Of a stretch of DNA of 64,000 bases, positions 1 through 64,000 are shown piece by piece. This DNA is from Bacteroidaceae bacterium (GTDB lineage: Bacteria > Bacteroidota > Bacteroidia > Bacteroidales > Bacteroidaceae). The notes beneath the pieces were generated by a model, which saw only the letters and a list, made by a program, of their open reading frames with translations, did not search any database and had not been told where the DNA came from. How positions within the stretch are numbered: position 1 is the first letter of the stretch; each line of letters begins with the position of its first letter. The position numbers and the translations under genes are program-made. The stretch spans positions 1-64,000 of the forward strand of contig JAGCDQ010000056.1 in the NCBI GenBank assembly GCA_017651245.1, written 5' to 3'.

Positions 1-47
1 TATATTATAAAATTCCATTCTCTCTATTTTCCATTTTCCGAATGGTG

Positions 48-86
48 CTTAATGGGACGATGGGACAAAGGGACGTGGGACGTTTT
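48..86 (-). repeat. GGGAC-rich repeat, left arm of cassette inverted pair
   Basis: A 39-base element made of GGGACg/a units. Its reverse complement starts AAAACGTCCCA and ends CGTCCCATTAAG, exactly as does the element at 4178-4216, with the internal GTCCC units arranged differently. The two arms are inverted relative to each other and bracket the accessory genes between them. Confidence 0.75.
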
Positions 87-198
87 CTTTACGATACCAA
101 GAAGTGAATCTTGTATTTTGCTACCTCTCAAATTACACTTTTCCCATCCTATCATCGCACAAGCCGTTTAGCCATCGGCTTTGTACGAAAAAATAGTG

Positions 199-230
199 AA
201 AATCGGGGCGTTTTTGCCTCGATTTTTGTT
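199..230 (+). terminator. Intrinsic terminator
   Basis: An 11-base-pair stem (AAAATCGGGGC with GCCTCGATTTT, one G-U pair) around a 6-base loop, followed by a T-rich tail. No plus-strand gene precedes it in the window, so it probably ends a gene to the left. Confidence 0.65.
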
Positions 231-297
231 ATGTGCTTGATTATCATTTATATGTTTTTTGGCGGTGATTTTTCTTGAAAAAAAGTGTGTGTTTTGC

Positions 298-329
298 TTG
301 GTGGATTGAAGGAAAAACACGTACCTTTG
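298..329 (+). promoter_or_regulatory. Bacteroidota-type promoter of cassette gene 1
   Basis: TTG at 298-300, a 21-base spacer and a perfect TACCTTTG -7 box at 322-329. The coding start at 387 lies about 50 bases past the expected transcription start. Confidence 0.65.
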
Positions 330-386
330 CTGTTCCCTTTGGTGGGGAAAATGAACTTTATAAAACCATAAAAAACAGCAGATGTT

Positions 387-935
387 ATGAAAGTAAACAT
401 GAACAAAGAAGAATTGAAGGAGACGGCACAAGATGCGCGTCGTGCGCTCGAACGGGAGCGCGAGAGAATGATGGAAGAGGTGGAACGTATGGAGGGTTTC
501 CTGCGTGTGATGGATGCAACGGATGACCTGCTGGCGGAGATTGACCGTCTGAATGAGGAACTGGCGGAGCGGGATGCGGAGATGGACAATCTGCACCAAC
601 AGTTGCAGGAGGAGAAGGAGAAGAACCAAGCGCTGGAAATGAAGATGGCGGAGATGAGCAAGTTGTCGGCTGGGGTGGCGAAGAAGGCCTCTCAGGAGGA
701 GTTGCTCAAAGCGTTGCGCACCTTTGTCAACAAGTCGAAACACAAGCGGATTGAGAAGCGCACAGCCATCAAGGAGATGGTGCTGGAGATTGCCAACGCT
801 AATGGAATTATACTTCCGGAAGACTTGGCGGCGACCATCGACAGCCTCGATGATGTGCAGCCGGAGGCGAAGGTGGTGAATGTGCAGGGCAACTATAATG
901 ACATCCACGACAACGGCAATGTGAACAGGGCATAA
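387..935 (+). CDS. Coiled-coil protein of accessory cassette
   Basis: Unrecognised 182-residue protein. Residues about 5-92 are an unbroken, charged heptad-like helix rich in Glu, Arg and Leu, so a long coiled coil is likely. Residues 100-155 look like a small helical domain. The last 17 residues change character to VQGNYNDIHDN (166-176) plus GNVNRA, a beta-prone Asn/Gly/Asp motif that recurs at the start of the next protein. It follows a good promoter (298-329) and ends 15 bases before the next start, so the two are probably co-transcribed. There is no signal peptide or membrane segment. A scaffold or oligomerising role is only an inference. Confidence 0.75.
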   Translation: MKVNMNKEELKETAQDARRALERERERMMEEVERMEGFLRVMDATDDLLAEIDRLNEELAERDAEMDNLHQQLQEEKEKNQALEMKMAEMSKLSAGVAKKASQEELLKALRTFVNKSKHKRIEKRTAIKEMVLEIANANGIILPEDLAATIDSLDDVQPEAKVVNVQGNYNDIHDNGNVNRA

Positions 936-950
936 GAGAGGAGGTGAAGT

Positions 951-1343
951 ATGGCAGGGAACACTGTTTACGTGCAGGGCAACTATGTGGACGTGCACGA
1001 CAATGAGGTGGTGAACCTCACGATTGACAAGGTGGGAACGCTGAAGGTGGCTGAGGGTCAACAGCCTCAGGCATGTTCCGTCCCCGAGGTGCTGGCTGAA
1101 AGCGAGCTGTGGGAGAGCGTGAAGGAGGCTGGCTTGGTGAATGACCAGGGACTGCCCGCCGTCTCACGTCCCGAGGCGGCTCTGCTGGCAGACATGCTGG
1201 CTCAGCGGCTGGGCATTGCCAACAAATGGAAGATGTTTGAGCAGATGTGGCATCGGAACAACATGCGCTGCGACTACAACACGGCGCTCAATCAGAAGAA
1301 ATCATTGGAGTTTCAAGAAAAACTCAAAAAAATCTTAGGCTGA
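951..1343 (+). CDS. Small protein with N-terminal VQGNY-D-HDN motif
   Basis: Unrecognised 130-residue protein. It opens with a beta-prone segment containing VQGNYVDVHDN (8-18), nearly the same as the C-terminus of the protein encoded just upstream. After a linker, residues about 60-130 form a basic, helical domain rich in aromatic residues (LGIANKWKMFEQMWHRNNMRCDYNTAL). A GAGGAGG-like purine run precedes the start. A strong terminator follows directly, so this is the last gene of its short transcript. The facing motifs on two adjacent proteins suggest they assemble together; this is inference. Confidence 0.72.
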   Translation: MAGNTVYVQGNYVDVHDNEVVNLTIDKVGTLKVAEGQQPQACSVPEVLAESELWESVKEAGLVNDQGLPAVSRPEAALLADMLAQRLGIANKWKMFEQMWHRNNMRCDYNTALNQKKSLEFQEKLKKILG

Positions 1344-1368
1344 CTTTCAAGCAGATAGCCTAATCCGT

Positions 1369-1409
1369 ACCCCCTACGCGTACCCACTGCGTAGGGGGTT
1401 TTTGTTTTC
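1369..1409 (+). terminator. Intrinsic terminator of the two-gene unit
   Basis: A perfect 11-base-pair stem (ACCCCCTACGC with GCGTAGGGGGT) around a 9-base loop, followed by TTTTTGTTTT. It separates the first two cassette genes from the next transcript. Confidence 0.85.
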
Positions 1410-1418
1410 AGATGTCCG

Positions 1419-1426
1419 TACCTTTG
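1419..1426 (+). promoter_or_regulatory. -7 box of second cassette transcript
   Basis: A perfect TACCTTTG directly after the terminator. No clear TTG is seen at the right distance upstream, so only the -7 element is claimed. It would drive the small protein, VirE-like and DUF5675 genes. Confidence 0.5.
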
Positions 1427-1538
1427 CATCGTCGAAAGACAAAAAACATTTAATTAACCCTGAGTTGGAGTGAGGAGGATGTTCCCGGGTAAATGCGCAA
1501 AGATTCCAACCTTCTTCTCGCTAAAACAACTCAAAACA

Positions 1539-2000
1539 ATGAAGAGAAATTTCAAGAAGAATCTTTTGATTCAGGATGTGAAAATGGACGGCAACATCAA
1601 TTTCCAGACAAACGGTGACATCAACATCTTTCCCTGCCCTTGGGAGGATGACAAGCAAGTGACGAACGGTGAGCGTGTACGCTATCGTGCTGGCATCGAA
1701 GTGGATGCCGACGGCCGTACAAGAGTGAAGCGTTACAATGACGGCATGAATGGCCCGAAGCAGGACACCCTCTTCGAGACGGCTCATGGAAGCGTGAAGG
1801 TTACCAGACCCATGTATCGTAGAACTGACACCAAAGGTCACAAGGCTGGTGAGAGACTGCTGCATAAAGAATTCGTACACGTTACCTTCAAGTTCCCCAA
1901 GAAACTGGGGCTGGCACTCACCAAGGCACTCTATCAGGAGGAGGCTGACGAGATCATGTCGTTCTTCAAGACCAGAAAGGAGGAGACGATATGGAAATGA
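1539..2000 (+). CDS. Basic small protein, third cassette gene
   Basis: Unrecognised protein of 153 residues from the chosen ATG at 1539 (MKRNFKKNL). Upstream in-frame starts exist at 1470 (GTG) and 1479 but would add a Cys/Pro-rich stretch that looks non-coding. Near the N-terminus it carries MDGNINFQTNGDINIF, another Asn/Gly/Asp beta-type motif that recalls the motifs in the two preceding proteins. The rest is basic (GERVRYRAG..., RPMYRRTDTKGHKAGERL) and ends in a helical segment, which would suit nucleic-acid contact, but no domain is recognised. Its end overlaps the start of the VirE-like gene by 10 bases, indicating translational coupling. Confidence 0.65.
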   Translation: MKRNFKKNLLIQDVKMDGNINFQTNGDINIFPCPWEDDKQVTNGERVRYRAGIEVDADGRTRVKRYNDGMNGPKQDTLFETAHGSVKVTRPMYRRTDTKGHKAGERLLHKEFVHVTFKFPKKLGLALTKALYQEEADEIMSFFKTRKEETIWK

Positions 2001-4225
2001 TGAAGAATTTCACGTGCATAGGTAAGGGGCATGGCGCTCCTTGCCTCCCTGCCACAAGAGAGGATTGGGAAGCACTCCGCCGTGAGCCTTGGCTTGCCCA
2101 GATGTGTGAACGCATTGAAAAGGGTGATGAGCAACTGAAGCACCGCCTGCCTGTGTGGACTCCTCACTGCGCTGAATTCAAGGACAACCACCGTGCCATT
2201 GCTGATGCGCTGAAGCCATTGAACCGCCTGATGCTGGACTTCGACGAGAAGGGACACACGGATGAAATCAAGGCGAAGCTGCTGGAGTCCTCACCATTGG
2301 AGCCGCTGCTGATTGAGGAGTCGGTGCGTCGTGGCACTCACGTACTGGTGGAGCTGCCTGATGGCATGGATGCAGACACGGCACAACAGCTGATGAAGGA
2401 GGCTACTGGATTCACACCCGATGCAGCCGTGAAGGATGTTTCAAGGTGCATCTACATGGTGACAGAGGCGCACACGAAGTATGTATCAGACAAGTTGTTT
2501 GACACCACGGAATGTAAAAAGACGAACACGAATAACACGAACCTTCAGCTCGGCGTAGCCAATAAAAATAATTCGGTAGATTCGGTAGATTCGTGTTCAG
2601 AAAAAAGCAATTTGTGTTTCAAAGGCATCAAATATGAGGAGATTATCCGTGAGTACTGGCGTCGCAATGGTGGTGAGCCAGCCGAGGGTGAGCGCAATGT
2701 GAAACTGCACAAGTTGGCGGTGAATCTTCGTGCCATTTGCGACAACAAGAAGGAGGTGCTGATGGAGATCATGCCAAGGTTTGGCTTGTCGGATGTAGAA
2801 TTGAAATCGGTGGTGGATTCAGCCTGCAAGGAGCCTCCCAAGGGTGTATCGAAGATGATGCAGGGCATTGTGGATGCACTCGAACTGGGTATTTCCTCCG
2901 ACGAAATCGAGGATGCCGAGGCGGTGGCAGCAGAGACGGGCGTGAAGGTGAACGTGAAAGCCTTGCCGATGGGTTTGAAGGAATCGCTGGCTGGTGTGCC
3001 TGTGAGTATGCACATGCCCGTGCTGTGTGGGGTGCTTCCCATTGCAGCGGCATACGCTGATCAGGTGCAGGTGGAGTATTGCGACGGCAACTTGCAGCAC
3101 TTGGGATTGATGAGCATCATTCGAGGTGAGCAGGCATCGAACAAGAGCGTGGTGAAGAACGCCGTGGAGGTGTGGAAACGCCAGTTTGACGAGGAGGATG
3201 CCTTGGCTCGCAAGCGTGAGGAGGAATGGAAGGAATGCAAGAAAGGCCGCAAGGCAAATGAGAAAGCACCTGAAGACCCTCATGTGTTGATAAGAATGGT
3301 GCCTGTGACGGTCAGCTGTTCCACCTTGCTCAAGCGATTCAAGAATGCTGGAGGTCACACCTTGTATTCCTTTGGTGAGGAACTGGACACGCTCCGCAAG
3401 ACGAACGGGGCAGGCTCATGGAGTTCAAAGTACGACATCTACCGCCTCTCGTTTGATAAAGGTGAGTGGGGACAGGATTACAACTCGGATTCCGCTGAAT
3501 CGGGTGTGGTGAAGGTCGCCTACAACTGGACGATACTCGGCACGAACGGAGCCATGCGGAAGTGCTTCAAGTCGGACAACATCGAGAATGGTCTTTCTTC
3601 CCGAATCCTCGTTGCTGAGATGCCCGATGGTGCTTTCTCGAAGATGCCCAAGTTTGGCAGGCGTTCAGCAGAGGATGAGGCAAGAATCCAAGAGGCTGTG
3701 ACAAGGTTGCGTTCTTTCTCTGGGTTGATTGACACGCCCCGTCTGCGGAAAGCCATTGAGGAATGGGTGGAAGGCAAGCGTGTGGAGGCTGCCAAGGACA
3801 TCGACCATGTGAAGGACACCTACCGCAAACGTGCTGCCGTGATTGGCTTCCGCTGTGGCGTTGTATTCCACCTACTTTCGGGCAAGGACAAGGAATCGAA
3901 GCAATGTCTTGACTTCGCCCTGATGATGGCAGAGTACTGTCTTTCTCAGCAAATCAAAGCCTTTGGCGAGGCGTTGCAAAGCCAGTATGTGGATGCCAAG
4001 GAAGAATGCCAGCGATATGGTGCCAACCACAGCGTGTTTGACCAACTGGCTCCCACCTTCTCTCGTGATGATCTACGTGCCCTGAAATCAGGCACTACTG
4101 AAAGTGGGCTTCGTAATATCCTGATGCGATGGAAACGCGATGGTTGGATAGAGTCCGTTGACCGCCATCACTGGCAAAAAACGTCCCAATGTCCCATCGT
4201 CCCACGTCCCATTAAGGTAAATTGA
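1991..4225 (+). CDS. VirE N-terminal / DUF3987-type primase-helicase-like protein
   Basis: A 744-residue protein of the kind found in Bacteroidales mobile islands. The N-terminal third (LNRLMLDFDEKGHTDEI near residues 75-95) resembles the VirE N-terminal, primase-like domain. After an Asn/Ser-rich linker (about 175-205, including a small tandem repeat at 2574-2597) comes a helical PriCT-like region, then a DUF3987-type helicase-like part whose IIRGEQASNKS replaces a classical Walker A motif. It overlaps the preceding gene by 10 bases. The last residues (QCPIVPRPIKVN) are encoded by the GGGAC repeat at 4178-4216, so the repeat has grown into, or supplied, the 3' end of the gene. A DNA replication or processing role is family-level inference; the biological function is unknown. 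Confidence 0.8.
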   Translation: MEMMKNFTCIGKGHGAPCLPATREDWEALRREPWLAQMCERIEKGDEQLKHRLPVWTPHCAEFKDNHRAIADALKPLNRLMLDFDEKGHTDEIKAKLLESSPLEPLLIEESVRRGTHVLVELPDGMDADTAQQLMKEATGFTPDAAVKDVSRCIYMVTEAHTKYVSDKLFDTTECKKTNTNNTNLQLGVANKNNSVDSVDSCSEKSNLCFKGIKYEEIIREYWRRNGGEPAEGERNVKLHKLAVNLRAICDNKKEVLMEIMPRFGLSDVELKSVVDSACKEPPKGVSKMMQGIVDALELGISSDEIEDAEAVAAETGVKVNVKALPMGLKESLAGVPVSMHMPVLCGVLPIAAAYADQVQVEYCDGNLQHLGLMSIIRGEQASNKSVVKNAVEVWKRQFDEEDALARKREEEWKECKKGRKANEKAPEDPHVLIRMVPVTVSCSTLLKRFKNAGGHTLYSFGEELDTLRKTNGAGSWSSKYDIYRLSFDKGEWGQDYNSDSAESGVVKVAYNWTILGTNGAMRKCFKSDNIENGLSSRILVAEMPDGAFSKMPKFGRRSAEDEARIQEAVTRLRSFSGLIDTPRLRKAIEEWVEGKRVEAAKDIDHVKDTYRKRAAVIGFRCGVVFHLLSGKDKESKQCLDFALMMAEYCLSQQIKAFGEALQSQYVDAKEECQRYGANHSVFDQLAPTFSRDDLRALKSGTTESGLRNILMRWKRDGWIESVDRHHWQKTSQCPIVPRPIKVN
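4178..4216 (+). repeat. GGGAC-rich repeat, right arm of cassette inverted pair
   Basis: A 39-base element of four GTCCC units, inverted relative to 48-86 and sharing both ends with it (AAAACGTCCCA and CGTCCCATTAAG). It lies inside the 3' end of the VirE-like gene. It is followed by a low-complexity AATTGAGAATTGAAAATT spacer of a type common between genes in this window. Confidence 0.75.
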
Positions 4226-4251
4226 GAATTGAAAATTATAAATTGAAGATT

Positions 4252-4674
4252 ATGGAACTGACATTGACAAGAATAGCAAAACGCAAGACCTACACAATTG
4301 GTAGGCTCAGCATCAACGACGAGTATTTCTGTGACACCCTCGAACCCACTTGGCGCGACTATGCACATGGTGGCTACAAAATCAAAGGCAAGAGTGCCAT
4401 TCCCGAAGGTCGCTACGCCATCGTCATCACTTGGTCGCCTCGCATGAAAAAGTGGCTTCCGCTGCTTGTTGGCGACCATAATTTCAACAAGAATTGGCAA
4501 GGGGTGCGCATCCATGCAGGCAACACATCGAAAGACACCGAGGGCTGCATCCTCGTGGGGCAGAACCGACAAGTGGGGCAAGTGCTTGATTCACGGCTAT
4601 GGATCCAACGGCTGCTGCAACGCATCACCGATGCCAAAGAGAAAGACGAAACCGTGTGGCTGACGGTGAAGTAA
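4252..4674 (+). CDS. DUF5675 family protein, YkuD-like motif
   Basis: A 140-residue protein of the DUF5675 family, often carried by Bacteroidales prophages and islands. The ATG at 4252 (MELTLTRIAK) is preferred to an in-frame start at 4222, which lies in the low-complexity spacer. The core shows a His at 88 and a Gly-Cys at 98-99 in IHAGNTSKDTEGCILVG, which resembles the His...Ser-x-Gly-Cys active site of L,D-transpeptidases (YkuD fold). That similarity is seen by eye and is not proven. No signal peptide is visible, so if it acts on the cell wall it must leave the cell another way, for example by lysis. It is the last gene of the cassette, and a weak terminator follows. Confidence 0.75.
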   Translation: MELTLTRIAKRKTYTIGRLSINDEYFCDTLEPTWRDYAHGGYKIKGKSAIPEGRYAIVITWSPRMKKWLPLLVGDHNFNKNWQGVRIHAGNTSKDTEGCILVGQNRQVGQVLDSRLWIQRLLQRITDAKEKDETVWLTVK

Positions 4675-4685
4675 AGGTTAAAGAG

Positions 4686-4720
4686 AGGGGAGGCTCCAAA
4701 TCGGATACCTCTCCTTGTTA
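4686..4720 (+). terminator. Probable terminator after the DUF5675 gene
   Basis: A stem of AGGGGAGG (4686-4693) with CCTCTCCT (4708-4715), extended by TCC/GGA across an internal loop, followed by TGTTATTC. The T-run is weak. It lies between two convergent genes. Confidence 0.45.
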
Positions 4721-4741
4721 TTCACCATTGATGTATTGGGG

Positions 4742-5332
4742 TTACTTGACGTAAATCTTTTTGCCTTGATAAAGATAGACGCCCTTTTCGGTCGGAGCGC
4801 TGTCAAGTTTTCTGCCGTCAAGGGTACACCATGTGTCATCTGTGGAGACATCGGCGTTGACGTCCTTAATATTTACAGGAAAGCTGTATTGGATCGTTTC
4901 ACGTTTCATACAGCTATGATAGTCAAGGTATCCATCATTTATCAAGACACCCAGATAGGATGAAGCCTCGAACTCCCCTTCGTTGCTTGGGGCGAAGGGC
5001 ACGTCATAAGTGAACTTATAGTTGCCCCCACCTCCCTTCTCAGGCAAAGCCTTGAGGTAGTCCTCCACTTCGGTAAGCATCAGGCTGAAATCTGATTCAA
5101 ATACCATGCCATCGAACATGTAGACTCCGCCAACCACCACCAGACGGATATTATCTGCCGGAAGCTTATTGGGCATCTCAACGCCAGCCTTATCGCACAG
5201 CTCAACGTGATATACCCACTGACCACCTTCGCATGTCAGATAACTGTTGTTGCTTACGTAGTCATCATAACTGTACAGTTTCTCGTCCGTTTGTTCTTTT
5301 GTATCAGCCCATGCACTCGTGGCGACAACCAT
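4742..5332 (-). CDS. Secreted protein with interrupted signal peptide
   Basis: Unrecognised protein of 196 residues when read from the internal ATG at 5332. Its first residues (MVVATSAWA) are the end of a classical signal peptide, and the rest of that peptide is encoded in frame just upstream but broken by a TAA (see 5333-5368). The mature part is acidic with few cysteines. The C-terminus, LDGRKLDSAPTEKGVYLYQG plus KKIYVK, matches the tail found on many secreted Prevotella-type proteins. It lies 69 bases past the end of the glycosyltransferase gene on the same strand and may be the last gene of the polysaccharide transcript. It may be a recent pseudogene, or the stop may be a sequencing error. 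Confidence 0.6.
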   Translation of the reverse strand: MVVATSAWADTKEQTDEKLYSYDDYVSNNSYLTCEGGQWVYHVELCDKAGVEMPNKLPADNIRLVVVGGVYMFDGMVFESDFSLMLTEVEDYLKALPEKGGGGNYKFTYDVPFAPSNEGEFEASSYLGVLINDGYLDYHSCMKRETIQYSFPVNIKDVNADVSTDDTWCTLDGRKLDSAPTEKGVYLYQGKKIYVK

Positions 5333-5368
5333 AAGTATGATAATTAATAAAATTTAATTTCTTTTCAT
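5333..5368 (-). other. Signal-peptide start with in-frame TAA
   Basis: Read from an ATG at 5366-5368, the frame is Met-Lys-Arg-Asn, then TAA (5354-5356), then Ile-Leu-Leu-Ile-Ile-Ile-Leu leading straight into MVVATSAWA. An A-rich leader (AAAAAAATATCAAT) precedes this ATG, as expected of a true Bacteroidota start. One base change (AAA or GAA to TAA) would explain the interruption. Confidence 0.7.
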
Positions 5369-5401
5369 ATTGATATTTTTTTAAGTTAAGGAGTACAATA
5401 C

Positions 5402-6301
5402 CTATTTCAAGGCTATCAAGTCAATTTGGTAGTGTTCCAACAATTGACGGAGTTGGATGTCGTTCTGGCCTTCGGCTTTGTTCGACTGGGTCAACCTGTC
5501 TCTACTCAGGAACTGGCGAATCAAATCAATCTGGGAATACTTCACGCCCGAACGGATAAGAGCATGTTTGGGTCGTTGCATCCGAATGCTTTGAATATAA
5601 AACCACAAATCATCGGCAATGGGGCATAGCTGACTGAAGACCGCTTCGTTAAGCACTTCCTCATCAAATGTGTCCTGAGGATAGAACACGCCTCCATAAC
5701 CCAACTGCAATAACGACATGGGGCGATACTCAAAAGTGGAATTGAGGGCAACGTGATGCTTCCAACACCGATAAGGCAACAAAGACGCTCCATCTTCAGA
5801 AAATTCGGGGATGGTCGTAGCCAAGGCAATGATGGCATCGGGATGCTGAAGATGCCCGTCAAACAGCGCCTGCACGAAATTTGAAGAGTAGTACAGGTCG
5901 TCATCCACAATGATGTGATGGAAGTCGGGATATTCTTTCAGCGAGGGAATCAGTTTCTTGTAGGAACGGATCTTGGGGGCATACTCACGAATCTCCACAC
6001 CATATTTCTGCAACACCTGCAACGCCTGAGGCATGGGTTCATTCGTGAATTCACCAGCATCTGTCCACAGCACAATCTTCGCTGGGCGCACATCCTGTTT
6101 GAGCATCGAATAAAGTGTGTACTGCACACTATGTCTCAACCGATGGCCATAACTGGTCAGAGACACCATGACGGTCGGCTCCACTTTGGATGACAATGAA
6201 ATACGCTTCCTTACATGTAAATCAAAATTGATGCGGCATTTCAACAAATTACCGGCTACAATCTCTGATAATAGTTCTATTTTTCTTTTTATATTTGCCA
6301 T
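5402..6301 (-). CDS. Glycosyltransferase of the polysaccharide locus
   Basis: A 299-residue cytoplasmic protein with a GT-A-like layout: an early strand and helix (TVMVSLTSYGHRL, residues 43-55), then IIVDDDLYY with an Asp triad at 133-135 that would bind the metal and sugar nucleotide, and later YGGVFYPQ and DDLWFY segments typical of acceptor-side loops. No membrane segment is seen. It is the only glycosyltransferase in the locus apart from the initiating sugar transferase. It starts 12 bases before the end of the beta-helix gene's spacer and reads in the same direction, so it is co-transcribed with it. The sugar donor cannot be told from sequence; UDP-Galf is possible because a Galf-making mutase is encoded nearby. 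Confidence 0.75.
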   Translation of the reverse strand: MANIKRKIELLSEIVAGNLLKCRINFDLHVRKRISLSSKVEPTVMVSLTSYGHRLRHSVQYTLYSMLKQDVRPAKIVLWTDAGEFTNEPMPQALQVLQKYGVEIREYAPKIRSYKKLIPSLKEYPDFHHIIVDDDLYYSSNFVQALFDGHLQHPDAIIALATTIPEFSEDGASLLPYRCWKHHVALNSTFEYRPMSLLQLGYGGVFYPQDTFDEEVLNEAVFSQLCPIADDLWFYIQSIRMQRPKHALIRSGVKYSQIDLIRQFLSRDRLTQSNKAEGQNDIQLRQLLEHYQIDLIALK

Positions 6302-6313
6302 ATTCTATCTATT

Positions 6314-7561
6314 TTATGGAATAATCGAGTTTTTGGAGAGGGTGACTCCGTCGGCAAAGGAGGTGTCGATGACTTTCATGCCCTCTTTGGGCATCTTCAC
6401 GTGTTCAATGTAGTTGCCCTTGATCACAAAGCCCCTACCCTTTTTTCCGAGTCGGTCGGTAGTGCCACGGATAAAGCCAATGCCAGAATACACCTTGTTG
6501 TTCTTGATCAGCACGTCATCGCTTCCGCGGAAATTCAACGAGCCATCAGCAATGGTCATGTGCTTGCGTTCGTCCATCTGACGGATTTGCTCGTCGCTCA
6601 GTCCTGTCTGGAGAAGGTCGGACATCAACTGGCTGTTATTCATCTCAAGCGTACCATAGATGGTGTTGTTCACAATCTCGATGTGATGGGACGACTGTAC
6701 ATAGATGGCATGACGCACAATGGTGCTCTCGAACACACATCCAGAGATTTTGCCGTAGGTGACACCATCGCGACCCCCCGGTATGGAAGGGCTATCGTGG
6801 CGCTGCTGAAAGACCACGCCATAACTGCCCGCTCCTCCTGCCGCATGATTTCCTCCAGCCGCCAAACCTGCACCTGGGATATACACCATGTTGCGGAACA
6901 TGCAATCCTTCACCTCCACATAGTTGCATTCATAATCGAAAAGCACGCCACCCGTTCCACCATCGAAAAGACAATTCATGACCTTCATATCGGAAGAGTT
7001 ATGCCCCACATATATCAGATAGCTGGCATCCCTCTTACTGCCCACACCTTGAAACGCTAAGCCTTTCACCACCAATCTTTCCGACTGAGGCAGAACATCC
7101 AATATGCGCATAGGTGACAAAATCTTCAGTTGGGAAGAAGTGGCTTCGCCTTGCAGGGTGAGGTTTTGAGCCTGAAGACGGACGGAGCGCGACAACACAT
7201 AAGTTCCCTCAGGAATCATCACCTGTGCACTCACTCGTGCCGCATTCTCTATCGCCTCAGCATTGTATTGGGCATCGGAAGTCGAGGCGCCAAACCAGCG
7301 GATATCGACTTGCTTGTTCTTGAGCGTACCTGTCACCTTCCCATTGCAGATGCAACCACCCTCCTCGACGGAAAGCTTGCAACCAGAAGGCAATGCTAAC
7401 GTCTTTCCTCGCAGGTCGAACTTGCTGCCCAGCACATACATCGCATTGGGTTGCGTCATTTGCTCCTGTAAGGGTGCATCAGGAGAAAGCACCACGGTCT
7501 TGGCAGCGGCAACACCTGTCAGAAGAAGCAATAGTATGAAGAGTAGCCAACCGGTTTTCAT
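6314..7561 (-). CDS. Secreted right-handed beta-helix protein
   Basis: 415 residues with a clear signal peptide (MKTGWLLFILLLLLTGVAAA). From about residue 85 onward it shows repeated short strands with Asn and Val ladders, such as VEVKDCMFRNMV, KISGCVFESTIV, IEIVNNTIYG and VLIKNNKVYSG, the pattern of pectate-lyase-like parallel beta-helices. It sits between the flippase gene (4-base overlap) and the glycosyltransferase gene, so it belongs to the polysaccharide locus. Beta-helix proteins in such loci may be lyases, epimerases or polymer-binding proteins; no catalytic residues could be assigned. The long Gly/Ala-rich insert (GAGLAAGGNHAAGGAGSYG) is notable. Confidence 0.8.
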   Translation of the reverse strand: MKTGWLLFILLLLLTGVAAAKTVVLSPDAPLQEQMTQPNAMYVLGSKFDLRGKTLALPSGCKLSVEEGGCICNGKVTGTLKNKQVDIRWFGASTSDAQYNAEAIENAARVSAQVMIPEGTYVLSRSVRLQAQNLTLQGEATSSQLKILSPMRILDVLPQSERLVVKGLAFQGVGSKRDASYLIYVGHNSSDMKVMNCLFDGGTGGVLFDYECNYVEVKDCMFRNMVYIPGAGLAAGGNHAAGGAGSYGVVFQQRHDSPSIPGGRDGVTYGKISGCVFESTIVRHAIYVQSSHHIEIVNNTIYGTLEMNNSQLMSDLLQTGLSDEQIRQMDERKHMTIADGSLNFRGSDDVLIKNNKVYSGIGFIRGTTDRLGKKGRGFVIKGNYIEHVKMPKEGMKVIDTSFADGVTLSKNSIIP

Positions 7562-8808
7562 TTGTTCTTGCGATTTAGATACAGTAATCTTGAAAGACAG
7601 GCAATGAACAGCAAAATCTCAGAAAGCGACATCGTCATCGCTGCCACTTGAATGCCCCAATAGCGAGCCAGCCAGAAGAGCAAGCCCAACGAAATGGTGC
7701 CTGAAATGAACACGGCGAAGAAGAAGAACTTCTGCTGATTCAAGTTGACCAACCCCACGAAACCCAAGAGGAAATTCATACTTCCGAAGATGAGAACGGG
7801 GTACATCCAGTTCAGCAACGGCTTGATTTCGGAGAAGTCCTTGCCGACTAACGACACGAGGAAATCGCCGCAGAAGAAGATGCCCAGTGCCACCACGATG
7901 GCAAGGACAAACAGGAGGAAAGTTGCCCGTTTCAGCAGCGCCATGCTCTTCCCCACTCCCTCTTGCTTAATCTTGAGGCTCATGTGTGGGAACAATGCCT
8001 GCGAGACAGGGGTGATGAACGACTGCGCCGCCTTGATGACCTTCTCAGCCAACGCATACACACCCATTGCCGCATCACTCACAAAGAAGTTCAGCACCAC
8101 GACATTCATATTGCGATACAGGTCGATGCCAATCATGGAGAAGCACAAGGAGAGGCTCTCGCGGAGTTCGGCAAAGACTTCTTTCAGACAAGGTTTCTGG
8201 AGACGAATCTTGAACTGCACCCTCACCAGCACCATGCTCAAGATGGCTGCCAAGAGGAATCCCAAGGAGTTCAGCAGCATGATGTATTCGTAGTCCTCTG
8301 AACGAACCACCACCACAAAGATGAGGATGGTGAAGAGTATCTTGGAGGAGGCATTGACGATGGTCATGTATTTCATGCGCTCCAAACCCTGAAACAGCCA
8401 AGTGGGGATGAACACATCGCCATAAATCATGCCGATGGCAGTCAGGAACATGAAGAAGCGGTCGCTGGTGTCCAACGCCCAATGCGACAATGCCAAGACC
8501 AAGGCGATGCAGAGGGTGGCAACCAGGAAGCGGGCACACAAGATGTTGGAGCAGTACTGTTCCAAGAAAGCGTGATTGTCACGATTCTGGGAAATCTTCT
8601 TCGTGGCAGAGAACTGGAAGCCATACTGTGTCACCACATTGATGTTCTGCACCATCACCAAGATGTAGGCATACACGCCATAGTGCGCCACTCCGATCAC
8701 ATTGGTCAGATACGGGATGACCAGGAGCGGCAGCAAGATATTCAACCCATTCAGAATGGAGAGATAGGTGAAATTCTTGAACACGGTGTTATACTTCTTC
8801 AACTGCAT
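7558..8808 (-). CDS. wzx: Wzx-type polysaccharide flippase
   Basis: A 416-residue integral membrane protein with about 12 hydrophobic segments spread over its full length, typical of the oligosaccharide flippases (MATE-like, RfbX/Wzx). The start MQLKKYNTVFKNFTYLSILNGLNILLPLLVIPYLTNVIG is characteristic of the family's first helix. It would move undecaprenyl-linked repeat units from the inner to the outer face of the cytoplasmic membrane. It overlaps wzy upstream by 10 bases and the beta-helix gene downstream by 4. Confidence 0.88.
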   Translation of the reverse strand: MQLKKYNTVFKNFTYLSILNGLNILLPLLVIPYLTNVIGVAHYGVYAYILVMVQNINVVTQYGFQFSATKKISQNRDNHAFLEQYCSNILCARFLVATLCIALVLALSHWALDTSDRFFMFLTAIGMIYGDVFIPTWLFQGLERMKYMTIVNASSKILFTILIFVVVVRSEDYEYIMLLNSLGFLLAAILSMVLVRVQFKIRLQKPCLKEVFAELRESLSLCFSMIGIDLYRNMNVVVLNFFVSDAAMGVYALAEKVIKAAQSFITPVSQALFPHMSLKIKQEGVGKSMALLKRATFLLFVLAIVVALGIFFCGDFLVSLVGKDFSEIKPLLNWMYPVLIFGSMNFLLGFVGLVNLNQQKFFFFAVFISGTISLGLLFWLARYWGIQVAAMTMSLSEILLFIACLSRLLYLNRKNK

Positions 8809-10046
8809 AACTGAACAGAATCTTTTCGCAATGTAAAAAACTGGATTCCCTTATAGATGAGGAAAAAGAATACCACTGCTTCGAAGGGCTTCAACAGCGC
8901 AAAATAATAGTCAAACCATCCCATAAACAGAAATGATGACATCCATGCGTCAGTCAGAAGCCAAAAAAAGGTCTGCTTACGCAATAGCATCACGCGTATC
9001 AGATATGCGACAGATGAATATAGCAAAACCACAAGCGCACCATACACTGCACCTCCGTAAACATAAACCGTCCCCATAAAAGAACGTACATTGTTCGCAA
9101 ATCCAGACCATGTCGTGAACAAGTAGAATTTGTTCAGGGAAGAAAGCAGCTTGCCGTCCGTAAAGTAATGATATACATTCGCAAACGGCGTGAACAGATA
9201 CTCCACAGACTGATTTTCCAAGATACCACGGTCACAATCCATGCTCAGGCCTAAAAATCCACTTGAAAGATAATGGAAGAAGTTCTTCACGATGAAAAAC
9301 AGAACTTCATCCGTGAAATCCTTGTTCGTGGAGAAAACCAAACTCAAATAGTAACTCAAGAAGAAAAAACCAGCACCTCCAAGCACAACAATCAGAATCA
9401 AGCGCAGAGTGACACGCAATCTGCCAACATAAATATTGAGAAGGACACCTGCCAACAAAGGAATGATGACCCACCCTTTCACCATGTTAAGCACACTTGC
9501 TACCACAATCAATAAAATAAGAACAATGAAATACCAATTCTTTCTGCTGATATAGCAGAAACACAGAATCTCTATCGTAAAAAGCAAGACGAGCACATGC
9601 GCCCATGGCCCCGATGAAGAAGCTTCCTCTGCAAATTCATCACTTCCAAAAGCGGCAATAGTGGCGTTCAGAGAAGAATATAAATGTCCTGCATACACAA
9701 GCAGCAAAAAAACCGTGACAGAGAAAATCAACCACTTATTAGGAAGAACAGGCATCGGAATGGCTGTGACACTCGTTTTCTTGTCAACGAAGAAATTACA
9801 GATGCAACTAGGAATGAAGAACAGCAACAGCCCGACTTCCCATATCAATAAACTTGGATAATAAAAGGGGTAAAGCTTGAAGATAGGCACACACAGTATA
9901 ACAAGGAGCATGATAGCCGCAGCCGGAAGCATCAGAATGTTGAGTGGAGTGTAGATGGTATTCCACATCCGTTTCTCGACAATAGCAAGAAACACAACCT
10001 CTACAATAAAGGCGATAACTATAAGATAGTCAGTAAACGCCATCAT
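8799..10046 (-). CDS. wzy: Wzy-type polysaccharide polymerase
   Basis: A 415-residue membrane protein with about ten hydrophobic helices and a larger periplasmic loop (about residues 265-330, SVEYLFTPFANVYHYFTDGK...). This matches O-antigen/oligosaccharide repeat-unit polymerases, which are very diverse in sequence. Its place between wzz and wzx and its 10-base overlap with wzx support the call more than sequence identity does. It would join flipped repeat units in the periplasm. The gene is more AT-rich than its neighbours, as is usual for wzy. Confidence 0.75.
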   Translation of the reverse strand: MMAFTDYLIVIAFIVEVVFLAIVEKRMWNTIYTPLNILMLPAAAIMLLVILCVPIFKLYPFYYPSLLIWEVGLLLFFIPSCICNFFVDKKTSVTAIPMPVLPNKWLIFSVTVFLLLVYAGHLYSSLNATIAAFGSDEFAEEASSSGPWAHVLVLLFTIEILCFCYISRKNWYFIVLILLIVVASVLNMVKGWVIIPLLAGVLLNIYVGRLRVTLRLILIVVLGGAGFFFLSYYLSLVFSTNKDFTDEVLFFIVKNFFHYLSSGFLGLSMDCDRGILENQSVEYLFTPFANVYHYFTDGKLLSSLNKFYLFTTWSGFANNVRSFMGTVYVYGGAVYGALVVLLYSSVAYLIRVMLLRKQTFFWLLTDAWMSSFLFMGWFDYYFALLKPFEAVVFFFLIYKGIQFFTLRKDSVQLCS

Positions 10047-10061
10047 GCAAACACCCGTTCT

Positions 10062-11081
10062 CTATTTCTTCTTCAAAACCAAATAGCAAGAATACCCCAT
10101 AAAGACCATTACTTCGAACAGCAAGATTATTAACATCCGCTTGGGAGCACTTTTCTTAACTGGTACATATGAAGACTGTATCAGATTATAGACAGGAGTG
10201 CGAGCCTGCACTTTTGCCTGTGCTAAAGAAATCTGTTGTGACAACTGGGTGTAAACCTGATATTTCGAACTCATCTCATTCTCCAAATATTCAGAGCGTG
10301 TCTTGAAACGCTCCAGCAGCGTATTTTGATGAGAATCAACATATTCAGCATATTGCTGAGTGGCCTGCTGGTATTCTTTCCGCGCATCTGTCTGAAGCTT
10401 CAAAAGATAGTCCAAATCCTGCTTCGCTTTATTGGTGCGGTATTGGAAAATATAAGATTGCAAACGTGAGGATACTGTATCGACCAAACAAGCAGCCACA
10501 TAAGGATCCTGCATGGTTACTTGGATATCAATGATGCTAGTCTTGGCATCCAATTTCACCACAATACAGTCGGACAAATTCTTTAACATACCCAATCGCT
10601 CTTCCGAAATGCGCTTGGGGTCGGCAACCTTACTTTCTTCTTGGGGTGCTATCATCCAGTGAGAAATACTTTGTTTTATTGCCACCCACCAAGGTACACT
10701 TTGATGATTCTCCAGATAATCTTCCAAGGTGGTTGAAAGCGAACCGTCATCCGTGGTGACATGGACTTTCATCAACCTCTCCAAGAAATCAGTTGACGCC
10801 ACAATTTCTGGATAAAGTTCTGGATAGAAGGCATCCTCATCTCCTCCTAAACGTCCCAAATTCAACCCCGCCATTGAGGCAAGTGATTCCATGTTACCAC
10901 CCATAGACATTCCTCCCGATGAAAATTCTGGAGCCAAAGTCACAGATGAAGTATACACTTTAGGCAAACTAAATGCGATAACGGCAGCAACAATAAACGT
11001 GATACCGAATGCCACAAGATATCCCTTCTTGTTCTCTTTTAAGATAGAAAAGAAATCTGATATGTTAAAGTTCTCTTTCAT
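10062..11081 (-). CDS. wzz: Wzz chain-length determinant
   Basis: 339 residues with the Wzz/PCP layout: a cytoplasmic N-terminus, a first membrane helix (about 19-40, GYLVAFGITFIVAAVIAFSL), a large periplasmic part with coiled-coil helices (about 220-300) and a second membrane helix near the end (about 315-335, MLIILLFEVMVFMGYSCYLV) followed by KKK. It lacks the C-terminal tyrosine kinase domain of Wzc proteins, and no separate kinase is seen in the window. It would control chain length of the polymer made by Wzy. It begins 13 bases before the end of glf's spacer in one operon. Confidence 0.87.
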   Translation of the reverse strand: MKENFNISDFFSILKENKKGYLVAFGITFIVAAVIAFSLPKVYTSSVTLAPEFSSGGMSMGGNMESLASMAGLNLGRLGGDEDAFYPELYPEIVASTDFLERLMKVHVTTDDGSLSTTLEDYLENHQSVPWWVAIKQSISHWMIAPQEESKVADPKRISEERLGMLKNLSDCIVVKLDAKTSIIDIQVTMQDPYVAACLVDTVSSRLQSYIFQYRTNKAKQDLDYLLKLQTDARKEYQQATQQYAEYVDSHQNTLLERFKTRSEYLENEMSSKYQVYTQLSQQISLAQAKVQARTPVYNLIQSSYVPVKKSAPKRMLIILLFEVMVFMGYSCYLVLKKK

Positions 11082-11094
11082 ACATTATTTATTA

Positions 11095-12213
11095 TTACAT
11101 CTTTGTAACCATCTCCATCGCCTGCTCTATCACCTTGTGCATATCATAATACTTATATTCTGCCAATCGACCACCAAAGATGACTTTATCTTGGGCGTCG
11201 GCAAGAACTTTGTATTTGGCATAAAGCTCAGAGTTCTTGTCATCATTCACAGGATAATAGGGTTCGTCACCTGGCTGCCACTCCTTGCTGAATTCTTTGG
11301 AGATAACCGTATCTGGGCACTCAGAAAGTGCGGAACCAAACATCTCGAAGTGTTTATGCTCGATAATGCGGGTGTAGGGTGTCTCGGCATCAGTGTAATT
11401 GACCACTGCATTGCCCTGGTAGTTCTCCATACCTTCCAGCAACTCGGTTTCGAAGGAAACGGTACGGTACTGCAAGTGCCCATATTGATAGTTGAAATAT
11501 CGGTCAATCTCTCCTGTGTAGATGACCCTGTAGGCACAGGCATCCAATTCCTCTTTTTGGTCGAAGTAGTCAATGCCGAGTCGCACTTCACAGCCTTCGA
11601 GCATCTTCTCTATCAATGCAGTATATCCTCCTTCTGGAATGCCCTGATATTTTTCGTTGAAGTAGTTGTTGTCGAACGTGAAGCGGACAGGCAAACGCTT
11701 GATGATGAACGCTGGCAATTCTGTGCACTTGCGACCCCATTGCTTCTGCGTATAGCCTTTAATCAATGCCTCATAAATATCTTTCCCGATAAGGCTAATA
11801 GCCTGTTCTTCTAAATTCTGTGGATTTTCAATATGATATTCTTTCTTCTGCTCTTCAATCTTTGCCTTCGCTTCTTCAGGAGTCTTCACCCCCCACATCT
11901 GATAGAAGGTGTTCATATTGAAAGGCAAGTTGTAGAGCTTTCCTTTATAGTTGGCCACAGGAGAATTGGTGTAGCGATTGAACTCCACGAAACTGTTCAC
12001 GAAGTCCCAAACTTGCTTGTTGCTCGTATGGAAAATGTGTGCTCCATACTTGTGCACATTGATGCCATGTACCTTTTCCGTATAAACATTGCCACCAATA
12101 TGGTCGCGTTTGTCTATCAGCAAGACTGAATAGCCCTTCTGCTTGAGGAGATAGGCTGATACGGCTCCGAAGAGTCCTGTACCGACAATCAAGAAATCAT
12201 ACTTCGCAACCAT
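11095..12213 (-). CDS. glf: UDP-galactopyranose mutase
   Basis: A 372-residue flavoenzyme that converts UDP-galactopyranose to UDP-galactofuranose. The N-terminus holds the FAD-binding GTGLFGA motif (residues 11-17) followed by LLIDKRDHIGGN, a family hallmark; further signatures are NLPFNM, the Trp/Arg region KQWGRKCTELP, and the C-terminal GRLAEYKYYDMH segment. The ATG at 12213 (MVAKYDFLIVG) is chosen because a start at 12240 would run back into the end of the export gene. Its presence implies that the polymer contains galactofuranose. Confidence 0.92.
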   Translation of the reverse strand: MVAKYDFLIVGTGLFGAVSAYLLKQKGYSVLLIDKRDHIGGNVYTEKVHGINVHKYGAHIFHTSNKQVWDFVNSFVEFNRYTNSPVANYKGKLYNLPFNMNTFYQMWGVKTPEEAKAKIEEQKKEYHIENPQNLEEQAISLIGKDIYEALIKGYTQKQWGRKCTELPAFIIKRLPVRFTFDNNYFNEKYQGIPEGGYTALIEKMLEGCEVRLGIDYFDQKEELDACAYRVIYTGEIDRYFNYQYGHLQYRTVSFETELLEGMENYQGNAVVNYTDAETPYTRIIEHKHFEMFGSALSECPDTVISKEFSKEWQPGDEPYYPVNDDKNSELYAKYKVLADAQDKVIFGGRLAEYKYYDMHKVIEQAMEMVTKM

Positions 12214-12220
12214 ATTGCCA

Positions 12221-14779
12221 TTATTTAAGGATGTTAGCAATCGTCACCATCATGGTGGCGACAGAAGCTGCCGATGTTCCCATACCGATATATTCTGCCG
12301 TCGTCATCTTGTTCTTCTGTTTCTTTGATGGTACAACGATGGTACAACCTGGTTGAACAGCCTTCTTGCTGTGATGATCCAACAGTTCCACGGCTCCGTT
12401 CATGTAAATGGCATATACTCGTGCCTTGCGGGCATTATCGCCATAACCACCTGCACGCTTGATGTAATATTTCAGCGATTCGCCCTTCTTGTAGTTCATA
12501 GAGATGGGGTACATCACATCACCACTGATCTTCACGATGGATGAATATTGAGGGACAACCAACCTATCTCCTTCTCTCAACACAATATCGTCTTCGCATC
12601 CAGGAGTCTTTGAAGCTTTTTCCAAATCAATTGCAACAGGGAAAATCGTACCGACATCCAGTTTCATCATCAACAAAGAGTCTGCACGGTTTAAGTCAAA
12701 ATTCTTATTATCACTCTGCATGGACTCCTCATAAAGTGCAATTTGAGATGCCCGGAGCGAAGCCTCCTGTTGCTGACGCTCCTCCTCTGTCATTCTCCTT
12801 TCCAAACGTGCACCCTTCGCATATCCTAAAGAACTGAGTCCACCTGCAGATTTAACGAGGTCACTCAAACGATAATTTTTGTTGGTCATGGCATAGGTCC
12901 CAGGAAAGTTTACAGCACCAGAAACAGACACGTTTTGTTGTTCTGTATAAGAAGGGCTTTTTCGTACTGCCACCTGATCATAAGGCTGCAAAATAAAGCC
13001 TGCTTCTCCATCCACCACAAAACCATTCTTCAAAGCAAATGAATATGTTTCTGTCAAATTCTCATCATCCACCAAAGCCTCAGGATTATCGATGCGTCGA
13101 TACACATCTACTTTCACCGTTGATGCTGCATCCGTCAAGCCACCAGCTTGAAGCACGAGGTCTTCTATTGTCGTATTATCTGCATAAACATATACACCTG
13201 GATAATTCACTTCTCCCGTAATGGACAACGTTTGTTCACCTATCATATCTGTCTTGCTGGGGATGAACAGCACATCATTTTTACGAAGTGGAATGTCTGC
13301 CACGGTTCCATTCATGATGCCTTGAATATCTACAGCCAACACCTCCAGTGTCAAATCGTCTTTCTGACGGTGCATCACGGCACGATTCGTGAAAGCATCT
13401 TCACGAAGTCCTTCGGCAACCTTCACCAAATCTCTGACAGAACTAACGTTACCCCCTAATTCATACATACCACTGTGGAACACAGCTCCACGCACCTCCA
13501 CCATATTGGAATAGCGGGCTACAACGCTATCAATTGTGACAGAGTCGCCATCTGCCAACGTGAAATTGCTCCAATCGAACTCGCCCACCGTATGAATTGA
13601 ATATTCAGCACCATCCTTACGGGTGACACGAATACTCTTCTTATAAGCATCGCCTGTAAAACCACCTGTATATCTAAGTAAAGTGGAAAGAGTTTCCTCT
13701 CGCTTCATTTCGTAGAACATCGGACGCTTGACTTTACCACGCACTTCCACCAGTTCATCGTATGGACCCACCACCACAATATCATTATCATTCAGTCGCA
13801 CATCTCCACGCGCATTACCATTGAGAATGTAATCATAAACATCAATCGACGCAATGACTCTACCCTGACGATAAACCTTGATATCACGCAACGTACCGAT
13901 GTCGTTGATACCACCAGCTGCATAAAGTGCATTAAATGCCGATGAGAGGGAACTCAGCGTATAGGTTCCTGGCACATTCACTTCACCCATCACCTGCACT
14001 TGAATGCTACGTGTGCTCCCCACTGACAAAGAGATACTTGAGTCAGAATAAAAGCGTCCCAGACGTGAACGGAGATAAGAAGTCGCTTCTGACACACTCA
14101 TCCCTCCAATCTTACAAGGTCCCACGCCAGGAATCACCACCGTTCCATCAGGCGAGACGGTTTCTGTAAAGGTTTCTTGTGAAGCACCCCAAACATCTAT
14201 GATGACTTCATCACCAGCTCCCAATCGGTAGTTCGCTGGAGTCGCCATATTCATATTAGGCTGGAACGTCAACATCTGATTATTAAAGATATTGCGTCCA
14301 AACACCTCATTCTCATCCCTGAAATAATTCTGATAATAGATGAGTGAGTCAATGTCCATAAAGCCAATCTCGTCATTCATCGACTGCATTCTCTCGGCAC
14401 GAGTTCCATAATTGCGATTCTGTACACGCACCTGTGACTGAATCATATACTGATTCTGTTGTTGACTCGTTTCTCCATTAATCTGCCTTTCTTGACGAAT
14501 ACGACTTTGAGATTTTCCAGCATTCTTCCCCGTCAGATCCGATGCCCCTAAATTCTGTTGCTCCGCTTCATACTTCTTTCTGATACGGCGCAATTGTTCC
14601 GTAGTCACACCCCTTTGCAGAAGTTTAGACACAATTTGTTGCTGTGTGGAACCCCTCTCCTGCTCTTGCTGCACATACTTTATCACCTGCTCATCCGACA
14701 TCGATTGGGAAAAGGCAGGAAGACCTATCGCAAATAGGCCTGCTATAAAGACAATTTTCTTGATAAAAGACACCTTCAT
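12221..14779 (-). CDS. Wza-like polysaccharide export protein with SLBB repeats
   Basis: 852 residues, far larger than enterobacterial Wza (about 380). A signal peptide (MKVSFIKKIVFIAGLFAIGLPAFS) is followed by a Gln-rich region, then the polysaccharide export domain (about 185-275, YRLGAGDEVIIDVWGASQE) and a series of SLBB domains, visible as repeated VEVRGAVFHSGMYELGG / SITGEVNYPGVYVY / VSGAVNFPGTYAMT / ISGDVMYPISM units. The C-terminus ends in a hydrophobic Gly/Ala segment. It would form the outer-membrane channel of the pathway. It lies 19 bases past the sugar transferase gene, in one operon. Confidence 0.88.
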   Translation of the reverse strand: MKVSFIKKIVFIAGLFAIGLPAFSQSMSDEQVIKYVQQEQERGSTQQQIVSKLLQRGVTTEQLRRIRKKYEAEQQNLGASDLTGKNAGKSQSRIRQERQINGETSQQQNQYMIQSQVRVQNRNYGTRAERMQSMNDEIGFMDIDSLIYYQNYFRDENEVFGRNIFNNQMLTFQPNMNMATPANYRLGAGDEVIIDVWGASQETFTETVSPDGTVVIPGVGPCKIGGMSVSEATSYLRSRLGRFYSDSSISLSVGSTRSIQVQVMGEVNVPGTYTLSSLSSAFNALYAAGGINDIGTLRDIKVYRQGRVIASIDVYDYILNGNARGDVRLNDNDIVVVGPYDELVEVRGKVKRPMFYEMKREETLSTLLRYTGGFTGDAYKKSIRVTRKDGAEYSIHTVGEFDWSNFTLADGDSVTIDSVVARYSNMVEVRGAVFHSGMYELGGNVSSVRDLVKVAEGLREDAFTNRAVMHRQKDDLTLEVLAVDIQGIMNGTVADIPLRKNDVLFIPSKTDMIGEQTLSITGEVNYPGVYVYADNTTIEDLVLQAGGLTDAASTVKVDVYRRIDNPEALVDDENLTETYSFALKNGFVVDGEAGFILQPYDQVAVRKSPSYTEQQNVSVSGAVNFPGTYAMTNKNYRLSDLVKSAGGLSSLGYAKGARLERRMTEEERQQQEASLRASQIALYEESMQSDNKNFDLNRADSLLMMKLDVGTIFPVAIDLEKASKTPGCEDDIVLREGDRLVVPQYSSIVKISGDVMYPISMNYKKGESLKYYIKRAGGYGDNARKARVYAIYMNGAVELLDHHSKKAVQPGCTIVVPSKKQKNKMTTAEYIGMGTSAASVATMMVTIANILK

Positions 14780-14798
14780 GGCGTTGGTATATTAAGAT

Positions 14799-15413
14799 TT
14801 AGATATTAAACACTGTTTTGAATATGATTTTGACATCAAGCCACAAACTGCGATTTCTCAGATAGTCAAGATCCATGTCAAGTCTTTTCAGCATCTTCTC
14901 CATCGTATCAGTATAACCATTCTCAATGGTTGCCAATGATGTCACACCTGGGACTGTGTGGAACAACAACTGATAATCAGGATTCTTCTCCATGATTTTA
15001 TCGATAAAAAACTGACGCTCTGGTCGATAACCGACGAAAGACATATCTCCCTTCAACACATTCCAGATTTGGGGTAGTTCATCCAAATGGTGTCTGCGAA
15101 GCACCTTCCCGAACTCTGTCAGACGAGGATCATCCTCTTGCTCCAACTGTGGAACACCATCTTTCTCTGCATCCACCACCATTGTACGGAACTTATAAAT
15201 CTTGAATGGCTTTCCGCCTTTTCCTATGCGCTCCTGACAGTAAATAACAGGTCCAGAAGCACTCCATCTCTGCCGGATGTATATATATAGAAAAATGGGA
15301 GACAGCACTATCAGCAGGAACATTGCACCAACAACATCTCCCACACGCTTCAGCGACCTCTCCAAGCCATTCATTCCGTCTATATTCATCGACTCTTTTT
15401 CTTGACTCATCAA
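14799..15413 (-). CDS. Initiating sugar (undecaprenyl-phosphate) transferase
   Basis: 204 residues of the bacterial sugar transferase family (catalytic half of WbaP/PglC type). One membrane segment near residues 28-48 (VGAMFLLIVLSPIFLYIYI) is followed by the family blocks QERIGKGGKPFKIYKFRTM, DDPRLTEFGKVLRRHHLDELPQ (with the acidic catalytic residues) and SFVGYRPER. It moves the first sugar phosphate onto undecaprenyl phosphate on the inner face of the membrane. It is the first gene of the locus, behind a divergent spacer with pepT, so transcription of the whole unit likely starts just upstream. Confidence 0.9.
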   Translation of the reverse strand: MMSQEKESMNIDGMNGLERSLKRVGDVVGAMFLLIVLSPIFLYIYIRQRWSASGPVIYCQERIGKGGKPFKIYKFRTMVVDAEKDGVPQLEQEDDPRLTEFGKVLRRHHLDELPQIWNVLKGDMSFVGYRPERQFFIDKIMEKNPDYQLLFHTVPGVTSLATIENGYTDTMEKMLKRLDMDLDYLRNRSLWLDVKIIFKTVFNI

Positions 15414-15490
15414 TTTTTCTTTATCCTTATATATGTAAATATATAACGAATTTGCCTTACGTTTATTATACTTTTTTTACAAAAACCGGA

Positions 15491-15498
15491 CAAAGTTA
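15491..15498 (-). promoter_or_regulatory. -7 box of the polysaccharide operon
   Basis: A perfect TAACTTTG on the minus strand, 78 bases before the sugar transferase start. No clear TTG is seen 19-21 bases further upstream. The long, AT-rich 5' leader could hold regulation, but no hairpin is seen. Confidence 0.5.
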
Positions 15499-15622
15499 GC
15501 AATAATTTGCGGATTAATGACACATATACGATGTTTTTTACTTAAATTCGCATTCAAAAAGAAAAACGGCACCTGATTCACGCTCTATCAGCCACCGCTA
15601 AGAATATACAAACAACAAAAAC

Positions 15623-16843
15623 ATGAATATAGTTGAACGATTTCTAAGTTACGTATCCTTCGACACACAGTCGTCCGAAGACACCAATACAACTCCTTCC
15701 ACTGACAAGCAACTCATCTTTGCGCAGCACTTGAAAGAAGAGTTGATAGCTGAGGGATTGCAAGATGTTGAATTAGACACATTGGGCTATCTTTATGCCA
15801 CCCTACCCGCCAACACTCCAAAACCCATACCCACCATTGGCTTCATTGCCCACATGGACACCAGTCCTGATGCTTCAGGGAAGGATGTAAAGCCACGTAT
15901 TGTAAAGAACTACGATGGTAGTGACATCGTCCTCTCAGAAGGTGTTGTCACCTCACCCACCAAGTTTCCCGAACTACTTGACCACAAAGGCGAAGACCTC
16001 ATTGTGACCGATGGAACTACTTTGCTTGGAGCCGATGACAAGGCAGGAATTGCTGAAATCGTTCAAGCAATGGTCTATCTGCAACAACATCCTGAGATAG
16101 AACATGGTAAAATCCGCATTGGCTTCAATCCCGATGAAGAAATCGGGAAGGGTGCGCATCACTTTGATGTTGAGAAGTTTGGATGCGACTTTGCCTACAC
16201 AATGGATGGAAGTGAAGTGGGTGAAATCGAGTTTGAGAATTTCAATGCAGCTTCTGCTAAGATCACCATTAATGGTTGTTCTGTTCATCCTGGTTATGCA
16301 AAAGGGAAAATGGTGAATGCCGCCCGCATCGCCACAGAGCTAGTCAGTATGTTACCAGCCAACGAAACACCGGAAACCACAGAAGGTTATGAAGGTTTCT
16401 TCCATCTCACCAACATCAGCGGCACGTGTGAAAAAGCCCAACTTTCCTTCATCATTCGTGATCACAACCGAGCATGTTTCGAGAACAGAAAGGCAAAAAT
16501 ATCAGATATCGTAGAAATCATCAATGAAAAATACGGGAAGGGTATAACGCAATTGGAAATAAAAGATCAATATTACAACATGCGTGAAAAACTGGAAGAC
16601 AAGATGCACATCATCGAAATTGCCAAACAAGCCATTACTGCCGCTGGTATGACGCCAAAGATCCGTGCCATCAGAGGAGGGACAGATGGTGCACAACTCT
16701 CTTTCTGCGGGCTTCCCTGCCCCAACATTTTCGCGGGTGGTCTCAACTTCCACGGACCTCATGAGTTCTGTCCTGTGCAGAGTATGGAAAAGGCGATGAT
16801 GACCGTGGTGAACATCTGTCAGATAGTTGCAAAAAAACTATAA
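15623..16843 (+). CDS. pepT: Peptidase T (tripeptide aminopeptidase)
   Basis: 406 residues, the usual length for this M20 family metallopeptidase that removes the N-terminal residue from tripeptides in the cytoplasm. Metal-binding features are visible: [19 protein letters not shown] (His77, Asp79), GADDKAG (about 136-142) and [13 protein letters not shown] (catalytic Glu pair at 172-173), with HEFCP near the C-terminus supplying the last His. Its 3' end overlaps the convergent hslR gene by 6 bases. It is divergent from the polysaccharide operon. A weak TAAATTCG box at 15543-15550 may be its promoter. Confidence 0.95.
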
Positions 16844-17284
16844 TGCCTCTTCCTCGTCTTCGTCATCGAAATCAAAATCAAAATCATTATCGAAATCAGA
16901 ATCGCCCCAAAAGACTGGCTGGATAAAATCATCAAGATCACGACGTTCCTTTTTGGTGGGGCGTCCTGTACCACGTGCCCTACCAACAAAACCACTAATG
17001 CGATTCATTTCCAGGAGTTCAAGTTGTTCCTTTGTCGTCACATTTTCCAACACCTCCGGAACGAGTTTCGCACCCACACGGTTCTGAATGGCCTGTAAAA
17101 TCTTGAAAGAGTATGTGATGGGAGGCTTGCGCACCTCTATCACATCACCCTCCTTCACCATCTTCGAAGCCTTCTGTTTCACACCACCTATAGTGACACG
17201 ACCATTCTTACAGGCATCAGCAGCAATGGAACGTGTCTTGAAGATACGTGCAGCCCATAACCATTTATCAAGTCTTGCTTCCAT
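16838..17284 (-). CDS. hslR: S4-domain RNA-binding protein, Hsp15 family
   Basis: 148 residues. The N-terminal S4 domain ([19 protein letters not shown]..., to about residue 60, with [10 protein letters not shown] and VKEGDVIEV) matches Hsp15, which binds 50S subunits carrying stalled nascent chains. A basic stretch ([20 protein letters not shown]) follows, as in the family. The last 20 residues are an unusual acidic low-complexity tail of alternating Asp and Phe ending in DDEDEEEAL. Its stop overlaps pepT's by 6 bases. It follows pth by one base and is co-transcribed with it, joining two translation-quality genes. Confidence 0.88.
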
Positions 17285-17285
17285 G

Positions 17286-17849
17286 CTACTTCTTGTTATA
17301 TTGATTCATCGTACGATCCAAACCCTGCAAACAAAAGCTTTTCATCATCTCGGCTACATACTCCAATTTCTCCTCGACAATCTTATTTTCTTCATCGCTG
17401 AACGCACCCAGAACAAAATCGACCTGTGCCCCCTTTGGAAAGTCGTTGCCAATGCCAAATCTAATGCGAGCATAGTTCTGGGTCATCATGCACGACTCTA
17501 TGCTTTTCAGTCCGTTATGCCCACCAGCACCGCCATTTCCACGCATACGGATCTTACCAACTGGCAAACTAAGATCATCGACAATGACAAGCAGATTTTC
17601 CATCGGAATCTTTTCCTGCTGCACCCAATAGCGCACCGCTTGCCCCGACAAGTTCATGTAGGTAGAGGGTTTAAGCAGAGTGATTTCCGCATTCTTCACA
17701 CGCGTCTTGGCAATGGCACCATAACGCTTATCCAGCCATTCTGCACCCTGCTTCTTGGCAAAGGAATCAACAACACGGAAACCAATATTATGGCGAGTGT
17801 CCATATATTCGTCTCCTATATTCCCAAGACCTACTATCAGATATTTCAT
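17286..17849 (-). CDS. pth: Peptidyl-tRNA hydrolase
   Basis: 187 residues from the ATG at 17849 ([12 protein letters not shown]), the normal family start and length. It frees tRNA from peptidyl-tRNA that drops off ribosomes. Seen are [22 protein letters not shown] with the catalytic His, [12 protein letters not shown], and the [27 protein letters not shown] block that binds the substrate. An in-frame start at 17903 would add [18 protein letters not shown]; this extension is Trp/Leu-rich and may be real in this lineage, so the start is not certain. It lies between rplY and hslR on the same strand. Confidence 0.93.
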
Positions 17850-17982
17850 ACTGTAATCAACAGATTCTTGTTTCTTCTTCCGAAATAAATCCAACAACCA
17901 CATATTATATAAATGAAGAGAGTGTACCAAGGGTCTGACGACCGCCGATACACCCTCATAGGATTTTCCTTTTCAATCAGGA

Positions 17983-18588
17983 TTAGTCTTCTGATGATTC
18001 TGCCTCAGCTGCAGCAGCACGAGCAGCGCGAGTCATACGAACAGCACAAACGACAACTTCCTTAGAGGTAATAATCTCAAGACCTTCATAAGAAAGCTCA
18101 CCGACCTTCATTGCCTTACCAAGTGCAAGGTTCGTTACATCAATGTCAAGTGTGTCTGGGAACTGAGTGTAGAGAGCCTTAACAGCCAACTTGCGAACAT
18201 TGAGTGCCAACTTACCACCGGCACGTACACCCTCTGCAAGACCGTTAAGTTTCACAGGAATCTCAAACACAACAGGCTTATCTTCTGTAATCTGATAGAA
18301 ATCAACGTGCACAGGACGATCGGTCACGAAATCACACTGAAGGTCCTTCAGGATAGCCTTAACAGGTGTGCCGTCAACGATGAGGTTCACGATGTAAACA
18401 TTAGGAGTGTAAAGAAGCTTTGCCAACTCTTTCTCAGAGATCTTGATTGACTTTGCCACAGGAAGACCGTTCTCGCCCTTCTCTACTCCATAAAATACTG
18501 CTGGGATTTGACCAGCACGACGAAGGTCACGACTGGCCTTCTTGCCATACTCAGTACGAGTCTGAGCGTTAATTGTAATTTCTTTCAT
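17983..18588 (-). CDS. rplY: 50S ribosomal protein L25/general stress protein Ctc
   Basis: 201 residues, the long (CTC) form: an N-terminal L25 domain that binds 5S rRNA (EYGKKASRDLRRAGQIPAVFYG, residues 13-34) and a C-terminal TL5-type beta domain (VFEIPVKLNGLAEGVRAGGKL). The tail is Ala/Glu-rich. A near-perfect promoter lies about 105 bases upstream (18693-18724). In many bacteria rplY/ctc precedes pth, as here. Confidence 0.93.
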   Translation of the reverse strand: MKEITINAQTRTEYGKKASRDLRRAGQIPAVFYGVEKGENGLPVAKSIKISEKELAKLLYTPNVYIVNLIVDGTPVKAILKDLQCDFVTDRPVHVDFYQITEDKPVVFEIPVKLNGLAEGVRAGGKLALNVRKLAVKALYTQFPDTLDIDVTNLALGKAMKVGELSYEGLEIITSKEVVVCAVRMTRAARAAAAEAESSED

Positions 18589-18692
18589 CTTAAAAAATTG
18601 TGTTACTATAAATTAAGTCATTGGCTTAATCTGCCATCACACGATGCCCTCCACAAAACGTGGGGCTTAATGTGTTGCCCAAAAAAGCGGCA

Positions 18693-18724
18693 CAAAGGTA
18701 CGACTTTTGCCCAAAGCGACAAAA
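18693..18724 (-). promoter_or_regulatory. Promoter of rplY-pth-hslR
   Basis: On the minus strand TTTTG (18724-18720), exactly 19 bases, then TACCTTTG (18700-18693): a perfect match to the Bacteroidota housekeeping consensus. Confidence 0.85.
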
Positions 18725-18806
18725 GTTTTTCCCCTAAAAATCATTTTGTTTTTGCAATTCAGGACTTTTTCTGCCGTCAGAAGCGTCTTTTCGCCCCTAT
18801 CACTTA

Positions 18807-19208
18807 TCAGAAAATATCCTTCACCTTGTCCAAGAAGCTCTTCTTCTCAGCCTTATCGTCAGCATCAGCAGAATCAGCAACAGGCTCCGCAGCTTCACCT
18901 TCAGCAGCAACCGAGCTTGCTTCAGATGCTTCTTCCACAGGAGCCACAGCAGGAGCATTACCCTTTGCCACATCCAATGTTCTGGTCAATGCATCAACGA
19001 ACTTCTCGTAATCTTCCTTATAGAGGAATAGTTTATGCTTCTCAAACACAAAACGAGGGCTCTCCATTGTACCCTCATTGATTTTCTTACTCTCCGTAAT
19101 GGCGATATAGCGATCACCATTTCTGCTCTGCTTCACATCAAAATAATAGATGCGCTTGCCCGCCTTGACACTCTCTGAGTAAACCAAGTCTTTGTCTGTA
19201 TCACCCAT
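18807..19208 (-). CDS. DUF3276 (PUR-alpha-like) nucleic-acid-binding protein
   Basis: 133 residues. The N-terminal 65 residues (DLVYSESVKAGKRIYYFDVKQ, YIAITESKK, FVFEKHKLFLYKEDYEKFVDAL) match the DUF3276/PUR family of small single-strand nucleic-acid-binding proteins of Bacteroidota. The rest is a long Ala/Glu/Val-rich, acidic, probably disordered tail (about 90-125) ending in KKSFLDKVKDIF. It is divergent from nusB. Its exact role is not known. Confidence 0.85.
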   Translation of the reverse strand: MGDTDKDLVYSESVKAGKRIYYFDVKQSRNGDRYIAITESKKINEGTMESPRFVFEKHKLFLYKEDYEKFVDALTRTLDVAKGNAPAVAPVEEASEASSVAAEGEAAEPVADSADADDKAEKKSFLDKVKDIF

Positions 19209-19352
19209 ATTATCTTTTATTTTATGTATGTAAATTCATAAATTTGCTACAAAATTGTTACTTTTTTTTCGTTTACACAAGATTTTAAGCCGTTTTTTTT
19301 CATTTTCGTATAATCATTCTTGTAAAAAGACCTTTTTTTCAAAGAAATTCCC

Positions 19353-19360
19353 TAAATTTG
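19353..19360 (+). promoter_or_regulatory. -7 box upstream of nusB
   Basis: TAAATTTG fits TAnnTTTG, about 98 bases before the nusB start, but no TTG sits at the right distance. It is the best candidate in this AT-rich spacer. Confidence 0.4.
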
Positions 19361-19457
19361 CACTCAAATTGTTTACAACATCAAACAAAAAACAAAAGAC
19401 ACAAATATTTATTATTAATACAAAAAAGAAACACACAAAAAAAGAGTTTTTTGGCTT

Positions 19458-20384
19458 ATGATAAACCGCACACTTATCCGTCTGAAAATTGTACAACTTA
19501 TTTATGCTTTCTACCAAAATGGTGGCAAAAACCTAGACACAGCTGAGAAGGAACTCCTTTTCAGTCTATCCAAAGCATACGACCTCTACAACTACATGCT
19601 CCTACTAATTGTGAGCGTGTCACGTTACGCTTTTCAAGAGGTGGAACATAAAGAGCAAATCAACCGTGTTGGGCATATTGACGAAATAGTCAGTCATCGC
19701 TTCGCCGACAACCAGTTCGCTGCACAGCTTGAGAAGAACAAACAGTTGCAGGAGTTTATAGACACAAAGAAAAAGTCTTGGGACAACGACATCGACTACA
19801 TCAAGAAACTCTATATTGACATTGTACAGAGTGAATACTACACAGAATACATGGCAATGGAGAAAGTCACTTATGCCGAAGACCGTGAACTGTGGCGTAA
19901 ACTCTACAAGAACATCATCATGAAAGATGAGCGCATTGATGACATTCTCGAAGAACAGAGCCTTTATTGGAACGACGACCGTGAAGTGGTGGACACTTTC
20001 GTACTCAAAACCATCAAGCGGTTTGACCCTGCTAACGGAGCAAACCAAGAACTCGTACCCGAGTACAAGGACATTGAAGATCAAGAGTTTGCCATTCGTC
20101 TGTTCCGTCGAACCATCACGAACGACGAGTACTACCGTACCCTCATCAGTCAGTGCGTTAAGAATTGGGAATTCAATCGTCTTGCCTACATGGATGTTAT
20201 TATCATGCAGATTGCGGTGGCTGAGTTGCTCAGTTTTCCACAAATACCTGTTTCCGTCACCATCAACGAATACGTCGAGATAGCCAAATGGTACAGCACT
20301 CCTAAGAGTGGAGGCTACGTCAACGGTATCATCGACGCTGTAGCAAAGAAGCTCAAAAGGGAAAATAAACTCACCAAGGCTTGA
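19458..20384 (+). CDS. nusB: Transcription antitermination factor NusB (long form)
   Basis: 308 residues, about twice the length of E. coli NusB. The C-terminal 120 residues carry the helical NusB fold (TLISQCVKNWEFNRLAYMDVIIMQIAVAELL, then FPQIPVSVTINEYVEIAKWYSTPKSGGYVNGIIDAV), where the final block is the family signature. The N-terminal half is an extra helical region found in Bacteroidota versions. It supports rRNA antitermination with NusE/S10. It is the first gene of a plus-strand operon running to about 23 kb. Confidence 0.92.
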   Translation: MINRTLIRLKIVQLIYAFYQNGGKNLDTAEKELLFSLSKAYDLYNYMLLLIVSVSRYAFQEVEHKEQINRVGHIDEIVSHRFADNQFAAQLEKNKQLQEFIDTKKKSWDNDIDYIKKLYIDIVQSEYYTEYMAMEKVTYAEDRELWRKLYKNIIMKDERIDDILEEQSLYWNDDREVVDTFVLKTIKRFDPANGANQELVPEYKDIEDQEFAIRLFRRTITNDEYYRTLISQCVKNWEFNRLAYMDVIIMQIAVAELLSFPQIPVSVTINEYVEIAKWYSTPKSGGYVNGIIDAVAKKLKRENKLTKA

Positions 20385-20425
20385 CACACATTATTTAATA
20401 TTAACAACTAAAATAAATAAACAAT

Positions 20426-20743
20426 ATGTTCACACTTATTCAAGCAGCACAAGGTGCTACAAAAGGTGGCTTCGACTGGAGCATGATCATTATGATTGTT
20501 GCCATGTTCGCCATCGTCTATTTTTTCATGATTAAACCACAGCGCAAGCGTCAAAAAGAAATTGAGAACTTCCGTAAGGGACTTACCATCGGCAGCAAGG
20601 TCATCACAGCCAGTGGTGTACACGGCGAAGTCAAGTCACTCAACGAGGGCACTTCATACCTCACTATCGAGATTTCCAAAGGTGTTACTGTGCAAATAGA
20701 CCGTAACTACGTCTTTGCCGAGGGCACCCAACAGCCACAGTAA
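20426..20743 (+). CDS. yajC: Preprotein translocase subunit YajC
   Basis: 105 residues with one membrane helix (about 23-45, IIMIVAMFAIVYFFMIKPQRKRQKE), which with the KPQRKRQKE that follows is the YajC signature, then a small cytoplasmic domain (LTIGSKVITASGVHGEVKSL). It associates with SecDF at the SecYEG channel. It lies 41 bases after nusB behind an A-rich leader, in the same operon. Confidence 0.95.
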   Translation: MFTLIQAAQGATKGGFDWSMIIMIVAMFAIVYFFMIKPQRKRQKEIENFRKGLTIGSKVITASGVHGEVKSLNEGTSYLTIEISKGVTVQIDRNYVFAEGTQQPQ

Positions 20744-20782
20744 TAAGGTCATAAATGGCACTCACCATTTGAGAATCCACCC

Positions 20783-21763
20783 ATGCTGATGGACTTCGTT
20801 AATCTGATATTCAGGAGATTGCGATTGATTAAATTCGACCGCAATCTTCCTGTGTTTCTTATTTTCCTTGTTCTCTCCACCATCTTCTGGTTCTTGCAAA
20901 CTATTCAAGAGACCACCGAAGTCATTCTCACCTATCGGCTCACCATTGAGGATCTTCCCAACGACATTGTCTTTACAGGTGATATGCCTTCCGAAATCAA
21001 TGTCAACTATACCAGCAAGGGTTGGAACGCTTTCTATTACAAATTCATGCGTAACGATGCCCCTGAGCTCGTCATAAACTTCAAAGAAGTCAACCAAAAA
21101 TCTGGCAAAGTCATCATTGATACAAACGTGCTCCGACGTGCAGTTCTGCGTCGCAAGCCTCAGGGCATGGACTTTAAATCAACCTCCCCCAGTAAAATAG
21201 AAGTATTCTATTCCAACGGACAGCACAAGCGCGTGCCAGTCATCTTCAATGGGCACGTCAGCACCACTGCTGGACGTTACCAATGTGGCACTATCCTTAT
21301 GCCCGACTCCATTGACATCTATGCCCCCAAACACATCTATGGGAGCATCAACTACGTCAAAACTGAGAATGTCACTTACACCGACCTCGAAGACACTCTC
21401 CAAACCCGGCTTGCCCTCCTCGTACCACGTGGAGCCAAAGCCATCCCAGACTCTGTCGATGCCAACATCTGCGTTGACATCTTTACAGACAAGACTCTCC
21501 AGGCACCAATCTACAGCGAAAATGTGCCCCACAGCAAACTCATCCGCACCTTCCCCCCTAAGGTCAGCATTACCTTCCTTGTGAGTTCCACCCTATACGA
21601 TGAAATTTCCTCTGACGACTTCCTGCTCGTCATCGACTATAAAGAACTACAAAACAGTCCTAAGCAATGTCGCGTCCATGTCCGACAAAAACCGTCAAAC
21701 ATACGCAACTTGCGCATTAGTCCAGAAACTGTCGAATACATCATAGAGCAATCTAACGAATGA
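20783..21763 (+). CDS. YbbR-domain (CdaR-like) protein
   Basis: 326 residues. One N-terminal membrane segment (about 22-42, LPVFLIFLVLSTIFWFLQTI) anchors an exported part containing YbbR-type beta domains (EVILTYRLTIEDLPNDIVF, INVNYTSKG, and later PKVSITFLVSSTLYDEI). In Firmicutes the related CdaR regulates the c-di-AMP cyclase; in Bacteroidota the role is not settled. The FWFLQ motif just after the helix is typical. A second in-frame ATG lies at 20789. Its stop overlaps coaE's start by 4 bases. Confidence 0.82.
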   Translation: MLMDFVNLIFRRLRLIKFDRNLPVFLIFLVLSTIFWFLQTIQETTEVILTYRLTIEDLPNDIVFTGDMPSEINVNYTSKGWNAFYYKFMRNDAPELVINFKEVNQKSGKVIIDTNVLRRAVLRRKPQGMDFKSTSPSKIEVFYSNGQHKRVPVIFNGHVSTTAGRYQCGTILMPDSIDIYAPKHIYGSINYVKTENVTYTDLEDTLQTRLALLVPRGAKAIPDSVDANICVDIFTDKTLQAPIYSENVPHSKLIRTFPPKVSITFLVSSTLYDEISSDDFLLVIDYKELQNSPKQCRVHVRQKPSNIRNLRISPETVEYIIEQSNE

Positions 21764-22368
21764 TACGCATTGGCATCACAGGAGGTATCGGCAGTGGAAA
21801 GACCTACGTCTGCCAACTGCTTAAGCAACGTGGCATTCCCGTCTATCACTGCGACGACGAAGCCAAACGTCTGATGACTGAAAGCCCTGTCATCCGCAGA
21901 AAACTGTGCGAACTCATCGGCAATGATGCATACATAGACAAAACATTAAACAAACCCCTCATCGCACAATATCTCTTTGCCAGCGATGATCACGCTAATC
22001 GCATCAACGCCATCGTCCATCCTGTTGTCCGACAAGATTTCCTCCAATGGACGAAGCGGCAGTTAGGAGCGCCCCTCGTCGCACAAGAGTGCGCCCTTCT
22101 TTTTGAGTCTGGCTTCCAAGACACTGTCGATTTCACCGTCGAGGTCTATGCCCCACTCTCCCTTAGGATTCAACGCACCACACAGCGCGACCATGCCACT
22201 CCAGAGCAGATTAAGGAACGCATAGCACATCAGATGGATGAAGAAGAAAAACGGCAACTCGCCGACTATTGCATTCTTAACGATGGCACCACCGATCTCA
22301 ATGCACAAATCAGCCAGTTGCTCTCCCAATTCAACAACCAGAAAAAAAACAATAAACAGAATGATTAG
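21760..22368 (+). CDS. coaE: Dephospho-CoA kinase
   Basis: 202 residues, normal for the family. It catalyses the last step of coenzyme A synthesis, adding the 3'-phosphate to dephospho-CoA. The P-loop GGIGSGKTY (8-16) follows the first strand, then YHCDDEAKRL (the Asp pair binds metal and substrate), HPVVRQDF and QECALLFESGF. The start overlaps ybbR by 4 bases and the end overlaps the DUF5606 gene by 8, so translation is coupled. Confidence 0.95.
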   Translation: MIRIGITGGIGSGKTYVCQLLKQRGIPVYHCDDEAKRLMTESPVIRRKLCELIGNDAYIDKTLNKPLIAQYLFASDDHANRINAIVHPVVRQDFLQWTKRQLGAPLVAQECALLFESGFQDTVDFTVEVYAPLSLRIQRTTQRDHATPEQIKERIAHQMDEEEKRQLADYCILNDGTTDLNAQISQLLSQFNNQKKNNKQND

Positions 22369-22798
22369 AAAAATTCTCGCCATTTCAGGCAAACCAGGGC
22401 TTTATAAGCTCATCTCACGAGGCAATAAAAGCCTCATTGTAGAAACCGTCGATGAACAGAAGAAACGCATCCCTGCCTTCGGAGCTGATCGCGTCGTATC
22501 TCTCGGCGACATCTCCATCTACACCGACAACGATAGTGAGGTCAAACTTGCCAGCGTATTCGAGTCTATCAAACAGAACTACGGCGAAAAGCCTCTTGAC
22601 CTCTCTGCAAAAAAAGCATCACAGGAGGATATCATTGCTTTTTTTGCCAAAGTGCTGCCAAACTACGACACGGATCGAGTACGTGTCAGCGATATGCGCA
22701 AGGTCCTTTCCTGGTACAATATCCTCACAGCCAACGGCATCACAGAGTTCGTCAGCCAAGAGGAAGAAACTGAGGGTGACACAGCAGAAAAAGAATGA
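22361..22798 (+). CDS. DUF5606 family protein
   Basis: 145 residues from the ATG at 22361 (MIRKILAISGKPGLYKLISRG); longer in-frame starts would run back into coaE. The N-terminal half is an SH3-like or KOW-like beta domain (SGKPGLYKLISRGNKSLIVE, DRVVSLGDISIYTD), the second half helical with a conserved MRKVLSWYNIL block, and the tail is acidic. It is a conserved small protein of Bacteroidota, usually next to coaE; its function is unknown. Overlaps of 8 and 4 bases join it to both neighbours. Confidence 0.85.
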   Translation: MIRKILAISGKPGLYKLISRGNKSLIVETVDEQKKRIPAFGADRVVSLGDISIYTDNDSEVKLASVFESIKQNYGEKPLDLSAKKASQEDIIAFFAKVLPNYDTDRVRVSDMRKVLSWYNILTANGITEFVSQEEETEGDTAEKE

Positions 22799-22986
22799 TA
22801 GATAGATTACCCAAAGACCCGTTCATGTTGGTGTCGAGCATCAACATGCTCCTCAGAGACGGAGAATTTGATTCTTTGGAAGAGTTGTGTGCCTACTTTG
22901 ACTACGAGTTGGACGTCATGAAGGCAGAGTTGCTTGCAAGCGGCTATACGTACGACGAGGAGCAGAAGCAGGTGAAAGCTTGTTGA
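22795..22986 (+). CDS. DUF4250 family protein
   Basis: 63 residues beginning MIDRLPKDPFMLVSSINMLLRDGEF, the recognisable DUF4250 block, followed by a helical LEELCAYFDYELDVMKAEL region. It is cytoplasmic, acidic and of unknown function. Its start overlaps the DUF5606 stop by 4 bases, and it is the last gene of the nusB operon, followed directly by a strong terminator. Confidence 0.85.
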   Translation: MIDRLPKDPFMLVSSINMLLRDGEFDSLEELCAYFDYELDVMKAELLASGYTYDEEQKQVKAC

Positions 22987-23010
22987 GACATACAAAAGGA
23001 CAAAACAAAA

Positions 23011-23045
23011 AGAGAGGATGTGCTCGAGCACACCCTCTCTTTTAT
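23011..23045 (+). terminator. Terminator of the nusB operon
   Basis: A stem AGAGAGG...CCTCTCT enclosing the near-perfect palindrome TGTGCTCGAGCACA, followed by TTTAT. The stem is long enough that it could also stop transcription arriving from the opposite strand. Confidence 0.85.
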
Positions 23046-23064
23046 GGTTGATAGAAATGGTTTC

Positions 23065-24336
23065 TTATTTGAAAAGCAACTGTGCGAATTCATAGAGGCT
23101 ACGACGCCAAGTGTGGAACTCGTGTGCTGTGCCTGGTGATTCATAACCAACAGCATTCATGCCGAGCTGCTCCTTGATGTTCTTAGCAGCTTCTACACAA
23201 CCCATGTTCTCCTTGCCACCACCACTCATGAAGAGAAGTTTGGTGTTCTTAGCGAAACCTTCTGAGTTCTTCACCTGGTCAACACTCCAAGCACCGCTAC
23301 TGAATGAACCTACATAAGCGAATTTGCCAGGATTAGCAAGAGTGACCTCACGAGCCTGCATACCACCCATTGAGAGACCTGCATATGCACGATGTGCAGG
23401 ATCAGCAACCACGCGGTAGTTCTTCTCTACCATTGGCATGATATCATTGAAGAGCACATTCTTGAAATCTTCAGCAAAGCCGCCACCAAAACCACCAAAG
23501 CCGCCAAAGCCACCTTGTGGACGCTGACCACCCTGAGGACGCTGACCACCCTGAGGACGCTGACCACCCTGAGGACGCTGACCGCCCTGAAGACCTTGAG
23601 GCATCTCACCTGCTGGAAATGGTTTATTTGCATTCAGACCATTATCCATCACGACAATGAATGGAACAGCCTTCTTAGCTGCGATGAGGTTATCCAAGAT
23701 AGAGGCAACATGACCCTGATATGGCCAGCTGTACTCGTTCTCACCCATACCGTGCTGCAGATACAGAACTGGGAACTTCTTGGTAGGATTAGTGAAGTAC
23801 TCGTTAGGCAGATAAACGAAGCAACGACGCATCTTCTCTGTGTAAGAAGAATAGTAGTAAACCTCACCCATAGAGCCTTGAGGAACATTCTTCACCTGCC
23901 AGAAATCCTGGTCTTCAGAAGGAACCTCGATACCGCTACCCCAACGGCTTGCACCATAGTAGTAGAGACTTCCTGGATCGGGCACACTTGCTCCGTCGAC
24001 ATTCAACTGATAGTAGTGGAAACCTGGATCCTGAGGAGCAGAAGTACCTGTCCATACACCATTCTCGTCCTTGGTCATGGTATAAATCTTACCTGCAATG
24101 TCAAGACCTACCTTTGTAGCATTAGGAGCAGAAATCTGAGCACGAACTTGGCGCGCTGAATTCACCATAGGATACTGTTTGTTGTCCTGATTGCTTAATG
24201 CTGGTTTGAAGTCCTCTGATACAGCTGCTTCTGAGTCTACCCAAGGGTTTCCCTGGCCACGACCGCCAAAACCACCAAACTGTGCAGACGCTGTCAAGCT
24301 AACAAGCGTCATCAATGATAGAATAATTTTTTTCAT
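23065..24336 (-). CDS. Secreted CE1-like esterase
   Basis: 423 residues with a signal peptide (MKKIILSLMTLVSLTASAQ). An N-terminal E-set/CBM48-like beta domain (about 65-150) is followed by an esterase D-type alpha/beta hydrolase: RRCFVYLPNEYFTN, PVLYLQHGMGENEYSW, the nucleophile elbow GLSMGG, and HEFHTWRRSLYEF with the catalytic His. This matches feruloyl/acetyl-xylan esterases. An unusual insert near residues 245-285 is a low-complexity QRPQGG array followed by FGG repeats; the mature N-terminus also starts FGGFGGRGQG. It lies 142 bases past another esterase gene on the same strand, separated by a terminator. A role in plant-polymer breakdown is inference. Confidence 0.85.
   Translation of the reverse strand: MKKIILSLMTLVSLTASAQFGGFGGRGQGNPWVDSEAAVSEDFKPALSNQDNKQYPMVNSARQVRAQISAPNATKVGLDIAGKIYTMTKDENGVWTGTSAPQDPGFHYYQLNVDGASVPDPGSLYYYGASRWGSGIEVPSEDQDFWQVKNVPQGSMGEVYYYSSYTEKMRRCFVYLPNEYFTNPTKKFPVLYLQHGMGENEYSWPYQGHVASILDNLIAAKKAVPFIVVMDNGLNANKPFPAGEMPQGLQGGQRPQGGQRPQGGQRPQGGQRPQGGFGGFGGFGGGFAEDFKNVLFNDIMPMVEKNYRVVADPAHRAYAGLSMGGMQAREVTLANPGKFAYVGSFSSGAWSVDQVKNSEGFAKNTKLLFMSGGGKENMGCVEAAKNIKEQLGMNAVGYESPGTAHEFHTWRRSLYEFAQLLFK
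23512..23590 (-). repeat. 18-base tandem repeat inside the esterase gene
   Basis: The unit CCACCCTGAGGACGCTGA is repeated with near identity about four times. It encodes repeated Gln-Arg-Pro-Gln-Gly-Gly. Because the unit is a multiple of three, copy-number change would alter linker length without breaking the frame. Confidence 0.85.
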
Positions 24337-24413
24337 GTGATTAGTAAAAAATAAAAATATAAATAATGTAAAAGTTATAACGTCTTTTTGACAGCATACA
24401 CCCCTAAAGGTTT

Positions 24414-24456
24414 AAAAACAATAGTTGCCTTACACGATAAGACAACTATTGTTTTT
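24414..24456 (-). terminator. Terminator after the carboxylesterase gene
   Basis: A long inverted repeat (ACAATAGTTG with CAACTATTGT, extended by CTTA/TAAG near the loop) flanked by A and T runs on both sides. It follows the minus-strand gene that ends at 24479 and could work in both directions. Confidence 0.85.
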
Positions 24457-24478
24457 ACCATTCACTTGGAGCTGTTAT

Positions 24479-26008
24479 TTAACGACCAAAGCCACCAAAG
24501 CCAAAGCCTTGTCCCTGAGGTGCTTTCTCTGGCTCACCGAAGAAGGAAGCCTCAGCATCCTTGTCGTTGAGTTTGAACACCATGAACTTAGGATTCTGCT
24601 CTGTGCAAGGAGCCCATGCGCCACCCTTAGGACCATTAGGATCGCTGTACTTAGCAAAGTTGGTCCAAGCAGTCAGCATCTTCTCAGAAAGATCCCAGTC
24701 ACCCTTTGTCCAAGGACGCCAGCAGTGCTTGAGTGACTTGAACACGAACCAAAGGTCTGATGAGTGGAAAGCACCCTTCAAACGCTGAGTAACTTCTGGG
24801 TGAGAACCATCGTCTGGCAATGGACGTGCAAACTCATAAGCCCATGCCTTACCACCCTTCTGTGCACGAACTTTGCAGAACTCTGCAATGTTTGGAGCCA
24901 TGTCGCCCATATCGTTGAGGGTGTAACCAATCATATAAGGAACGTCTGCCAATGTGCCTTCACGAGTAGCATCGTCAAAGCTCTTCACGCTGACATAACC
25001 ATCGATCATTGGCATATAGCCCATGCCCATACGCATCATGCCGCCCATGCCACCACCTTGCTGGTTAGCGCTGTTCACTTGTGAGTAAATAGTAGGCAAT
25101 GCGAAAACAGTCTCGGTTGAAGCCTGACGCATCTTCTGCAAGTCAGTCATACCAGCCCAGTCAAACATCTTCTTGGCGTTGTTGGCTGCATCTTCAACAG
25201 TGCCACCGCTGTAACGGCCACCCATCATGCCACCACCATTAGGATTAGGAATGCTAAGACCCTGAGCACTCATGATGACTGCCTTGTGGAACAAACCACG
25301 AGCCAGTGGAGACTCACAAAGGGTGCGCACGCTACCACCACCTGCACTCTGTCCGAAGATGGTCACGTTGTTGGGGTCACCACCAAACTGAGCGATGTTC
25401 TTCTTGATCCACTTGAGTGCCTCAATCTGGTCGAGGATACCATAGTTGCCTGATACCTTGTTGGGGCTTTCAGCTGCAAGATCTGGGTGACAAAGGAATC
25501 CGAAGATGCCAAGACGGTAGTTGATGGTTACGAGCACCACGTCCTTGGCACCCCACTCTTGTCCGTCGAACTCTGGCTCAGAACCAAAGCCCTCACGATA
25601 GCCACCACCATGAATCCACAGGGCAACAGGAAGTTTCTTGCTGGCATTGCCTGGAGCCTTTGTCCAGACATTCAGATAGAGACAGTCCTCGCTGAAGGCA
25701 GCCTCCTTGCCATAACCCCATTCCGTGTAGTAACCACCAGTGTACTGGATAGCCTGATAACTTGGACGGCCAAAAGTGTCGCAAATCTTCACACCCTTCC
25801 AAGGCACAACGGGCTGTGGAGCCTTCCAACGATTCTCTCTGATAGGAGGAGCAGCATAAGGAATTCCACGATAAACGAACACCTCAGGATGATCGTCAGC
25901 CTTCACGCCCTGCACCTGACCACCTTCGATAGTCAACACAGGATTGTTCTGTGCGTTGCCACTTGCACATGCGAGCAGAAATGACAAGCCTAAAAGAAGT
26001 TTTTTCAT
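24479..26008 (-). CDS. Secreted type-B carboxylesterase
   Basis: 509 residues from the ATG at 26008 (MKKLLLGLSFLLACASGNAQ, a signal peptide); an in-frame start further upstream would add an unlikely leader. The carboxylesterase signatures are clear: VFVYRGIPYAAPP, EDCLYLNVW, GGGYREGFGSEPEF, the nucleophile motif FGQSAGGGSV, and a late HSSDLWFVF with the catalytic His region. Met/Gly-rich inserts (GGGMMGG, GGGMGGMMRMGMGYM) and a C-terminal GQGFGFGGFGR are unusual and echo the FGG repeats of the next esterase. The two genes are probably functionally linked; the substrate is unknown. Confidence 0.9.
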   Translation of the reverse strand: MKKLLLGLSFLLACASGNAQNNPVLTIEGGQVQGVKADDHPEVFVYRGIPYAAPPIRENRWKAPQPVVPWKGVKICDTFGRPSYQAIQYTGGYYTEWGYGKEAAFSEDCLYLNVWTKAPGNASKKLPVALWIHGGGYREGFGSEPEFDGQEWGAKDVVLVTINYRLGIFGFLCHPDLAAESPNKVSGNYGILDQIEALKWIKKNIAQFGGDPNNVTIFGQSAGGGSVRTLCESPLARGLFHKAVIMSAQGLSIPNPNGGGMMGGRYSGGTVEDAANNAKKMFDWAGMTDLQKMRQASTETVFALPTIYSQVNSANQQGGGMGGMMRMGMGYMPMIDGYVSVKSFDDATREGTLADVPYMIGYTLNDMGDMAPNIAEFCKVRAQKGGKAWAYEFARPLPDDGSHPEVTQRLKGAFHSSDLWFVFKSLKHCWRPWTKGDWDLSEKMLTAWTNFAKYSDPNGPKGGAWAPCTEQNPKFMVFKLNDKDAEASFFGEPEKAPQGQGFGFGGFGR

Positions 26009-26086
26009 GTTAAAATAATGTTTAGGTTGTAAAAATAAGAATAGATATATTTGATATAAATTTTGATAGATAGTAACATCCGAGGG

Positions 26087-26094
26087 CAAAGATA
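26087..26094 (-). promoter_or_regulatory. -7 box of the carboxylesterase gene
   Basis: TATCTTTG on the minus strand, about 80 bases before the start. No TTG is seen at 19-21 bases upstream. Confidence 0.45.
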
Positions 26095-26225
26095 GGAAGA
26101 ATATCTCAAACAATCATCATTTTTGCCATAAAAGAATGAATTTATTTGTCCATAATGCATTTTTTTGCGATATTCGCAACGAAAATAACAATCCATCTAT
26201 TTCCTATTTAATTATCAAACATCAA

Positions 26226-27104
26226 ATGAAAAGACTCGTAACATTGTTGGCGACGATTGTCTGCCTCACGACAGCCTCTGCTGCCAACCCTATCATCAAA
26301 AACCTTGGAGAATCAAAGTACAGCATTGAAGCAGGTGACCTTTCTATGGTCATCAATGGTGCTGGAGGTGGAAAAATCCTTTCCTTTAAATATAAGGATG
26401 TGGAAGTCATCTCGCAATCCACCTTCCCTGAGAGTTTCGGAAGCACATTCTGGACAAGTCCTCAGAAGGAATGGAACTGGCCTCCTGTGCAGGAATTTGA
26501 TAAACAGCCTTACACCGTGGAGGAGAAGGGCAATTCACTCGTGATGACCAGTAATGTGTCAGCACGCCTGAAGTACAAAATTCGCAAGGAATTCAGCGTG
26601 GATGCCAAGAGCAACGCCATCGTGGTCACCTACTCCATCATCAACGAATCTGGTGAGACTCGCAAGGTGGCTCCTTGGGAAATCACACGCGTTCCCAACG
26701 AAGGTCTGATTTTCTTCGATGCTCCCACCGACCAAATCACCCCTGCTGACCTCATGCCTTTCAAGTCAGAGTTTGGCATCTCTTGGTATCAGACAGACGA
26801 AGCTAACCAAAACCGCAAAATCAATGCTGACGGCAAGGGTTGGCTGGCATACCTGAACAACGGTCTGCTGATGGTGAAGAAGTTCCAAGACCTGAACACT
26901 TCACAGCCTGCTCCAGAGGAGGCAGAGATTCAGGTGTATGTGAACAGAGGCAAGAGCTACATCGAACTGGAAAGCCAAGGTGCCTACACAGAACTGAAAG
27001 CTGGCGAATCACTCGACTGGACTGTCAAATGGTTCCTGACTCCTTACGAAGGTGCAGCTCCATCCAAAGCCCTTCTGAAGAAGGTCAAGAAACTGGTGAA
27101 ATAA
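26226..27104 (+). CDS. DUF4380 family secreted protein
   Basis: 292 residues from the ATG at 26226 with a signal peptide (MKRLVTLLATIVCLTTASA); an in-frame start at 26136 would give an implausible leader. The body (AGDLSMVINGAGGGKILSFKYKDVEVIS, FPESFGSTFWTSPQKEWNWPP, VAPWEITRVP) matches DUF4380, a beta-rich family thought to resemble aldose-epimerase or glycan-binding folds. It is divergent from the carboxylesterase gene and ends at a strong terminator. Its ligand is unknown. Confidence 0.8.
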   Translation: MKRLVTLLATIVCLTTASAANPIIKNLGESKYSIEAGDLSMVINGAGGGKILSFKYKDVEVISQSTFPESFGSTFWTSPQKEWNWPPVQEFDKQPYTVEEKGNSLVMTSNVSARLKYKIRKEFSVDAKSNAIVVTYSIINESGETRKVAPWEITRVPNEGLIFFDAPTDQITPADLMPFKSEFGISWYQTDEANQNRKINADGKGWLAYLNNGLLMVKKFQDLNTSQPAPEEAEIQVYVNRGKSYIELESQGAYTELKAGESLDWTVKWFLTPYEGAAPSKALLKKVKKLVK

Positions 27105-27123
27105 AACCAACAACAATAAGAAA

Positions 27124-27163
27124 GCCATCAACACGAAACGCATGTTGATGGCATTCTCTTTTC
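27124..27163 (+). terminator. Terminator after the DUF4380 gene
   Basis: A perfect 10-base-pair stem GCCATCAACA/TGTTGATGGC around a 9-base loop, followed by a T-rich tail. It also lies just past the end of the convergent his operon. Confidence 0.85.
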
Positions 27164-27181
27164 TTTGAAAGTATTCAGCTA

Positions 27182-28249
27182 CTACAGCACACCTTTGCTG
27201 CTGGGCAACTGGAACTTGTAGATATCACGCTTGACCGCCATCTTGATGCTGCGGGCAAGTGCCTTGAAGATTCCTTCAATCTTGTGGTGTTCATTATCAC
27301 CCTCAGCTTTGATGTTGAGGTTCATCTGAGCCGCATCGCTGAAAGACTTGAAGAAATGGAGGAACATCTCAGTCGGCATGTCCCCTACCCGTTCACGCTT
27401 GAATTCAGCATCCCAAACGAGCCAAGCACGACCACCAAAGTCGAGTGCCACAGAACAGAGACAATCATCCATCGGGAGAGTGTAGCCATAGCGTTCAATG
27501 CCTCGCTTGTCACCCAAAGCCTTGCGGATACATTCACCAAGGGCAATACCCGTATCCTCAATCGTGTGGTGTTCATCCACATTGAGGTCTCCCTTCACCT
27601 GAATACGGAGGTCAATGGAACCATGCTTGCCTATCTGTTCCAGCATGTGGTCGAAGAAACCAAGCCCTGTGCTGATGTCACATTGCCCAGTACCATCAAG
27701 ATTGAGGCTGATGTCGATGTCCGTCTCCTTGGTAGTGCGACGCACAGAAGCAGTCCTTTCGCCAGCAAAGAGAATCTCCGTGATTTCATCCCATGATTGC
27801 ACGTTGTCACCCAGAATCAAGTATTTGCAACCCAGGTTCTGAGCCAATTGCTTGTCAGTCTCACGGTCACCAATCACGTAGCTGTTGGCAAGGTCGTACT
27901 CTCCTGTCATATACTTCCCCATCATGCCTGTTCCAGGCTTGCGAGTGGGCAAGTTGTCGGCAGGAAAAGAGCGGTCGATGAGGATGTCATCAAACGTGAT
28001 TCCCTCTCCTTTCAGCGTGTTGAGCATCAGGTTGTGTGTAGGCCAGAAGTCTTCCTCTGGATAGGAAGCCGTACCCAGTCCGTCTTGATTGCTCACCATC
28101 ACAAACTCGAAGTCAAGTTTGGTACGGATGAAGTTGAGGTTGCGAATCACGCCTGGAACAAACTGAAACTTCTCGAAAGAATCAATCTGTTCGTCAGCTG
28201 GCTCCACGAGGATGGTGCCATCGCGGTCGATGAATAATGCCGTCTTCAT
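27182..28249 (-). CDS. hisB: Bifunctional histidinol-phosphatase / imidazoleglycerol-phosphate dehydratase
   Basis: 355 residues, the fused form. The N-terminal HAD phosphatase shows FIDRDGTI (Asp8 and Asp10) and [14 protein letters not shown]; the C-terminal dehydratase shows [29 protein letters not shown] and [18 protein letters not shown] with the metal-binding histidines. It carries out two steps of histidine synthesis. The ATG at 28249 (MKTALF) is preferred to one two codons earlier. It is the last gene of hisGDCB. Confidence 0.95.
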
Positions 28250-28287
28250 ATACAATTTGACGATTTACATTTTACAATCTTTATTTC

Positions 28288-29325
28288 TCACACATATTGC
28301 CTCAATGCGGAGAGCAATTTGGTGTTCTCGTCTTTCGTACCTACTGTGATGCGGAGGCAATCACCACAAAGATGAACGCGGTTACGGTTACGCACAACCA
28401 CCCCTTTCTGCACCAGATACTGATAGATGCCATCAGCATTCGTCACACGGGCAAGGATGAAGTTGGCATCTGTAGGATAGACCTTCTTGCAGATGGGCAG
28501 GAGGGCAAGAGACTTCATGAGTGTTCCACGCTCCTCGAGAATCATGGTGATGTGGCGTTGCAACAACGTTGCATTGCTCAGCACCTCCAGACCTTTCTTC
28601 TGGGTGAGCACATTCACATTGTAAGGATACTTCACTTTGTTGTAAAGTCCAATGATTTCCGTGCTGGCAAATGCCATACCCAGACGGATACCTGCTGCTC
28701 CCCACGCTTTTGAGAACGTGGCAAGAACGATGAGGTTGGGATATTTCGGAATGTCGAAGCGGAAAGGCCGCTGGGATGAGAAGTCGCTATAAGCCTCATC
28801 TACAATGACGATGCCCTGGAACTGCTCGATGACCTTCTCAATCTTGGCACGTTGAAAAGCATTGCCTGTGGGATTGTTGGGCGAACAGATGAAGATGATT
28901 TTTGTGTTCTCATCACACGCAGCCAACAGCGCATCGGGATCAATGTCGTAGTTCTCATCAAGTGACACCTTGCGATATTCCACATCGTTCACATCGGCAC
29001 ATACCTCATACATGCCATAGGTGGGGTCGATGGCCACCACATTGTCTTTGCCTGGACGGCAGAAGATACGGTATGGCAAATCTATCGCCTCGTCACTACC
29101 ATTGCCCAGGAAGATATTGCCTACAGGGACACCCTTCATGGGAGAAATCGCCTGCTTCAGTTCTTCCTGCAATGGATCAGGATAACGGTTCACGCCGTTG
29201 GGATAAGGGTTCTCGTTGGCATCGAGGAAAGCATCAGCCTTCACACCCTTAAACTCGTCACGAGCGCAACTATATGGTTTGAGCGCCCAAATGTTGGGAC
29301 GCACTAATTCTTGTAGTGGTTTCAT
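28288..29325 (-). CDS. hisC: Histidinol-phosphate aminotransferase
   Basis: 345 residues of a class-II PLP aminotransferase. Visible features are [17 protein letters not shown] at the N-terminus, [22 protein letters not shown] (the Asp that contacts PLP) and [15 protein letters not shown], whose Lys forms the Schiff base. It converts imidazole-acetol phosphate to histidinol phosphate. Its start overlaps the hisD stop by 4 bases. Confidence 0.95.
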
Positions 29326-30602
29326 AATGATTGAAGTCTTACAGTCATTGCATTTTTGTGAGCATCCAACTGCTCAGCCTCTGCCATCAGTTCAACAGCA
29401 CGACCGATAGAACGGATACCCTCTGCTGACAATTCTTGGAAAGTAATCTTACGGCAGAACGAATCGAGGTTCACACCGCTGTATGCCTTGGCGTAGCCAG
29501 ATGTGGGAAGTGTATGGTTCGTACCCGAAGCATAGTCACCAGCCGACTCACAAGAGTAGTTGCCGAGGAACACGCTACCAGCATTCACCACCCTATCGGC
29601 AAAGGAAGCATAGTCCTTGATGGCGAGAATTAGATGCTCAGGAGCATACTCGTTCGTCATCTTCACCACCTCTTCTAGATTCTTCACAATGATGAGCTTG
29701 GAATACTGAAGGGATTGTTCTGCTATCTCCTTGCGAGGCAACAAAGCCAATTGTCTGTCCACTTCTGTATTCACCTTCTCAGCCATTGCTTCTGAAGTCG
29801 TGATGAGGATGACCTGCGAATCCACACCATGTTCTGCCTGAGAGAGCAAGTCGGCAGCCACGAACACAGGATTTGCCGTATCGTCAGCCACTACCGCCAC
29901 CTCAGAAGGACCAGCAGGCATGTCAATCGCCACTTCATGCAGGCTCACCTGTTGCTTGGCAGCCATCACAAACTGATTGCCTGGTCCGAATATCTTGCTG
30001 ACTTTGGGTACAGATTCCGTACCATAAGCCATCGCACCAATTGCCTGAACACCACCCGCCTTGAAGATTTTGCTGACACCAGCCACTTTTGCCGCCATCA
30101 GAATGGCAGGATGCACTTTGCCCTCACGGTTGGGAGGTGTACAAAGCACAATCTCCTGGCACCCTGCAATCTTAGCAGGTGTGGCAAGCATCAACACCGT
30201 CGAGAACAAAGGTGCCGTGCCTCCAGGGATGTAGAGACCCACCTTTTCAATCGCCACCGACTTCTGCCAGCACACCACCCCTGGAGCAGTCTCCACCTTC
30301 TCTCCTTCAAACTTCTGAGAGGCATGGAACTTCTCAATGTTGGCATGAGCAAGGTTCAATGCTTCCTTTAAGTCATCAGATACAAGTGCTTCTGCCTCAG
30401 CAATTTCTGCTTCAGATACAGTCAAATAGTCAAGCTTCACCTTATCGAACTTTTCTTCAAAAGCCTTCACAGCCGAATCGCCATACTGTCGAATCTGGTC
30501 GAGTACTGTCTGCACAGTCTCACGCAGTTCAAAAGCATCACGATGCGGACGTTCGAGCAAGGTTGCCCACTCCGCCTGATTGGGATATTTAATGATGTTC
30601 AT
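29322..30602 (-). CDS. hisD: Histidinol dehydrogenase
   Basis: 426 residues, normal for this zinc enzyme that oxidises histidinol to histidine in two NAD-dependent steps. Signatures are [66 protein letters not shown] (the Glu-His pair), and NYAPEHL-like [11 protein letters not shown]. It lies 11 bases after hisG and overlaps hisC by 4 bases. Confidence 0.96.
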
Positions 30603-30613
30603 TTTCAGTCAAC

Positions 30614-31465
30614 TTACAAAATCATTTTCTCAATAGGTGTCACCAAGATGCCTTCTGCACCCAGAGCCTTCAACTGACCCACAATTTCCCAGAAGTGCTT
30701 CTCATCAAGAACAGCATGAACAGAACACCAGTCCTCGTCTGCCAATGGGATGATTGTCGGGCTTTTCAAACCAGGCAACACCTTCACGATTTCAGCCAGA
30801 CGTGCCTTAGGCGCATTCATGCGCACATACTTCTTGTCTTCTGCAATCAGCACAGAATTGATACGGAAGAGAAGGTCTTCCAGAATAGCCTTCTTCTCCT
30901 CGTCCAGATTCTTGTTGCCAATGAGGAGCGCTTCACTCTTCATCACCACTTCCACTTCCTTCAGGTTGTTGCTGACCAGCGTGGAACCAGAGCTGACAAT
31001 GTCGAAGATACCATCAGCCAAGCCAATGCCTGGTGCAATCTCCACAGAACCCTGAATGACGTGGATATCGGTCTTCACACCCTTCTCCTCCATGAATTTA
31101 CGGAGAATGACAGGATAGGAAGTGGCAATCTTCTTGCCATTGAACCACTCCACACCTGGATAGTCAATAGCCTTAGGAATTGCCAATGAGATACGGCACT
31201 TGCTGAAGCCAAGACGCTTCACAATGTCGGCATTCTCGTTGCGTTCTACAAACTCGTTCTCACCCACAATACCCACATCTGCCACACCATCAGCTACAGT
31301 CTGTGGAATATCATCATCACGGAGGAAGAGCACCTCCAATGGGAAGTTAGATGCCTGAACAAGCAAAGTGCGCTTGCTTGAACTCACCTTGATGCCAGTC
31401 TCCTTCAGGAGATCCATCGTGTCTTCGAAGAGACGGCCTTTTGATTGTACTGCTATACGTAACAT
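30614..31465 (-). CDS. hisG: ATP phosphoribosyltransferase (long form)
   Basis: 283 residues, the long HisG form with a C-terminal ACT-like regulatory domain (about 210-283, KSPTIIPLADEDWCSVHAVL...), so feedback inhibition by histidine at the protein level is expected and no HisZ is needed. N-terminal signatures include RIAVQSKGRLFEDT, GVADVGIVGENEFVE, and the phosphate-binding DIVSSGSTLVSNNL. It is the first enzyme of the pathway and the first gene of the his operon. No leader peptide or attenuator was seen upstream. Confidence 0.95.
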   Translation of the reverse strand: MLRIAVQSKGRLFEDTMDLLKETGIKVSSSKRTLLVQASNFPLEVLFLRDDDIPQTVADGVADVGIVGENEFVERNENADIVKRLGFSKCRISLAIPKAIDYPGVEWFNGKKIATSYPVILRKFMEEKGVKTDIHVIQGSVEIAPGIGLADGIFDIVSSGSTLVSNNLKEVEVVMKSEALLIGNKNLDEEKKAILEDLLFRINSVLIAEDKKYVRMNAPKARLAEIVKVLPGLKSPTIIPLADEDWCSVHAVLDEKHFWEIVGQLKALGAEGILVTPIEKMIL

Positions 31466-31521
31466 ATATGTTGTTTTTTATATTTTCAAATTATCTTTCT
31501 ATAACCTTTAACCCTTAACCT

Positions 31522-32691
31522 TTACAAAATCGCTCCCTGAATTGTCATGATTGACTTATTCGACGGGATATAAGTGGCAATCAGAGGACGATGTCGATCC
31601 GGCTCATCGTGTCGGAAGAATTCCAAGATGGAACTGAACGGATAACGGCTTGTATCGAATACAATGTAATCGTAATCCCTATACAGTACATCGGTACTAG
31701 GTATATCTCCCAACTTAGAATGGAACACATCATACTTGAGCCGATGCTTCTCCGCAATACTCTTCATATCGGCAAGGTTGCGTCCATCGCTCACGATCAA
31801 ATATTTCTTCCTTCTCTTCTTATCCCGTTTGCGTGACAAGGCATAAATCTTCTCCATCACATAGGACATGAGACCCTTCATGGCTATCACCAACGTAATA
31901 AACATCGAGTAGATGATACTATAATGAGAGAAGTGTTTCTTGAAGAAAATCACCATCGCCTTGTAAAAGGTGTTCACATACTTGATGGAATCCTTCTTCG
32001 TACTCTCACCCTTGTAGTGCAATATCTGCGTCGGGATATAGTAGTTTTGGTAGCCAGCCTTCAACACACGGTAACTCAAATCAATGTCCTCACCATACAT
32101 AAAGAACGACTCATCCAACAGCCCCACTTTATCCAATGCTTCCTTACGGATAAACATAAACGCGCCACTCACGATCTCTATTGGATTGATGGACTGCTTG
32201 TTCAGATACTGCATATAGTACCTGCCAAACAAGCGGCTCTTTGGGAACAGCGAACCCAATCCGGTCATCTTGCAGAACGCCACGAAAGGAGTCGGTACTC
32301 CACGACGGGATTCTGGTGCAAAAGAGCCATCCACCTTCAACATACCCACACCACAAATTCCTGCCTTAGGCGTCTTGTCCATAAAGTCAATGCACTCTCT
32401 CAAGGTGCGCTCACCAATAAAGGTGTCAGGATTCAGCAGCAACACATATTCTCCCCTAGCCTCCCGCAAAGCCTGATTGTTGGCACGAGAGAAACCCACA
32501 TTCTCCTTATTCTCAATGTAGCGCACCCAAGGGAACTTCCCCTTCAGGTAGCTCACAGAGTCATCAGTGCTGTTGTTATCAACCACAAACACTTCACCAC
32601 CCACTCCCGTCAACGCCTTCTCCACCGAAAGCAAACATTGCTCCAGGTAATAGCGGACATTGTAATTAACTATGACGATGGAGAGTTTCAT
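31522..32691 (-). CDS. Family 2 glycosyltransferase with C-terminal extension
   Basis: 389 residues. The N-terminal 230 residues are a clear GT2 domain: LSIVIVNYNVRYYLEQCLLSV, VFVVDNNSTDDS, VGFSRANNQAL, YVLLLNPDTF (DxD equivalent), and ESFFMYGEDIDLSYRV. A hydrophobic segment follows (about 255-275, YSIIYSMFITLVIAMKGLM), then a C-terminal cytoplasmic region (KKYLIVSDGRNLADMKSIAEKH...). The rhamnosyltransferase type is likely, but the substrate is unknown. It is followed 56 bases later by hisG and preceded by a membrane protein gene ending at the base next to its start. Confidence 0.85.
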   Translation of the reverse strand: MKLSIVIVNYNVRYYLEQCLLSVEKALTGVGGEVFVVDNNSTDDSVSYLKGKFPWVRYIENKENVGFSRANNQALREARGEYVLLLNPDTFIGERTLRECIDFMDKTPKAGICGVGMLKVDGSFAPESRRGVPTPFVAFCKMTGLGSLFPKSRLFGRYYMQYLNKQSINPIEIVSGAFMFIRKEALDKVGLLDESFFMYGEDIDLSYRVLKAGYQNYYIPTQILHYKGESTKKDSIKYVNTFYKAMVIFFKKHFSHYSIIYSMFITLVIAMKGLMSYVMEKIYALSRKRDKKRRKKYLIVSDGRNLADMKSIAEKHRLKYDVFHSKLGDIPSTDVLYRDYDYIVFDTSRYPFSSILEFFRHDEPDRHRPLIATYIPSNKSIMTIQGAIL

Positions 32692-33144
32692 CTATTCGTT
32701 ATTTACCTCCTCCAGATAAGAAGAAATCTTTGATTCAGAGGGCCAGCAGTAAATAGTGGCACTCAGAGCGACCAAGGCACAAAACGCACCGCTGACGCTG
32801 GTGGCAAGGTAATAAACCGCCACGCTGAACACAGCAGCGATACACAAAATGCCCATCCGCACAACACTCCATATATGATAAGACCGCAAAGCCTCGTCAT
32901 TGTTCATGCGACGCAATCCCCTGGTGGTGTTCAAAGTGAACAAGCGAATCGCCAACGGAATGCCCAGAATCGTCAACACCACAGCGGCAATGTTCAGTTT
33001 CACCTCCTCGGGAGACTTGGGAGCCACCAAACCATTTGGTATCACATCCATTTCACCCAACACGACAGCAGCCACCACAATCAACCACACAACCACCATC
33101 TCTATTTTCAAAATCCTTAAAAGCTTTTGTATATATTTTACCAT
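32692..33144 (-). CDS. Four-helix membrane protein
   Basis: Unrecognised 150-residue protein with four hydrophobic segments (about 16-34, 50-68, 92-112 and 113-132), basic loops (RGLRRMNNDEALR) and a soluble acidic C-terminus. It ends exactly where the glycosyltransferase begins on the same strand. It lies about 117 bases past recR, separated by the intergenic repeat at 33181-33242. Possibly a small membrane partner of the glycosyltransferase, but nothing in its sequence shows this. Confidence 0.7.
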   Translation of the reverse strand: MVKYIQKLLRILKIEMVVVWLIVVAAVVLGEMDVIPNGLVAPKSPEEVKLNIAAVVLTILGIPLAIRLFTLNTTRGLRRMNNDEALRSYHIWSVVRMGILCIAAVFSVAVYYLATSVSGAFCALVALSATIYCWPSESKISSYLEEVNNE

Positions 33145-33180
33145 AATCTTAAAATAATCTCACTCAAAATCTCAAACCTC

Positions 33181-33242
33181 AAATCTCTTATCGTATCTTT
33201 AGCACGCTTGGCTTGCCAAGAAACCTCAAACCTCAAATCTCA
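33181..33242 (+). repeat. Intergenic repeat A, copy 1
   Basis: A 62-base element matching 39127-39195 in the opposite orientation, identical except for a 7-base insertion in the other copy. It carries the palindrome CTTGGCTTGCCAAG (33207-33220) beside low-complexity CTCAAACCTCAAAT units that extend on both sides. Confidence 0.85.
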
Positions 33243-33261
33243 AATCTCAAACCTCAAACCC

Positions 33262-33879
33262 CTACTTTCCCGTAAACGGCACTCTGTTCACCAACGAACG
33301 TCCCAGCGTCACCTCATCCGTGTATTGCAACTCGTCATTGATGCTCATGCCCCTCGCCAACACCGTCAGCTTCAGGTCAGGATATTTCGACAACTTGCGG
33401 AAGATGTAGAAATTCGTGGCATCACCCTCCATCGTCGAGCTCAAGGCAAAAATCACCTCATCCACACCCCCTTTGTCCACTCGCTCCACCAAGCTGTCAA
33501 TCTCCAACTGGTTCGGTCCCACACCATCCATCGGCGAGATCACACCACCCAGCACATGATACAGACCACGATACTGTTGTGTCTGCTCTATCGCCATCAC
33601 ATCCTGCACATTCTCCACCACGCAGATGATGGAACTGTCCCGATGTGGATTCGCACAAATCTGGCAGACATCGTCATCGCTGATGTTGTGACACACCTCG
33701 CAGTAATGCACTTCGTGGCACAACGTCGAGACGGCATCCGTGAAAGCATCAATCTTGCCGACATCCAAGCGCAGCATATGCAGCACCAGCCGCATTGCTG
33801 TCTTACGCCCGACACCTGGCAGTTTTGAAAACTCATCCACAGCACGTTCCAACAATGCCGACGAATACTGCTCGCTCAT
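33262..33879 (-). CDS. recR: Recombination protein RecR
   Basis: 205 residues, the usual length. A helix-hairpin-helix region ([20 protein letters not shown], 18-37) is followed by a four-cysteine zinc finger ([16 protein letters not shown]) and a Toprim domain ([30 protein letters not shown]). It acts with RecO and RecF to load RecA at gaps. A TACCTTTG -7 box lies 33 bases before the start. A long inverted repeat sits upstream. Confidence 0.95.
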
Positions 33880-33911
33880 TTCTCTTCTTTCCCTTTTTCT
33901 GAAATCAGATG

Positions 33912-33919
33912 CAAAGGTA
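33912..33919 (-). promoter_or_regulatory. -7 box of recR
   Basis: A perfect TACCTTTG on the minus strand. The region where TTG is expected is occupied by the inverted repeat arm (33930-33962) and has only T-rich sequence. Confidence 0.5.
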
Positions 33920-33929
33920 CGGAAAAAAA

Positions 33930-34024
33930 GTGAAAAGTGAAGAGTGAAGAGTGAAAAATCTAAGTTTCTCTTGCCAATAGGCTTGCTAATGTAGATTTTT
34001 CACTCTTCACTTTTCACTTTTCAC
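33930..34024. repeat. 33-base inverted repeat between recR and the YtxH cluster
   Basis: Arms at 33930-33962 and 33992-34024 are complementary at 32 of 33 positions and consist of GTGAAAAGTGAAGAGTGAA-type units. The 29-base loop contains CTTGCCAATAGGCTTGC. It lies between the end of one minus-strand gene and the promoter of the next, so it may stop transcription entering recR. Confidence 0.85.
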
Positions 34025-34035
34025 GAACACCTTGG

Positions 34036-34284
34036 TTATTTCCTTTTCTTCGAAAAGATTCCGAACACTTTATGGAATGCCGTCGCTGTTTTGTAGGCAG
34101 AAATGGCATAGCCGACATAGTTCAAGTACTTGTTGGAGGAATCGAGGAAAATATGTTCAGGATGATACCAGAAATAATCGGCAGCATCATTCTTCAGCTG
34201 ATTCACGCCGTAGTCAATCTGTTGCCTTGCATGCTCCTTCTCTTTGCGGATGTCCTCCAGCGAAGCAAACTTCTTCTTTCTCAT
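34036..34284 (-). CDS. Small protein of the YtxH/holin-like cluster
   Basis: Unrecognised 82-residue basic protein. The first half is charged and helical (MRKKKFASLEDIRKEKEHARQQI), the second aromatic and weakly hydrophobic (YLNYVGYAISAYKTATAFHKVFGIF) with a KKRK end. Its start overlaps the membrane protein gene by 4 bases. It is the third gene of a trio typical of Bacteroidota stress-envelope clusters; function unknown. Confidence 0.72.
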   Translation of the reverse strand: MRKKKFASLEDIRKEKEHARQQIDYGVNQLKNDAADYFWYHPEHIFLDSSNKYLNYVGYAISAYKTATAFHKVFGIFSKKRK

Positions 34285-34730
34285 TCCTCACCTCCTTCCT
34301 CTTCGTATTCGTCCAACTCACGCACGAGACTCTCTGCCAGCTTGCGAATCTGCTCATCCTTATAGCCCTTGCTCTTCAGCATCTGCTCCGTCACCGTCGG
34401 CACATTCAGCAACTGCTCGCTGAACATTCTCACCAACGGGTTCTCAATCAGAGGCTTCTTCAGCAAGAACGCCAACAAGATAAGCAGCACCAGCACGCCA
34501 CCCACGATGTAGTAGCTCAGCATCTCATTCTCTGTCCACACAGTCAAGGTCTTCACCAAACCCGTGCTCAGGAAGAAGATGGCGCTGGTCGCCAATGCAA
34601 ACGTCACGGCAGCCAACAGCACAAACGTGGTCACCATCGTCAAGCGCTCCGTCGCCTCCAGGCGAAGGTAACGCTCCACACGGTAAGCCACCCTGCGGAT
34701 ATCGTCCGCCATTCTATTGGATGCGCTCAT
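34281..34730 (-). CDS. Phage-holin-superfamily-III-like membrane protein
   Basis: 149 residues. A basic, helical N-terminus (ADDIRRVAYRVERYLRLEATERLT) leads to two hydrophobic segments (about 31-53 and 72-92) and an acidic helical C-terminus. This matches the widespread family loosely named after phage holins, found beside YtxH-like genes; there is no sign here of a phage role. It overlaps the next gene by 4 bases. Confidence 0.75.
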   Translation of the reverse strand: MSASNRMADDIRRVAYRVERYLRLEATERLTMVTTFVLLAAVTFALATSAIFFLSTGLVKTLTVWTENEMLSYYIVGGVLVLLILLAFLLKKPLIENPLVRMFSEQLLNVPTVTEQMLKSKGYKDEQIRKLAESLVRELDEYEEEGGEE

Positions 34731-34738
34731 GGCAAGTC

Positions 34739-34981
34739 TTATTCAGCATCGAAATCCTCAGCAGGAACACACTCCCGCTTTCTTCCGATGTTCTTGATTT
34801 CCTCCACCAAATTCTCGAAAGCCTCCTTGTCAAGCTTGATACCACGCTTCTCCAGAGCTTCCTTAATCTTAGCACGCTGGTCTTCACCCTTTTCAGGAGC
34901 AAAAAGAAGACCTAACGCTGCTCCAGCAATAGCACCGCCAACAAAAGCAGCCGCTAAAGCAAAACCATCACCTTTTGTCAT
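34739..34981 (-). CDS. YtxH-domain protein
   Basis: 80 residues. The YtxH pattern is clear: a Gly/Ala-rich hydrophobic segment (ALAAAFVGGAIAGAALGLLFAP, about 7-28) followed directly by EKGEDQRAKIKEALEKRG and further amphipathic helix. It is a small membrane-associated protein with a cytoplasmic helical tail, linked to stress in other bacteria. It is the first gene of the trio and lies 9 bases before the next one. Confidence 0.85.
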   Translation of the reverse strand: MTKGDGFALAAAFVGGAIAGAALGLLFAPEKGEDQRAKIKEALEKRGIKLDKEAFENLVEEIKNIGRKRECVPAEDFDAE

Positions 34982-35105
34982 AATCAGATACGTTTTAAAG
35001 GTTGATAAATAATGTTAATTTTACAATTTCGGGGGCAAATATAAGACATAATCCACAAAAAGCAACACTTTTTGGGATGTTTAACTTTTTTTTGCACACA
35101 TCTCC

Positions 35106-35136
35106 TTTGCAATATGGCAAATATGCCCTATCTTTG
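35106..35136 (+). promoter_or_regulatory. Promoter of the SPOR lipoprotein gene
   Basis: TTTG (35106-35109), exactly 19 bases, then TATCTTTG (35129-35136). The start codon is about 50 bases downstream. Confidence 0.85.
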
Positions 35137-35186
35137 TAGGAAATACAAGACATCATTCAATCATCTAATTATAAAACGAGAAAATT

Positions 35187-35669
35187 ATGAGAAAAAGTAT
35201 TTTGATGGGTTTAGCATTCGTTGCTGCCCTTGCCTTCGTTTCATGCAAATCATCTGAAAGTAGCTACAAGAAGGCATACGAAAAAGCTAAGGCACAGGAG
35301 ATGGCACAAGCCAACAGCACCGACCAAGTTGAGTCAGCCCCAGTGACTGTGACACCTGTCGTCACCACCCCTGTCACTACAGCAGCCAACACAGAGAACG
35401 ACCGTCAGGAGCGTCTCACCGTCATGAATGGTGGCACTCTCAAGGCATTCAACGTAGTTTGTGGTTCTTTCAGCAATGTTGACAACGCCAACAACCTCCG
35501 CAACACCCTCGTTGCCAAAGGTTACTCTGCACAAGTGGCACAGAACCCAGAGACAGGCATGTATCGCGTCATCGCTTCTTCATTCGACGATCGCGCTTCA
35601 GCTGTTCAGTCTCGCGACCAGCTTCGTGGCACCTACCCCGACGCTTGGCTCCTCTACCGCACTTACTAA
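35187..35669 (+). CDS. SPOR-domain lipoprotein
   Basis: 160 residues. A lipoprotein signal peptide (MRKSILMGLAFVAALAFVSC, with the lipidated Cys at 20) is followed by a Thr/Val/Pro-rich linker and a C-terminal SPOR domain (about 85-160, KAFNVVCGSFSNVDNANNLRNTLVAKGYSAQV, then YRVIASSFDDRASAVQSRDQLR). SPOR domains bind denuded septal peptidoglycan, so a role at the division site or cell wall is expected. It is transcribed alone, with its own promoter and terminator. Confidence 0.9.
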   Translation: MRKSILMGLAFVAALAFVSCKSSESSYKKAYEKAKAQEMAQANSTDQVESAPVTVTPVVTTPVTTAANTENDRQERLTVMNGGTLKAFNVVCGSFSNVDNANNLRNTLVAKGYSAQVAQNPETGMYRVIASSFDDRASAVQSRDQLRGTYPDAWLLYRTY

Positions 35670-35697
35670 GCCAACACAATATTCATCATACAAACGC

Positions 35698-35732
35698 CAG
35701 CCCCACTCCAAACGGAATGGGGCTGACTTGTT
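35698..35732 (+). terminator. Terminator of the SPOR gene
   Basis: A 12-base-pair stem with one mismatch (CAGCCCCACTCC with GGAATGGGGCTG) around AAAC, followed by ACTTGTTATT. It lies between convergent genes. Confidence 0.8.
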
Positions 35733-35754
35733 ATTGGATGTGGGAGATTGCGAA

Positions 35755-36741
35755 CTAGTGATTTTTGCGCCACTCTTTGGTCCGCACCTTGATGTTCTTT
35801 TGCAGACACTCGCTGTAGAGCCAAGGTTCACAGCTATGGATGTCACCCACGTTCAGGAAGCCACGAAACGGAGGATATTCTGAGGCGCTATAGTTAGTGG
35901 CGACGAGGACGTGATACTCTGGTGAAACGGCGATGGTGATAGTGTCGTGCAACGTGGCAGGCGTGGCGTCGGTACACCAGTTCACAGGGTTGATACAGAT
36001 GTCAGAGCCAGCGATGAGAGGCAGCACATACTTCACGTCTTTCACTGTGTTGTAACAAATGGTGACGCCCGTGTCCGTCTCACCCTCAGCAGGGCGAATG
36101 TGACTGCATGCAGCCATGTCAGCATTGGTCACTTTGTAACCCAAGACATAGGCGGCTGCCAGTTGGCTATACGTCTCGTCGTCAATATGCTTCAGTAGTT
36201 CCACCACCGCCAAACCGCCCTGACTGAAACCTACGAGGATAAGCGGGCGCGACTGGTCACGCTGGGCTTGGAAGTGGTCGAAAGCTTTACAGACATCCTC
36301 CATCGGCAGACGGGTACGCTGATAGACGGTGTCCTCGTTATTCGTCATGAACGCCTGGATGGTCGTATGGCGATAGAAAGGTGCATAAAAGCGGTTACCA
36401 GGCGACATATAGGCAGCCACCTTCTTCAGTTCCAAGTCAGCCATGTTGGCGCGATGCTTGGGGTTCCACACGTCGGCATAGTGACAGATTTGTCCGTCCT
36501 CCGTCGTCCAGTCGTCTTCCCACGTCGATACCACATAGAACACATCGGCTCCCGTGCCGTCCGCATCACCATCGGCAGTCACCCACATGGTTGCGTCGTC
36601 GTAATTGGGTGCCTGAGGGATATACTGCGTCCCGATAGTTGTGCCAGATGTATGATCGTCGTTCACCCCACAAGATGCAAACGCTGCTGTGCCACAAATA
36701 ACGAGAAAGGCAACGAACATCCACAAATGCTTTCTATTCAT
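35755..36741 (-). CDS. DUF3089 lipoprotein (alpha/beta hydrolase fold)
   Basis: 328 residues. A lipoprotein-like signal (MNRKHLWMFVAFLVICGTAAFASC) precedes a DUF3089 domain: DVFYVVSTWEDDW, AYMSPGNRFYAPFYRHTTIQAF, the nucleophile elbow LVGFSQGG, and a late YHVLVATNYSASEYPPF segment. The fold is that of serine hydrolases; the substrate is unknown. It is transcribed from its own promoter (36816-36846). Confidence 0.85.
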   Translation of the reverse strand: MNRKHLWMFVAFLVICGTAAFASCGVNDDHTSGTTIGTQYIPQAPNYDDATMWVTADGDADGTGADVFYVVSTWEDDWTTEDGQICHYADVWNPKHRANMADLELKKVAAYMSPGNRFYAPFYRHTTIQAFMTNNEDTVYQRTRLPMEDVCKAFDHFQAQRDQSRPLILVGFSQGGLAVVELLKHIDDETYSQLAAAYVLGYKVTNADMAACSHIRPAEGETDTGVTICYNTVKDVKYVLPLIAGSDICINPVNWCTDATPATLHDTITIAVSPEYHVLVATNYSASEYPPFRGFLNVGDIHSCEPWLYSECLQKNIKVRTKEWRKNH

Positions 36742-36815
36742 ATCTTATTTATTCATTTAGGTTGTCATAGGATTTTATTGATTGGGCAACTTGCTCGTAT
36801 AACGAATAAGTTTTG

Positions 36816-36846
36816 CAAAGTTAAACATTCTCTCCAATAGGAACAA
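36816..36846 (-). promoter_or_regulatory. Promoter of the DUF3089 gene
   Basis: On the minus strand TTG (36846-36844), 20 bases, then TAACTTTG (36823-36816), about 75 bases before the start codon. Confidence 0.7.
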
Positions 36847-37060
36847 GGGAAATAGCAACAAAATGAACCTCCATCTTCATTTCTCAAACTGGTTTGGGAG
36901 AAATCACCTTCAACTTCTCCATTCACCAAAGCCAATTTTCTTCTTTTTTCAATAAGCGGCACTTATTCCTGAATAAGGGCAGGTTATTGCTCAATAAGGA
37001 ACGCTTATTATTCAGCAGAGGCAGGTTATTGGAAATAAGCCTTGTAGAGAAAACACGTTA

Positions 37061-37194
37061 GCGTTTCAGCGTTTCAGTGGTAATTTGAGGGTTTCACTCT
37101 TTCTTATAATATATATAATTATTTAATTATTAATAAGTTATATATATAAGAAGAATTGAAACACTGCTTACCCCCTAGCTGAAACGCTGAAACG
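37061..37194. repeat. Long inverted repeat of GAAACG units
   Basis: Outer arms GCGTTTCAGCGTTTCAG (37061-37077) and CTGAAACGCTGAAACG (37179-37194) are complementary over 16 bases; inside, TTCTTATAATATATATAA (37101-37118) pairs imperfectly with TTATATATATAAGAA (37138-37152). The GAAACG spacing recalls the GGGACG units around the left cassette. Confidence 0.8.
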
Positions 37195-37467
37195 TGAAAC
37201 GCTTTTCCTACAACCATTTATACCTAAAAGTCTGTAAGTCAATGGAATACAATATCATAAAGCCCTCTGTTCCTATGATGCCAAACCTTAGAAAAGGGAC
37301 AGATTGTATCAAAAACAGGCTCTTTTGGGGGTCAAAAACAGGCAAAAACCCTTCATTTTGATGCATTTTATGCCACTTTCTGCACACGAAGGCTTTCCAA
37401 AAAAACAGTATCAAAATCACATTTGGAGGGGTATTTGTAGTCAAATGGCTCCTCTCAACACAAAAAG

Positions 37468-37506
37468 TGTAGGTTCATTACTAATAATTGTCCCTTTGAA
37501 CCTACA
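37468..37506. repeat. Inverted repeat TGTAGGTTCA
   Basis: Perfect 10-base arms TGTAGGTTCA (37468-37477) and TGAACCTACA (37497-37506) around a 19-base loop. Confidence 0.75.
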
Positions 37507-37538
37507 TTCGCACCCTCCCCGAGCCTGCACTTGTTACT

Positions 37539-37565
37539 ACGAGGAAGCTACACTTGTACCCTCGT
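37539..37565. repeat. Short inverted repeat ACGAGG
   Basis: ACGAGG (37539-37544) and CCTCGT (37560-37565) around a 15-base loop; short, listed because it is one of a series of hairpins. Confidence 0.5.
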
Positions 37566-37597
37566 GAGTCCACAAAAACGCCTCTGACCTACTCGCT

Positions 37598-37664
37598 TTA
37601 AAACAACACCGTTGTTTTGTCTTTCCCACATCGATGTTTTGATACAACAACGGCGTTGTTTTAA
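37598..37664. repeat. 23-base inverted repeat around AACAACGGCGTTGTT
   Basis: Arms at 37598-37620 and 37642-37664 match at 20 of 23 positions. Each arm is itself partly palindromic (AAAACAAC...GTTGTTTT). It ends about 40 bases before the symporter promoter. Confidence 0.75.
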
Positions 37665-37702
37665 GTTGCTGACGGCATCGATGAAAAATAAAAAGGGTTT
37701 TA

Positions 37703-37734
37703 TTTTGTATTTCGCTCATTTTTTCGTAACTTCG
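37703..37734 (+). promoter_or_regulatory. Promoter of the AGCS symporter gene
   Basis: TTTTG (37703-37707), exactly 19 bases, then TAACTTCG (37727-37734), one base off consensus. The spacer TATTTCGCTC is the same as in the lysS promoter. Confidence 0.75.
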
Positions 37735-37754
37735 CACTATAAATCATACATGAA

Positions 37755-39122
37755 ATGGAAAAACTGCTTCAAATCACAGAGGACATCAGCGGCATCGTGT
37801 GGGGATGGCCGATGATCATTCTCTTGCTTGGAACACATATATTTCTGACTTTCAGGTTGAAGTTTCCGCAAAGGAAGATTGTGACGGCGATAAAGTTGTC
37901 GCTGAAGAAGGACAAGGGTTCAACGGGTGACGTGAGCCAGTTTGGCGCGTTGGCGACTTCGTTGGCTGCCACGATTGGAACGGGAAACATCATCGGTGTG
38001 GCAACGGCTGTGAGCCTGGGTGGTCCTGGTGCTGTGTTGTGGTGCTGGCTGACGGGTGTGTTCGGCATCGCCACAAAGTATAGCGAGGGATTGCTTGCCA
38101 TCAAGTACAGGGTGAAGACGAAAAACGGAAAGATGCTGGGTGGTCCCATGTATGCGTTGGAGAAAGGATTGGGCATGAAGTGGCTGGGCGTGCTGTTCTG
38201 CGTGTTTGCAGCGGTGGCTTCGTTCGGCATTGGCAACACGGTTCAGGCGAATGCCATCAGCGAGAACCTCTCGTTGGTGATGCAGGACTGGATGGACCCT
38301 GAGCGGACGAAGATGGTGACGGGCTTTGTGCTGGCGGCTTTGGTGGGATTCGTGGTGATTGGTGGTGTGAAGAGCATCGCACGCTGGTGCACGGCTTTGG
38401 TGCCGATGATGGCGGTGCTGTATGTACTGGGATGTATATATATATTATGTGTGAATCATGCCTACCTGATGGATGCCCTTTCGCTCATCTTCCGCGAGGC
38501 TTTCTCACTGAAGGCTGTGGGTGGCGGTACGGCTGGAACCGTCCTGATGGTGGCAGCGAGATATGGTATTGCCCGAGGATTGTTCTCGAACGAGTCGGGT
38601 ATGGGTTCGGCTCCCATCGTGGCAGCGGCTGCTCAGACGAAGAACCCTGTGCGTCAGGCTTTGGTTTCCTCCACAGGCACGTTCTGGGACACGGTCATCA
38701 TCTGTGCCGTCACAGGTTTGGTCATCGTGTCGAGCATCATCGCCTATCCTGAAATCAGTCAGGAAGATGGTGGCATGCTGACGAAGAAGGCGTTTGGCAT
38801 GATTCCTTATGTGGGCACGCCCATTCTGACCTTCGGCATCATCACGTTTGCCTTCTCCACCATCTTAGGTTGGAGCTACTATGGCGAACGCGCAATGGAA
38901 TATCTGGCAGGAAAACACAGTATCGTGTTCTATCGCATCCTGTACATCCTGCTGGTGTTCGCTGGTTCGACCATGAGCCTCGCTTTGGTGTGGAACCTGG
39001 CAGACATCATGAACGCGTTGATGGCACTTCCGAACCTCGTGTCGCTGTTGCTGTTGTCGGGCGTGATTGCGAAAGAGACACAGTATTATCTGTGGGACAA
39101 ACATTTGGATGAGGAGAGTTGA
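37755..39122 (+). CDS. Sodium:alanine/glycine symporter (AGCS family)
   Basis: 455 residues with about 11 membrane helices. Family signatures are visible: the N-terminal VWGWPMIILLLGTHIFLTFRL, then ATSLAATIGTGNIIGVATAV and GGPGAVLWCWLTGVFGIATKYSE, and later GLFSNESGMGSAPIVAAAAQT. It imports alanine or glycine with sodium across the cytoplasmic membrane. It has a good promoter 20 bases upstream of its start. A dispersed repeat separates it from the antiporter gene. Confidence 0.93.
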   Translation: MEKLLQITEDISGIVWGWPMIILLLGTHIFLTFRLKFPQRKIVTAIKLSLKKDKGSTGDVSQFGALATSLAATIGTGNIIGVATAVSLGGPGAVLWCWLTGVFGIATKYSEGLLAIKYRVKTKNGKMLGGPMYALEKGLGMKWLGVLFCVFAAVASFGIGNTVQANAISENLSLVMQDWMDPERTKMVTGFVLAALVGFVVIGGVKSIARWCTALVPMMAVLYVLGCIYILCVNHAYLMDALSLIFREAFSLKAVGGGTAGTVLMVAARYGIARGLFSNESGMGSAPIVAAAAQTKNPVRQALVSSTGTFWDTVIICAVTGLVIVSSIIAYPEISQEDGGMLTKKAFGMIPYVGTPILTFGIITFAFSTILGWSYYGERAMEYLAGKHSIVFYRILYILLVFAGSTMSLALVWNLADIMNALMALPNLVSLLLLSGVIAKETQYYLWDKHLDEES

Positions 39123-39126
39123 GGGT

Positions 39127-39195
39127 TGAGATTTGAGGTTTGAGGTTGGAGATTTCTTGGCAAGCCAAGCGTGCTAAAGATACGATAAGAGATTT
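39127..39195 (-). repeat. Intergenic repeat A, copy 2
   Basis: The reverse complement of 33181-33242 apart from a 7-base insertion (GGAGATT region). The palindrome CTTGGCAAGCCAAG is at 39156-39169. It lies between two plus-strand genes without an obvious T-run, so it does not look like a standard terminator. Confidence 0.85.
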
Positions 39196-39224
39196 AGTGA
39201 ATGTAAGATTAAGGTGATAAAATT

Positions 39225-41150
39225 ATGATACAGGACCTTTGTATTATCATGCTGACGGCGGGCATCACGAGCCTGTTGTTCAAGTTATTCAAACAACCTG
39301 TCGTGTTGGGATACATCGTGGCTGGTATGTTGGTGGGACCTCACGTGTTGGGTGAGGCTTGGGTGAACAATAATGAGAACGTGGAGACGTGGGGCGAAAT
39401 TGGTGTGCTCTTCCTGCTGTTCAGTCTCGGATTGGAATTCTCGTTCAAGAAACTGCTCAAAGTGGGCAGCACGGCACTCATCGGCGCAGGCGTCATTGTC
39501 GTGGGCATGATGATTGCCGGTATGGTGACCGCTCATCTGTTGGGATGGGGAGGCATGAATGCCATCTTCCTGGGCGGTATGCTCTGTATGTCCTCCACCA
39601 CGATTGTCTTCAAGGCGATTGAGGAAGCCGGATTGCGCAGTCATCGCTTTGCTGGTGTGTGCTTTGGCATCCTCATTGTGGAAGACTTGTTTGCTGTGGT
39701 GCTCATGGTGTTGCTCACCTCCATCGCTGTAAAGAACGAGTTTGAGGGCAGGGAACTGTTGTGGCAAGTTGGAAAACTGGTCATGTACATTGCCCTGTGG
39801 TTTGTGTTGGGCATCACGCTGATACCCACTTTCCTCAAGAAGTTCAAGAAGCATCTTAACGACGAAACACTCACCATTTTCTCCATCGGACTCTGTCTCG
39901 GCATGGTGCTGTTGGCTGTGCATGCAGGTTTCAGCAGCGCGCTGGGTGCCTTCATCATGGGTTCTGTGTTGGCAGAAACAATTGATGCCGAACGCATTGA
40001 GCATTTGGTGCAACCGATCAAGAACATCTTTGGTTCCATCTTCTTCGTGTCTGTCGGCATGATGATTGACCCTGCCCTACTCCTGCAATACTGGCTCCCT
40101 ATCACCATCATCACGTTTGTGGTGATTATCGGACAAATCTGCTTCGGCAGTTTCGGAACCCTGCTTTCTGGTCAACCACTCAGAGTGGCATTGCAGACAG
40201 GTTTCTCGCTGGTGCAGATTGGTGAATTTGCCTTCATCATCGCAGGTCTCGGACAGAGCCTGAAGGTGACGGACAACAGCCTCTACCCCATCGTGGTGGC
40301 AGTCAGCGTCATCACCACGTTCCTGACGCCCTACATCATGAAACTTGCCTATCCTACACTCGCTTTCCTCGAAAAGCACATGAGTGAGGAAACCAAGAAA
40401 ATGCTGGAGAGCTACACCGAAAAGCGGCAATCCAACAGGGATCGAAACAAGGCATCGTGGGCTGCCCCCACCATCCGAATCTTCAAGCTGATTTTCATCC
40501 ACATCGCGATGGCACCTGGCATCAACAAATTCCTGCAACTCTTCAACGAGAATCTTTATGCCCGTGAACGGTTGGCAGAATCGAAGCGAGGTCTGGAACG
40601 CGAAGTGGAGAATACGCTGATCAGCCTCGAAATGAATATCGCTGAAGTGGATGTGCCTGTGAACTCTGCCTTTGCAGGAAAAGCACTGAAAGACCTGAAT
40701 ATCCGAAACATCACAGGTGCCAACATTGTGCGTATCATTCGTGGCGGCATCAACATCAACATTCCTGGTGGGAGCCATCGCCTCTATCCTGGCGACCGCA
40801 TCATCTTGGCAGGTTCCGACACCGATGTGGCTGCTTTCCAGAAGATGCTGGAGACTAGTCTCGCCCCCACCAAGGACGTGAGCAACGTGAACACCAACAT
40901 CGTGTTGGACAACTTCACCATTGCCGCTGATTCGCCCCTGTGTGGCAAGAGCATCATCAAGTCAGGCATTCGTGAGAAAGGAAATTGCATCGTCATGGGA
41001 CTCATCAGACCTTCAGAAGACTTCTACACCAATCCCGACCCCAACCTCATCATACAGGAAGAGGACATCATCATTGTGGCGGGTGAACAACAGAAAATGC
41101 AGGATTTCTTTGCCCAAGCAGCAATTTCCAATCCTAAAATTTGGTCATAA
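39225..41150 (+). CDS. CPA2 family cation:proton antiporter with two TrkA-C domains
   Basis: 641 residues. The first 390 residues form a Kef-type Na+/H+ exchanger domain with about 12 helices (VVLGYIVAGMLVGPHVLGEAW, LFLLFSLGLEFSFKKLL, FVSVGMMIDP, GFSLVQIGEFAFIIAGLG). After a charged helix, two RCK C-terminal (TrkA-C) domains follow, at about 480-555 (NSAFAGKALKDLNIRNITGANIV...YPGDRIILAGS) and 562-630 (IAADSPLCGKSIIKSGIREKG...EEDIIIVAG). There is no TrkA-N nucleotide-binding domain. Its last codons overlap the -33 element of the tmRNA promoter. Confidence 0.92.
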   Translation: MIQDLCIIMLTAGITSLLFKLFKQPVVLGYIVAGMLVGPHVLGEAWVNNNENVETWGEIGVLFLLFSLGLEFSFKKLLKVGSTALIGAGVIVVGMMIAGMVTAHLLGWGGMNAIFLGGMLCMSSTTIVFKAIEEAGLRSHRFAGVCFGILIVEDLFAVVLMVLLTSIAVKNEFEGRELLWQVGKLVMYIALWFVLGITLIPTFLKKFKKHLNDETLTIFSIGLCLGMVLLAVHAGFSSALGAFIMGSVLAETIDAERIEHLVQPIKNIFGSIFFVSVGMMIDPALLLQYWLPITIITFVVIIGQICFGSFGTLLSGQPLRVALQTGFSLVQIGEFAFIIAGLGQSLKVTDNSLYPIVVAVSVITTFLTPYIMKLAYPTLAFLEKHMSEETKKMLESYTEKRQSNRDRNKASWAAPTIRIFKLIFIHIAMAPGINKFLQLFNENLYARERLAESKRGLEREVENTLISLEMNIAEVDVPVNSAFAGKALKDLNIRNITGANIVRIIRGGININIPGGSHRLYPGDRIILAGSDTDVAAFQKMLETSLAPTKDVSNVNTNIVLDNFTIAADSPLCGKSIIKSGIREKGNCIVMGLIRPSEDFYTNPDPNLIIQEEDIIIVAGEQQKMQDFFAQAAISNPKIWS

Positions 41151-41171
41151 ACGGAAAAGGTCGTACCTTTG
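41140..41171 (+). promoter_or_regulatory. Promoter of tmRNA
   Basis: TTTG (41140-41143), 20 bases, then TACCTTTG (41164-41171). The -33 element lies inside the end of the antiporter gene. The mature RNA starts about 17 bases past the -7 box. Confidence 0.75.
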
Positions 41172-41187
41172 CCGCCACTTATCACTC

Positions 41188-41586
41188 GGGGATGACTGGA
41201 TTTGACAGCAAGCCGAGGTGGTACGTAAGCATGCAGAGAGTCGATGCCCCTCTCTCAAATCTCAGACATCAAAGAATTAATTGGCGAAACTCGTTACGCT
41301 CTCGCTGCTTGATCGAAGCTTAGTAAATCGAGCCTAATTCCCTCGCTAGGCGTGGGAACGAGACATCGCCCAGAAAGCCATCCGTCCTGAGGCGTTCTGA
41401 TCAGCGGTGCTATAAATTCAGGAATAGTCGACAGTAGCCTCGTGCTGCCGATGAAACTTTAGAGGATAAGGGTACAGTTGGTGGTCTTGGTCTTGCTGTA
41501 TCACGAAAACCAAAGGCAAGAATAAGCATGTAGAAAGCGTATGGCGTCCTTGTTTGGACGAGGGTTCAATCCCCTCCATCTCCACA
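41188..41586 (+). ncRNA. ssrA: tmRNA
   Basis: Transfer-messenger RNA, which with SmpB rescues stalled ribosomes. The 5' end GGGGATGACTGGATTTGACAG and the 3' end (GTTCAATC T-arm, then CCTCCATCTCCACA) pair into the tRNA-like acceptor stem (GGGGATG with CATCTCC). The tag frame at 41283-41312 reads Gly-Glu-Thr-Arg-Tyr-Ala-Leu-Ala-Ala-stop (GETRYALAA), ending in the usual ALAA protease signal. The 3' CCA is not fully encoded. Its 3' terminus is partly duplicated 88 bases downstream (41659-41676). Confidence 0.95.
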
Positions 41587-41588
41587 AA
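41571..41588 (+). repeat. tmRNA 3'-end direct repeat, copy 1
   Basis: CCCCTCCATCTCCACAAA, the end of tmRNA, is identical to 41659-41676. Confidence 0.85.
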
Positions 41589-41591
41589 ATG

Positions 41592-41615
41592 GCACAACTT
41601 CGGTTGTGCTTTTTC
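41592..41615 (+). terminator. Terminator of tmRNA
   Basis: A perfect 7-base-pair stem GCACAAC/GTTGTGC with a TTCG loop, followed by TTTTTC. Confidence 0.88.
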
Positions 41616-41658
41616 ATTTTATGGAGATAGGGGTTTGAACCTTTCATTGTTTTTTTGG

Positions 41659-41676
41659 CCCCTCCATCTCCACAAA
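41659..41676 (+). repeat. tmRNA 3'-end direct repeat, copy 2
   Basis: The same 18 bases as the tmRNA end. Just before it, 41622-41641 (TGGAGATAGGGGTTTGAACC) is a near reverse complement of the tmRNA T-arm and acceptor end, so copy 2 can also form a stem with it. Confidence 0.85.
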
Positions 41677-41691
41677 CAAAAATTAGACAAA

Positions 41692-41721
41692 CAAAAAAAG
41701 GCTCAACTTGAACGGTTGAGT
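41692..41721 (-). terminator. Terminator of tRNA-Cys
   Basis: CTCAAC (41702-41707) pairs with GTTGAG (41715-41720); on the minus strand it is followed by a run of seven T (41699-41693). It has T-rich sequence on both sides, so it may act in both directions. Confidence 0.7.
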
Positions 41722-41729
41722 CTTTTTGT

Positions 41730-41804
41730 TGGAGGTGCGTACCCGATTCGAACGGGTGTACACGGTTTTGCAGACCGTTGACTAAGCCACTCATCCAACG
41801 CACC
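41730..41804 (-). tRNA. trnC: tRNA-Cys (GCA)
   Basis: On the minus strand: acceptor GGTGCGT pairing with ACGCACC, anticodon stem CGGT/ACCG around CTGCAAA (anticodon GCA), T-arm GTTCGAATC, and a U73 discriminator as usual for cysteine tRNA. The terminal CCA is encoded. It has its own promoter (41834-41865) and terminator. Confidence 0.93.
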
Positions 41805-41833
41805 ATGTGGGGGCTTGTTCCCAATTGCGGGTG

Positions 41834-41865
41834 CAAAGGTAGTGGAAATTTTAGACTATACAAAA
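41834..41865 (-). promoter_or_regulatory. Promoter of tRNA-Cys
   Basis: On the minus strand TTTTG (41865-41861), exactly 19 bases, then TACCTTTG (41841-41834): a perfect consensus promoter about 30 bases before the tRNA. Confidence 0.88.
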
Positions 41866-41881
41866 TAAAATGGGGGATTTT

Positions 41882-41913
41882 TTTGCAGAGGTGTGTTTTT
41901 TTGCCTAATTTTG
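41882..41913 (+). promoter_or_regulatory. Promoter of tilS
   Basis: TTTG (41882-41885), 20 bases, then TAATTTTG (41906-41913). The tilS ATG is only 10 bases past the -7 box, so the transcript should have almost no leader. Confidence 0.65.
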
Positions 41914-41922
41914 TCACGGATT

Positions 41923-43218
41923 ATGAAAGAAGTACAGGAGAAAGTCAGGAATTTCATCGGCACGCACCAATTGTTGAGTAAGGGTGCACGCGTGGTGGTC
42001 GGCTTGAGTGGTGGCCCCGATTCTGTATGTCTGGCTCGGATGTTGGACAGCTTGGGCTATGAGGTGGTGGCGATGCATTGCAATTTCCACTTGAGGGGCG
42101 AGGAGAGCATGAGGGATGAGCAGTTTGTGAAGAATCTCTGCCAACAAATGAACTGGAAACTCTATCGGACTGACTTCGACACTGAGTCATACGCTCGTCA
42201 GCAGGGCATCAGCATAGAGATGGCCGCACGTGAATATCGGTACGATTGGTTCCATCTGCTAAAGAAAGAAGTGGGAGCTGAAGCGATTGCCGTGGGACAT
42301 CATCAGGATGACAACGTGGAGACGTTGATACTAAATCTGACGAGGGGAACAGGCATCCGAGGATTGTGTGGCATGCAACCCAAGAATGGGGAGGTCGTTC
42401 GTCCGTTACTATGCCTGACCAGAGAGGAGATTCTTTCTTATTTGCAAAACATCGGACAAGAATATGTGACCGACCACACCAACTTGGAGGACGAGTATGC
42501 TCGAAATAAGGTGCGACTGGATGTGTTGCCTCTCTTGGAATGCATCAATCAGGGAGCCGCCAAAAACATCGCTTCGACAATGGAGAATCTGAACGAAGTG
42601 ATGAAGGTGTATCAGGAAGCGATGAAGGATGCCATCAACCAATGTGTTGAACAAAGGGAGAACGGAGAGATTTTCATCTCCATTGAAACACTCAAGGGAC
42701 TTCCCTCCCCTATTTCGGTGCTGCATGAGGTGCTTTCTCCTTTCGGCTTCAACAAGGTACAAATGAAACAAATGCTGGCTGCTCTTAACGAAAGCGGCAA
42801 AGTGTTTACAGCCGAAGGAAGGAGAGCCTTGATTGACCGACAATCCATCATTGTGGAGGCAGCACAATACCCGATGCCCAATATCAGCATGGAGGAGATT
42901 CCCATTGAAGACCTGACCATCGAGAAAAATCCACGTTATGCCTATCTCGATGCCGACAAGTTGCATGGAGAATTGACCTTGCGTACTCCCCAAGAGGGTG
43001 ACACATTTGCTCCTTTTGGCATGGGTGGCAAACGAAAACTCCTCAGCGATTTCCTGACTGACCAGAAGCTCAATCTCTTTGAAAAAGAAAAGCAACCTCT
43101 TCTCATGGATGGAGAAGAGATTGCATGGGTCGTCGGAAGACGTAGTTCCGAACTGTATCGGGTGGATAGCCAAACAAAACGAGTGGTTATCCTATGCCTA
43201 AAGTCAGGGCAAAAATAA
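41923..43218 (+). CDS. tilS: tRNA(Ile)-lysidine synthase
   Basis: 431 residues from the ATG at 41923 (MKEVQEKVRNFIG). An in-frame start 30 bases earlier would lie upstream of the -7 box and is rejected. The PP-loop SGGPDSVCLARML binds ATP; HCNFHLRGEESMRDE, GHHQDDNVETLILNLTRGTGIRGLCGM and the C-terminal substrate-binding domain (about 350-430, LRTPQEGDTFAPFGMGGKRKLLSDFLTDQKL) are all typical. It makes lysidine at position 34 of tRNA-Ile so that AUA is read correctly. Its end overlaps the convergent PAP2 gene by 32 bases. Confidence 0.95.
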   Translation: MKEVQEKVRNFIGTHQLLSKGARVVVGLSGGPDSVCLARMLDSLGYEVVAMHCNFHLRGEESMRDEQFVKNLCQQMNWKLYRTDFDTESYARQQGISIEMAAREYRYDWFHLLKKEVGAEAIAVGHHQDDNVETLILNLTRGTGIRGLCGMQPKNGEVVRPLLCLTREEILSYLQNIGQEYVTDHTNLEDEYARNKVRLDVLPLLECINQGAAKNIASTMENLNEVMKVYQEAMKDAINQCVEQRENGEIFISIETLKGLPSPISVLHEVLSPFGFNKVQMKQMLAALNESGKVFTAEGRRALIDRQSIIVEAAQYPMPNISMEEIPIEDLTIEKNPRYAYLDADKLHGELTLRTPQEGDTFAPFGMGGKRKLLSDFLTDQKLNLFEKEKQPLLMDGEEIAWVVGRRSSELYRVDSQTKRVVILCLKSGQK

Positions 43219-43879
43219 TGACACAGATATAGTTGAAGAAGATGATGGTCATGAAGGTGTCCATGTCGTTCTTCAGATAGCCCGAAGAAGTGAACTGTTC
43301 AGAAATGAACTTCTTCCTGCCAATGTACGGATGCACGAAACGCTCCATCAGCCAATAGAACAAGAATCCAAGGATGGCACCGATAAAGAAACCCACACAG
43401 ACATCACCCAGATAATGCACACCCAGATAGAGGCGTGTGAAGGTCGTCGTGAGTGACCAAAAGAAAAGGGTAACCGTCACCTTGGGACTCCGGAACAGCC
43501 AAGCAAGGAACATCGCCACACACATAGTGTTGCAGGCATGGCCCGAGAAGAAGCCAAAACGTCCCCCACGATAGTCACGCACCACATCAACCAGATACAT
43601 CAACTGAGGATCTTGCGTGGGACGCCAACGCTCCACCATCGGCTTGACCAATCCTGAACAGATACGGTCTGCCACAAAGATGAGCAACGCAATCGTGACA
43701 TAAACCATCACCGCCTCTTTCCAAGTGTTGTTCTTGAAAATGATGATGAGCAACGTGATAATCACCACTGTCCACGAGAACGTATTGGTGACAGTGTACA
43801 TCACATTGTCCCAGAAAAGGCTGTCGCTGCCGTTGATGGCAAGCGTGAGCTGATGGTCAAGTTCGTTGAGTTCGTTCAT
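43187..43879 (-). CDS. PAP2-family membrane phosphatase
   Basis: 230 residues with about six membrane helices. The three phosphatase motifs are present: KPMVERWRP, FFSGHACN and RLYLGVHYLGDVCVG, with both catalytic histidines. It probably dephosphorylates a lipid phosphate such as undecaprenyl pyrophosphate in the periplasm. The 3' ends of this gene and tilS overlap by 32 bases. It lies 23 bases past batE on the same strand and may be the last gene of the Bat operon. Confidence 0.88.
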   Translation of the reverse strand: MNELNELDHQLTLAINGSDSLFWDNVMYTVTNTFSWTVVIITLLIIIFKNNTWKEAVMVYVTIALLIFVADRICSGLVKPMVERWRPTQDPQLMYLVDVVRDYRGGRFGFFSGHACNTMCVAMFLAWLFRSPKVTVTLFFWSLTTTFTRLYLGVHYLGDVCVGFFIGAILGFLFYWLMERFVHPYIGRKKFISEQFTSSGYLKNDMDTFMTIIFFNYICVIIFALTLGIG

Positions 43880-43902
43880 ATTGTTGAGGGCTGAGAGCTA
43901 AG

Positions 43903-44655
43903 TTAAATCACTTCGAGAGTATTGACTGGCACCCAACCTTGCTTGCCTTCTTCAAATTTCACTTCCATCCAATCCTTCATCGAACTATCCAGAATCTCCA
44001 CCTTTGAACCTTCATGGATGAGGAAGAGGTCGGTGCTGGTTTCGCTGGGCGAACTCTTCACCGTCACGGCTGGGGCAAGGATAATGGCTGTGTCACGATG
44101 AGTCAAATCGGCATATTGAGAGACCGCCGCCAAGTTGGCGATAATGACAATGACCAGCAAAACCATAGCACCATACACACCAATCTTACGCACCGTCAGC
44201 TGGGACATGAAGATATACACCAGCACACCCACGAGCATCAAGATGAATGCTGAGACACCAAGAATGGTCCAAGCATTGATGCTCATGCAGTTGGTCAAGT
44301 CGCGCCACCAAGTGACAAAGAACATCTCGGAAGGAGGCACCACCTTGTCGATGGTCTTTCCACGTGCCAAAGCGAGGTTGGCACGAATATCTGCATCCCC
44401 TGGGTCCAACAGGAAAGCACGTTCGTAGTTGAGGACCGCCAAGGGTATTTCATCTAACTTATAGTAGCAGTTACCCAAGTTGTAATAGACTTCGGATGCC
44501 ACACCTTCTTGTTTCATCAAAGACTCATAAGCCTCCACAGCATCACGATACTGTTCCTTCTCGTAAAGGGCATCAGCATCGGCTTTGGTTACGGCAAACG
44601 CTATGCTAAATGATAAATGAAAAAGGATAAATGATAATGATAGTATCTTTTTCAT
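43903..44655 (-). CDS. batE: BatE: TPR and SH3-like protein
   Basis: 250 residues. Signal peptide (MKKILSLSFILFHLSFSIAFA), TPR repeats (about 24-95, YYNLGNCYYKLDEIPLAVLNYERAFLLDPGDADIRANLALA), two membrane helices (about 130-150 and 158-178) and a C-terminal bacterial SH3 domain (about 195-250, VKSSPSETSTDLFLIHEGSKVEIL...GWVPVNTLEVI). This is the BatE layout. It overlaps batD by 4 bases. Confidence 0.9.
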   Translation of the reverse strand: MKKILSLSFILFHLSFSIAFAVTKADADALYEKEQYRDAVEAYESLMKQEGVASEVYYNLGNCYYKLDEIPLAVLNYERAFLLDPGDADIRANLALARGKTIDKVVPPSEMFFVTWWRDLTNCMSINAWTILGVSAFILMLVGVLVYIFMSQLTVRKIGVYGAMVLLVIVIIANLAAVSQYADLTHRDTAIILAPAVTVKSSPSETSTDLFLIHEGSKVEILDSSMKDWMEVKFEEGKQGWVPVNTLEVI

Positions 44656-46517
44656 AGGTTGTCCTCCATTTTACTGATAGCACTAATGGCGCTATTATAC
44701 ACATTCTCCATGGTCTCGTTCACATCACCTGGTGCATAGCGGGCAAACTCACAGTCGTTCAGCACTTTCATGAACTGCTGTATCTGCTCTTCAGGCACTT
44801 GACGTGAAGTCAACGACTGTTCGATGTTCTCCTTGTTCAACGACTCTTGCGACATATTGAACTTGTCGCCCACATAGCCCCAGAGAGCACGAAGCACCTC
44901 ATCGTAGAACTTGCCTGTATCGTGACTATCCAACAACTTCTTGGCGGCCTTCATGCGTCGGAGTGCCACCTTGTTGGCTTTCTTGCCACGTGAGAGAGCC
45001 ACATTGGCATTGGCTTTCATCTGTTTGCGTCCCAGCACCAACATTAAAACAAACAGCACCAACGGCAAACCATAAGCCATCCAATATTTCCACGTGCCAA
45101 AGAAGGTGTCACCAGGCTGATGCAACTCCACATCCCCCTTCTTGATGAAACGGATGTCTTGATTCAGCTGCTGCACATCCTGTTGCTGACCGCTATAATT
45201 GGAAACGTTCTGACCTGCCCCACCCTTGCCTTTGTTCACCTTCAGAGTGTAGGCTTCCGTCTTGAGGGTCTTGTAGGAACGAGATTCTGTATCGAAATAG
45301 ATGAAGTTCGCTGAAGGAATCTCATAAGTGCCTGCATGACGGGGTACAAACAGATACTCAAAGTCCTTAGTGCCTGCCAAACCTGAACGAGTCAACTGGA
45401 AATTGTCGTTCACCTTGGCATCATACGTCTCAAAGTCCTTTGGGAACGGCACATCGGGCGTGCCTATCAGCTTCATATTACCACTACCCTTTACACTTAT
45501 TTTCAGTGTAACAGCCTCGTTGGCATCCACCTCTTTCGTGCTGATGCTGGAAGAAAGGGAGAATTTGCCTACAGCTCCAGAGAAGCCTTCTGGTTTGTTG
45601 GGCAACGGAGAAACGTTGATAGTGAGGGCTGGTGTCGCAATCTTGCGCTTCACCTCTGTGTAACCACTTTGCCCATTGAAGAAGGCTTCGATGGGGTCGA
45701 GGTTTCGGTTGCGAGTCACCACCACACCTTCATAAGTGATGGCTGGGATGGTCAATTTACCCGACTTCTGAGGGAACAATAGATACTGACTCCATATCAC
45801 ACTCCGATAGTTCCTTCCATTATACTGCTCAATTGAGAACTCCTTGGTACGGGGCAGAGGTATCTCCTGAATCTGGAAGCCGTCAAGAGTTGGAAGTTTA
45901 CCGTCCAACTGTGTCAAATCCACCAACGTGTAAATCTTGTAGGTCAGCAAAATAGCCTCCTGTTCATGCACATTGGTGCGTGAGGCAGTCGCTGTCATGA
46001 AGAGATCCCTGGCTGAGATGTTGGAAGAGGATGATGCAGCAGGAGCAGAGGATTGGCGTCCTCCTCCATTATTGCTGTTATTTCCGCCACCATAAGCACC
46101 ACCTCCATTGGAAGCACCACCTGCACCACCTGATAAAACCCTCACCTGAACAGGTTTGGATTTCACCACCTTGCCATCCACATTCACACTGGCACTTCCG
46201 ATAGTGAAGGAACCTGGACTCTCAGCAAGAAGAACATAAGTATAGATAATGCTGCTGCTCTGCGAAGTGCGTCCATTGATCATCTGGAAACTGCTCTGCG
46301 AAGAGGTGGCAGGACCATAGATAACTTCAAAGCCTCTAAAGTCAGGGGCACTGAAGCCTGATACATTTTGTGTGTTGACCGTGAACTGCACCCTGAACTT
46401 TCCGCCTGCCTCCACTGAAGAAGGTGCAGAAACACGGAAAGACACCTCGTCAGCTAAAACACTGACGGAGATGCACATACATATATATAAATAGAATAGC
46501 CGTTTCATCTTTACCAA
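44652..46517 (-). CDS. batD: BatD oxygen-tolerance protein
   Basis: 621 residues. A signal peptide (MKRLFYLYICMCISVSVLA, from an ATG at 46508; the frame also allows 46517) is followed by a long beta-rich exported region with BatD repeats (SFRVSAPSSVEAGGKFRVQFTV; VLLAESPGSFTIGSASV; SSISTKEVDANEAVTLKISVKGSGN), a Gly/Asn/Ser-rich linker near residue 130-165, one membrane helix (about 475-495, WMAYGLPLVLFVLMLVLG) and a cytoplasmic helical tail. Its start overlaps batC's end. Confidence 0.92.
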   Translation of the reverse strand: MVKMKRLFYLYICMCISVSVLADEVSFRVSAPSSVEAGGKFRVQFTVNTQNVSGFSAPDFRGFEVIYGPATSSQSSFQMINGRTSQSSSIIYTYVLLAESPGSFTIGSASVNVDGKVVKSKPVQVRVLSGGAGGASNGGGAYGGGNNSNNGGGRQSSAPAASSSSNISARDLFMTATASRTNVHEQEAILLTYKIYTLVDLTQLDGKLPTLDGFQIQEIPLPRTKEFSIEQYNGRNYRSVIWSQYLLFPQKSGKLTIPAITYEGVVVTRNRNLDPIEAFFNGQSGYTEVKRKIATPALTINVSPLPNKPEGFSGAVGKFSLSSSISTKEVDANEAVTLKISVKGSGNMKLIGTPDVPFPKDFETYDAKVNDNFQLTRSGLAGTKDFEYLFVPRHAGTYEIPSANFIYFDTESRSYKTLKTEAYTLKVNKGKGGAGQNVSNYSGQQQDVQQLNQDIRFIKKGDVELHQPGDTFFGTWKYWMAYGLPLVLFVLMLVLGRKQMKANANVALSRGKKANKVALRRMKAAKKLLDSHDTGKFYDEVLRALWGYVGDKFNMSQESLNKENIEQSLTSRQVPEEQIQQFMKVLNDCEFARYAPGDVNETMENVYNSAISAISKMEDNL

Positions 46518-47278
46518 TCTTTCTCTAAACTCCGACGTTTATTATTCTGATTCTTATTGACCTTCTGTTGCACTCCCTTCTCGTCCTGCTGGGCAGAGTT
46601 GAGCAATTGTTCGGCAACCTGGTCACTCATATCATCTTTCTTTTGTGTAGGCTGAGGTTGTTGCTGCTGTTGCTGCTTCTCCTCATCCTTTTTCTGCTGT
46701 TCTTGCTTTTGCTGATCCTGCTTTTGCTGATCTTGTTTCTGTTGCTGGTCTTGTTTATCCTTGTTCTTGTCATCATTACCACCGCCACCATTCTGTTGCT
46801 GCTGGTCTTGATTCTTCTTCAGCTGATGTTGTGCCATCGCCAGATTGTAACGGGTTTCATCATCCTCTGGATTGCAACGCAAAGAACTCTTGTAGAAGTT
46901 GACGGCATTCTGGAATGCTGCCACTGCATTGCCTCCCTGTTGACGTGTGGCAGCCATACCTTGCGCATACCAAATATTGCCCATATTGTGGAAGTTACGT
47001 GCCTTGCGCATCGGATCGTTGGTGCCAATAGAGTCAGCCTTCTTATAGTTCTCAAACGCTGTTGAGTCCTTCATCTGCATCACGTAGGCATTACCCAAGT
47101 TATAGTAAGCCTCAAATGAAGGATTCTTGGCTATCGACTTCAAATACATCGTCTCCGCCTTGTCATATTGCTTCTCACGATATGCCTTGTTGCCCATACG
47201 GATAAAGTCGCGGGCACTCTGAGCCATCATCGGCAAGACAACCATCATCAATAATATGCTAAAGATATATCTTCTCAT
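46511..47278 (-). CDS. batC: BatC: TPR protein with Gln-rich tail
   Basis: 255 residues. Signal peptide (MRRYIFSILLMMVVLPMMAQ), then TPR units (AYREKQYDKAETMYLKSIAKNPSFEAYYNLGNAYV and following). Residues about 160-225 form a Gln/Lys/Asp low-complexity tract built of repeated DQQKQ units, with a run of six Gln. The C-terminus is basic (NKNQNNKRRSLEKDW). TPR proteins in the Bat cluster probably scaffold the VWA proteins in the periplasm. Confidence 0.88.
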   Translation of the reverse strand: MRRYIFSILLMMVVLPMMAQSARDFIRMGNKAYREKQYDKAETMYLKSIAKNPSFEAYYNLGNAYVMQMKDSTAFENYKKADSIGTNDPMRKARNFHNMGNIWYAQGMAATRQQGGNAVAAFQNAVNFYKSSLRCNPEDDETRYNLAMAQHQLKKNQDQQQQNGGGGNDDKNKDKQDQQQKQDQQKQDQQKQEQQKKDEEKQQQQQQPQPTQKKDDMSDQVAEQLLNSAQQDEKGVQQKVNKNQNNKRRSLEKDW

Positions 47279-47304
47279 CTTCTCAGATACATTTGAATTG
47301 CTTG

Positions 47305-48327
47305 TTAATTAAACAGTTTGAACTTCTCGAACCAATGATTCTTTCGTTCCATGATGCAGAGTTCCGCCAGCAGGACAAAGAACAGCAACAATGCCACAGC
47401 CACGAACTGCTCGTCATATTCGGAGTACATCGACTGCGAAATGTCTTCTTTCTGCATCTTTTCTATCTCCTTCTCCAGAAGCGACTGCGCCAAATTGGTC
47501 TGATCCACATGCACATACATGCCGCCACCAGCCTGAGCGATGTTCTTGCCTATCTGCTCGTTCAGCTTAGTCGTCACCACATTGCCAGAGAGGTCTCGCT
47601 TATATGTTCCATCGCTCATGGGGATAGGTCCACCCTGTTCTGTTCCCACCGAAAGGACAAAAATCTGGATACCCTCTTTCCTTGCCTCCTTGGCAGCTTC
47701 GATGGCACCTTCCTCATTGTCTTCCGCATCAGTGATCAAAATAAGCGCACGCCCTACATTGACATCCTCCTTCTTGGAGAAACCAGCTGTAGCACGAGTG
47801 ATAGCCTCTGCCACATTGGTACCCTGAATGGAAATGGTGGCAGGATTCAGTTGGTCGAGGAACATCTTGGCAGAGACATAGTCGCTAGTCATGGGCAACA
47901 ACGTGATGGCACTACCTGCAAACGCCACCAACCCCACCTTGTCTTCGTCAAACTGCTCAATGAGCTTGCTGACAATCATCTTCGACTTGTCCAATCGGCT
48001 GGGACTCACATCCTGGCACAACATCGAGTTCGACACATCGACGGCAATCGCCACTTCGATGCCAGAACGCTTCACTTCCTCATTCCTGGTGCCGAATTGG
48101 GGACGTGCCAGCACCACAGCCATCAATCCCACCGCCAGCATCATCAGGGCAAACTTCACATGACGACGCACAGGTGACACATCAGGCATCAGGCTACGCA
48201 TCAGTTCTGGGTCACCAAACATCTTGATTTGCTTCTTCATCCTGTACTGTACCAGCACATACACGGCGGTAAAGACAGGAATGAGAATCAACAGATATAA
48301 GTATATTGGACTTGCAAATCTAAACAT
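47305..48327 (-). CDS. batB: BatB: VWA membrane protein
   Basis: 340 residues. Two N-terminal membrane helices (about 8-28 and 58-75) lead to a von Willebrand A domain with an intact MIDAS: DVSNS (97-101), the Thr in QGTNVAEAI and the Asp in LITDAEDNEEG. One more helix lies near the C-terminus. It lies in the batA-batB-batC order usual in Bacteroidota, 13 bases after batA. Confidence 0.93.
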   Translation of the reverse strand: MFRFASPIYLYLLILIPVFTAVYVLVQYRMKKQIKMFGDPELMRSLMPDVSPVRRHVKFALMMLAVGLMAVVLARPQFGTRNEEVKRSGIEVAIAVDVSNSMLCQDVSPSRLDKSKMIVSKLIEQFDEDKVGLVAFAGSAITLLPMTSDYVSAKMFLDQLNPATISIQGTNVAEAITRATAGFSKKEDVNVGRALILITDAEDNEEGAIEAAKEARKEGIQIFVLSVGTEQGGPIPMSDGTYKRDLSGNVVTTKLNEQIGKNIAQAGGGMYVHVDQTNLAQSLLEKEIEKMQKEDISQSMYSEYDEQFVAVALLLFFVLLAELCIMERKNHWFEKFKLFN

Positions 48328-48339
48328 AAGCTTCTCTAT

Positions 48340-49329
48340 TTAGGGCAATCTCTTCAACACCACAGTTCTTAACAAAATCTCCAGCAACAAGACAACCAGT
48401 GCAGCAAGGGCGAAAGGCTGATACAATTCTCCACGACGGCTGAACTGCTTGACATTGAACTTGGTACGTTCCATCTTGTCGATGTCTTGATAGATAGCAT
48501 CCAGTTCCGCATTCTTCTGGGCACGGAAATACTGTCCACCTGTCTCTGTGGAAATTTTAGTCATCGTCTGTTCATCAATCTCGACTGGAAGCATCACCGT
48601 TCCACCTGTTGGCAGCGGATAAGGTGCCATACCATTGCGACCAATACCAATCGTGTAGATACGGATACCATATTTCTTAGCTATTTCAGCTGCTGTCTGT
48701 GGAGAGATATTTCCAGAATTGTTCACACCATCCGTCAAAAGGATAATCACCTTCGACTTTGCCTGACTCTCCTTCAGTCGGAGAATGGCGTTCATGATAC
48801 CGTCACCAATCGCTGTTCCATCATCAATAATGCCACGTGCTGCCATATTGCAATCTACGCTATTATACAGGTTCATCAACACAGCATGGTCTGTGGTCAA
48901 TGGGCATTGTGTATATGCTTCTCCCGCAAACATCGTCAAACCCATATTGTCATTGGGACGTTTCTCGATAAACCGCTGTGCAATCTCCTTCAGTGCCTCC
49001 ACACGGTTCGGCTTGAAGTCCTGTGCCAACATGGAAGTGGACACATCGACTGCCAGCATGATATCAATACCCTCCACATCGGTATCACTCCATGAGTGCT
49101 TGCTCTGCGGACGTGCCAAAATGCACACCACCAGCGAAATCAAGATGAGTCGCAACAGGAAGGGCAAGTGCATCAGGTATAGACGGAATGTCTTGGGCGC
49201 CTTCACATACTTGGTCGTGTCTGGCACCTTCAGCGATGGCAAGCTCTGCTTAAACCGCATCACATACCATACGATATACGGCACGAGCACCAACAGCAAC
49301 AGGAAGAATAAAGGATTCTTAAATTCCAT
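48340..49329 (-). CDS. batA: BatA: VWA membrane protein
   Basis: 329 residues with the same layout as BatB: helices at about 8-24 and 57-72, then a VWA domain with an intact MIDAS (DVSTS at 95-99, DGTAIGDGI, LLTDGVNNSGN), and a final helix. The Bat proteins were linked to oxygen tolerance in Bacteroides fragilis; the molecular role is still unclear. It starts two bases before the preceding gene's end. Confidence 0.93.
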   Translation of the reverse strand: MEFKNPLFFLLLLVLVPYIVWYVMRFKQSLPSLKVPDTTKYVKAPKTFRLYLMHLPFLLRLILISLVVCILARPQSKHSWSDTDVEGIDIMLAVDVSTSMLAQDFKPNRVEALKEIAQRFIEKRPNDNMGLTMFAGEAYTQCPLTTDHAVLMNLYNSVDCNMAARGIIDDGTAIGDGIMNAILRLKESQAKSKVIILLTDGVNNSGNISPQTAAEIAKKYGIRIYTIGIGRNGMAPYPLPTGGTVMLPVEIDEQTMTKISTETGGQYFRAQKNAELDAIYQDIDKMERTKFNVKQFSRRGELYQPFALAALVVLLLEILLRTVVLKRLP

Positions 49330-49330
49330 C

Positions 49331-50416
49331 TTATAACGTCAACATATAAATTCTATATCCAACAAATATCAACACACCCAGCAACACCAGACTTGCCACC
49401 ACGATAGAGCCAACCATCGTCCACTTGGCAATCTTCGAACGCTTCTCCTCCACCACAATCACTTCGGGTTGCGGTTTCTGTTCAGGTTCTTCCAGTTTAG
49501 TCTGGTTGATATATTCAATGGCACTGACCAGATTGCGGTCATTCTCATTGATGAGGGTGCTATACTTCGCAAACTTCACCAAGTCAGCCGTCTGGAAAAG
49601 CTCTCGCAATTCGTTGATGGCTTCTTCGTCATTCACCTCCTGCAACTTCTGGATAATCTCGTAGGAAGTCATCTCCATCGCGTTGAAGCCATAACGCTCC
49701 TTGATGTAATTACGCAGCGTGTCAGTCAGTTGCGTGTAGTACTCCTTCGAGTCTTCACTCTGCCATATCTTCTCTTCCTTGATCTGCGCAATCTTCTCCA
49801 TCGCCACCTTGTGAGGAGGTTGGCGACGCTTGTTACGGATGCGACGAATAATCGGCTTATTGGTCTTCAAACGGTAAATCACATAGCCTAACAGACCACC
49901 TATCAACAAAGCCAAGACGAAGAACCAGATGACCTCTTCCCATTCAGCCCAGTCAAACGGAGGAGCCAATTCCTCTTTAATACCGAAAATGCTGTCACCA
50001 TGAAGCGTGTCTATCTCAAAGGTCAATACCTTCAATGCCAGCTTCTTCGATTGATATTCCTTACCATCCACCTTTACATCCATCACAGGCATCAGATAGA
50101 GTGCGGAATCGAAGGACGTAAAATAGTAACGACGGGAAAGCATCATGCGCTTGCCATCGTTCAGGAAACTGGTGTCAGCCTTCTCGGCACGAACAAACTC
50201 AATACCTGGCACCACCTGTTCCAGAGAGTCCCACTCAGGCAGTTCCACGTTCGATTTGGCATCGGCACTCACCTCTAAGGTCATACCGATTCGCTGACCG
50301 ATATAGATGTCAGCCGAATCCAATTTAGCATCTACTGTCACTTGTGCGTTCACTTTCACAACGCACATTAAACAGCAGATTGTCAATGCGATATAATGTC
50401 TTATTTGCTTCATCAA
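49331..50416 (-). CDS. Bat-operon membrane protein
   Basis: 361 residues, no firm family name. A signal peptide (about 1-24) is followed by an exported beta domain (AQVTVDAKLDSADIYIGQRIGMTLEVSADAKS...), a membrane helix (about 164-185, VIWFFVLALLIGGLLGYVIY), a long cytoplasmic helical region (RRIRNKRRQPPHKVAMEKIAQIKEEK..., NYIKERYGFNAMEMTSYEIIQKL) and a last helix at the C-terminus. The exported part resembles a short BatD repeat. It lies between the DUF58 gene (4-base overlap) and batA and is conserved there. Confidence 0.82.
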   Translation of the reverse strand: MMKQIRHYIALTICCLMCVVKVNAQVTVDAKLDSADIYIGQRIGMTLEVSADAKSNVELPEWDSLEQVVPGIEFVRAEKADTSFLNDGKRMMLSRRYYFTSFDSALYLMPVMDVKVDGKEYQSKKLALKVLTFEIDTLHGDSIFGIKEELAPPFDWAEWEEVIWFFVLALLIGGLLGYVIYRLKTNKPIIRRIRNKRRQPPHKVAMEKIAQIKEEKIWQSEDSKEYYTQLTDTLRNYIKERYGFNAMEMTSYEIIQKLQEVNDEEAINELRELFQTADLVKFAKYSTLINENDRNLVSAIEYINQTKLEEPEQKPQPEVIVVEEKRSKIAKWTMVGSIVVASLVLLGVLIFVGYRIYMLTL

Positions 50417-51282
50417 CTCCTTCTTCTAAACAAATTCATCAAAGCCTTCACATAATCCTCATCCGTCCTGACAGAGATGTTGTCGATGTTTGATTTCGTA
50501 AAGGCATTCTTCAACCAAGACTGATGACTCACCCACCATTCATGATGCGCACGGCGAACAGCACTGGATGAGGTGTCGATGAAAGTTTCCCCTCCTGTCT
50601 CCGCATCCAACATCTTCACAATGCCCACATCGGGCAGCTCCATCATACGACGATCATAAATCTGCAATGCCACCACATCATGACGGCTGTTAGCGATGGT
50701 CAGTTGATTGGTATAGTCTTGTGGGTCAAAGAAGTCGCTCAACAGGAATACGGTACAGCGCTTCTTGATAGCATTGGTCATGAACTCCACAGCCTGTCCC
50801 ACATCAGTCTTGTTACTCTCAGGTTGAAAGGTCAACAGTTCACGAATGATGAAAAGGATATGTTTCCTTCCCTTCTTGGGAGGAATGAACTTCTCCACCT
50901 TGTCAGAAAAGAAAATCACGCCAATCTTGTCATTATTCTGAATGGCAGAAAAAGCCAAGGTGGCGGCAATCTCCGTGAGCAACTGACGCTTTGTCTGTGT
51001 CTGAGTACCGAAATCCAATGAGCCCGACACATCGACCAACAGCATCACCGTCAACTCACGTTCCTCTTCAAAGACCTTCACAAAAGGCTTTCCGAAACGG
51101 GCAGTCACATTCCAGTCAATGTCACGGACATCATCACCATACTGATATTCCCTGACTTCACTGAATGCCATACCCCTACCCTTGAAGGCGGAATGATACT
51201 CGCCTGCAAAGATATTGTTCGAGAGTCCTTTGGTCTTAATCTCGATTTTCCTGACCTTCTGTAACAGTTCTTCTGTTTCCAT
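50413..51282 (-). CDS. DUF58 protein of the MoxR-Bat operon
   Basis: 289 residues, cytoplasmic. The DUF58 block GRGMAFSEVREYQYGDDVRDIDWNVTARFGKPFVK is clear near residues 35-70, followed by a VWA-like domain with LLVDVSGSLDFGTQ (DxSxS MIDAS). It is the usual partner of MoxR ATPases. It begins 29 bases after moxR and overlaps the next gene by 4 bases. Confidence 0.92.
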   Translation of the reverse strand: METEELLQKVRKIEIKTKGLSNNIFAGEYHSAFKGRGMAFSEVREYQYGDDVRDIDWNVTARFGKPFVKVFEEERELTVMLLVDVSGSLDFGTQTQTKRQLLTEIAATLAFSAIQNNDKIGVIFFSDKVEKFIPPKKGRKHILFIIRELLTFQPESNKTDVGQAVEFMTNAIKKRCTVFLLSDFFDPQDYTNQLTIANSRHDVVALQIYDRRMMELPDVGIVKMLDAETGGETFIDTSSSAVRRAHHEWWVSHQSWLKNAFTKSNIDNISVRTDEDYVKALMNLFRRRS

Positions 51283-51311
51283 CCCTACTCTAAGCTCTAA
51301 ACGCTAAACCA

Positions 51312-52307
51312 TCAAGGCACTTCAACCTTATTCAAAATCTTGCTGATGATTTCCTCGCTGGTCACATTGCTTGCCTCAGCCTCATACGTGAGACCTATAC
51401 GGTGGCGAAGCACATCCTGAGCCACAGCACGCACATCCTCTGGAATCACATATCCACGATGCTTGATGAAAGCATAACTGCGAGATGCCAAAGCCAAGTT
51501 GATAGATGCACGTGGTGAACCACCAAAGCCAATCAAGCCCTTCAGTTCCTTCAGGTTGTACTTGTCAGGATAACGGGTGGCAAACACGATGTCGGCGATG
51601 TACTGTTCAATCTTCTCGTCGAGATACACCTCGCGCACAATCTTGCGAGCCTCCTCAATCTCTCCCGTTCCCATCACAGGACGGATGTCCAGTTTCTCCT
51701 GCTTGATGTTCTGGCGAATGATGGCCTTCTCCTCCTCCAGTTTCGGATAGTCAATCACCACCTTCAACATGAAGCGGTCCACCTGTGCCTCAGGCAGCGG
51801 ATAAGTACCTTCCTGCTCAATGGGGTTCTGGGTAGCCAGCACGAGGAATGGCTTGGGAAGTTCGTAAGTCTGGGTGGAGATAGTCACCTGACGCTCCTGC
51901 ATTGCCTCGAGCAAAGCACTCTGCACCTTGGCTGGAGCACGGTTAATCTCATCTGCCAGAATGAAGTTGGCGAAGATAGGACCCTTCTTTGCCTTGAACT
52001 CGCCATCCTTCTGCGAATAAATCATGGTACCGATGACATCGGCTGGCAGCAAGTCAGGCGTGAACTGAATACGACTGAACTGTGCATCAATCAGCGATGC
52101 CAATGTCTTGATGGCTTTCGTTTTTGCCAAACCAGGCACACCTTCAAGCAACACGTGTCCATCAGAAAGAAGTCCCAACAAGAGGGACTCTACCAGATGC
52201 TTCTGTCCGATGATAGCTTGATCCATGCCTGTCATCAGATTTGTCACAAACGCCGAGTGGCGTTCAATCTTTTCGTTTAATTCTCTAATGTCAATAGCTT
52301 CTGCCAT
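51312..52307 (-). CDS. MoxR-family AAA+ ATPase
   Basis: 331 residues from the ATG at 52307 (MAEAIDIRELNEKI); a further-upstream start would include a Cys/Lys-rich leader that looks non-coding. Walker A is GVPGLAKTK (56-64), Walker B sits in FILADEINRAPAKVQSALLEAM, and sensor 1 in LVLATQNPIEQEGTYPLPEAQVDRFMLKV. MoxR proteins are chaperone-like ATPases that act with VWA proteins, here the Bat set. It is the first gene of an operon of seven or eight genes. Confidence 0.93.
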   Translation of the reverse strand: MAEAIDIRELNEKIERHSAFVTNLMTGMDQAIIGQKHLVESLLLGLLSDGHVLLEGVPGLAKTKAIKTLASLIDAQFSRIQFTPDLLPADVIGTMIYSQKDGEFKAKKGPIFANFILADEINRAPAKVQSALLEAMQERQVTISTQTYELPKPFLVLATQNPIEQEGTYPLPEAQVDRFMLKVVIDYPKLEEEKAIIRQNIKQEKLDIRPVMGTGEIEEARKIVREVYLDEKIEQYIADIVFATRYPDKYNLKELKGLIGFGGSPRASINLALASRSYAFIKHRGYVIPEDVRAVAQDVLRHRIGLTYEAEASNVTSEEIISKILNKVEVP

Positions 52308-52338
52308 ATTTATTACGTTTTGTTTACATTTTCTTATG

Positions 52339-52346
52339 CAAAGATA
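52339..52346 (-). promoter_or_regulatory. -7 box of the moxR-bat operon
   Basis: TATCTTTG on the minus strand, 32 bases before the moxR start. No TTG at the usual distance. Confidence 0.5.
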
Positions 52347-52440
52347 CACCATTCTCCCCACTTCATCGCCCTAACAAATCTTAAAAAATCTTGTATTGTG
52401 CCGTTTTTAAGAATCATTAAAAGTTTAAGGGCAAAACAAA

Positions 52441-52466
52441 ACCGCTTGCCTATCAAGACAAGCGGT
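52441..52466 (-). terminator. Terminator of the ftsY-rimO-HU transcript
   Basis: A perfect 8-base-pair stem (ACCGCTTG with CAAGCGGT) around a 10-base loop; on the minus strand it is followed by TTTGTTTTG. It lies 23 bases past the HU-LysM gene. Confidence 0.8.
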
Positions 52467-52488
52467 TATATATCAATAGTTTGTTCCT

Positions 52489-53736
52489 CTATGGGAGTTT
52501 CACGACAGCCCCCACAGGAATGTTGTCGGGGTCGGCAAAGGTGTTGACGCGAAGGAGGGCTCGCACAGAGTCCTTCGTGCCATAGTATTTCTGGGAAATG
52601 CGCGTGAGCGATTCACCTCGTTGCATCCTATGGGTGGTTGGGCGTTCTGGCTTCTTCTCTTCCGCCACCTTCACGCTGTCAGCCTTCTGTGCCTTGGCAA
52701 GCGAATCTTTATCCACCTTCGGTGCTGCAGGCTTAGTGGGCTTTGCGGGTTTGGTAGGCTTGGCAGGTGTTGTAGGTTTAGCAGGCTGTTCCACCTTCTG
52801 CACATTCTCAACTGCCTCTATATTCTGATGAATCAGATAGATAAAGAGACCTAACACTGCCAACAGCAACACGACAAGCGCAGTCACCCAGAAGCGTTTG
52901 TTGCTTGACTTCTTTTCTTGAGACTCATCCTCTTGTGTCTTAGGCTGTTCAGTCATCACGCGATGGAGGGCCTCCTGACGCTTCGTCTCATCATTAGGTT
53001 CATGTTCTTCCGTTGGAGTCTCTGGCATCACATACGTAATATCTCCATCATCATCATCGTCTATTTCTGAGTTTTCACTCTGTTGAGCTAAAGGTTGTGT
53101 ATTTTCCGTGTGAGCTTGAACTTCCTCTGGTTCCACATTCTTCTCCAATCTCTCCAGCAGCTTCTCCAGTCTCAACTTCTCTGCATTGGCTTTACGTGCT
53201 TCCTCCACAGCCTCTTCCATCTTTGCCTTTGCCTCCTCATATTGCTGACGGACTTCCTCCACACTTTCAGGCGTGGAAATGAGCAAATCAATACCGGCGA
53301 AAGCATCTTGCGGTGTCTCTACATGCTCAGGCTCAGGAACTTGTATCAATTTTTCTATCTCAACAGGCTTCTCTTCACTCACAGAAACTGAAGCTTCTAT
53401 TTCTGTATGTTCTGTGGTTTCCGTGTAAGATTGAGCATCACTTTCCGTGCGACCACTCAATACATCCACCACACTATCCTCTGCCGTGAAAGCCAGTTTC
53501 TTATATCCAGGGATGACAAAACGCTTGCCTGTGGACACATTCACACTCTCACGGTCACCAACCTCCACCAGTTTGAACGTACCTAAGCCCTTGATCTTGA
53601 CAACCTCTCCAGTCTTCAATGCCTCTACAATCGTATCAAAAAATGCCTTGGCGAAAGTGTCTGACACCTTCTTCGACACGCCCGACTTTCGTGCCAGTGT
53701 GTCGGCGATACTTTGGAATGATAGTTTCTCGTTCAT
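52489..53736 (-). CDS. HU-like DNA-binding domain / transmembrane / LysM protein
   Basis: 415 residues with an uncommon layout. Residues 1-92 are an HU/IHF-like domain (SIADTLARKSGVSKKVSDTF, VVKIKGLGTFKLVEVGDRESV, with the arm tip VSTGKRFVIPGYKKLAF). An acidic stretch and a coiled coil (about 158-200) follow, then KKSSNKR and one membrane helix (283-303). The outer part is a Pro/Lys/Ala-Thr linker (about 315-345, PAKPTKP repeats) ending in a LysM domain (367-414, THRMQRGESLTRISQKYYG...VGAVVKLP). Positive charges before the helix predict a cytoplasmic N-terminus, so DNA and peptidoglycan binding would lie on opposite sides of the membrane. It is 4 bases after an ordinary HU gene. Confidence 0.85.
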   Translation of the reverse strand: MNEKLSFQSIADTLARKSGVSKKVSDTFAKAFFDTIVEALKTGEVVKIKGLGTFKLVEVGDRESVNVSTGKRFVIPGYKKLAFTAEDSVVDVLSGRTESDAQSYTETTEHTEIEASVSVSEEKPVEIEKLIQVPEPEHVETPQDAFAGIDLLISTPESVEEVRQQYEEAKAKMEEAVEEARKANAEKLRLEKLLERLEKNVEPEEVQAHTENTQPLAQQSENSEIDDDDDGDITYVMPETPTEEHEPNDETKRQEALHRVMTEQPKTQEDESQEKKSSNKRFWVTALVVLLLAVLGLFIYLIHQNIEAVENVQKVEQPAKPTTPAKPTKPAKPTKPAAPKVDKDSLAKAQKADSVKVAEEKKPERPTTHRMQRGESLTRISQKYYGTKDSVRALLRVNTFADPDNIPVGAVVKLP

Positions 53737-53740
53737 AAGG

Positions 53741-54019
53741 CTATTCTTTGTTGAGTTGCGCCTTCAGTGCCGCACTCATTTTATAGCTGAGTGTGGTCTT
53801 CGACGGTACCACCATATAGGTCTTGGAGGTAGGGTTATAAATCTTGCGACTTGCTTTCTCACGAGGTTCAAACGAACCAAAGCCCTGAATGGTCACGCTG
53901 TTGCCATCGGCAATTTCATCCAGCACAACACCAATCAGCGAAGAAGAAAGTTCCTTCACTTCGTCCATCTCGAGGTGGGTCTTCTGCGAGATTCTTTCTA
54001 AAAATTCCTTGTTCGTCAT
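53741..54019 (-). CDS. HU/IHF family DNA-binding protein
   Basis: 92 residues, typical HU length. MTNKEFLERISQKTHLEMDEVKELSSSLIGVV is the helical half and GNSVTIQGFGSFEPREKASRKIYNPTSKTYMVVPSKTTLSYK the beta-arm half, including the GFGSFEPREKA signature. The arm lacks the usual Asn-Pro pair at the exact tip (YNPTSKT is close to it). It overlaps rimO by 4 bases and lies 4 bases before the HU-LysM gene, so the two HU-type proteins are made together. Confidence 0.92.
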   Translation of the reverse strand: MTNKEFLERISQKTHLEMDEVKELSSSLIGVVLDEIADGNSVTIQGFGSFEPREKASRKIYNPTSKTYMVVPSKTTLSYKMSAALKAQLNKE

Positions 54020-55317
54020 CTTGTCACTTTACCATATAAATCAAAATCGTCGGAATCAACGACCTGAACATTGTAGAAACATCCTTTTCTTAACGTGCCA
54101 TCAGCCACAGGTATCAGCACTTCGGGGTCAACCTCTGGTGAGTCAAATTCCGTACGTCCCACATAATACTCCCCTTCTTTGCGGTCGATGATGACCTTGA
54201 GAACTTTCCCCACTTTTTCTGCCTGCACCTCTGCCGAAATGCCCTGCTGCAAATCCATCAACTCACTGAGCCTCCGTTGCTTCACCTCGTCTGGCACCTC
54301 ATCCTCAAAGTTCTTCTGAGCGGGCGTACCCTCCTCTTCCGAATAGGCAAATGCCCCCATCCTGTCAAAGCGTGCCCAACGCACAAACTCTTTCAATTCC
54401 TCAAACTCCTGCTCTCCTTCACCTGGGAATCCAACCATCAAGGTGGTGCGTAAGGCAATACCCGGCACTTCCTTCCTGATGCGCTCAATCAGTTCGTAGG
54501 TCTCCTCCTTGTTCACATGGCGTTGCATGTTAGTGAGCACCTTCGTACTGATGTGTTGCAGGGCGATATCCAGATACTTGCATACATTCTTTTTCTCCCT
54601 GATCACCCTCAGCAACTCCCAAGGGAAATTCATCGGATAGGCATAATGGAGGCGAATCCACTTCACACCCTTCACCTCACTCATCCGCTCCACCAGTTCC
54701 GCTATCTTCTGTTCGCCATAAAGGTCTATGCCATAGTAAGTCAGCTCCTGCGCGATCACCTGAAACTCCTTCACACCCTCACTCACCAAGTGCTCCACCT
54801 CTGCCACAATCTCCTCCATCGGACGGCTCTGATGATGTCCTGTAATCAAAGGGATGGCACAATAGGCACAATGACGGTCACAACCCTCCGAAACCTTCAG
54901 GTAGGCATAGTGCTTGGGAGTCGTCAGGCGGCGTTCATTCTGGCGTTCCTGCTGATACACCTTTCCCAAGTCATTCAGCAGATTCTTCCAGTCGAACTTG
55001 CCATAAAACTTGTCCACCTGCGGAATCTCATGCCCCAGCTCCTTCATGAAGCGCTGAGAGAGACATCCCATCACATACACCTGCTTCACACGCCCTTCTT
55101 CCTTTGCCTGACACAGTTCCAGAATCATGTTCACACTTTCTTCCTGTGCGTCAGCAATGAAACCGCACGTATTCACCACCACAATCTCACCCTGCGGATG
55201 TTCGCTGTCATGCGTCACATGGTACCCATTCAACTCCAACTGGCGAATCAGCCTTTCCGAATCCACCAGATTCTTCGAGCACCCCAAAGTGATTATATCT
55301 ATCGTATTCCTCTTCAA
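54016..55317 (-). CDS. rimO: Ribosomal protein S12 methylthiotransferase RimO
   Basis: 433 residues. The N-terminal UPF0004 domain carries cluster-binding cysteines (LGCSKN, VNTCGFI, MGCLSQR), the radical-SAM core has CDRHCAYCAIP (CxxxCxxC), and the C-terminus is a TRAM domain (about 370-433). It adds a methylthio group to an Asp of ribosomal protein S12 using two iron-sulfur clusters. It lies between ftsY and the HU genes, a common order in Bacteroidota. Confidence 0.95.
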   Translation of the reverse strand: MKRNTIDIITLGCSKNLVDSERLIRQLELNGYHVTHDSEHPQGEIVVVNTCGFIADAQEESVNMILELCQAKEEGRVKQVYVMGCLSQRFMKELGHEIPQVDKFYGKFDWKNLLNDLGKVYQQERQNERRLTTPKHYAYLKVSEGCDRHCAYCAIPLITGHHQSRPMEEIVAEVEHLVSEGVKEFQVIAQELTYYGIDLYGEQKIAELVERMSEVKGVKWIRLHYAYPMNFPWELLRVIREKKNVCKYLDIALQHISTKVLTNMQRHVNKEETYELIERIRKEVPGIALRTTLMVGFPGEGEQEFEELKEFVRWARFDRMGAFAYSEEEGTPAQKNFEDEVPDEVKQRRLSELMDLQQGISAEVQAEKVGKVLKVIIDRKEGEYYVGRTEFDSPEVDPEVLIPVADGTLRKGCFYNVQVVDSDDFDLYGKVTR

Positions 55318-55391
55318 AATCTTAACTTTAACGATAACCTTAACAGCCTTCGACCTTTAATTTTCAACTTTCAACTCTCAATTTTCAACTT

Positions 55392-56351
55392 TCAACCCTC
55401 TCCAAACAAGCTTTCCACAAACGCCTTGCGGTTGAATGCCTGCAAGTCTTCCATTCCTTCTCCCAGTCCAATATACCGCACTGGAATCTTGAACTGGTCG
55501 CTGATGCCGATGACCACACCACCCTTTGCCGTTCCATCCAGTTTGGTGATGGCCATTGAAGTAACTTCCGTTGCCTTGGTGAACTGTTTCGCCTGTTCAA
55601 AGGCATTCTGTCCTGTCGAGCCATCCAGCACCAGCATCACGTCATCAGCCTCATAGCCAGCAGCCTTCTTCACAGCGTTCTTTATCTTGGTCAACTCATT
55701 CATCAAGCCCACCTTGTTGTGCAGACGACCAGCCGTGTCGATAATCAGCACGTCTGCCCCATTTGCCTTAGCTGAGCTGACAGCATCAAATGCCACAGCG
55801 GCAGGGTCACTGCCCATCTGCTGCTTCACCACAGACACTCCCACTCGTTCACCCCAGATGCAAATCTGCTCCACTGCTGCTGCACGGAAAGTATCGGCAG
55901 CACCCAGATACACCTTCAGACCTGCTTCCTTGAACTGATATGCCAACTTGCCAATCGTGGTCGTCTTGCCCACGCCATTCACACCCACCACCAGAATAAT
56001 GTAAGGCTTATGTGCGCCCTCTGGTATCTGGAAACCCTCCGTGTCCTCTGTGTTATTCTCAGTCAGCAAACCAGCAATCTCCTCACGCAAAATCTTGTTC
56101 AGCTCATCCGTGCCCACATACTTGTCGCGAGCCACCCTTTCCTCTATCCTGCGGATAATCTCCAACGTCGTGTCCACACCCACATCACTCGTGATCAGCA
56201 CCTCCTCCAAATCGTCCAACACATCATCATCCACCTTCGACTTGCCTGCCACCGCACGGGCAATCTTGCCAAACACGCTTTCCTTCGTCTTGGCGAGTCC
56301 ATTATCCAGCGTCTCCTTCTTTTTCTTGGAGAACATATCAAAAAATCCCAT
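55392..56351 (-). CDS. ftsY: Signal recognition particle receptor FtsY
   Basis: 319 residues: a short basic N-terminus, an SRP-GTPase helical bundle (about 15-100) and the NG GTPase domain with VGVNGVGKTTTIGKLA (G1), DTFRAAAVEQ, IIDTAGRLHNKVGLMNEL (G3) and ITKLDGTAKGGVVIG (G4). It docks ribosome-SRP complexes at the membrane. It lacks the long acidic region of the E. coli protein, as is usual in this phylum. Low-complexity TTTCAACT units fill the spacer to rimO. Confidence 0.95.
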   Translation of the reverse strand: MGFFDMFSKKKKETLDNGLAKTKESVFGKIARAVAGKSKVDDDVLDDLEEVLITSDVGVDTTLEIIRRIEERVARDKYVGTDELNKILREEIAGLLTENNTEDTEGFQIPEGAHKPYIILVVGVNGVGKTTTIGKLAYQFKEAGLKVYLGAADTFRAAAVEQICIWGERVGVSVVKQQMGSDPAAVAFDAVSSAKANGADVLIIDTAGRLHNKVGLMNELTKIKNAVKKAAGYEADDVMLVLDGSTGQNAFEQAKQFTKATEVTSMAITKLDGTAKGGVVIGISDQFKIPVRYIGLGEGMEDLQAFNRKAFVESLFGEG

Positions 56352-56382
56352 ATCTTTTTCCTTTTTTTCTACTTATTAGTGG

Positions 56383-56414
56383 CAAAGGTACGAATAAGTG
56401 AGAGAACAACCAAA
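56383..56414 (-). promoter_or_regulatory. Promoter of ftsY
   Basis: On the minus strand TTTG (56414-56411), 20 bases, then TACCTTTG (56390-56383), 32 bases before the start codon. Confidence 0.8.
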
Positions 56415-56481
56415 TAAATTTGGATTTTTCCGAACAAATGCACCTTCGGCAGAGCCAAAGGTACAGAGTTTCAGCGAGAAA

Positions 56482-56512
56482 ACAAAAAAACCTCCCCAAA
56501 AATTGGAGAGGT
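56482..56512 (-). terminator. Terminator of rpmB-rpmG-DUF4295
   Basis: On the minus strand ACCTCTCCA pairs with TGGGGAGGT (one G-U) and is followed by TTTTTTG. A second small hairpin (AAAGCAC/GTGCTTT, 56531-56550) lies between it and the stop codon. Confidence 0.75.
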
Positions 56513-56564
56513 TAAGTGTTTTTACCCGTCAAAGCACCCAAAAGTGCTTTGCAAGCGCATGTTT

Positions 56565-56717
56565 TTAATGCTTCATGTATTCCTTCACCATGTCGGCAGG
56601 AATCATCTTCTCATCAAATGCGTATGCACCAGTCTTTGGAGACTTAAACATCTTGATGACCTTAGTGTAAGAGCGACCATCCTTGTTCTGGAGGGTAGCG
56701 ACGGTTTTTTTTGCCAT
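56565..56717 (-). CDS. DUF4295 family protein
   Basis: 50 residues. It begins MAKKTVATLQNKDGRSYTKV and continues IKMFKSPKTGAYAFDEKM, the DUF4295 signature. It is a small basic protein encoded next to L28 and L33 throughout Bacteroidota, so a ribosome-associated role is likely though unproven. It starts 9 bases after the end of rpmG. Confidence 0.9.
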   Translation of the reverse strand: MAKKTVATLQNKDGRSYTKVIKMFKSPKTGAYAFDEKMIPADMVKEYMKH

Positions 56718-56726
56718 AGTCTAATC

Positions 56727-56915
56727 TTATTTAATCTCCTTATGAACTGTCATTCTCTTAAGGATGGGGTTATACTTCTTCAGCTCCAGACGGTCTGGAG
56801 TGTTCTTGCGGTTCTTTGTAGTGATGTATCTTGAAGTTCCAGGAAGACCGCTATCCTTCATTTCTGTGCACTCAAGGATGACCTGTACACGATTGCCTTT
56901 AGCTTTCTTTGCCAT
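56727..56915 (-). CDS. rpmG: 50S ribosomal protein L33
   Basis: 62 residues: [20 protein letters not shown] and then [20 protein letters not shown] with the family's KKYNP end. The zinc-binding cysteines of the C+ form are missing apart from one Cys, so this is the zinc-independent type. It lies between rpmB and the DUF4295 gene. Confidence 0.96.
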
Positions 56916-56941
56916 AGTTCTGTTCTCCTTACTTTAATTGA

Positions 56942-57202
56942 TTAGCCAATAACCTGGATGTCTTTCCAAGCGCAGTGTCCCTTAGCCACAGCCTGCTTCA
57001 GCGCAGCGTCAAGACCGATGCGGTTGATGATTCTGAGACCAGCTGCACTCACCTTGAGCACAATCCAGCAATCCTCCTCTACATAGTAGAATTTCTTCGT
57101 GAACAAGTTGACATCGAATGTCCTCTTTGTTCTGCGCAGTGAGTGAGACACGTTGTTTCCCACCACAGCCTTTTTACCTGTAATCTGACAAATTTTTGAC
57201 AT
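56942..57202 (-). CDS. rpmB: 50S ribosomal protein L28
   Basis: 86 residues: [20 protein letters not shown] and [19 protein letters not shown] are the L28 signatures, followed by the [18 protein letters not shown] helix. It is the first gene of the rpmB-rpmG-DUF4295 unit. Confidence 0.96.
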
Positions 57203-57227
57203 TTTCTTGTTATTCTTTTGTAATTTT

Positions 57228-57235
57228 CAAATCTA
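57228..57235 (-). promoter_or_regulatory. Possible -7 box of rpmB
   Basis: TAGATTTG on the minus strand, 26 bases before rpmB. No TTG at the right distance, so only weak support. The rest of the 256-base spacer to tRNA-Arg shows no gene. Confidence 0.35.
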
Positions 57236-57458
57236 ATTTTACTTGGAGAAGTACAGGTCTTCACGATTCCGGCAGGCCCGCAATGCCCACCTTGCGAAAT
57301 TTGGAACGCTCAACCCTTTTTGTTTTTGAAAATTAGGGGTGTTTCTTAATTTGTTGGGATTAAATATCCCTTGCCCTGCCACGGGCTATCCATCAAATCT
57401 TTCCCTCACCTCTCGTCTTGCAAGCAAGCTTTCATCCGCTCTTTGAGGAAAATCTTTG

Positions 57459-57532
57459 TGATCCGGTTGGGATTCGAACCCAAGACCCACAGCTTAGAAG
57501 GCTGTTGCTCTATCCAGCTGAGCTACCGGACC
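57459..57532 (-). tRNA. trnR: tRNA-Arg (TCT)
   Basis: On the minus strand: acceptor GGTCCGG/CCGGATC (one G-U), D-arm GCTCAGCTGGATAGAGC, anticodon stem CAGCC/GGCTG type around CTTCTAA (anticodon TCT), and T-arm GGGTTCGAATCCC. The 3' CCA is not encoded. It has its own promoter about 110 bases upstream. Confidence 0.95.
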
Positions 57533-57644
57533 ATCCTCTCATGGACTTCCGTCCTTCTCTCAGGTCTCATCCACTCGGAGTTTTTACGCATGGCTCAGCC
57601 ACACAAAACATCATGCACGGACATAGCCCACGCAATTTGCGGAT

Positions 57645-57677
57645 GCAAAGGTAGCGCTTTTTCACGAGCCCACCAAA
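57645..57677 (-). promoter_or_regulatory. Promoter of tRNA-Arg
   Basis: On the minus strand TTTG (57677-57674), 21 bases, then TACCTTTG (57652-57645). The long gap to the tRNA implies a processed 5' leader. Confidence 0.65.
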
Positions 57678-57777
57678 TTTTCCACCAATTATTTTTTCTT
57701 ACACAACAAAAATTGTGTCAATCCCTCACCAATGCATAAAAGAGGTTGCCAATGGCCGTCTCTCTGATGGGTTGTTC

Positions 57778-58953
57778 CTACCCTATCAATGCGTCTGCCA
57801 GCACCTTAAGGTCCTCAATCGTTTTGGCCTTGACGGTGGATTCGACGGTGACGATGGGTTCGATGATGGTGATGTTCTTCATCGCCTCCATCGCCTCTCG
57901 CATCTTCTTGCCTGATGCGGGTGCCCAAGTGCCGTTCTCCACGAAGGCCACCTTACGATTCTGGTAGGTCTTGATGCGAAGGTGGTTGATGAAGTCTTCC
58001 ATAATGGGCATGACGCCGCCATCATAGGTAGGTGCACAGAGCACCATGCGGTCATAGCGGAAGGCATCTTCCACAGCCTCATGAAGGTCATCACGGGCAA
58101 TGTCGGAAGTGGACACTTTCACATCTGATTTCTCACGGATGATGTCAGCCAATGCAAGGGCTGCCTTGGCGGTGTTGCCATGCAGGGAGCAATAAGCAAT
58201 GAAAATGCCCTCGTTCTCAGGTTCATACTTGCTCCATGTGTCATAGAGACCGATGTAGTAACCCAGGTCTTCGGAGAGGACAGGACCATGCAATGGACAA
58301 ATCTGCTGGATATCGAGAGTGGCAGCCTTCTTGAGGAGGTTCTGCACCATCGCACCATACTTGCCCACAATGTTGAAGTAGTAGCGGCGAGCCTCACAAG
58401 CCCAACCCTCGTCATCTTCTTCTTCCTTGCAAAGAGCACCAAACTTGCCGAAGCCATCAGCAGAGAAGAGTATTTTGGTCTTCTGGTCGTAGGTCATCAT
58501 CACCTCTGGCCAGTGAATCATGGGTGCCATGAAGAACTGCAGGGTGTGCTCACCCAGTGAAAGGGTTTCTCCTTCCTTCACCACCTGAATACGGGCACTG
58601 AAATCCGCCTCGAAGAAACGCTTGAACATCGCTACTGCCTTCTGAGAACAAACAGCAATCATGTTGGGGTATTTCTCCATGATGAACTGCACGCTGCCTC
58701 CGTGGTCGGGTTCGAGGTGCTGCACAATCAGGTAGTCAGGTGTCTTACCACCCAATGCCTTCTCCAGATTCTTCTCCCACTCTGCGGTCTTGGTCGCATC
58801 CACCGTATCCATGATGGCGACTTTCTCATCGTCAATCAGGTAGGAGTTGTAGGAAACACCCAGTGGCACATCATACTGCCCCTCAAAAAGGTCTATATCA
58901 AGGTCATCCACACCGATGTACTTCACACCTGGTGCAATTAAATCGTATTTCAT
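57778..58953 (-). CDS. FprA-type diiron flavoprotein
   Basis: 391 residues. The N-terminal metallo-beta-lactamase-like domain binds a diiron site through HLEPDHGG (His79, Glu81, Asp83, His84), HWPEVMMTYD and PLHGPV; the C-terminal flavodoxin domain starts near residue 247 (GIFIAYCSLHGNTAKAALALADII) and ends TWAPASGKKMREAM. This is an A-type flavoprotein that reduces oxygen to water or nitric oxide to nitrous oxide, a protective role in anaerobes. It lies 22 bases after pgi on the same strand. Confidence 0.92.
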   Translation of the reverse strand: MKYDLIAPGVKYIGVDDLDIDLFEGQYDVPLGVSYNSYLIDDEKVAIMDTVDATKTAEWEKNLEKALGGKTPDYLIVQHLEPDHGGSVQFIMEKYPNMIAVCSQKAVAMFKRFFEADFSARIQVVKEGETLSLGEHTLQFFMAPMIHWPEVMMTYDQKTKILFSADGFGKFGALCKEEEDDEGWACEARRYYFNIVGKYGAMVQNLLKKAATLDIQQICPLHGPVLSEDLGYYIGLYDTWSKYEPENEGIFIAYCSLHGNTAKAALALADIIREKSDVKVSTSDIARDDLHEAVEDAFRYDRMVLCAPTYDGGVMPIMEDFINHLRIKTYQNRKVAFVENGTWAPASGKKMREAMEAMKNITIIEPIVTVESTVKAKTIEDLKVLADALIG

Positions 58954-58974
58954 TGTTTAATATATTAATGTGTA

Positions 58975-60309
58975 TTATTTCAGTCTTTCCTGAATGGCTT
59001 TGCTTTCAGCCTCGTAGCCAGGTTTGTTGAGGAGGGCGAACATATTCTTCTTGTATGCCTCCACACCTGGTTGGTTGAACGGATTGACACCCAGAATCAA
59101 ACCAGAGATGCCACAACCCTTCTCGAAGAAGTAGATGAGCTGACCGATGTTGTACTCATCGAGTTTCTCAATAGAAATCTTGATGTTGGGCACACCACCG
59201 TCCACATGAGCCAACTGAGTGCCCAGCTCTGCCATCTTGTTCACCTCGTCAATGCGCTTGCCTGCGAGGAAGTTCAGACCATCAAGGTTCTCCTCATCTG
59301 AAGGCACAGCCAGACAGGTGTTGGGCTTCTCCACAGAAATCACGGTCTCGAAGATGGTGCGTTCACCATCCTGAATCCACTGACCCATCGAGTGGAGGTC
59401 GGTGGTGAGGTCAACCGATGCAGGGAAGATGCCCTTGCCATCCTTGCCTTCACTCTCGCCATAGAGCTGCTTCCACCATTCACCAAGGTTATGAAGCTTG
59501 GGCTGATAGTTCGCCATGATTTCTATTTTCTTGCCACTCTGGTAGATGGCATTGCGGATAGCTGCATAGACAGCGGCTGGATTCTCCTTGCAAGGAACAT
59601 CGACAGCACACTGCTTCTCCATATCCTGAGCACCCTTCACAAGGGCTGCAATGTCGTAACCTGCCACAGCGATGGGCAACAGACCTACAGGCGTAAGCAC
59701 TGAGAAACGACCACCCACATTGTCTGGGATGATGAAGGACTTGTAACCTTCCTTGTCAGCCGTCGTGCGGGCAGCACCTCTCTTGGCATCGGTAATGGCT
59801 ACAATCACTTTCTTAGCTTCTTCCTTGCCACGCTGTTCCTCACACATCTTCTTCAGGAGACGGAAGGTGATAGCCGTCTCAGTCGTTGTGCCAGACTTAG
59901 ATATATTGATGACGCCAAACTTCACACCCTTCAGGTAGTCAATCATCTCAGAGAGGTAATCCTCACCGATGTTGTTACCAGCAAACAAGATGCGTGGAGT
60001 CTTGGAAGGCTTCAACCAGCCGAAGGTGTTGGAAAGGGCATCGATGACCATGCGGGCACCCAGATAGGAACCTCCGATACCAGCCACCACGACAGCCTCA
60101 CAATTCTCCTGCAGCACCTTGGCGGTGGCGTTCAATTCTGCAATAAACTCGGGGGTGATGGAACTTGGAAGGTGCATCCAACCCAAGAAATCGTTACCAG
60201 CACATGTACCCTGCTCAAGAGCCTCCTGAGCAGCCTTCACCTGAGGTTCCATAGCCTCAATCGCTCCTGCCTTCACAAACGAGGCAGCTTTTGTAATGTC
60301 AATTTTCAT
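58975..60309 (-). CDS. pgi: Glucose-6-phosphate isomerase
   Basis: 444 residues, the short bacterial form that interconverts glucose-6- and fructose-6-phosphate. Signatures are [21 protein letters not shown], the sugar-phosphate site [19 protein letters not shown], and [32 protein letters not shown] with the catalytic Glu and His. The C-terminal [13 protein letters not shown]-like block ([15 protein letters not shown]) is present. It lies 27 bases after gpsA. Confidence 0.96.
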
Positions 60310-60335
60310 AGTTATATGGTTTTAGTTGTTGATTG

Positions 60336-61337
60336 TCATCTCAGTGAGTCACTCAATATCTTGATCTCCACTGCTGGAGAAATCTTCTCGTAGAGGATGT
60401 TATAGACAGCATCCAGTATCGGCATGTTCACATGATAGCGTTTGTTGAGAATCTTCATACAGTTGGTGCCGTAATAGCCCTCGGCAATCATCTCCATTTC
60501 CAACTGTGCCGTCTTGACCGAATAGCCCTGCCCGATCATCGTTCCAAACACACGGTTGCGTGAGAAGTTGGAATACATCGTCACCAACAGGTCACCCAGA
60601 TAGGCTGAATCGCTCACATGACGATCTTCTGGCTGCACTGACTTCAAGAACCGCTTCATCTCCTGCAAGGCATTCGACACCAGCACCGCCTGGAAGTTGT
60701 CACCCCATTTCAATCCGTGACAGATACCTGCCGCAATGGCATACACGTTCTTCAGCACAGAGGAGTATTCGATACCCTCAATGTCGGGCGACACATTAGT
60801 CTTCACATACTTGTTGGCAAACAAATCTGCCACCACCTGTGCATTGTCCAAGTCACGACATCCGATGGTCAGGTAACAGAGACGGTCAAGTGCCACCTCC
60901 TCCGCATGACTGGGACCCCCAATACAAGCCACCTGTTCTTCAGGCACATTGTACTGACGTTCGAAGTAGCGGCTCACGGTCAGGCTCTCTTCGGGCACGA
61001 TACCCTTGATGGCGGTCACAATCATCTTCTCCCGCATGTTTGCTTTCAGCTTCTTCAGGTGGCTCTTGATGTAGGGCGAAGGAATGACAAAGATGAGCGT
61101 GTCATTGTTCTTCACCACCTCATTGATGTCACTCGAGAAGTTGATTCTGTCCACATCGAAGTGAACACCCGTCAGGTAGGCTGGATTGTGGTGCATGCGC
61201 TTGAAGTCCTCAATACGGTCATCCCTGCGCATATACCATGTTATCTTTTCTTCGTGGTGCATGACAATCTTTGCGATAGCTGTTGCCCAGCTACCACCAC
61301 CCAAGATTGCCACTCGTCCACAAGATTGAAATTGCAT
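60336..61337 (-). CDS. gpsA: Glycerol-3-phosphate dehydrogenase [NAD(P)+]
   Basis: 333 residues. The NAD-binding start is AILGGGSWATAIAKIV, followed by the conserved VTAIKGIVPEE, ACIGGPSHAEEVA, EYSSVLKNVYAIAAGICHGLKWGDNFQAVLV with the catalytic Lys, and AYLGDLLVTMYSNFSRNRVFG. It makes sn-glycerol-3-phosphate for phospholipids. Its upstream side is interrupted by the repeat-flanked GxxExxY gene, so the old link to lysS may have been broken by an insertion. Confidence 0.96.
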   Translation of the reverse strand: MQFQSCGRVAILGGGSWATAIAKIVMHHEEKITWYMRRDDRIEDFKRMHHNPAYLTGVHFDVDRINFSSDINEVVKNNDTLIFVIPSPYIKSHLKKLKANMREKMIVTAIKGIVPEESLTVSRYFERQYNVPEEQVACIGGPSHAEEVALDRLCYLTIGCRDLDNAQVVADLFANKYVKTNVSPDIEGIEYSSVLKNVYAIAAGICHGLKWGDNFQAVLVSNALQEMKRFLKSVQPEDRHVSDSAYLGDLLVTMYSNFSRNRVFGTMIGQGYSVKTAQLEMEMIAEGYYGTNCMKILNKRYHVNMPILDAVYNILYEKISPAVEIKILSDSLR

Positions 61338-61365
61338 AATATGTTAAAATTAAATTGTCCTTTTA

Positions 61366-61384
61366 TTGCGGCAAGCCGCCGAAA
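61366..61384 (+). repeat. GxxExxY-flanking inverted repeat, left arm
   Basis: TTGCGGCAAGCCGCCGAAA, the exact reverse complement of 61876-61894. It holds its own palindrome GCGGC-AA-GCCGC. Inside the arm, A-rich sequence continues towards the gene. Confidence 0.9.
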
Positions 61385-61402
61385 AAAAACAAATAAAAAT
61401 AA

Positions 61403-61834
61403 TTAAAAATAAAAAACTGTATTGATATTGGGGTCAAGATAGAACTTCTCGCACTGAGCGACCAGAGGCGCAAAGTTATAAAGAATGCCAATCCTCACTC
61501 CTGCATTACGCATATAATTAGTAAGTTGAATACGTTCATGGAATGAAATCTCTTCTATGGCTTTACATTCGAGAAAAACCTTTTCTTTGCAAAAAAAGTC
61601 TACTCGTAATGTGGATTGAATCTCACGACCACGAAAGGTCGGATGAAAGTGATATTCTTTCTGGTAAGGTATGTGCGCGTCATCCAATGCGAGTTTCAAG
61701 CAGTCTTGATATACATATTCCGTCAATTCGGGTCCCTTCTCACGATGCACTTCCTGACAGCATCCCACAATATCATAGACGAACTTCTTCAACTTTGTCC
61801 TCAACACATCATCTTGCAACACACCGATTTCCAT
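61403..61834 (-). CDS. GxxExxY family protein (PD-(D/E)xK nuclease-like)
   Basis: 143 residues. A GxxExxY-like block (KGPELTEYVYQD, 33-44) has Glu at 36 where the name-giving Gly is expected, with Glu39 and Tyr42 kept. A nuclease-like core RVDFFCKEKVFLECKA supplies Asp79, Glu89 and Lys91, the PD-(D/E)xK pattern. The function of the family is unknown. It has no coding partner: the gene and its spacers sit between perfect 19-base inverted repeats (61366-61384, 61876-61894) in the middle of a housekeeping cluster, which suggests it arrived as a small mobile unit. Confidence 0.85.
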   Translation of the reverse strand: MEIGVLQDDVLRTKLKKFVYDIVGCCQEVHREKGPELTEYVYQDCLKLALDDAHIPYQKEYHFHPTFRGREIQSTLRVDFFCKEKVFLECKAIEEISFHERIQLTNYMRNAGVRIGILYNFAPLVAQCEKFYLDPNINTVFYF

Positions 61835-61875
61835 TCTCTTTTTTGTTTATTTTTACTTATTTTTACCTATTTTTC

Positions 61876-61894
61876 TTTCGGCGGCTTGCCGCAA
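61876..61894 (+). repeat. GxxExxY-flanking inverted repeat, right arm
   Basis: TTTCGGCGGCTTGCCGCAA, exact reverse complement of the left arm. T-rich sequence lies on the gene side, mirroring the A-rich side of the left arm. It starts 10 bases past the lysS stop codon. Confidence 0.9.
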
Positions 61895-61903
61895 CCATTC
61901 ACA

Positions 61904-63655
61904 TCAAACCTTAGCTACGATATTGCTAATTTCCTCCACACTCGGTTTCTGAATGTCCAACTTGTATTTCTTCAACACTTCGCCAATCTGCTGCTGGATC
62001 TTCTGGGCATTGCCACCCTCAAGGTCGCTCACGAGGTTGTAACCCACCTTGTAGAGCACAGGCACGATGTCCTCAGAGAAACCCAGCGCCACGAACTTAT
62101 CCACACCGTCACGTGGAGCTTTCTTCTCTGGCTTCATGGTTGGGAAGAGCAACACCTCCTGAATGGTGGGCTGACCCGTCATGAGGATAGCCAGACGGTC
62201 AATACCAATACCGATACCTGATGTAGGAGGCATACCATACTGGAGCGCACGGAGGAAGTCGTGGTCAATCACCATTGCCTCGTCGTCACCCTTGTCTGCC
62301 AACTTCATCTGCTCGATGAAACGTTCCTCTTGGTCAATCGGGTCATTCAACTCAGAGTAAGCATTTGCCAACTCCTTGCCATTCACCATCAACTCAAAGC
62401 GCTCGGTCAAGCCAGCCTTTGAACGGTGCATCTTCGTGAGAGGAGACATCTCCACTGGGTAGTCGGTGATGAAAGTGGGCTGAATGAACGAGCCTTCGCA
62501 GAACTCACCAAACAACTCGTCGATGAGTTTGCCTTTACCCATGGTCTCATCCACTTCCATGCCCTCCTCCTTGCAGAAAGCACGGATTTCCTCTTCCGTC
62601 TTGCCCTCGCAGTCGAAGCCCGTCTTCTCCTTGATGGCATCCAAGATAGGCAGACGGCGATAAGGAGCCTTGAAGCTCACCATGTTGTCACCAATCTTTA
62701 CCTCAGTCGTGCCATTCACAGCCACACAAATCTTCTCCAGCAACTGCTCCGTGAAGGACATCATCCAGTTATAGTCTTTATATGCCACATACAGCTCCAT
62801 GCACGTGAACTCAGGATTGTGGCTTCTGTCCATACCCTCATTGCGGAAGTTTCTGCCAATCTCGTACACACCTTCGAAACCGCCCACAATCAGACGTTTC
62901 AGGTACAGCTCTGTGGCAATACGCAGATAGAGATCCACATTCAGCGCATTGTGGTGTGTGATGAATGGGCGAGCCGATGCACCACCCGCAATCTGTTGCA
63001 GGATAGGCGTCTCCACTTCCGTGAAACCAGCCTCATCAAACACCTGACGCATCGTCCTCAGAATGGTGGCACGCTTCAGGAAGGTGTCCTTCACGCCATT
63101 GTTCACCACCAAATCCACATAACGCTGACGATAGCGCAACTCAGGGTCTTCAAAAGCATCAAACACCTGACCGTCCTTCTCCTTCACGATAGGCAGTGGC
63201 TTCAAGCTCTTTGCCAACACCGTCAAGGACTGCGCATGCACACTGATTTCACCTGTCTGTGTACGGAACACAAAGCCCTTCACACCAATAAAGTCGCCCA
63301 AATCGAGCAACTTCTTGAACACTTGGTTGTACAAGTCCTTGTTTTCCTCAGGACAAATGTCGTCACGAGTCACATACACCTGAATCCTACCCTTGGAGTC
63401 CTGCAACTCCACAAAACTTGCCTTGCCCATCACACGACGGCTCATCATGCGGCCAGCAATGCACACCTCACGAAGTGGCTCCGTAGGGTTTCCCTCAGCA
63501 TCCACAGCAGGGTCTTTGAATTCAGCAATGATATCTGTTGAAAATGCGTTCGTTGGATATTCCTCTGCTGGATATGGATTGATGCCCATATCCTTTAATG
63601 CCTGCAGGTTACTTCTTCTGTTAATCTCCTGCTCCGATAGTTCAAGTACGTTCAT
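61904..63655 (-). CDS. lysS: Lysyl-tRNA synthetase (class II)
   Basis: 583 residues from the ATG at 63655 (MNVLELSEQEINRRSNL); an earlier in-frame start would lie past the promoter and is rejected. It has an N-terminal OB-fold anticodon-binding domain (about 50-165, VCIAGRMMSRRVMGKASFVELQD) and a class II catalytic core with motif 2 (IGRNFRNEGMDRSHNPEFTCMELY) and motif 3 (GIGIGIDRLAILMTG). An extra C-terminal extension of about 75 residues (FVALGFSEDIVPVLYKVGYN...) is typical of Bacteroidales enzymes. Confidence 0.96.
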   Translation of the reverse strand: MNVLELSEQEINRRSNLQALKDMGINPYPAEEYPTNAFSTDIIAEFKDPAVDAEGNPTEPLREVCIAGRMMSRRVMGKASFVELQDSKGRIQVYVTRDDICPEENKDLYNQVFKKLLDLGDFIGVKGFVFRTQTGEISVHAQSLTVLAKSLKPLPIVKEKDGQVFDAFEDPELRYRQRYVDLVVNNGVKDTFLKRATILRTMRQVFDEAGFTEVETPILQQIAGGASARPFITHHNALNVDLYLRIATELYLKRLIVGGFEGVYEIGRNFRNEGMDRSHNPEFTCMELYVAYKDYNWMMSFTEQLLEKICVAVNGTTEVKIGDNMVSFKAPYRRLPILDAIKEKTGFDCEGKTEEEIRAFCKEEGMEVDETMGKGKLIDELFGEFCEGSFIQPTFITDYPVEMSPLTKMHRSKAGLTERFELMVNGKELANAYSELNDPIDQEERFIEQMKLADKGDDEAMVIDHDFLRALQYGMPPTSGIGIGIDRLAILMTGQPTIQEVLLFPTMKPEKKAPRDGVDKFVALGFSEDIVPVLYKVGYNLVSDLEGGNAQKIQQQIGEVLKKYKLDIQKPSVEEISNIVAKV

Positions 63656-63694
63656 TCTACTTCTATATCTTATTTCTACTATATATTTTGTGTG

Positions 63695-63726
63695 CAAAGG
63701 TAGTGCAAATCGAGCGAAATACAAAA
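63695..63726 (-). promoter_or_regulatory. Promoter of lysS
   Basis: On the minus strand TTTTG (63726-63722), exactly 19 bases (TATTTCGCTC...), then TACCTTTG (63702-63695). A perfect consensus about 40 bases before the start codon. Confidence 0.88.
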
Positions 63727-63856
63727 TAAATCAACATTTATTTAGGCAATGATATAGAAGTTGATACCATTCACTTACCACTTTTCTTTTTTCCAAAGTC
63801 AATCATTGTTACTAAACAGGGCTAAGTTCTCCTTGATCAAGTATGAATGAATGAGA

Positions 63857-63886
63857 ATGGGCAGCCAATTTGACTGCCCATTTTTT
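63857..63886 (+). terminator. Terminator without a visible gene
   Basis: A perfect 8-base-pair stem ATGGGCAG/CTGCCCAT around a 9-base loop, followed by TTTTTT on the plus strand. No plus-strand gene precedes it (63727-63856 holds no reading frame). It could end a short RNA, or stop a minus-strand gene entering from the right. The remaining bases to 64000 show nothing recognisable. Confidence 0.65.
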
Positions 63887-64000
63887 ATCAAGTCTTTGCC
63901 AACCTCCATATCATTGCTAAAAAAACAGAGATTTATTTGGTTGTTGAAAAATTACGAGAAAGGTGCAGATTTAACATCTATTCGTAGAAATAGAGGAGGA

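Follow-up and report, generated by a model that had tools for sequence, protein, structure and literature searches.

IHF is a heterodimer of an alpha and a beta subunit encoded by two genes. For another type of HU-fold protein, HU-CCDC81, a role in chromosome partition has reportedly been predicted, and its eukaryotic CCDC81 relatives are said to act in protein contacts. Bacteroidales are dominant and genetically tractable gut bacteria. A clade of HU proteins restricted to Bacteroidetes, HU_bacL, carries a long charged C-terminal extension with a mean length of 238 aa, including 19 K, 9 R, 13 D and 31 E, according to the accessible text of Kamashev et al. 2017 (PMC5683647). Besides, the mycobacterial nucleoid protein Rv3852 is held at the membrane by a C-terminal helix, as stated in the accessible part of PMC8233713.

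The locus described here lies in the window, which is the whole stretch of 64,000 nucleotides that was analysed, and contains the following features.

52489..53736, minus strand: HU2-TM-LysM gene, an ORF of 415 aa with ATG start, named HU2
53467..53712, minus strand: HU domain of HU2, residues 9-90 (Pfam and alignments)
53137..53265, minus strand: heptad (coiled-coil-like) region, residues 158-200 (heptad shuffles)
52831..52887, minus strand: single transmembrane helix, residues 284-302 (hydrophobicity, with a basic flank on the N side)
52717..52785, minus strand: Pro/Lys/Thr-rich linker, residues 318-340, predicted periplasmic (read directly)
52492..52623, minus strand: LysM domain, residues 372-415 (Pfam, whole-genome family search, and family profile against solved LysM chains)
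53741..54019, minus strand: HU1, a companion HU of 92 aa keeping Asn62-Pro63, immediately upstream of HU2 (Pfam and alignments)
54016..55317, minus strand: rimO (NCBIfam TIGR01125, E 2e-139)
55392..56351, minus strand: ftsY, upstream neighbour (NCBIfam TIGR00064, E 5.5e-103)
52440..52467, minus strand: terminator-like hairpin of 12 pairs, then TTGTTTTG, just after HU2 (hairpin scan)

The earlier note had read in 52489..53736 an HU/IHF-like domain, a coiled coil, a single hydrophobic helix preceded by positive charges, a Pro/Lys linker and a C-terminal LysM domain, and it turned out that all five can be found in the window protein. Bac_DNA_binding (PF00216) matches residues 9-90 (E 7.7e-17; 61.8 bits with a cut-off of 22.4) and LysM (PF01476) matches residues 372-415 (E 4.6e-6; 26.9 bits with a cut-off of 20.9), so that both domain matches exceed the curated Pfam cut-offs. 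The helix at 284-302 has a Kyte-Doolittle mean of 2.97 with EKKSSNKRF directly on its N-terminal side, and the linker PAKPTTPAKPTKPAKPTKPA was read directly from the sequence. The heptad pattern of residues 158-200 was reached by 0 of 5000 shuffles.

Relatives were collected from genome searches and from a named genome collection, which gave 79 kept loci of 524 confirmed stretches, among the matches listed. In total 171 loci were scanned, and the loci of the window's own genome and second copies (L009, L027, L030, L034, L036, L037, L094, L095 and L101) were left out before counting. Of 147 rows, L072, L086, L114 and L115 have no HU part, and counting identical proteins once reduced the remaining 143 to 137 distinct HU2-bearing proteins, window included; L103, L022 and L153 end before LysM in the sequence available, and loci L199-L205 and L230-L239 stand outside these counts. 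Named carriers include Dysgonomonas, Parabacteroides goldsteinii, Bacteroides reticulotermitis, B. pyogenes, Phocaeicola plebeius, P. coprophilus, Barnesiella, Coprobacter, Paludibacter and Alloprevotella tannerae; the protein of L067 (G091, window's family) is identical to the B. pyogenes protein of L178, so that the window belongs to the family of Bacteroides in the delimitation used by the database, with a probably Prevotella-like genus. Of 158 genomes sampled evenly across the order, 47 match at E<=1e-11 and the architecture was confirmed in 27 of them, while the other 20 gave HU-only or LysM-only rows, mostly unopened. Among the matches listed for 149 class genomes, frames with both parts exist in the window's own genome, in 3 of the same family and in 1 more of the order, and in none of the other 144. 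With 137 distinct proteins, a chance ORF fusion or an assembly artefact was rejected, and the HU2 layout is no chance fusion. A viral source was rejected as well, for viral contigs scanned once with the window protein gave no relative.

The region between the HU domain and the helix varies across these relatives. IDLLISTPE stands directly before the heptad region in the window, and since IDxLISTPE is found in just 33 of 137 proteins, the region before the coiled coil lies outside the conserved plan; in this respect the coiled coil of the earlier note is present in the window protein but is no part of what the family keeps. Two mutually exclusive motifs were observed after the HU domain, IDxLISTPE (33 of 137) and NxPFxxF (84 of 137), with 0 proteins having both and 20 neither, and they are possible partner sites.

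HU1 matches PF00216 (E 2.4e-21; 76.2 bits with a cut-off of 22.4) and ends 4 bases before the start of HU2, and its start codon overlaps the stop codon of rimO (ATGA). The identities of rimO and ftsY, as given in the earlier note, are borne out by the NCBIfam matches of both genes. The hairpin at 52440..52467 is the probable end of the operon; 8 terminator-like sites were found in the region against 4.4 expected from shuffles, an excess of about twofold that is weak alone. Directly downstream of HU2, a gene row occupies 44652-52361 on the minus strand, which we take to resemble the moxR - DUF58 - von Willebrand/TPR type. Elsewhere in the window there are a SPOR-domain protein (35187-35669, plus strand; PF05036, E 8.2e-14), lipoprotein-like by eye, a tmRNA (41188-41587, plus strand) and a tRNA (57459-57532, minus strand).

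The pairing is kept throughout the family: HU1 lies just upstream of HU2 with a gap of at most 145 bases in all non-fused proteins (135 of 135), and the HU1 stop overlaps the HU2 start in 76 of these 135 loci. Upstream rimO was found in 102 of 137, some loci being too short to tell and others truly having no rimO there, and moxR is located downstream of the pair in 89 of 137. The companion had been taken for an ordinary HU protein. An HU gene does stand directly upstream, but it is not ordinary, for HU1 forms its own clade and a canonical HU is encoded elsewhere in the same genome (G000:C29). In a tree with 17 canonical HUs (L001 and 16 standalone HUs of the class survey, longer-frame L075, L081, L089, L092 and L093 excluded), HU1 forms one clade (30 of 30, support 0.97) and HU2 another (30 of 30, support 0.90). 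Judged by this tree, HU1 is a co-inherited sister clade.

For HU2 itself, 136 of 137 proteins have the membrane helix, the exception being cut by the contig end, and one protein has a second, weaker stretch. Counting 15 residues on each side of the helix, the N side is more basic in 105 of 136, equal in 15 and less basic in 16; this simple positive-inside count supports an N-in topology, as the earlier note had it, on a hydrophobicity test that is no trained topology predictor and with 31 of 136 proteins having no more positive charge inside.

Kbp is a LysM protein that binds potassium. In the wider family, LysM is divergent, with a Pfam LysM match at E<=1 in 10 of 26 members, and the family profile matches solved LysM chains including Kbp (7pvc, E 2.6e-12), so that peptidoglycan binding is uncertain. 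Both observations would suit a LysM with a non-peptidoglycan ligand, in which case HU2 would be a membrane-anchored nucleoid protein with no wall contact, as in mycobacterial Rv3852, where we know of no periplasmic wall-binding domain. Rv3852 gives a precedent for such anchoring, according to the accessible part of PMC8233713. However, the window LysM is above the Pfam cut-off and its predicted periplasmic position faces the wall. Of the readings weighed here, this is the least probable.

The total protein length ranges from 252 to 724 aa, and this wide range and the architecture are compatible with a transmembrane sensor, in which LysM would read the state of the wall and the HU pair would alter transcription or release HU1, in the manner of other membrane-bound one-component regulators. 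Against it, HU folds are mostly non-specific DNA binders and Pfam found no sequence-specific DNA-binding domain in the window HU2. Such a sensor is very unlikely in our view.

To compare the DNA-contact faces of HU1 and HU2, we counted residues on an alignment numbered by canonical HU, at positions that we take to contact DNA. All 17 canonical HUs and 132 of 135 HU1 proteins keep the proline at the arm tip (P63), whereas only 2 of 135 HU2 proteins have it, which in Bacteroidales are those of L111 and L118. K/R at position 55 occurs in 16 of 17 canonical HUs, 130 of 135 HU1 and 0 of 135 HU2; the corresponding counts are 17 of 17, 131 of 135 and 1 of 135 at position 74, and 17 of 17, 128 of 135 and 1 of 135 at position 80. 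In the arm half, the net charge averages +8.7 for canonical HU, +7.1 for HU1 and -0.1 for HU2, and HU1 exceeds HU2 in each of the 135 loci. For instance, the arm of the window HU2 reads RESVNVSTGK, with Val67 in place of the HU arm proline. Six proteins have no HU2 arm at all, from L113 and L116 (one family), L117, L186 and the fusions L068 and L112. HU2 is still basic at some sites: 127 of 135 proteins have K/R at 58 and 131 of 135 have it at 76, where just 1 of 17 canonical HUs does, and at 86 it occurs in 90 of 135. HU1 in turn departs from canonical HU at 61 (K/R in 2 of 135 against 14 of 17). By P63 and a basic arm and saddle, HU1 belongs with the DNA-bending HU/IHF proteins and HU2 does not. 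On these residues HU2 is a protein that has lost much of its DNA-contact face, HU1 being largely spared. As HU2 is short of the arm proline and several basic contacts, DNA contact, if any, is more likely made through HU1.

The pair also exists outside the class. In a phylum sample, full-length matches were found in one family of another class (f186), where a match at E<=1e-24 exists in 31 of 39 genomes, and in the loci read (e.g. L240-L249) HU1 adjoins HU2-TM-LysM in 10 of 10. rimO is beside the pair in 0 of these 10 loci; in one of them, a MiaB/RimO-type gene (29% identical) lies on the opposite strand at a distance of two genes. Where neighbours were checked, in five loci, they are hemN-type genes (two loci), aconitase and CHAD, sigma-54 and a secreted protein, and four neighbour proteins gave no Pfam match. 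In f186, P63 is kept in HU1 (10 of 10) and in HU2 (10 of 10), and both domains are weakly charged. When both classes were put in one tree, the HU1s fell together (39 of 39) and so did the HU2s (39 of 39), sorted by type and not by organism. We treat the support for this as uncertain (under midpoint rooting 0.334 for HU1 and 0.744 for HU2, against 0.994 and 0.979 on the separating branches). Grouping by type across classes and away from rimO indicates that the pair existed before the rimO setting or has moved as a unit, and so the loss of P63 from HU2 would have come later, in Bacteroidales. The ftsY-rimO setting, though frequent within the order, is not essential, since the pair of the other class has different neighbours; the layout itself is conserved within Bacteroidales. 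A functional link of the pair with rimO/ftsY was rejected, because the pair stays together beside hemN-type, aconitase or sigma-54 genes.

These residues bear on the proposal of the earlier note that the fused HU domain binds DNA itself, as a homodimer or otherwise, so that one molecule reaches from nucleoid to wall. The clear PF00216 match of HU2, its P63 in f186 and in L111 and L118, and the basic residues at 58 and 76 would fit, while 133 of 135 HU2 proteins have no P63, K/R at 55, 74 and 80 is found in at most 1 of 135 at each site, the arm half is about neutral and the arm is missing in six proteins. With the arm proline and the basic contacts gone in nearly all Bacteroidales members, the proposal is unsupported as written, and we consider it improbable.

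The same losses could mean that the HU pair is off DNA altogether and acts as a cytoplasmic protein-interaction module of an envelope or division complex, which LysM would site on the wall. Besides the loss of much of the HU2 face and of six arms, HU1 has no P63 in L113, L116 and L117, the net charge of its arm half is just -1 in L113 and +2 in L116, and in the fused L112 the arm proline is absent from HU1 too; the eukaryotic CCDC81 relatives with their supposed protein contacts would be a parallel. It was observed that L113, L116 and L117 combine an armless HU2 with an HU1 short of its arm proline, and DNA contact may have been given up in these three. Given the loss of P63 and the hardly basic arm halves in HU1, DNA contact cannot be universal. 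However, P63 in 132 of 135 HU1 proteins together with a mean arm-half charge of +7.1 is hard to explain without nucleic acid, and f186 keeps P63 in both proteins in 10 of 10 loci. We consider a pair that works off DNA throughout doubtful, though it carries some weight.

When two adjacent genes are found fused, this is a classic sign that their products touch, and natural HU1-HU2-TM-LysM single chains exist in two loci, both lying between rimO and moxR: L068, with 361 aa, comes from the window's family and L112, with 458 aa, from another one. To the eye, both have a shortened HU1 end and an armless HU2. Searching 151 genomes of the window's family with L068 gave six other matches at E<=1e-25, of which 3 span a stop between HU1 and HU2 and 3 are HU2-side parts, none established as a fusion.

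We therefore prefer, with a probability of roughly 0.5, an HU1:HU2 heterodimer with HU2 at the membrane and the wall and HU1 on DNA, forming a nucleoid-wall link. In this proposal the two co-inherited HU-fold proteins would form a heterodimer in the cytoplasm. HU2 would provide half of the dimer and the anchor, with an N-in helix, a flexible linker and a periplasmic LysM on peptidoglycan, and HU1 would contact DNA through its basic, proline-tipped arm. The complex would tie the nucleoid to the inner membrane and the wall and would help to position or segregate the chromosome; in the Bacteroides/Prevotella group, HU1 and HU2 together could tie the chromosome to the wall in this way. We infer these steps with unequal confidence, the heterodimer being the surest and wall-linked positioning of the chromosome the least sure. 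Counting against the proposal, gene adjacency is common in operons, and the pairing of the two proteins is a prediction.

A wider picture is tentative. The Bacteroidota chromosome might be held to the wall by a split, one-armed HU heterodimer, an old HU pair in which one subunit became a transmembrane, wall-bound anchor and the other kept DNA, and HU-CCDC81/SPOR proteins might form a second link in parallel at a different wall site. With SPOR directed to the septum and LysM to other places, the position of the chromosome might be coupled to the growth of the wall. A co-inherited two-gene HU pair with a predicted wall-binding end is a small and direct test object. It would also be a case of an HU paralogue turning from DNA binder to anchor, a change whose single residues can be followed through the order.

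Compared with IHF and HU, the pair shares the HU fold, with profile matches to solved IHF/HU chains at E values down to 1.4e-26. In IHF and HU, the arm proline is present in both subunits and, unlike HU2, neither of them is bound to the membrane.

A protein of similar plan is present in the same genome: L047 (G000:C74, 1489-2628, minus strand) contains HU-CCDC81 domains 1 and 2, a membrane helix and SPOR, and is a possible second nucleoid-wall link, judging by its domains. HU-CCDC81 domain 1 exists in 50 of 60 class genomes. Among the HU-CCDC81 proteins read, the membrane helix is present in 23 of 23 and starts between residues 161 and 209, and domain 2 is without a long arm (read by eye); under Pfam, both domains were found in 8 of 8 and SPOR in 7 of 8. 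The HU-CCDC81 profile is collinear with the HU1-HU2 tandem (E 3e-10) and weak against HU2 alone (E 1.2e-5), although any two tandem HUs would align collinearly to some extent. As HU folds are all related, it is a likeness of plan, not proof of descent.

PF18174 and PF18175 in one chain are the domain set of Bacteroidota HU-CCDC81 proteins and not of HU1 and HU2, so the window pair falls outside that group: HU2 has a sub-threshold PF18175 match (12.5 bits with a cut-off of 35; the L068 fusion, with 24.7 bits, is also below) and HU1 matches neither, with eukaryotic CCDC81 domain 1 at E 0.052. By Pfam, SPOR is absent after the membrane helix of the window HU2 and LysM stands there instead. By plan, namely an armed HU, a degenerate or armless HU, a membrane helix and a wall-binding domain, the pair does belong with it, in two genes except in L068 and L112, and the proposed complex would have the plan of the HU-CCDC81/TM/SPOR protein of its own genome, which carries two HU folds in one chain. 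Both have two HU folds, of which the second is degenerate or lacks a long arm, one helix and a domain of a predicted peptidoglycan-binding type; HU-CCDC81/TM/SPOR differs in being a single chain, in having CCDC81-type folds rather than PF00216 and SPOR rather than LysM, and in being far wider in the class.

As for HU_bacL, the extensions of HU2 (134 proteins, mean 330 aa) contain 26.4 K, 9.9 R, 20.5 D and 43.2 E, percentages that are nearly those given for HU_bacL in the accessible text of PMC5683647. This close match in composition suggests that HU2 proteins were probably counted within HU_bacL and that the two are probably the same proteins. In that text the extension is viewed as a charged tail that maybe modulates DNA binding, with no HU1 partner mentioned, and the words 'membrane', 'transmembrane', 'LysM' and 'peptidoglycan' are all absent from the main text of PMC5683647. 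If our reading is true, it would correct this printed view of (probably) these proteins as charged-tail HUs.

Within the open-licence papers searched, no description of an HU-TM-LysM protein or of an HU1/HU2-TM-LysM pair was found. Like HU2, Rv3852 is a nucleoid protein with a membrane-anchoring helix, as far as the accessible part of PMC8233713 tells; unlike HU2, it is annotated as H-NS rather than HU and belongs to another phylum. In conclusion, the architecture of HU, membrane helix and wall-binding domain is already known in the CCDC81/SPOR form, and a membrane-anchored nucleoid protein is known from Rv3852 in the same accessible part of that source.
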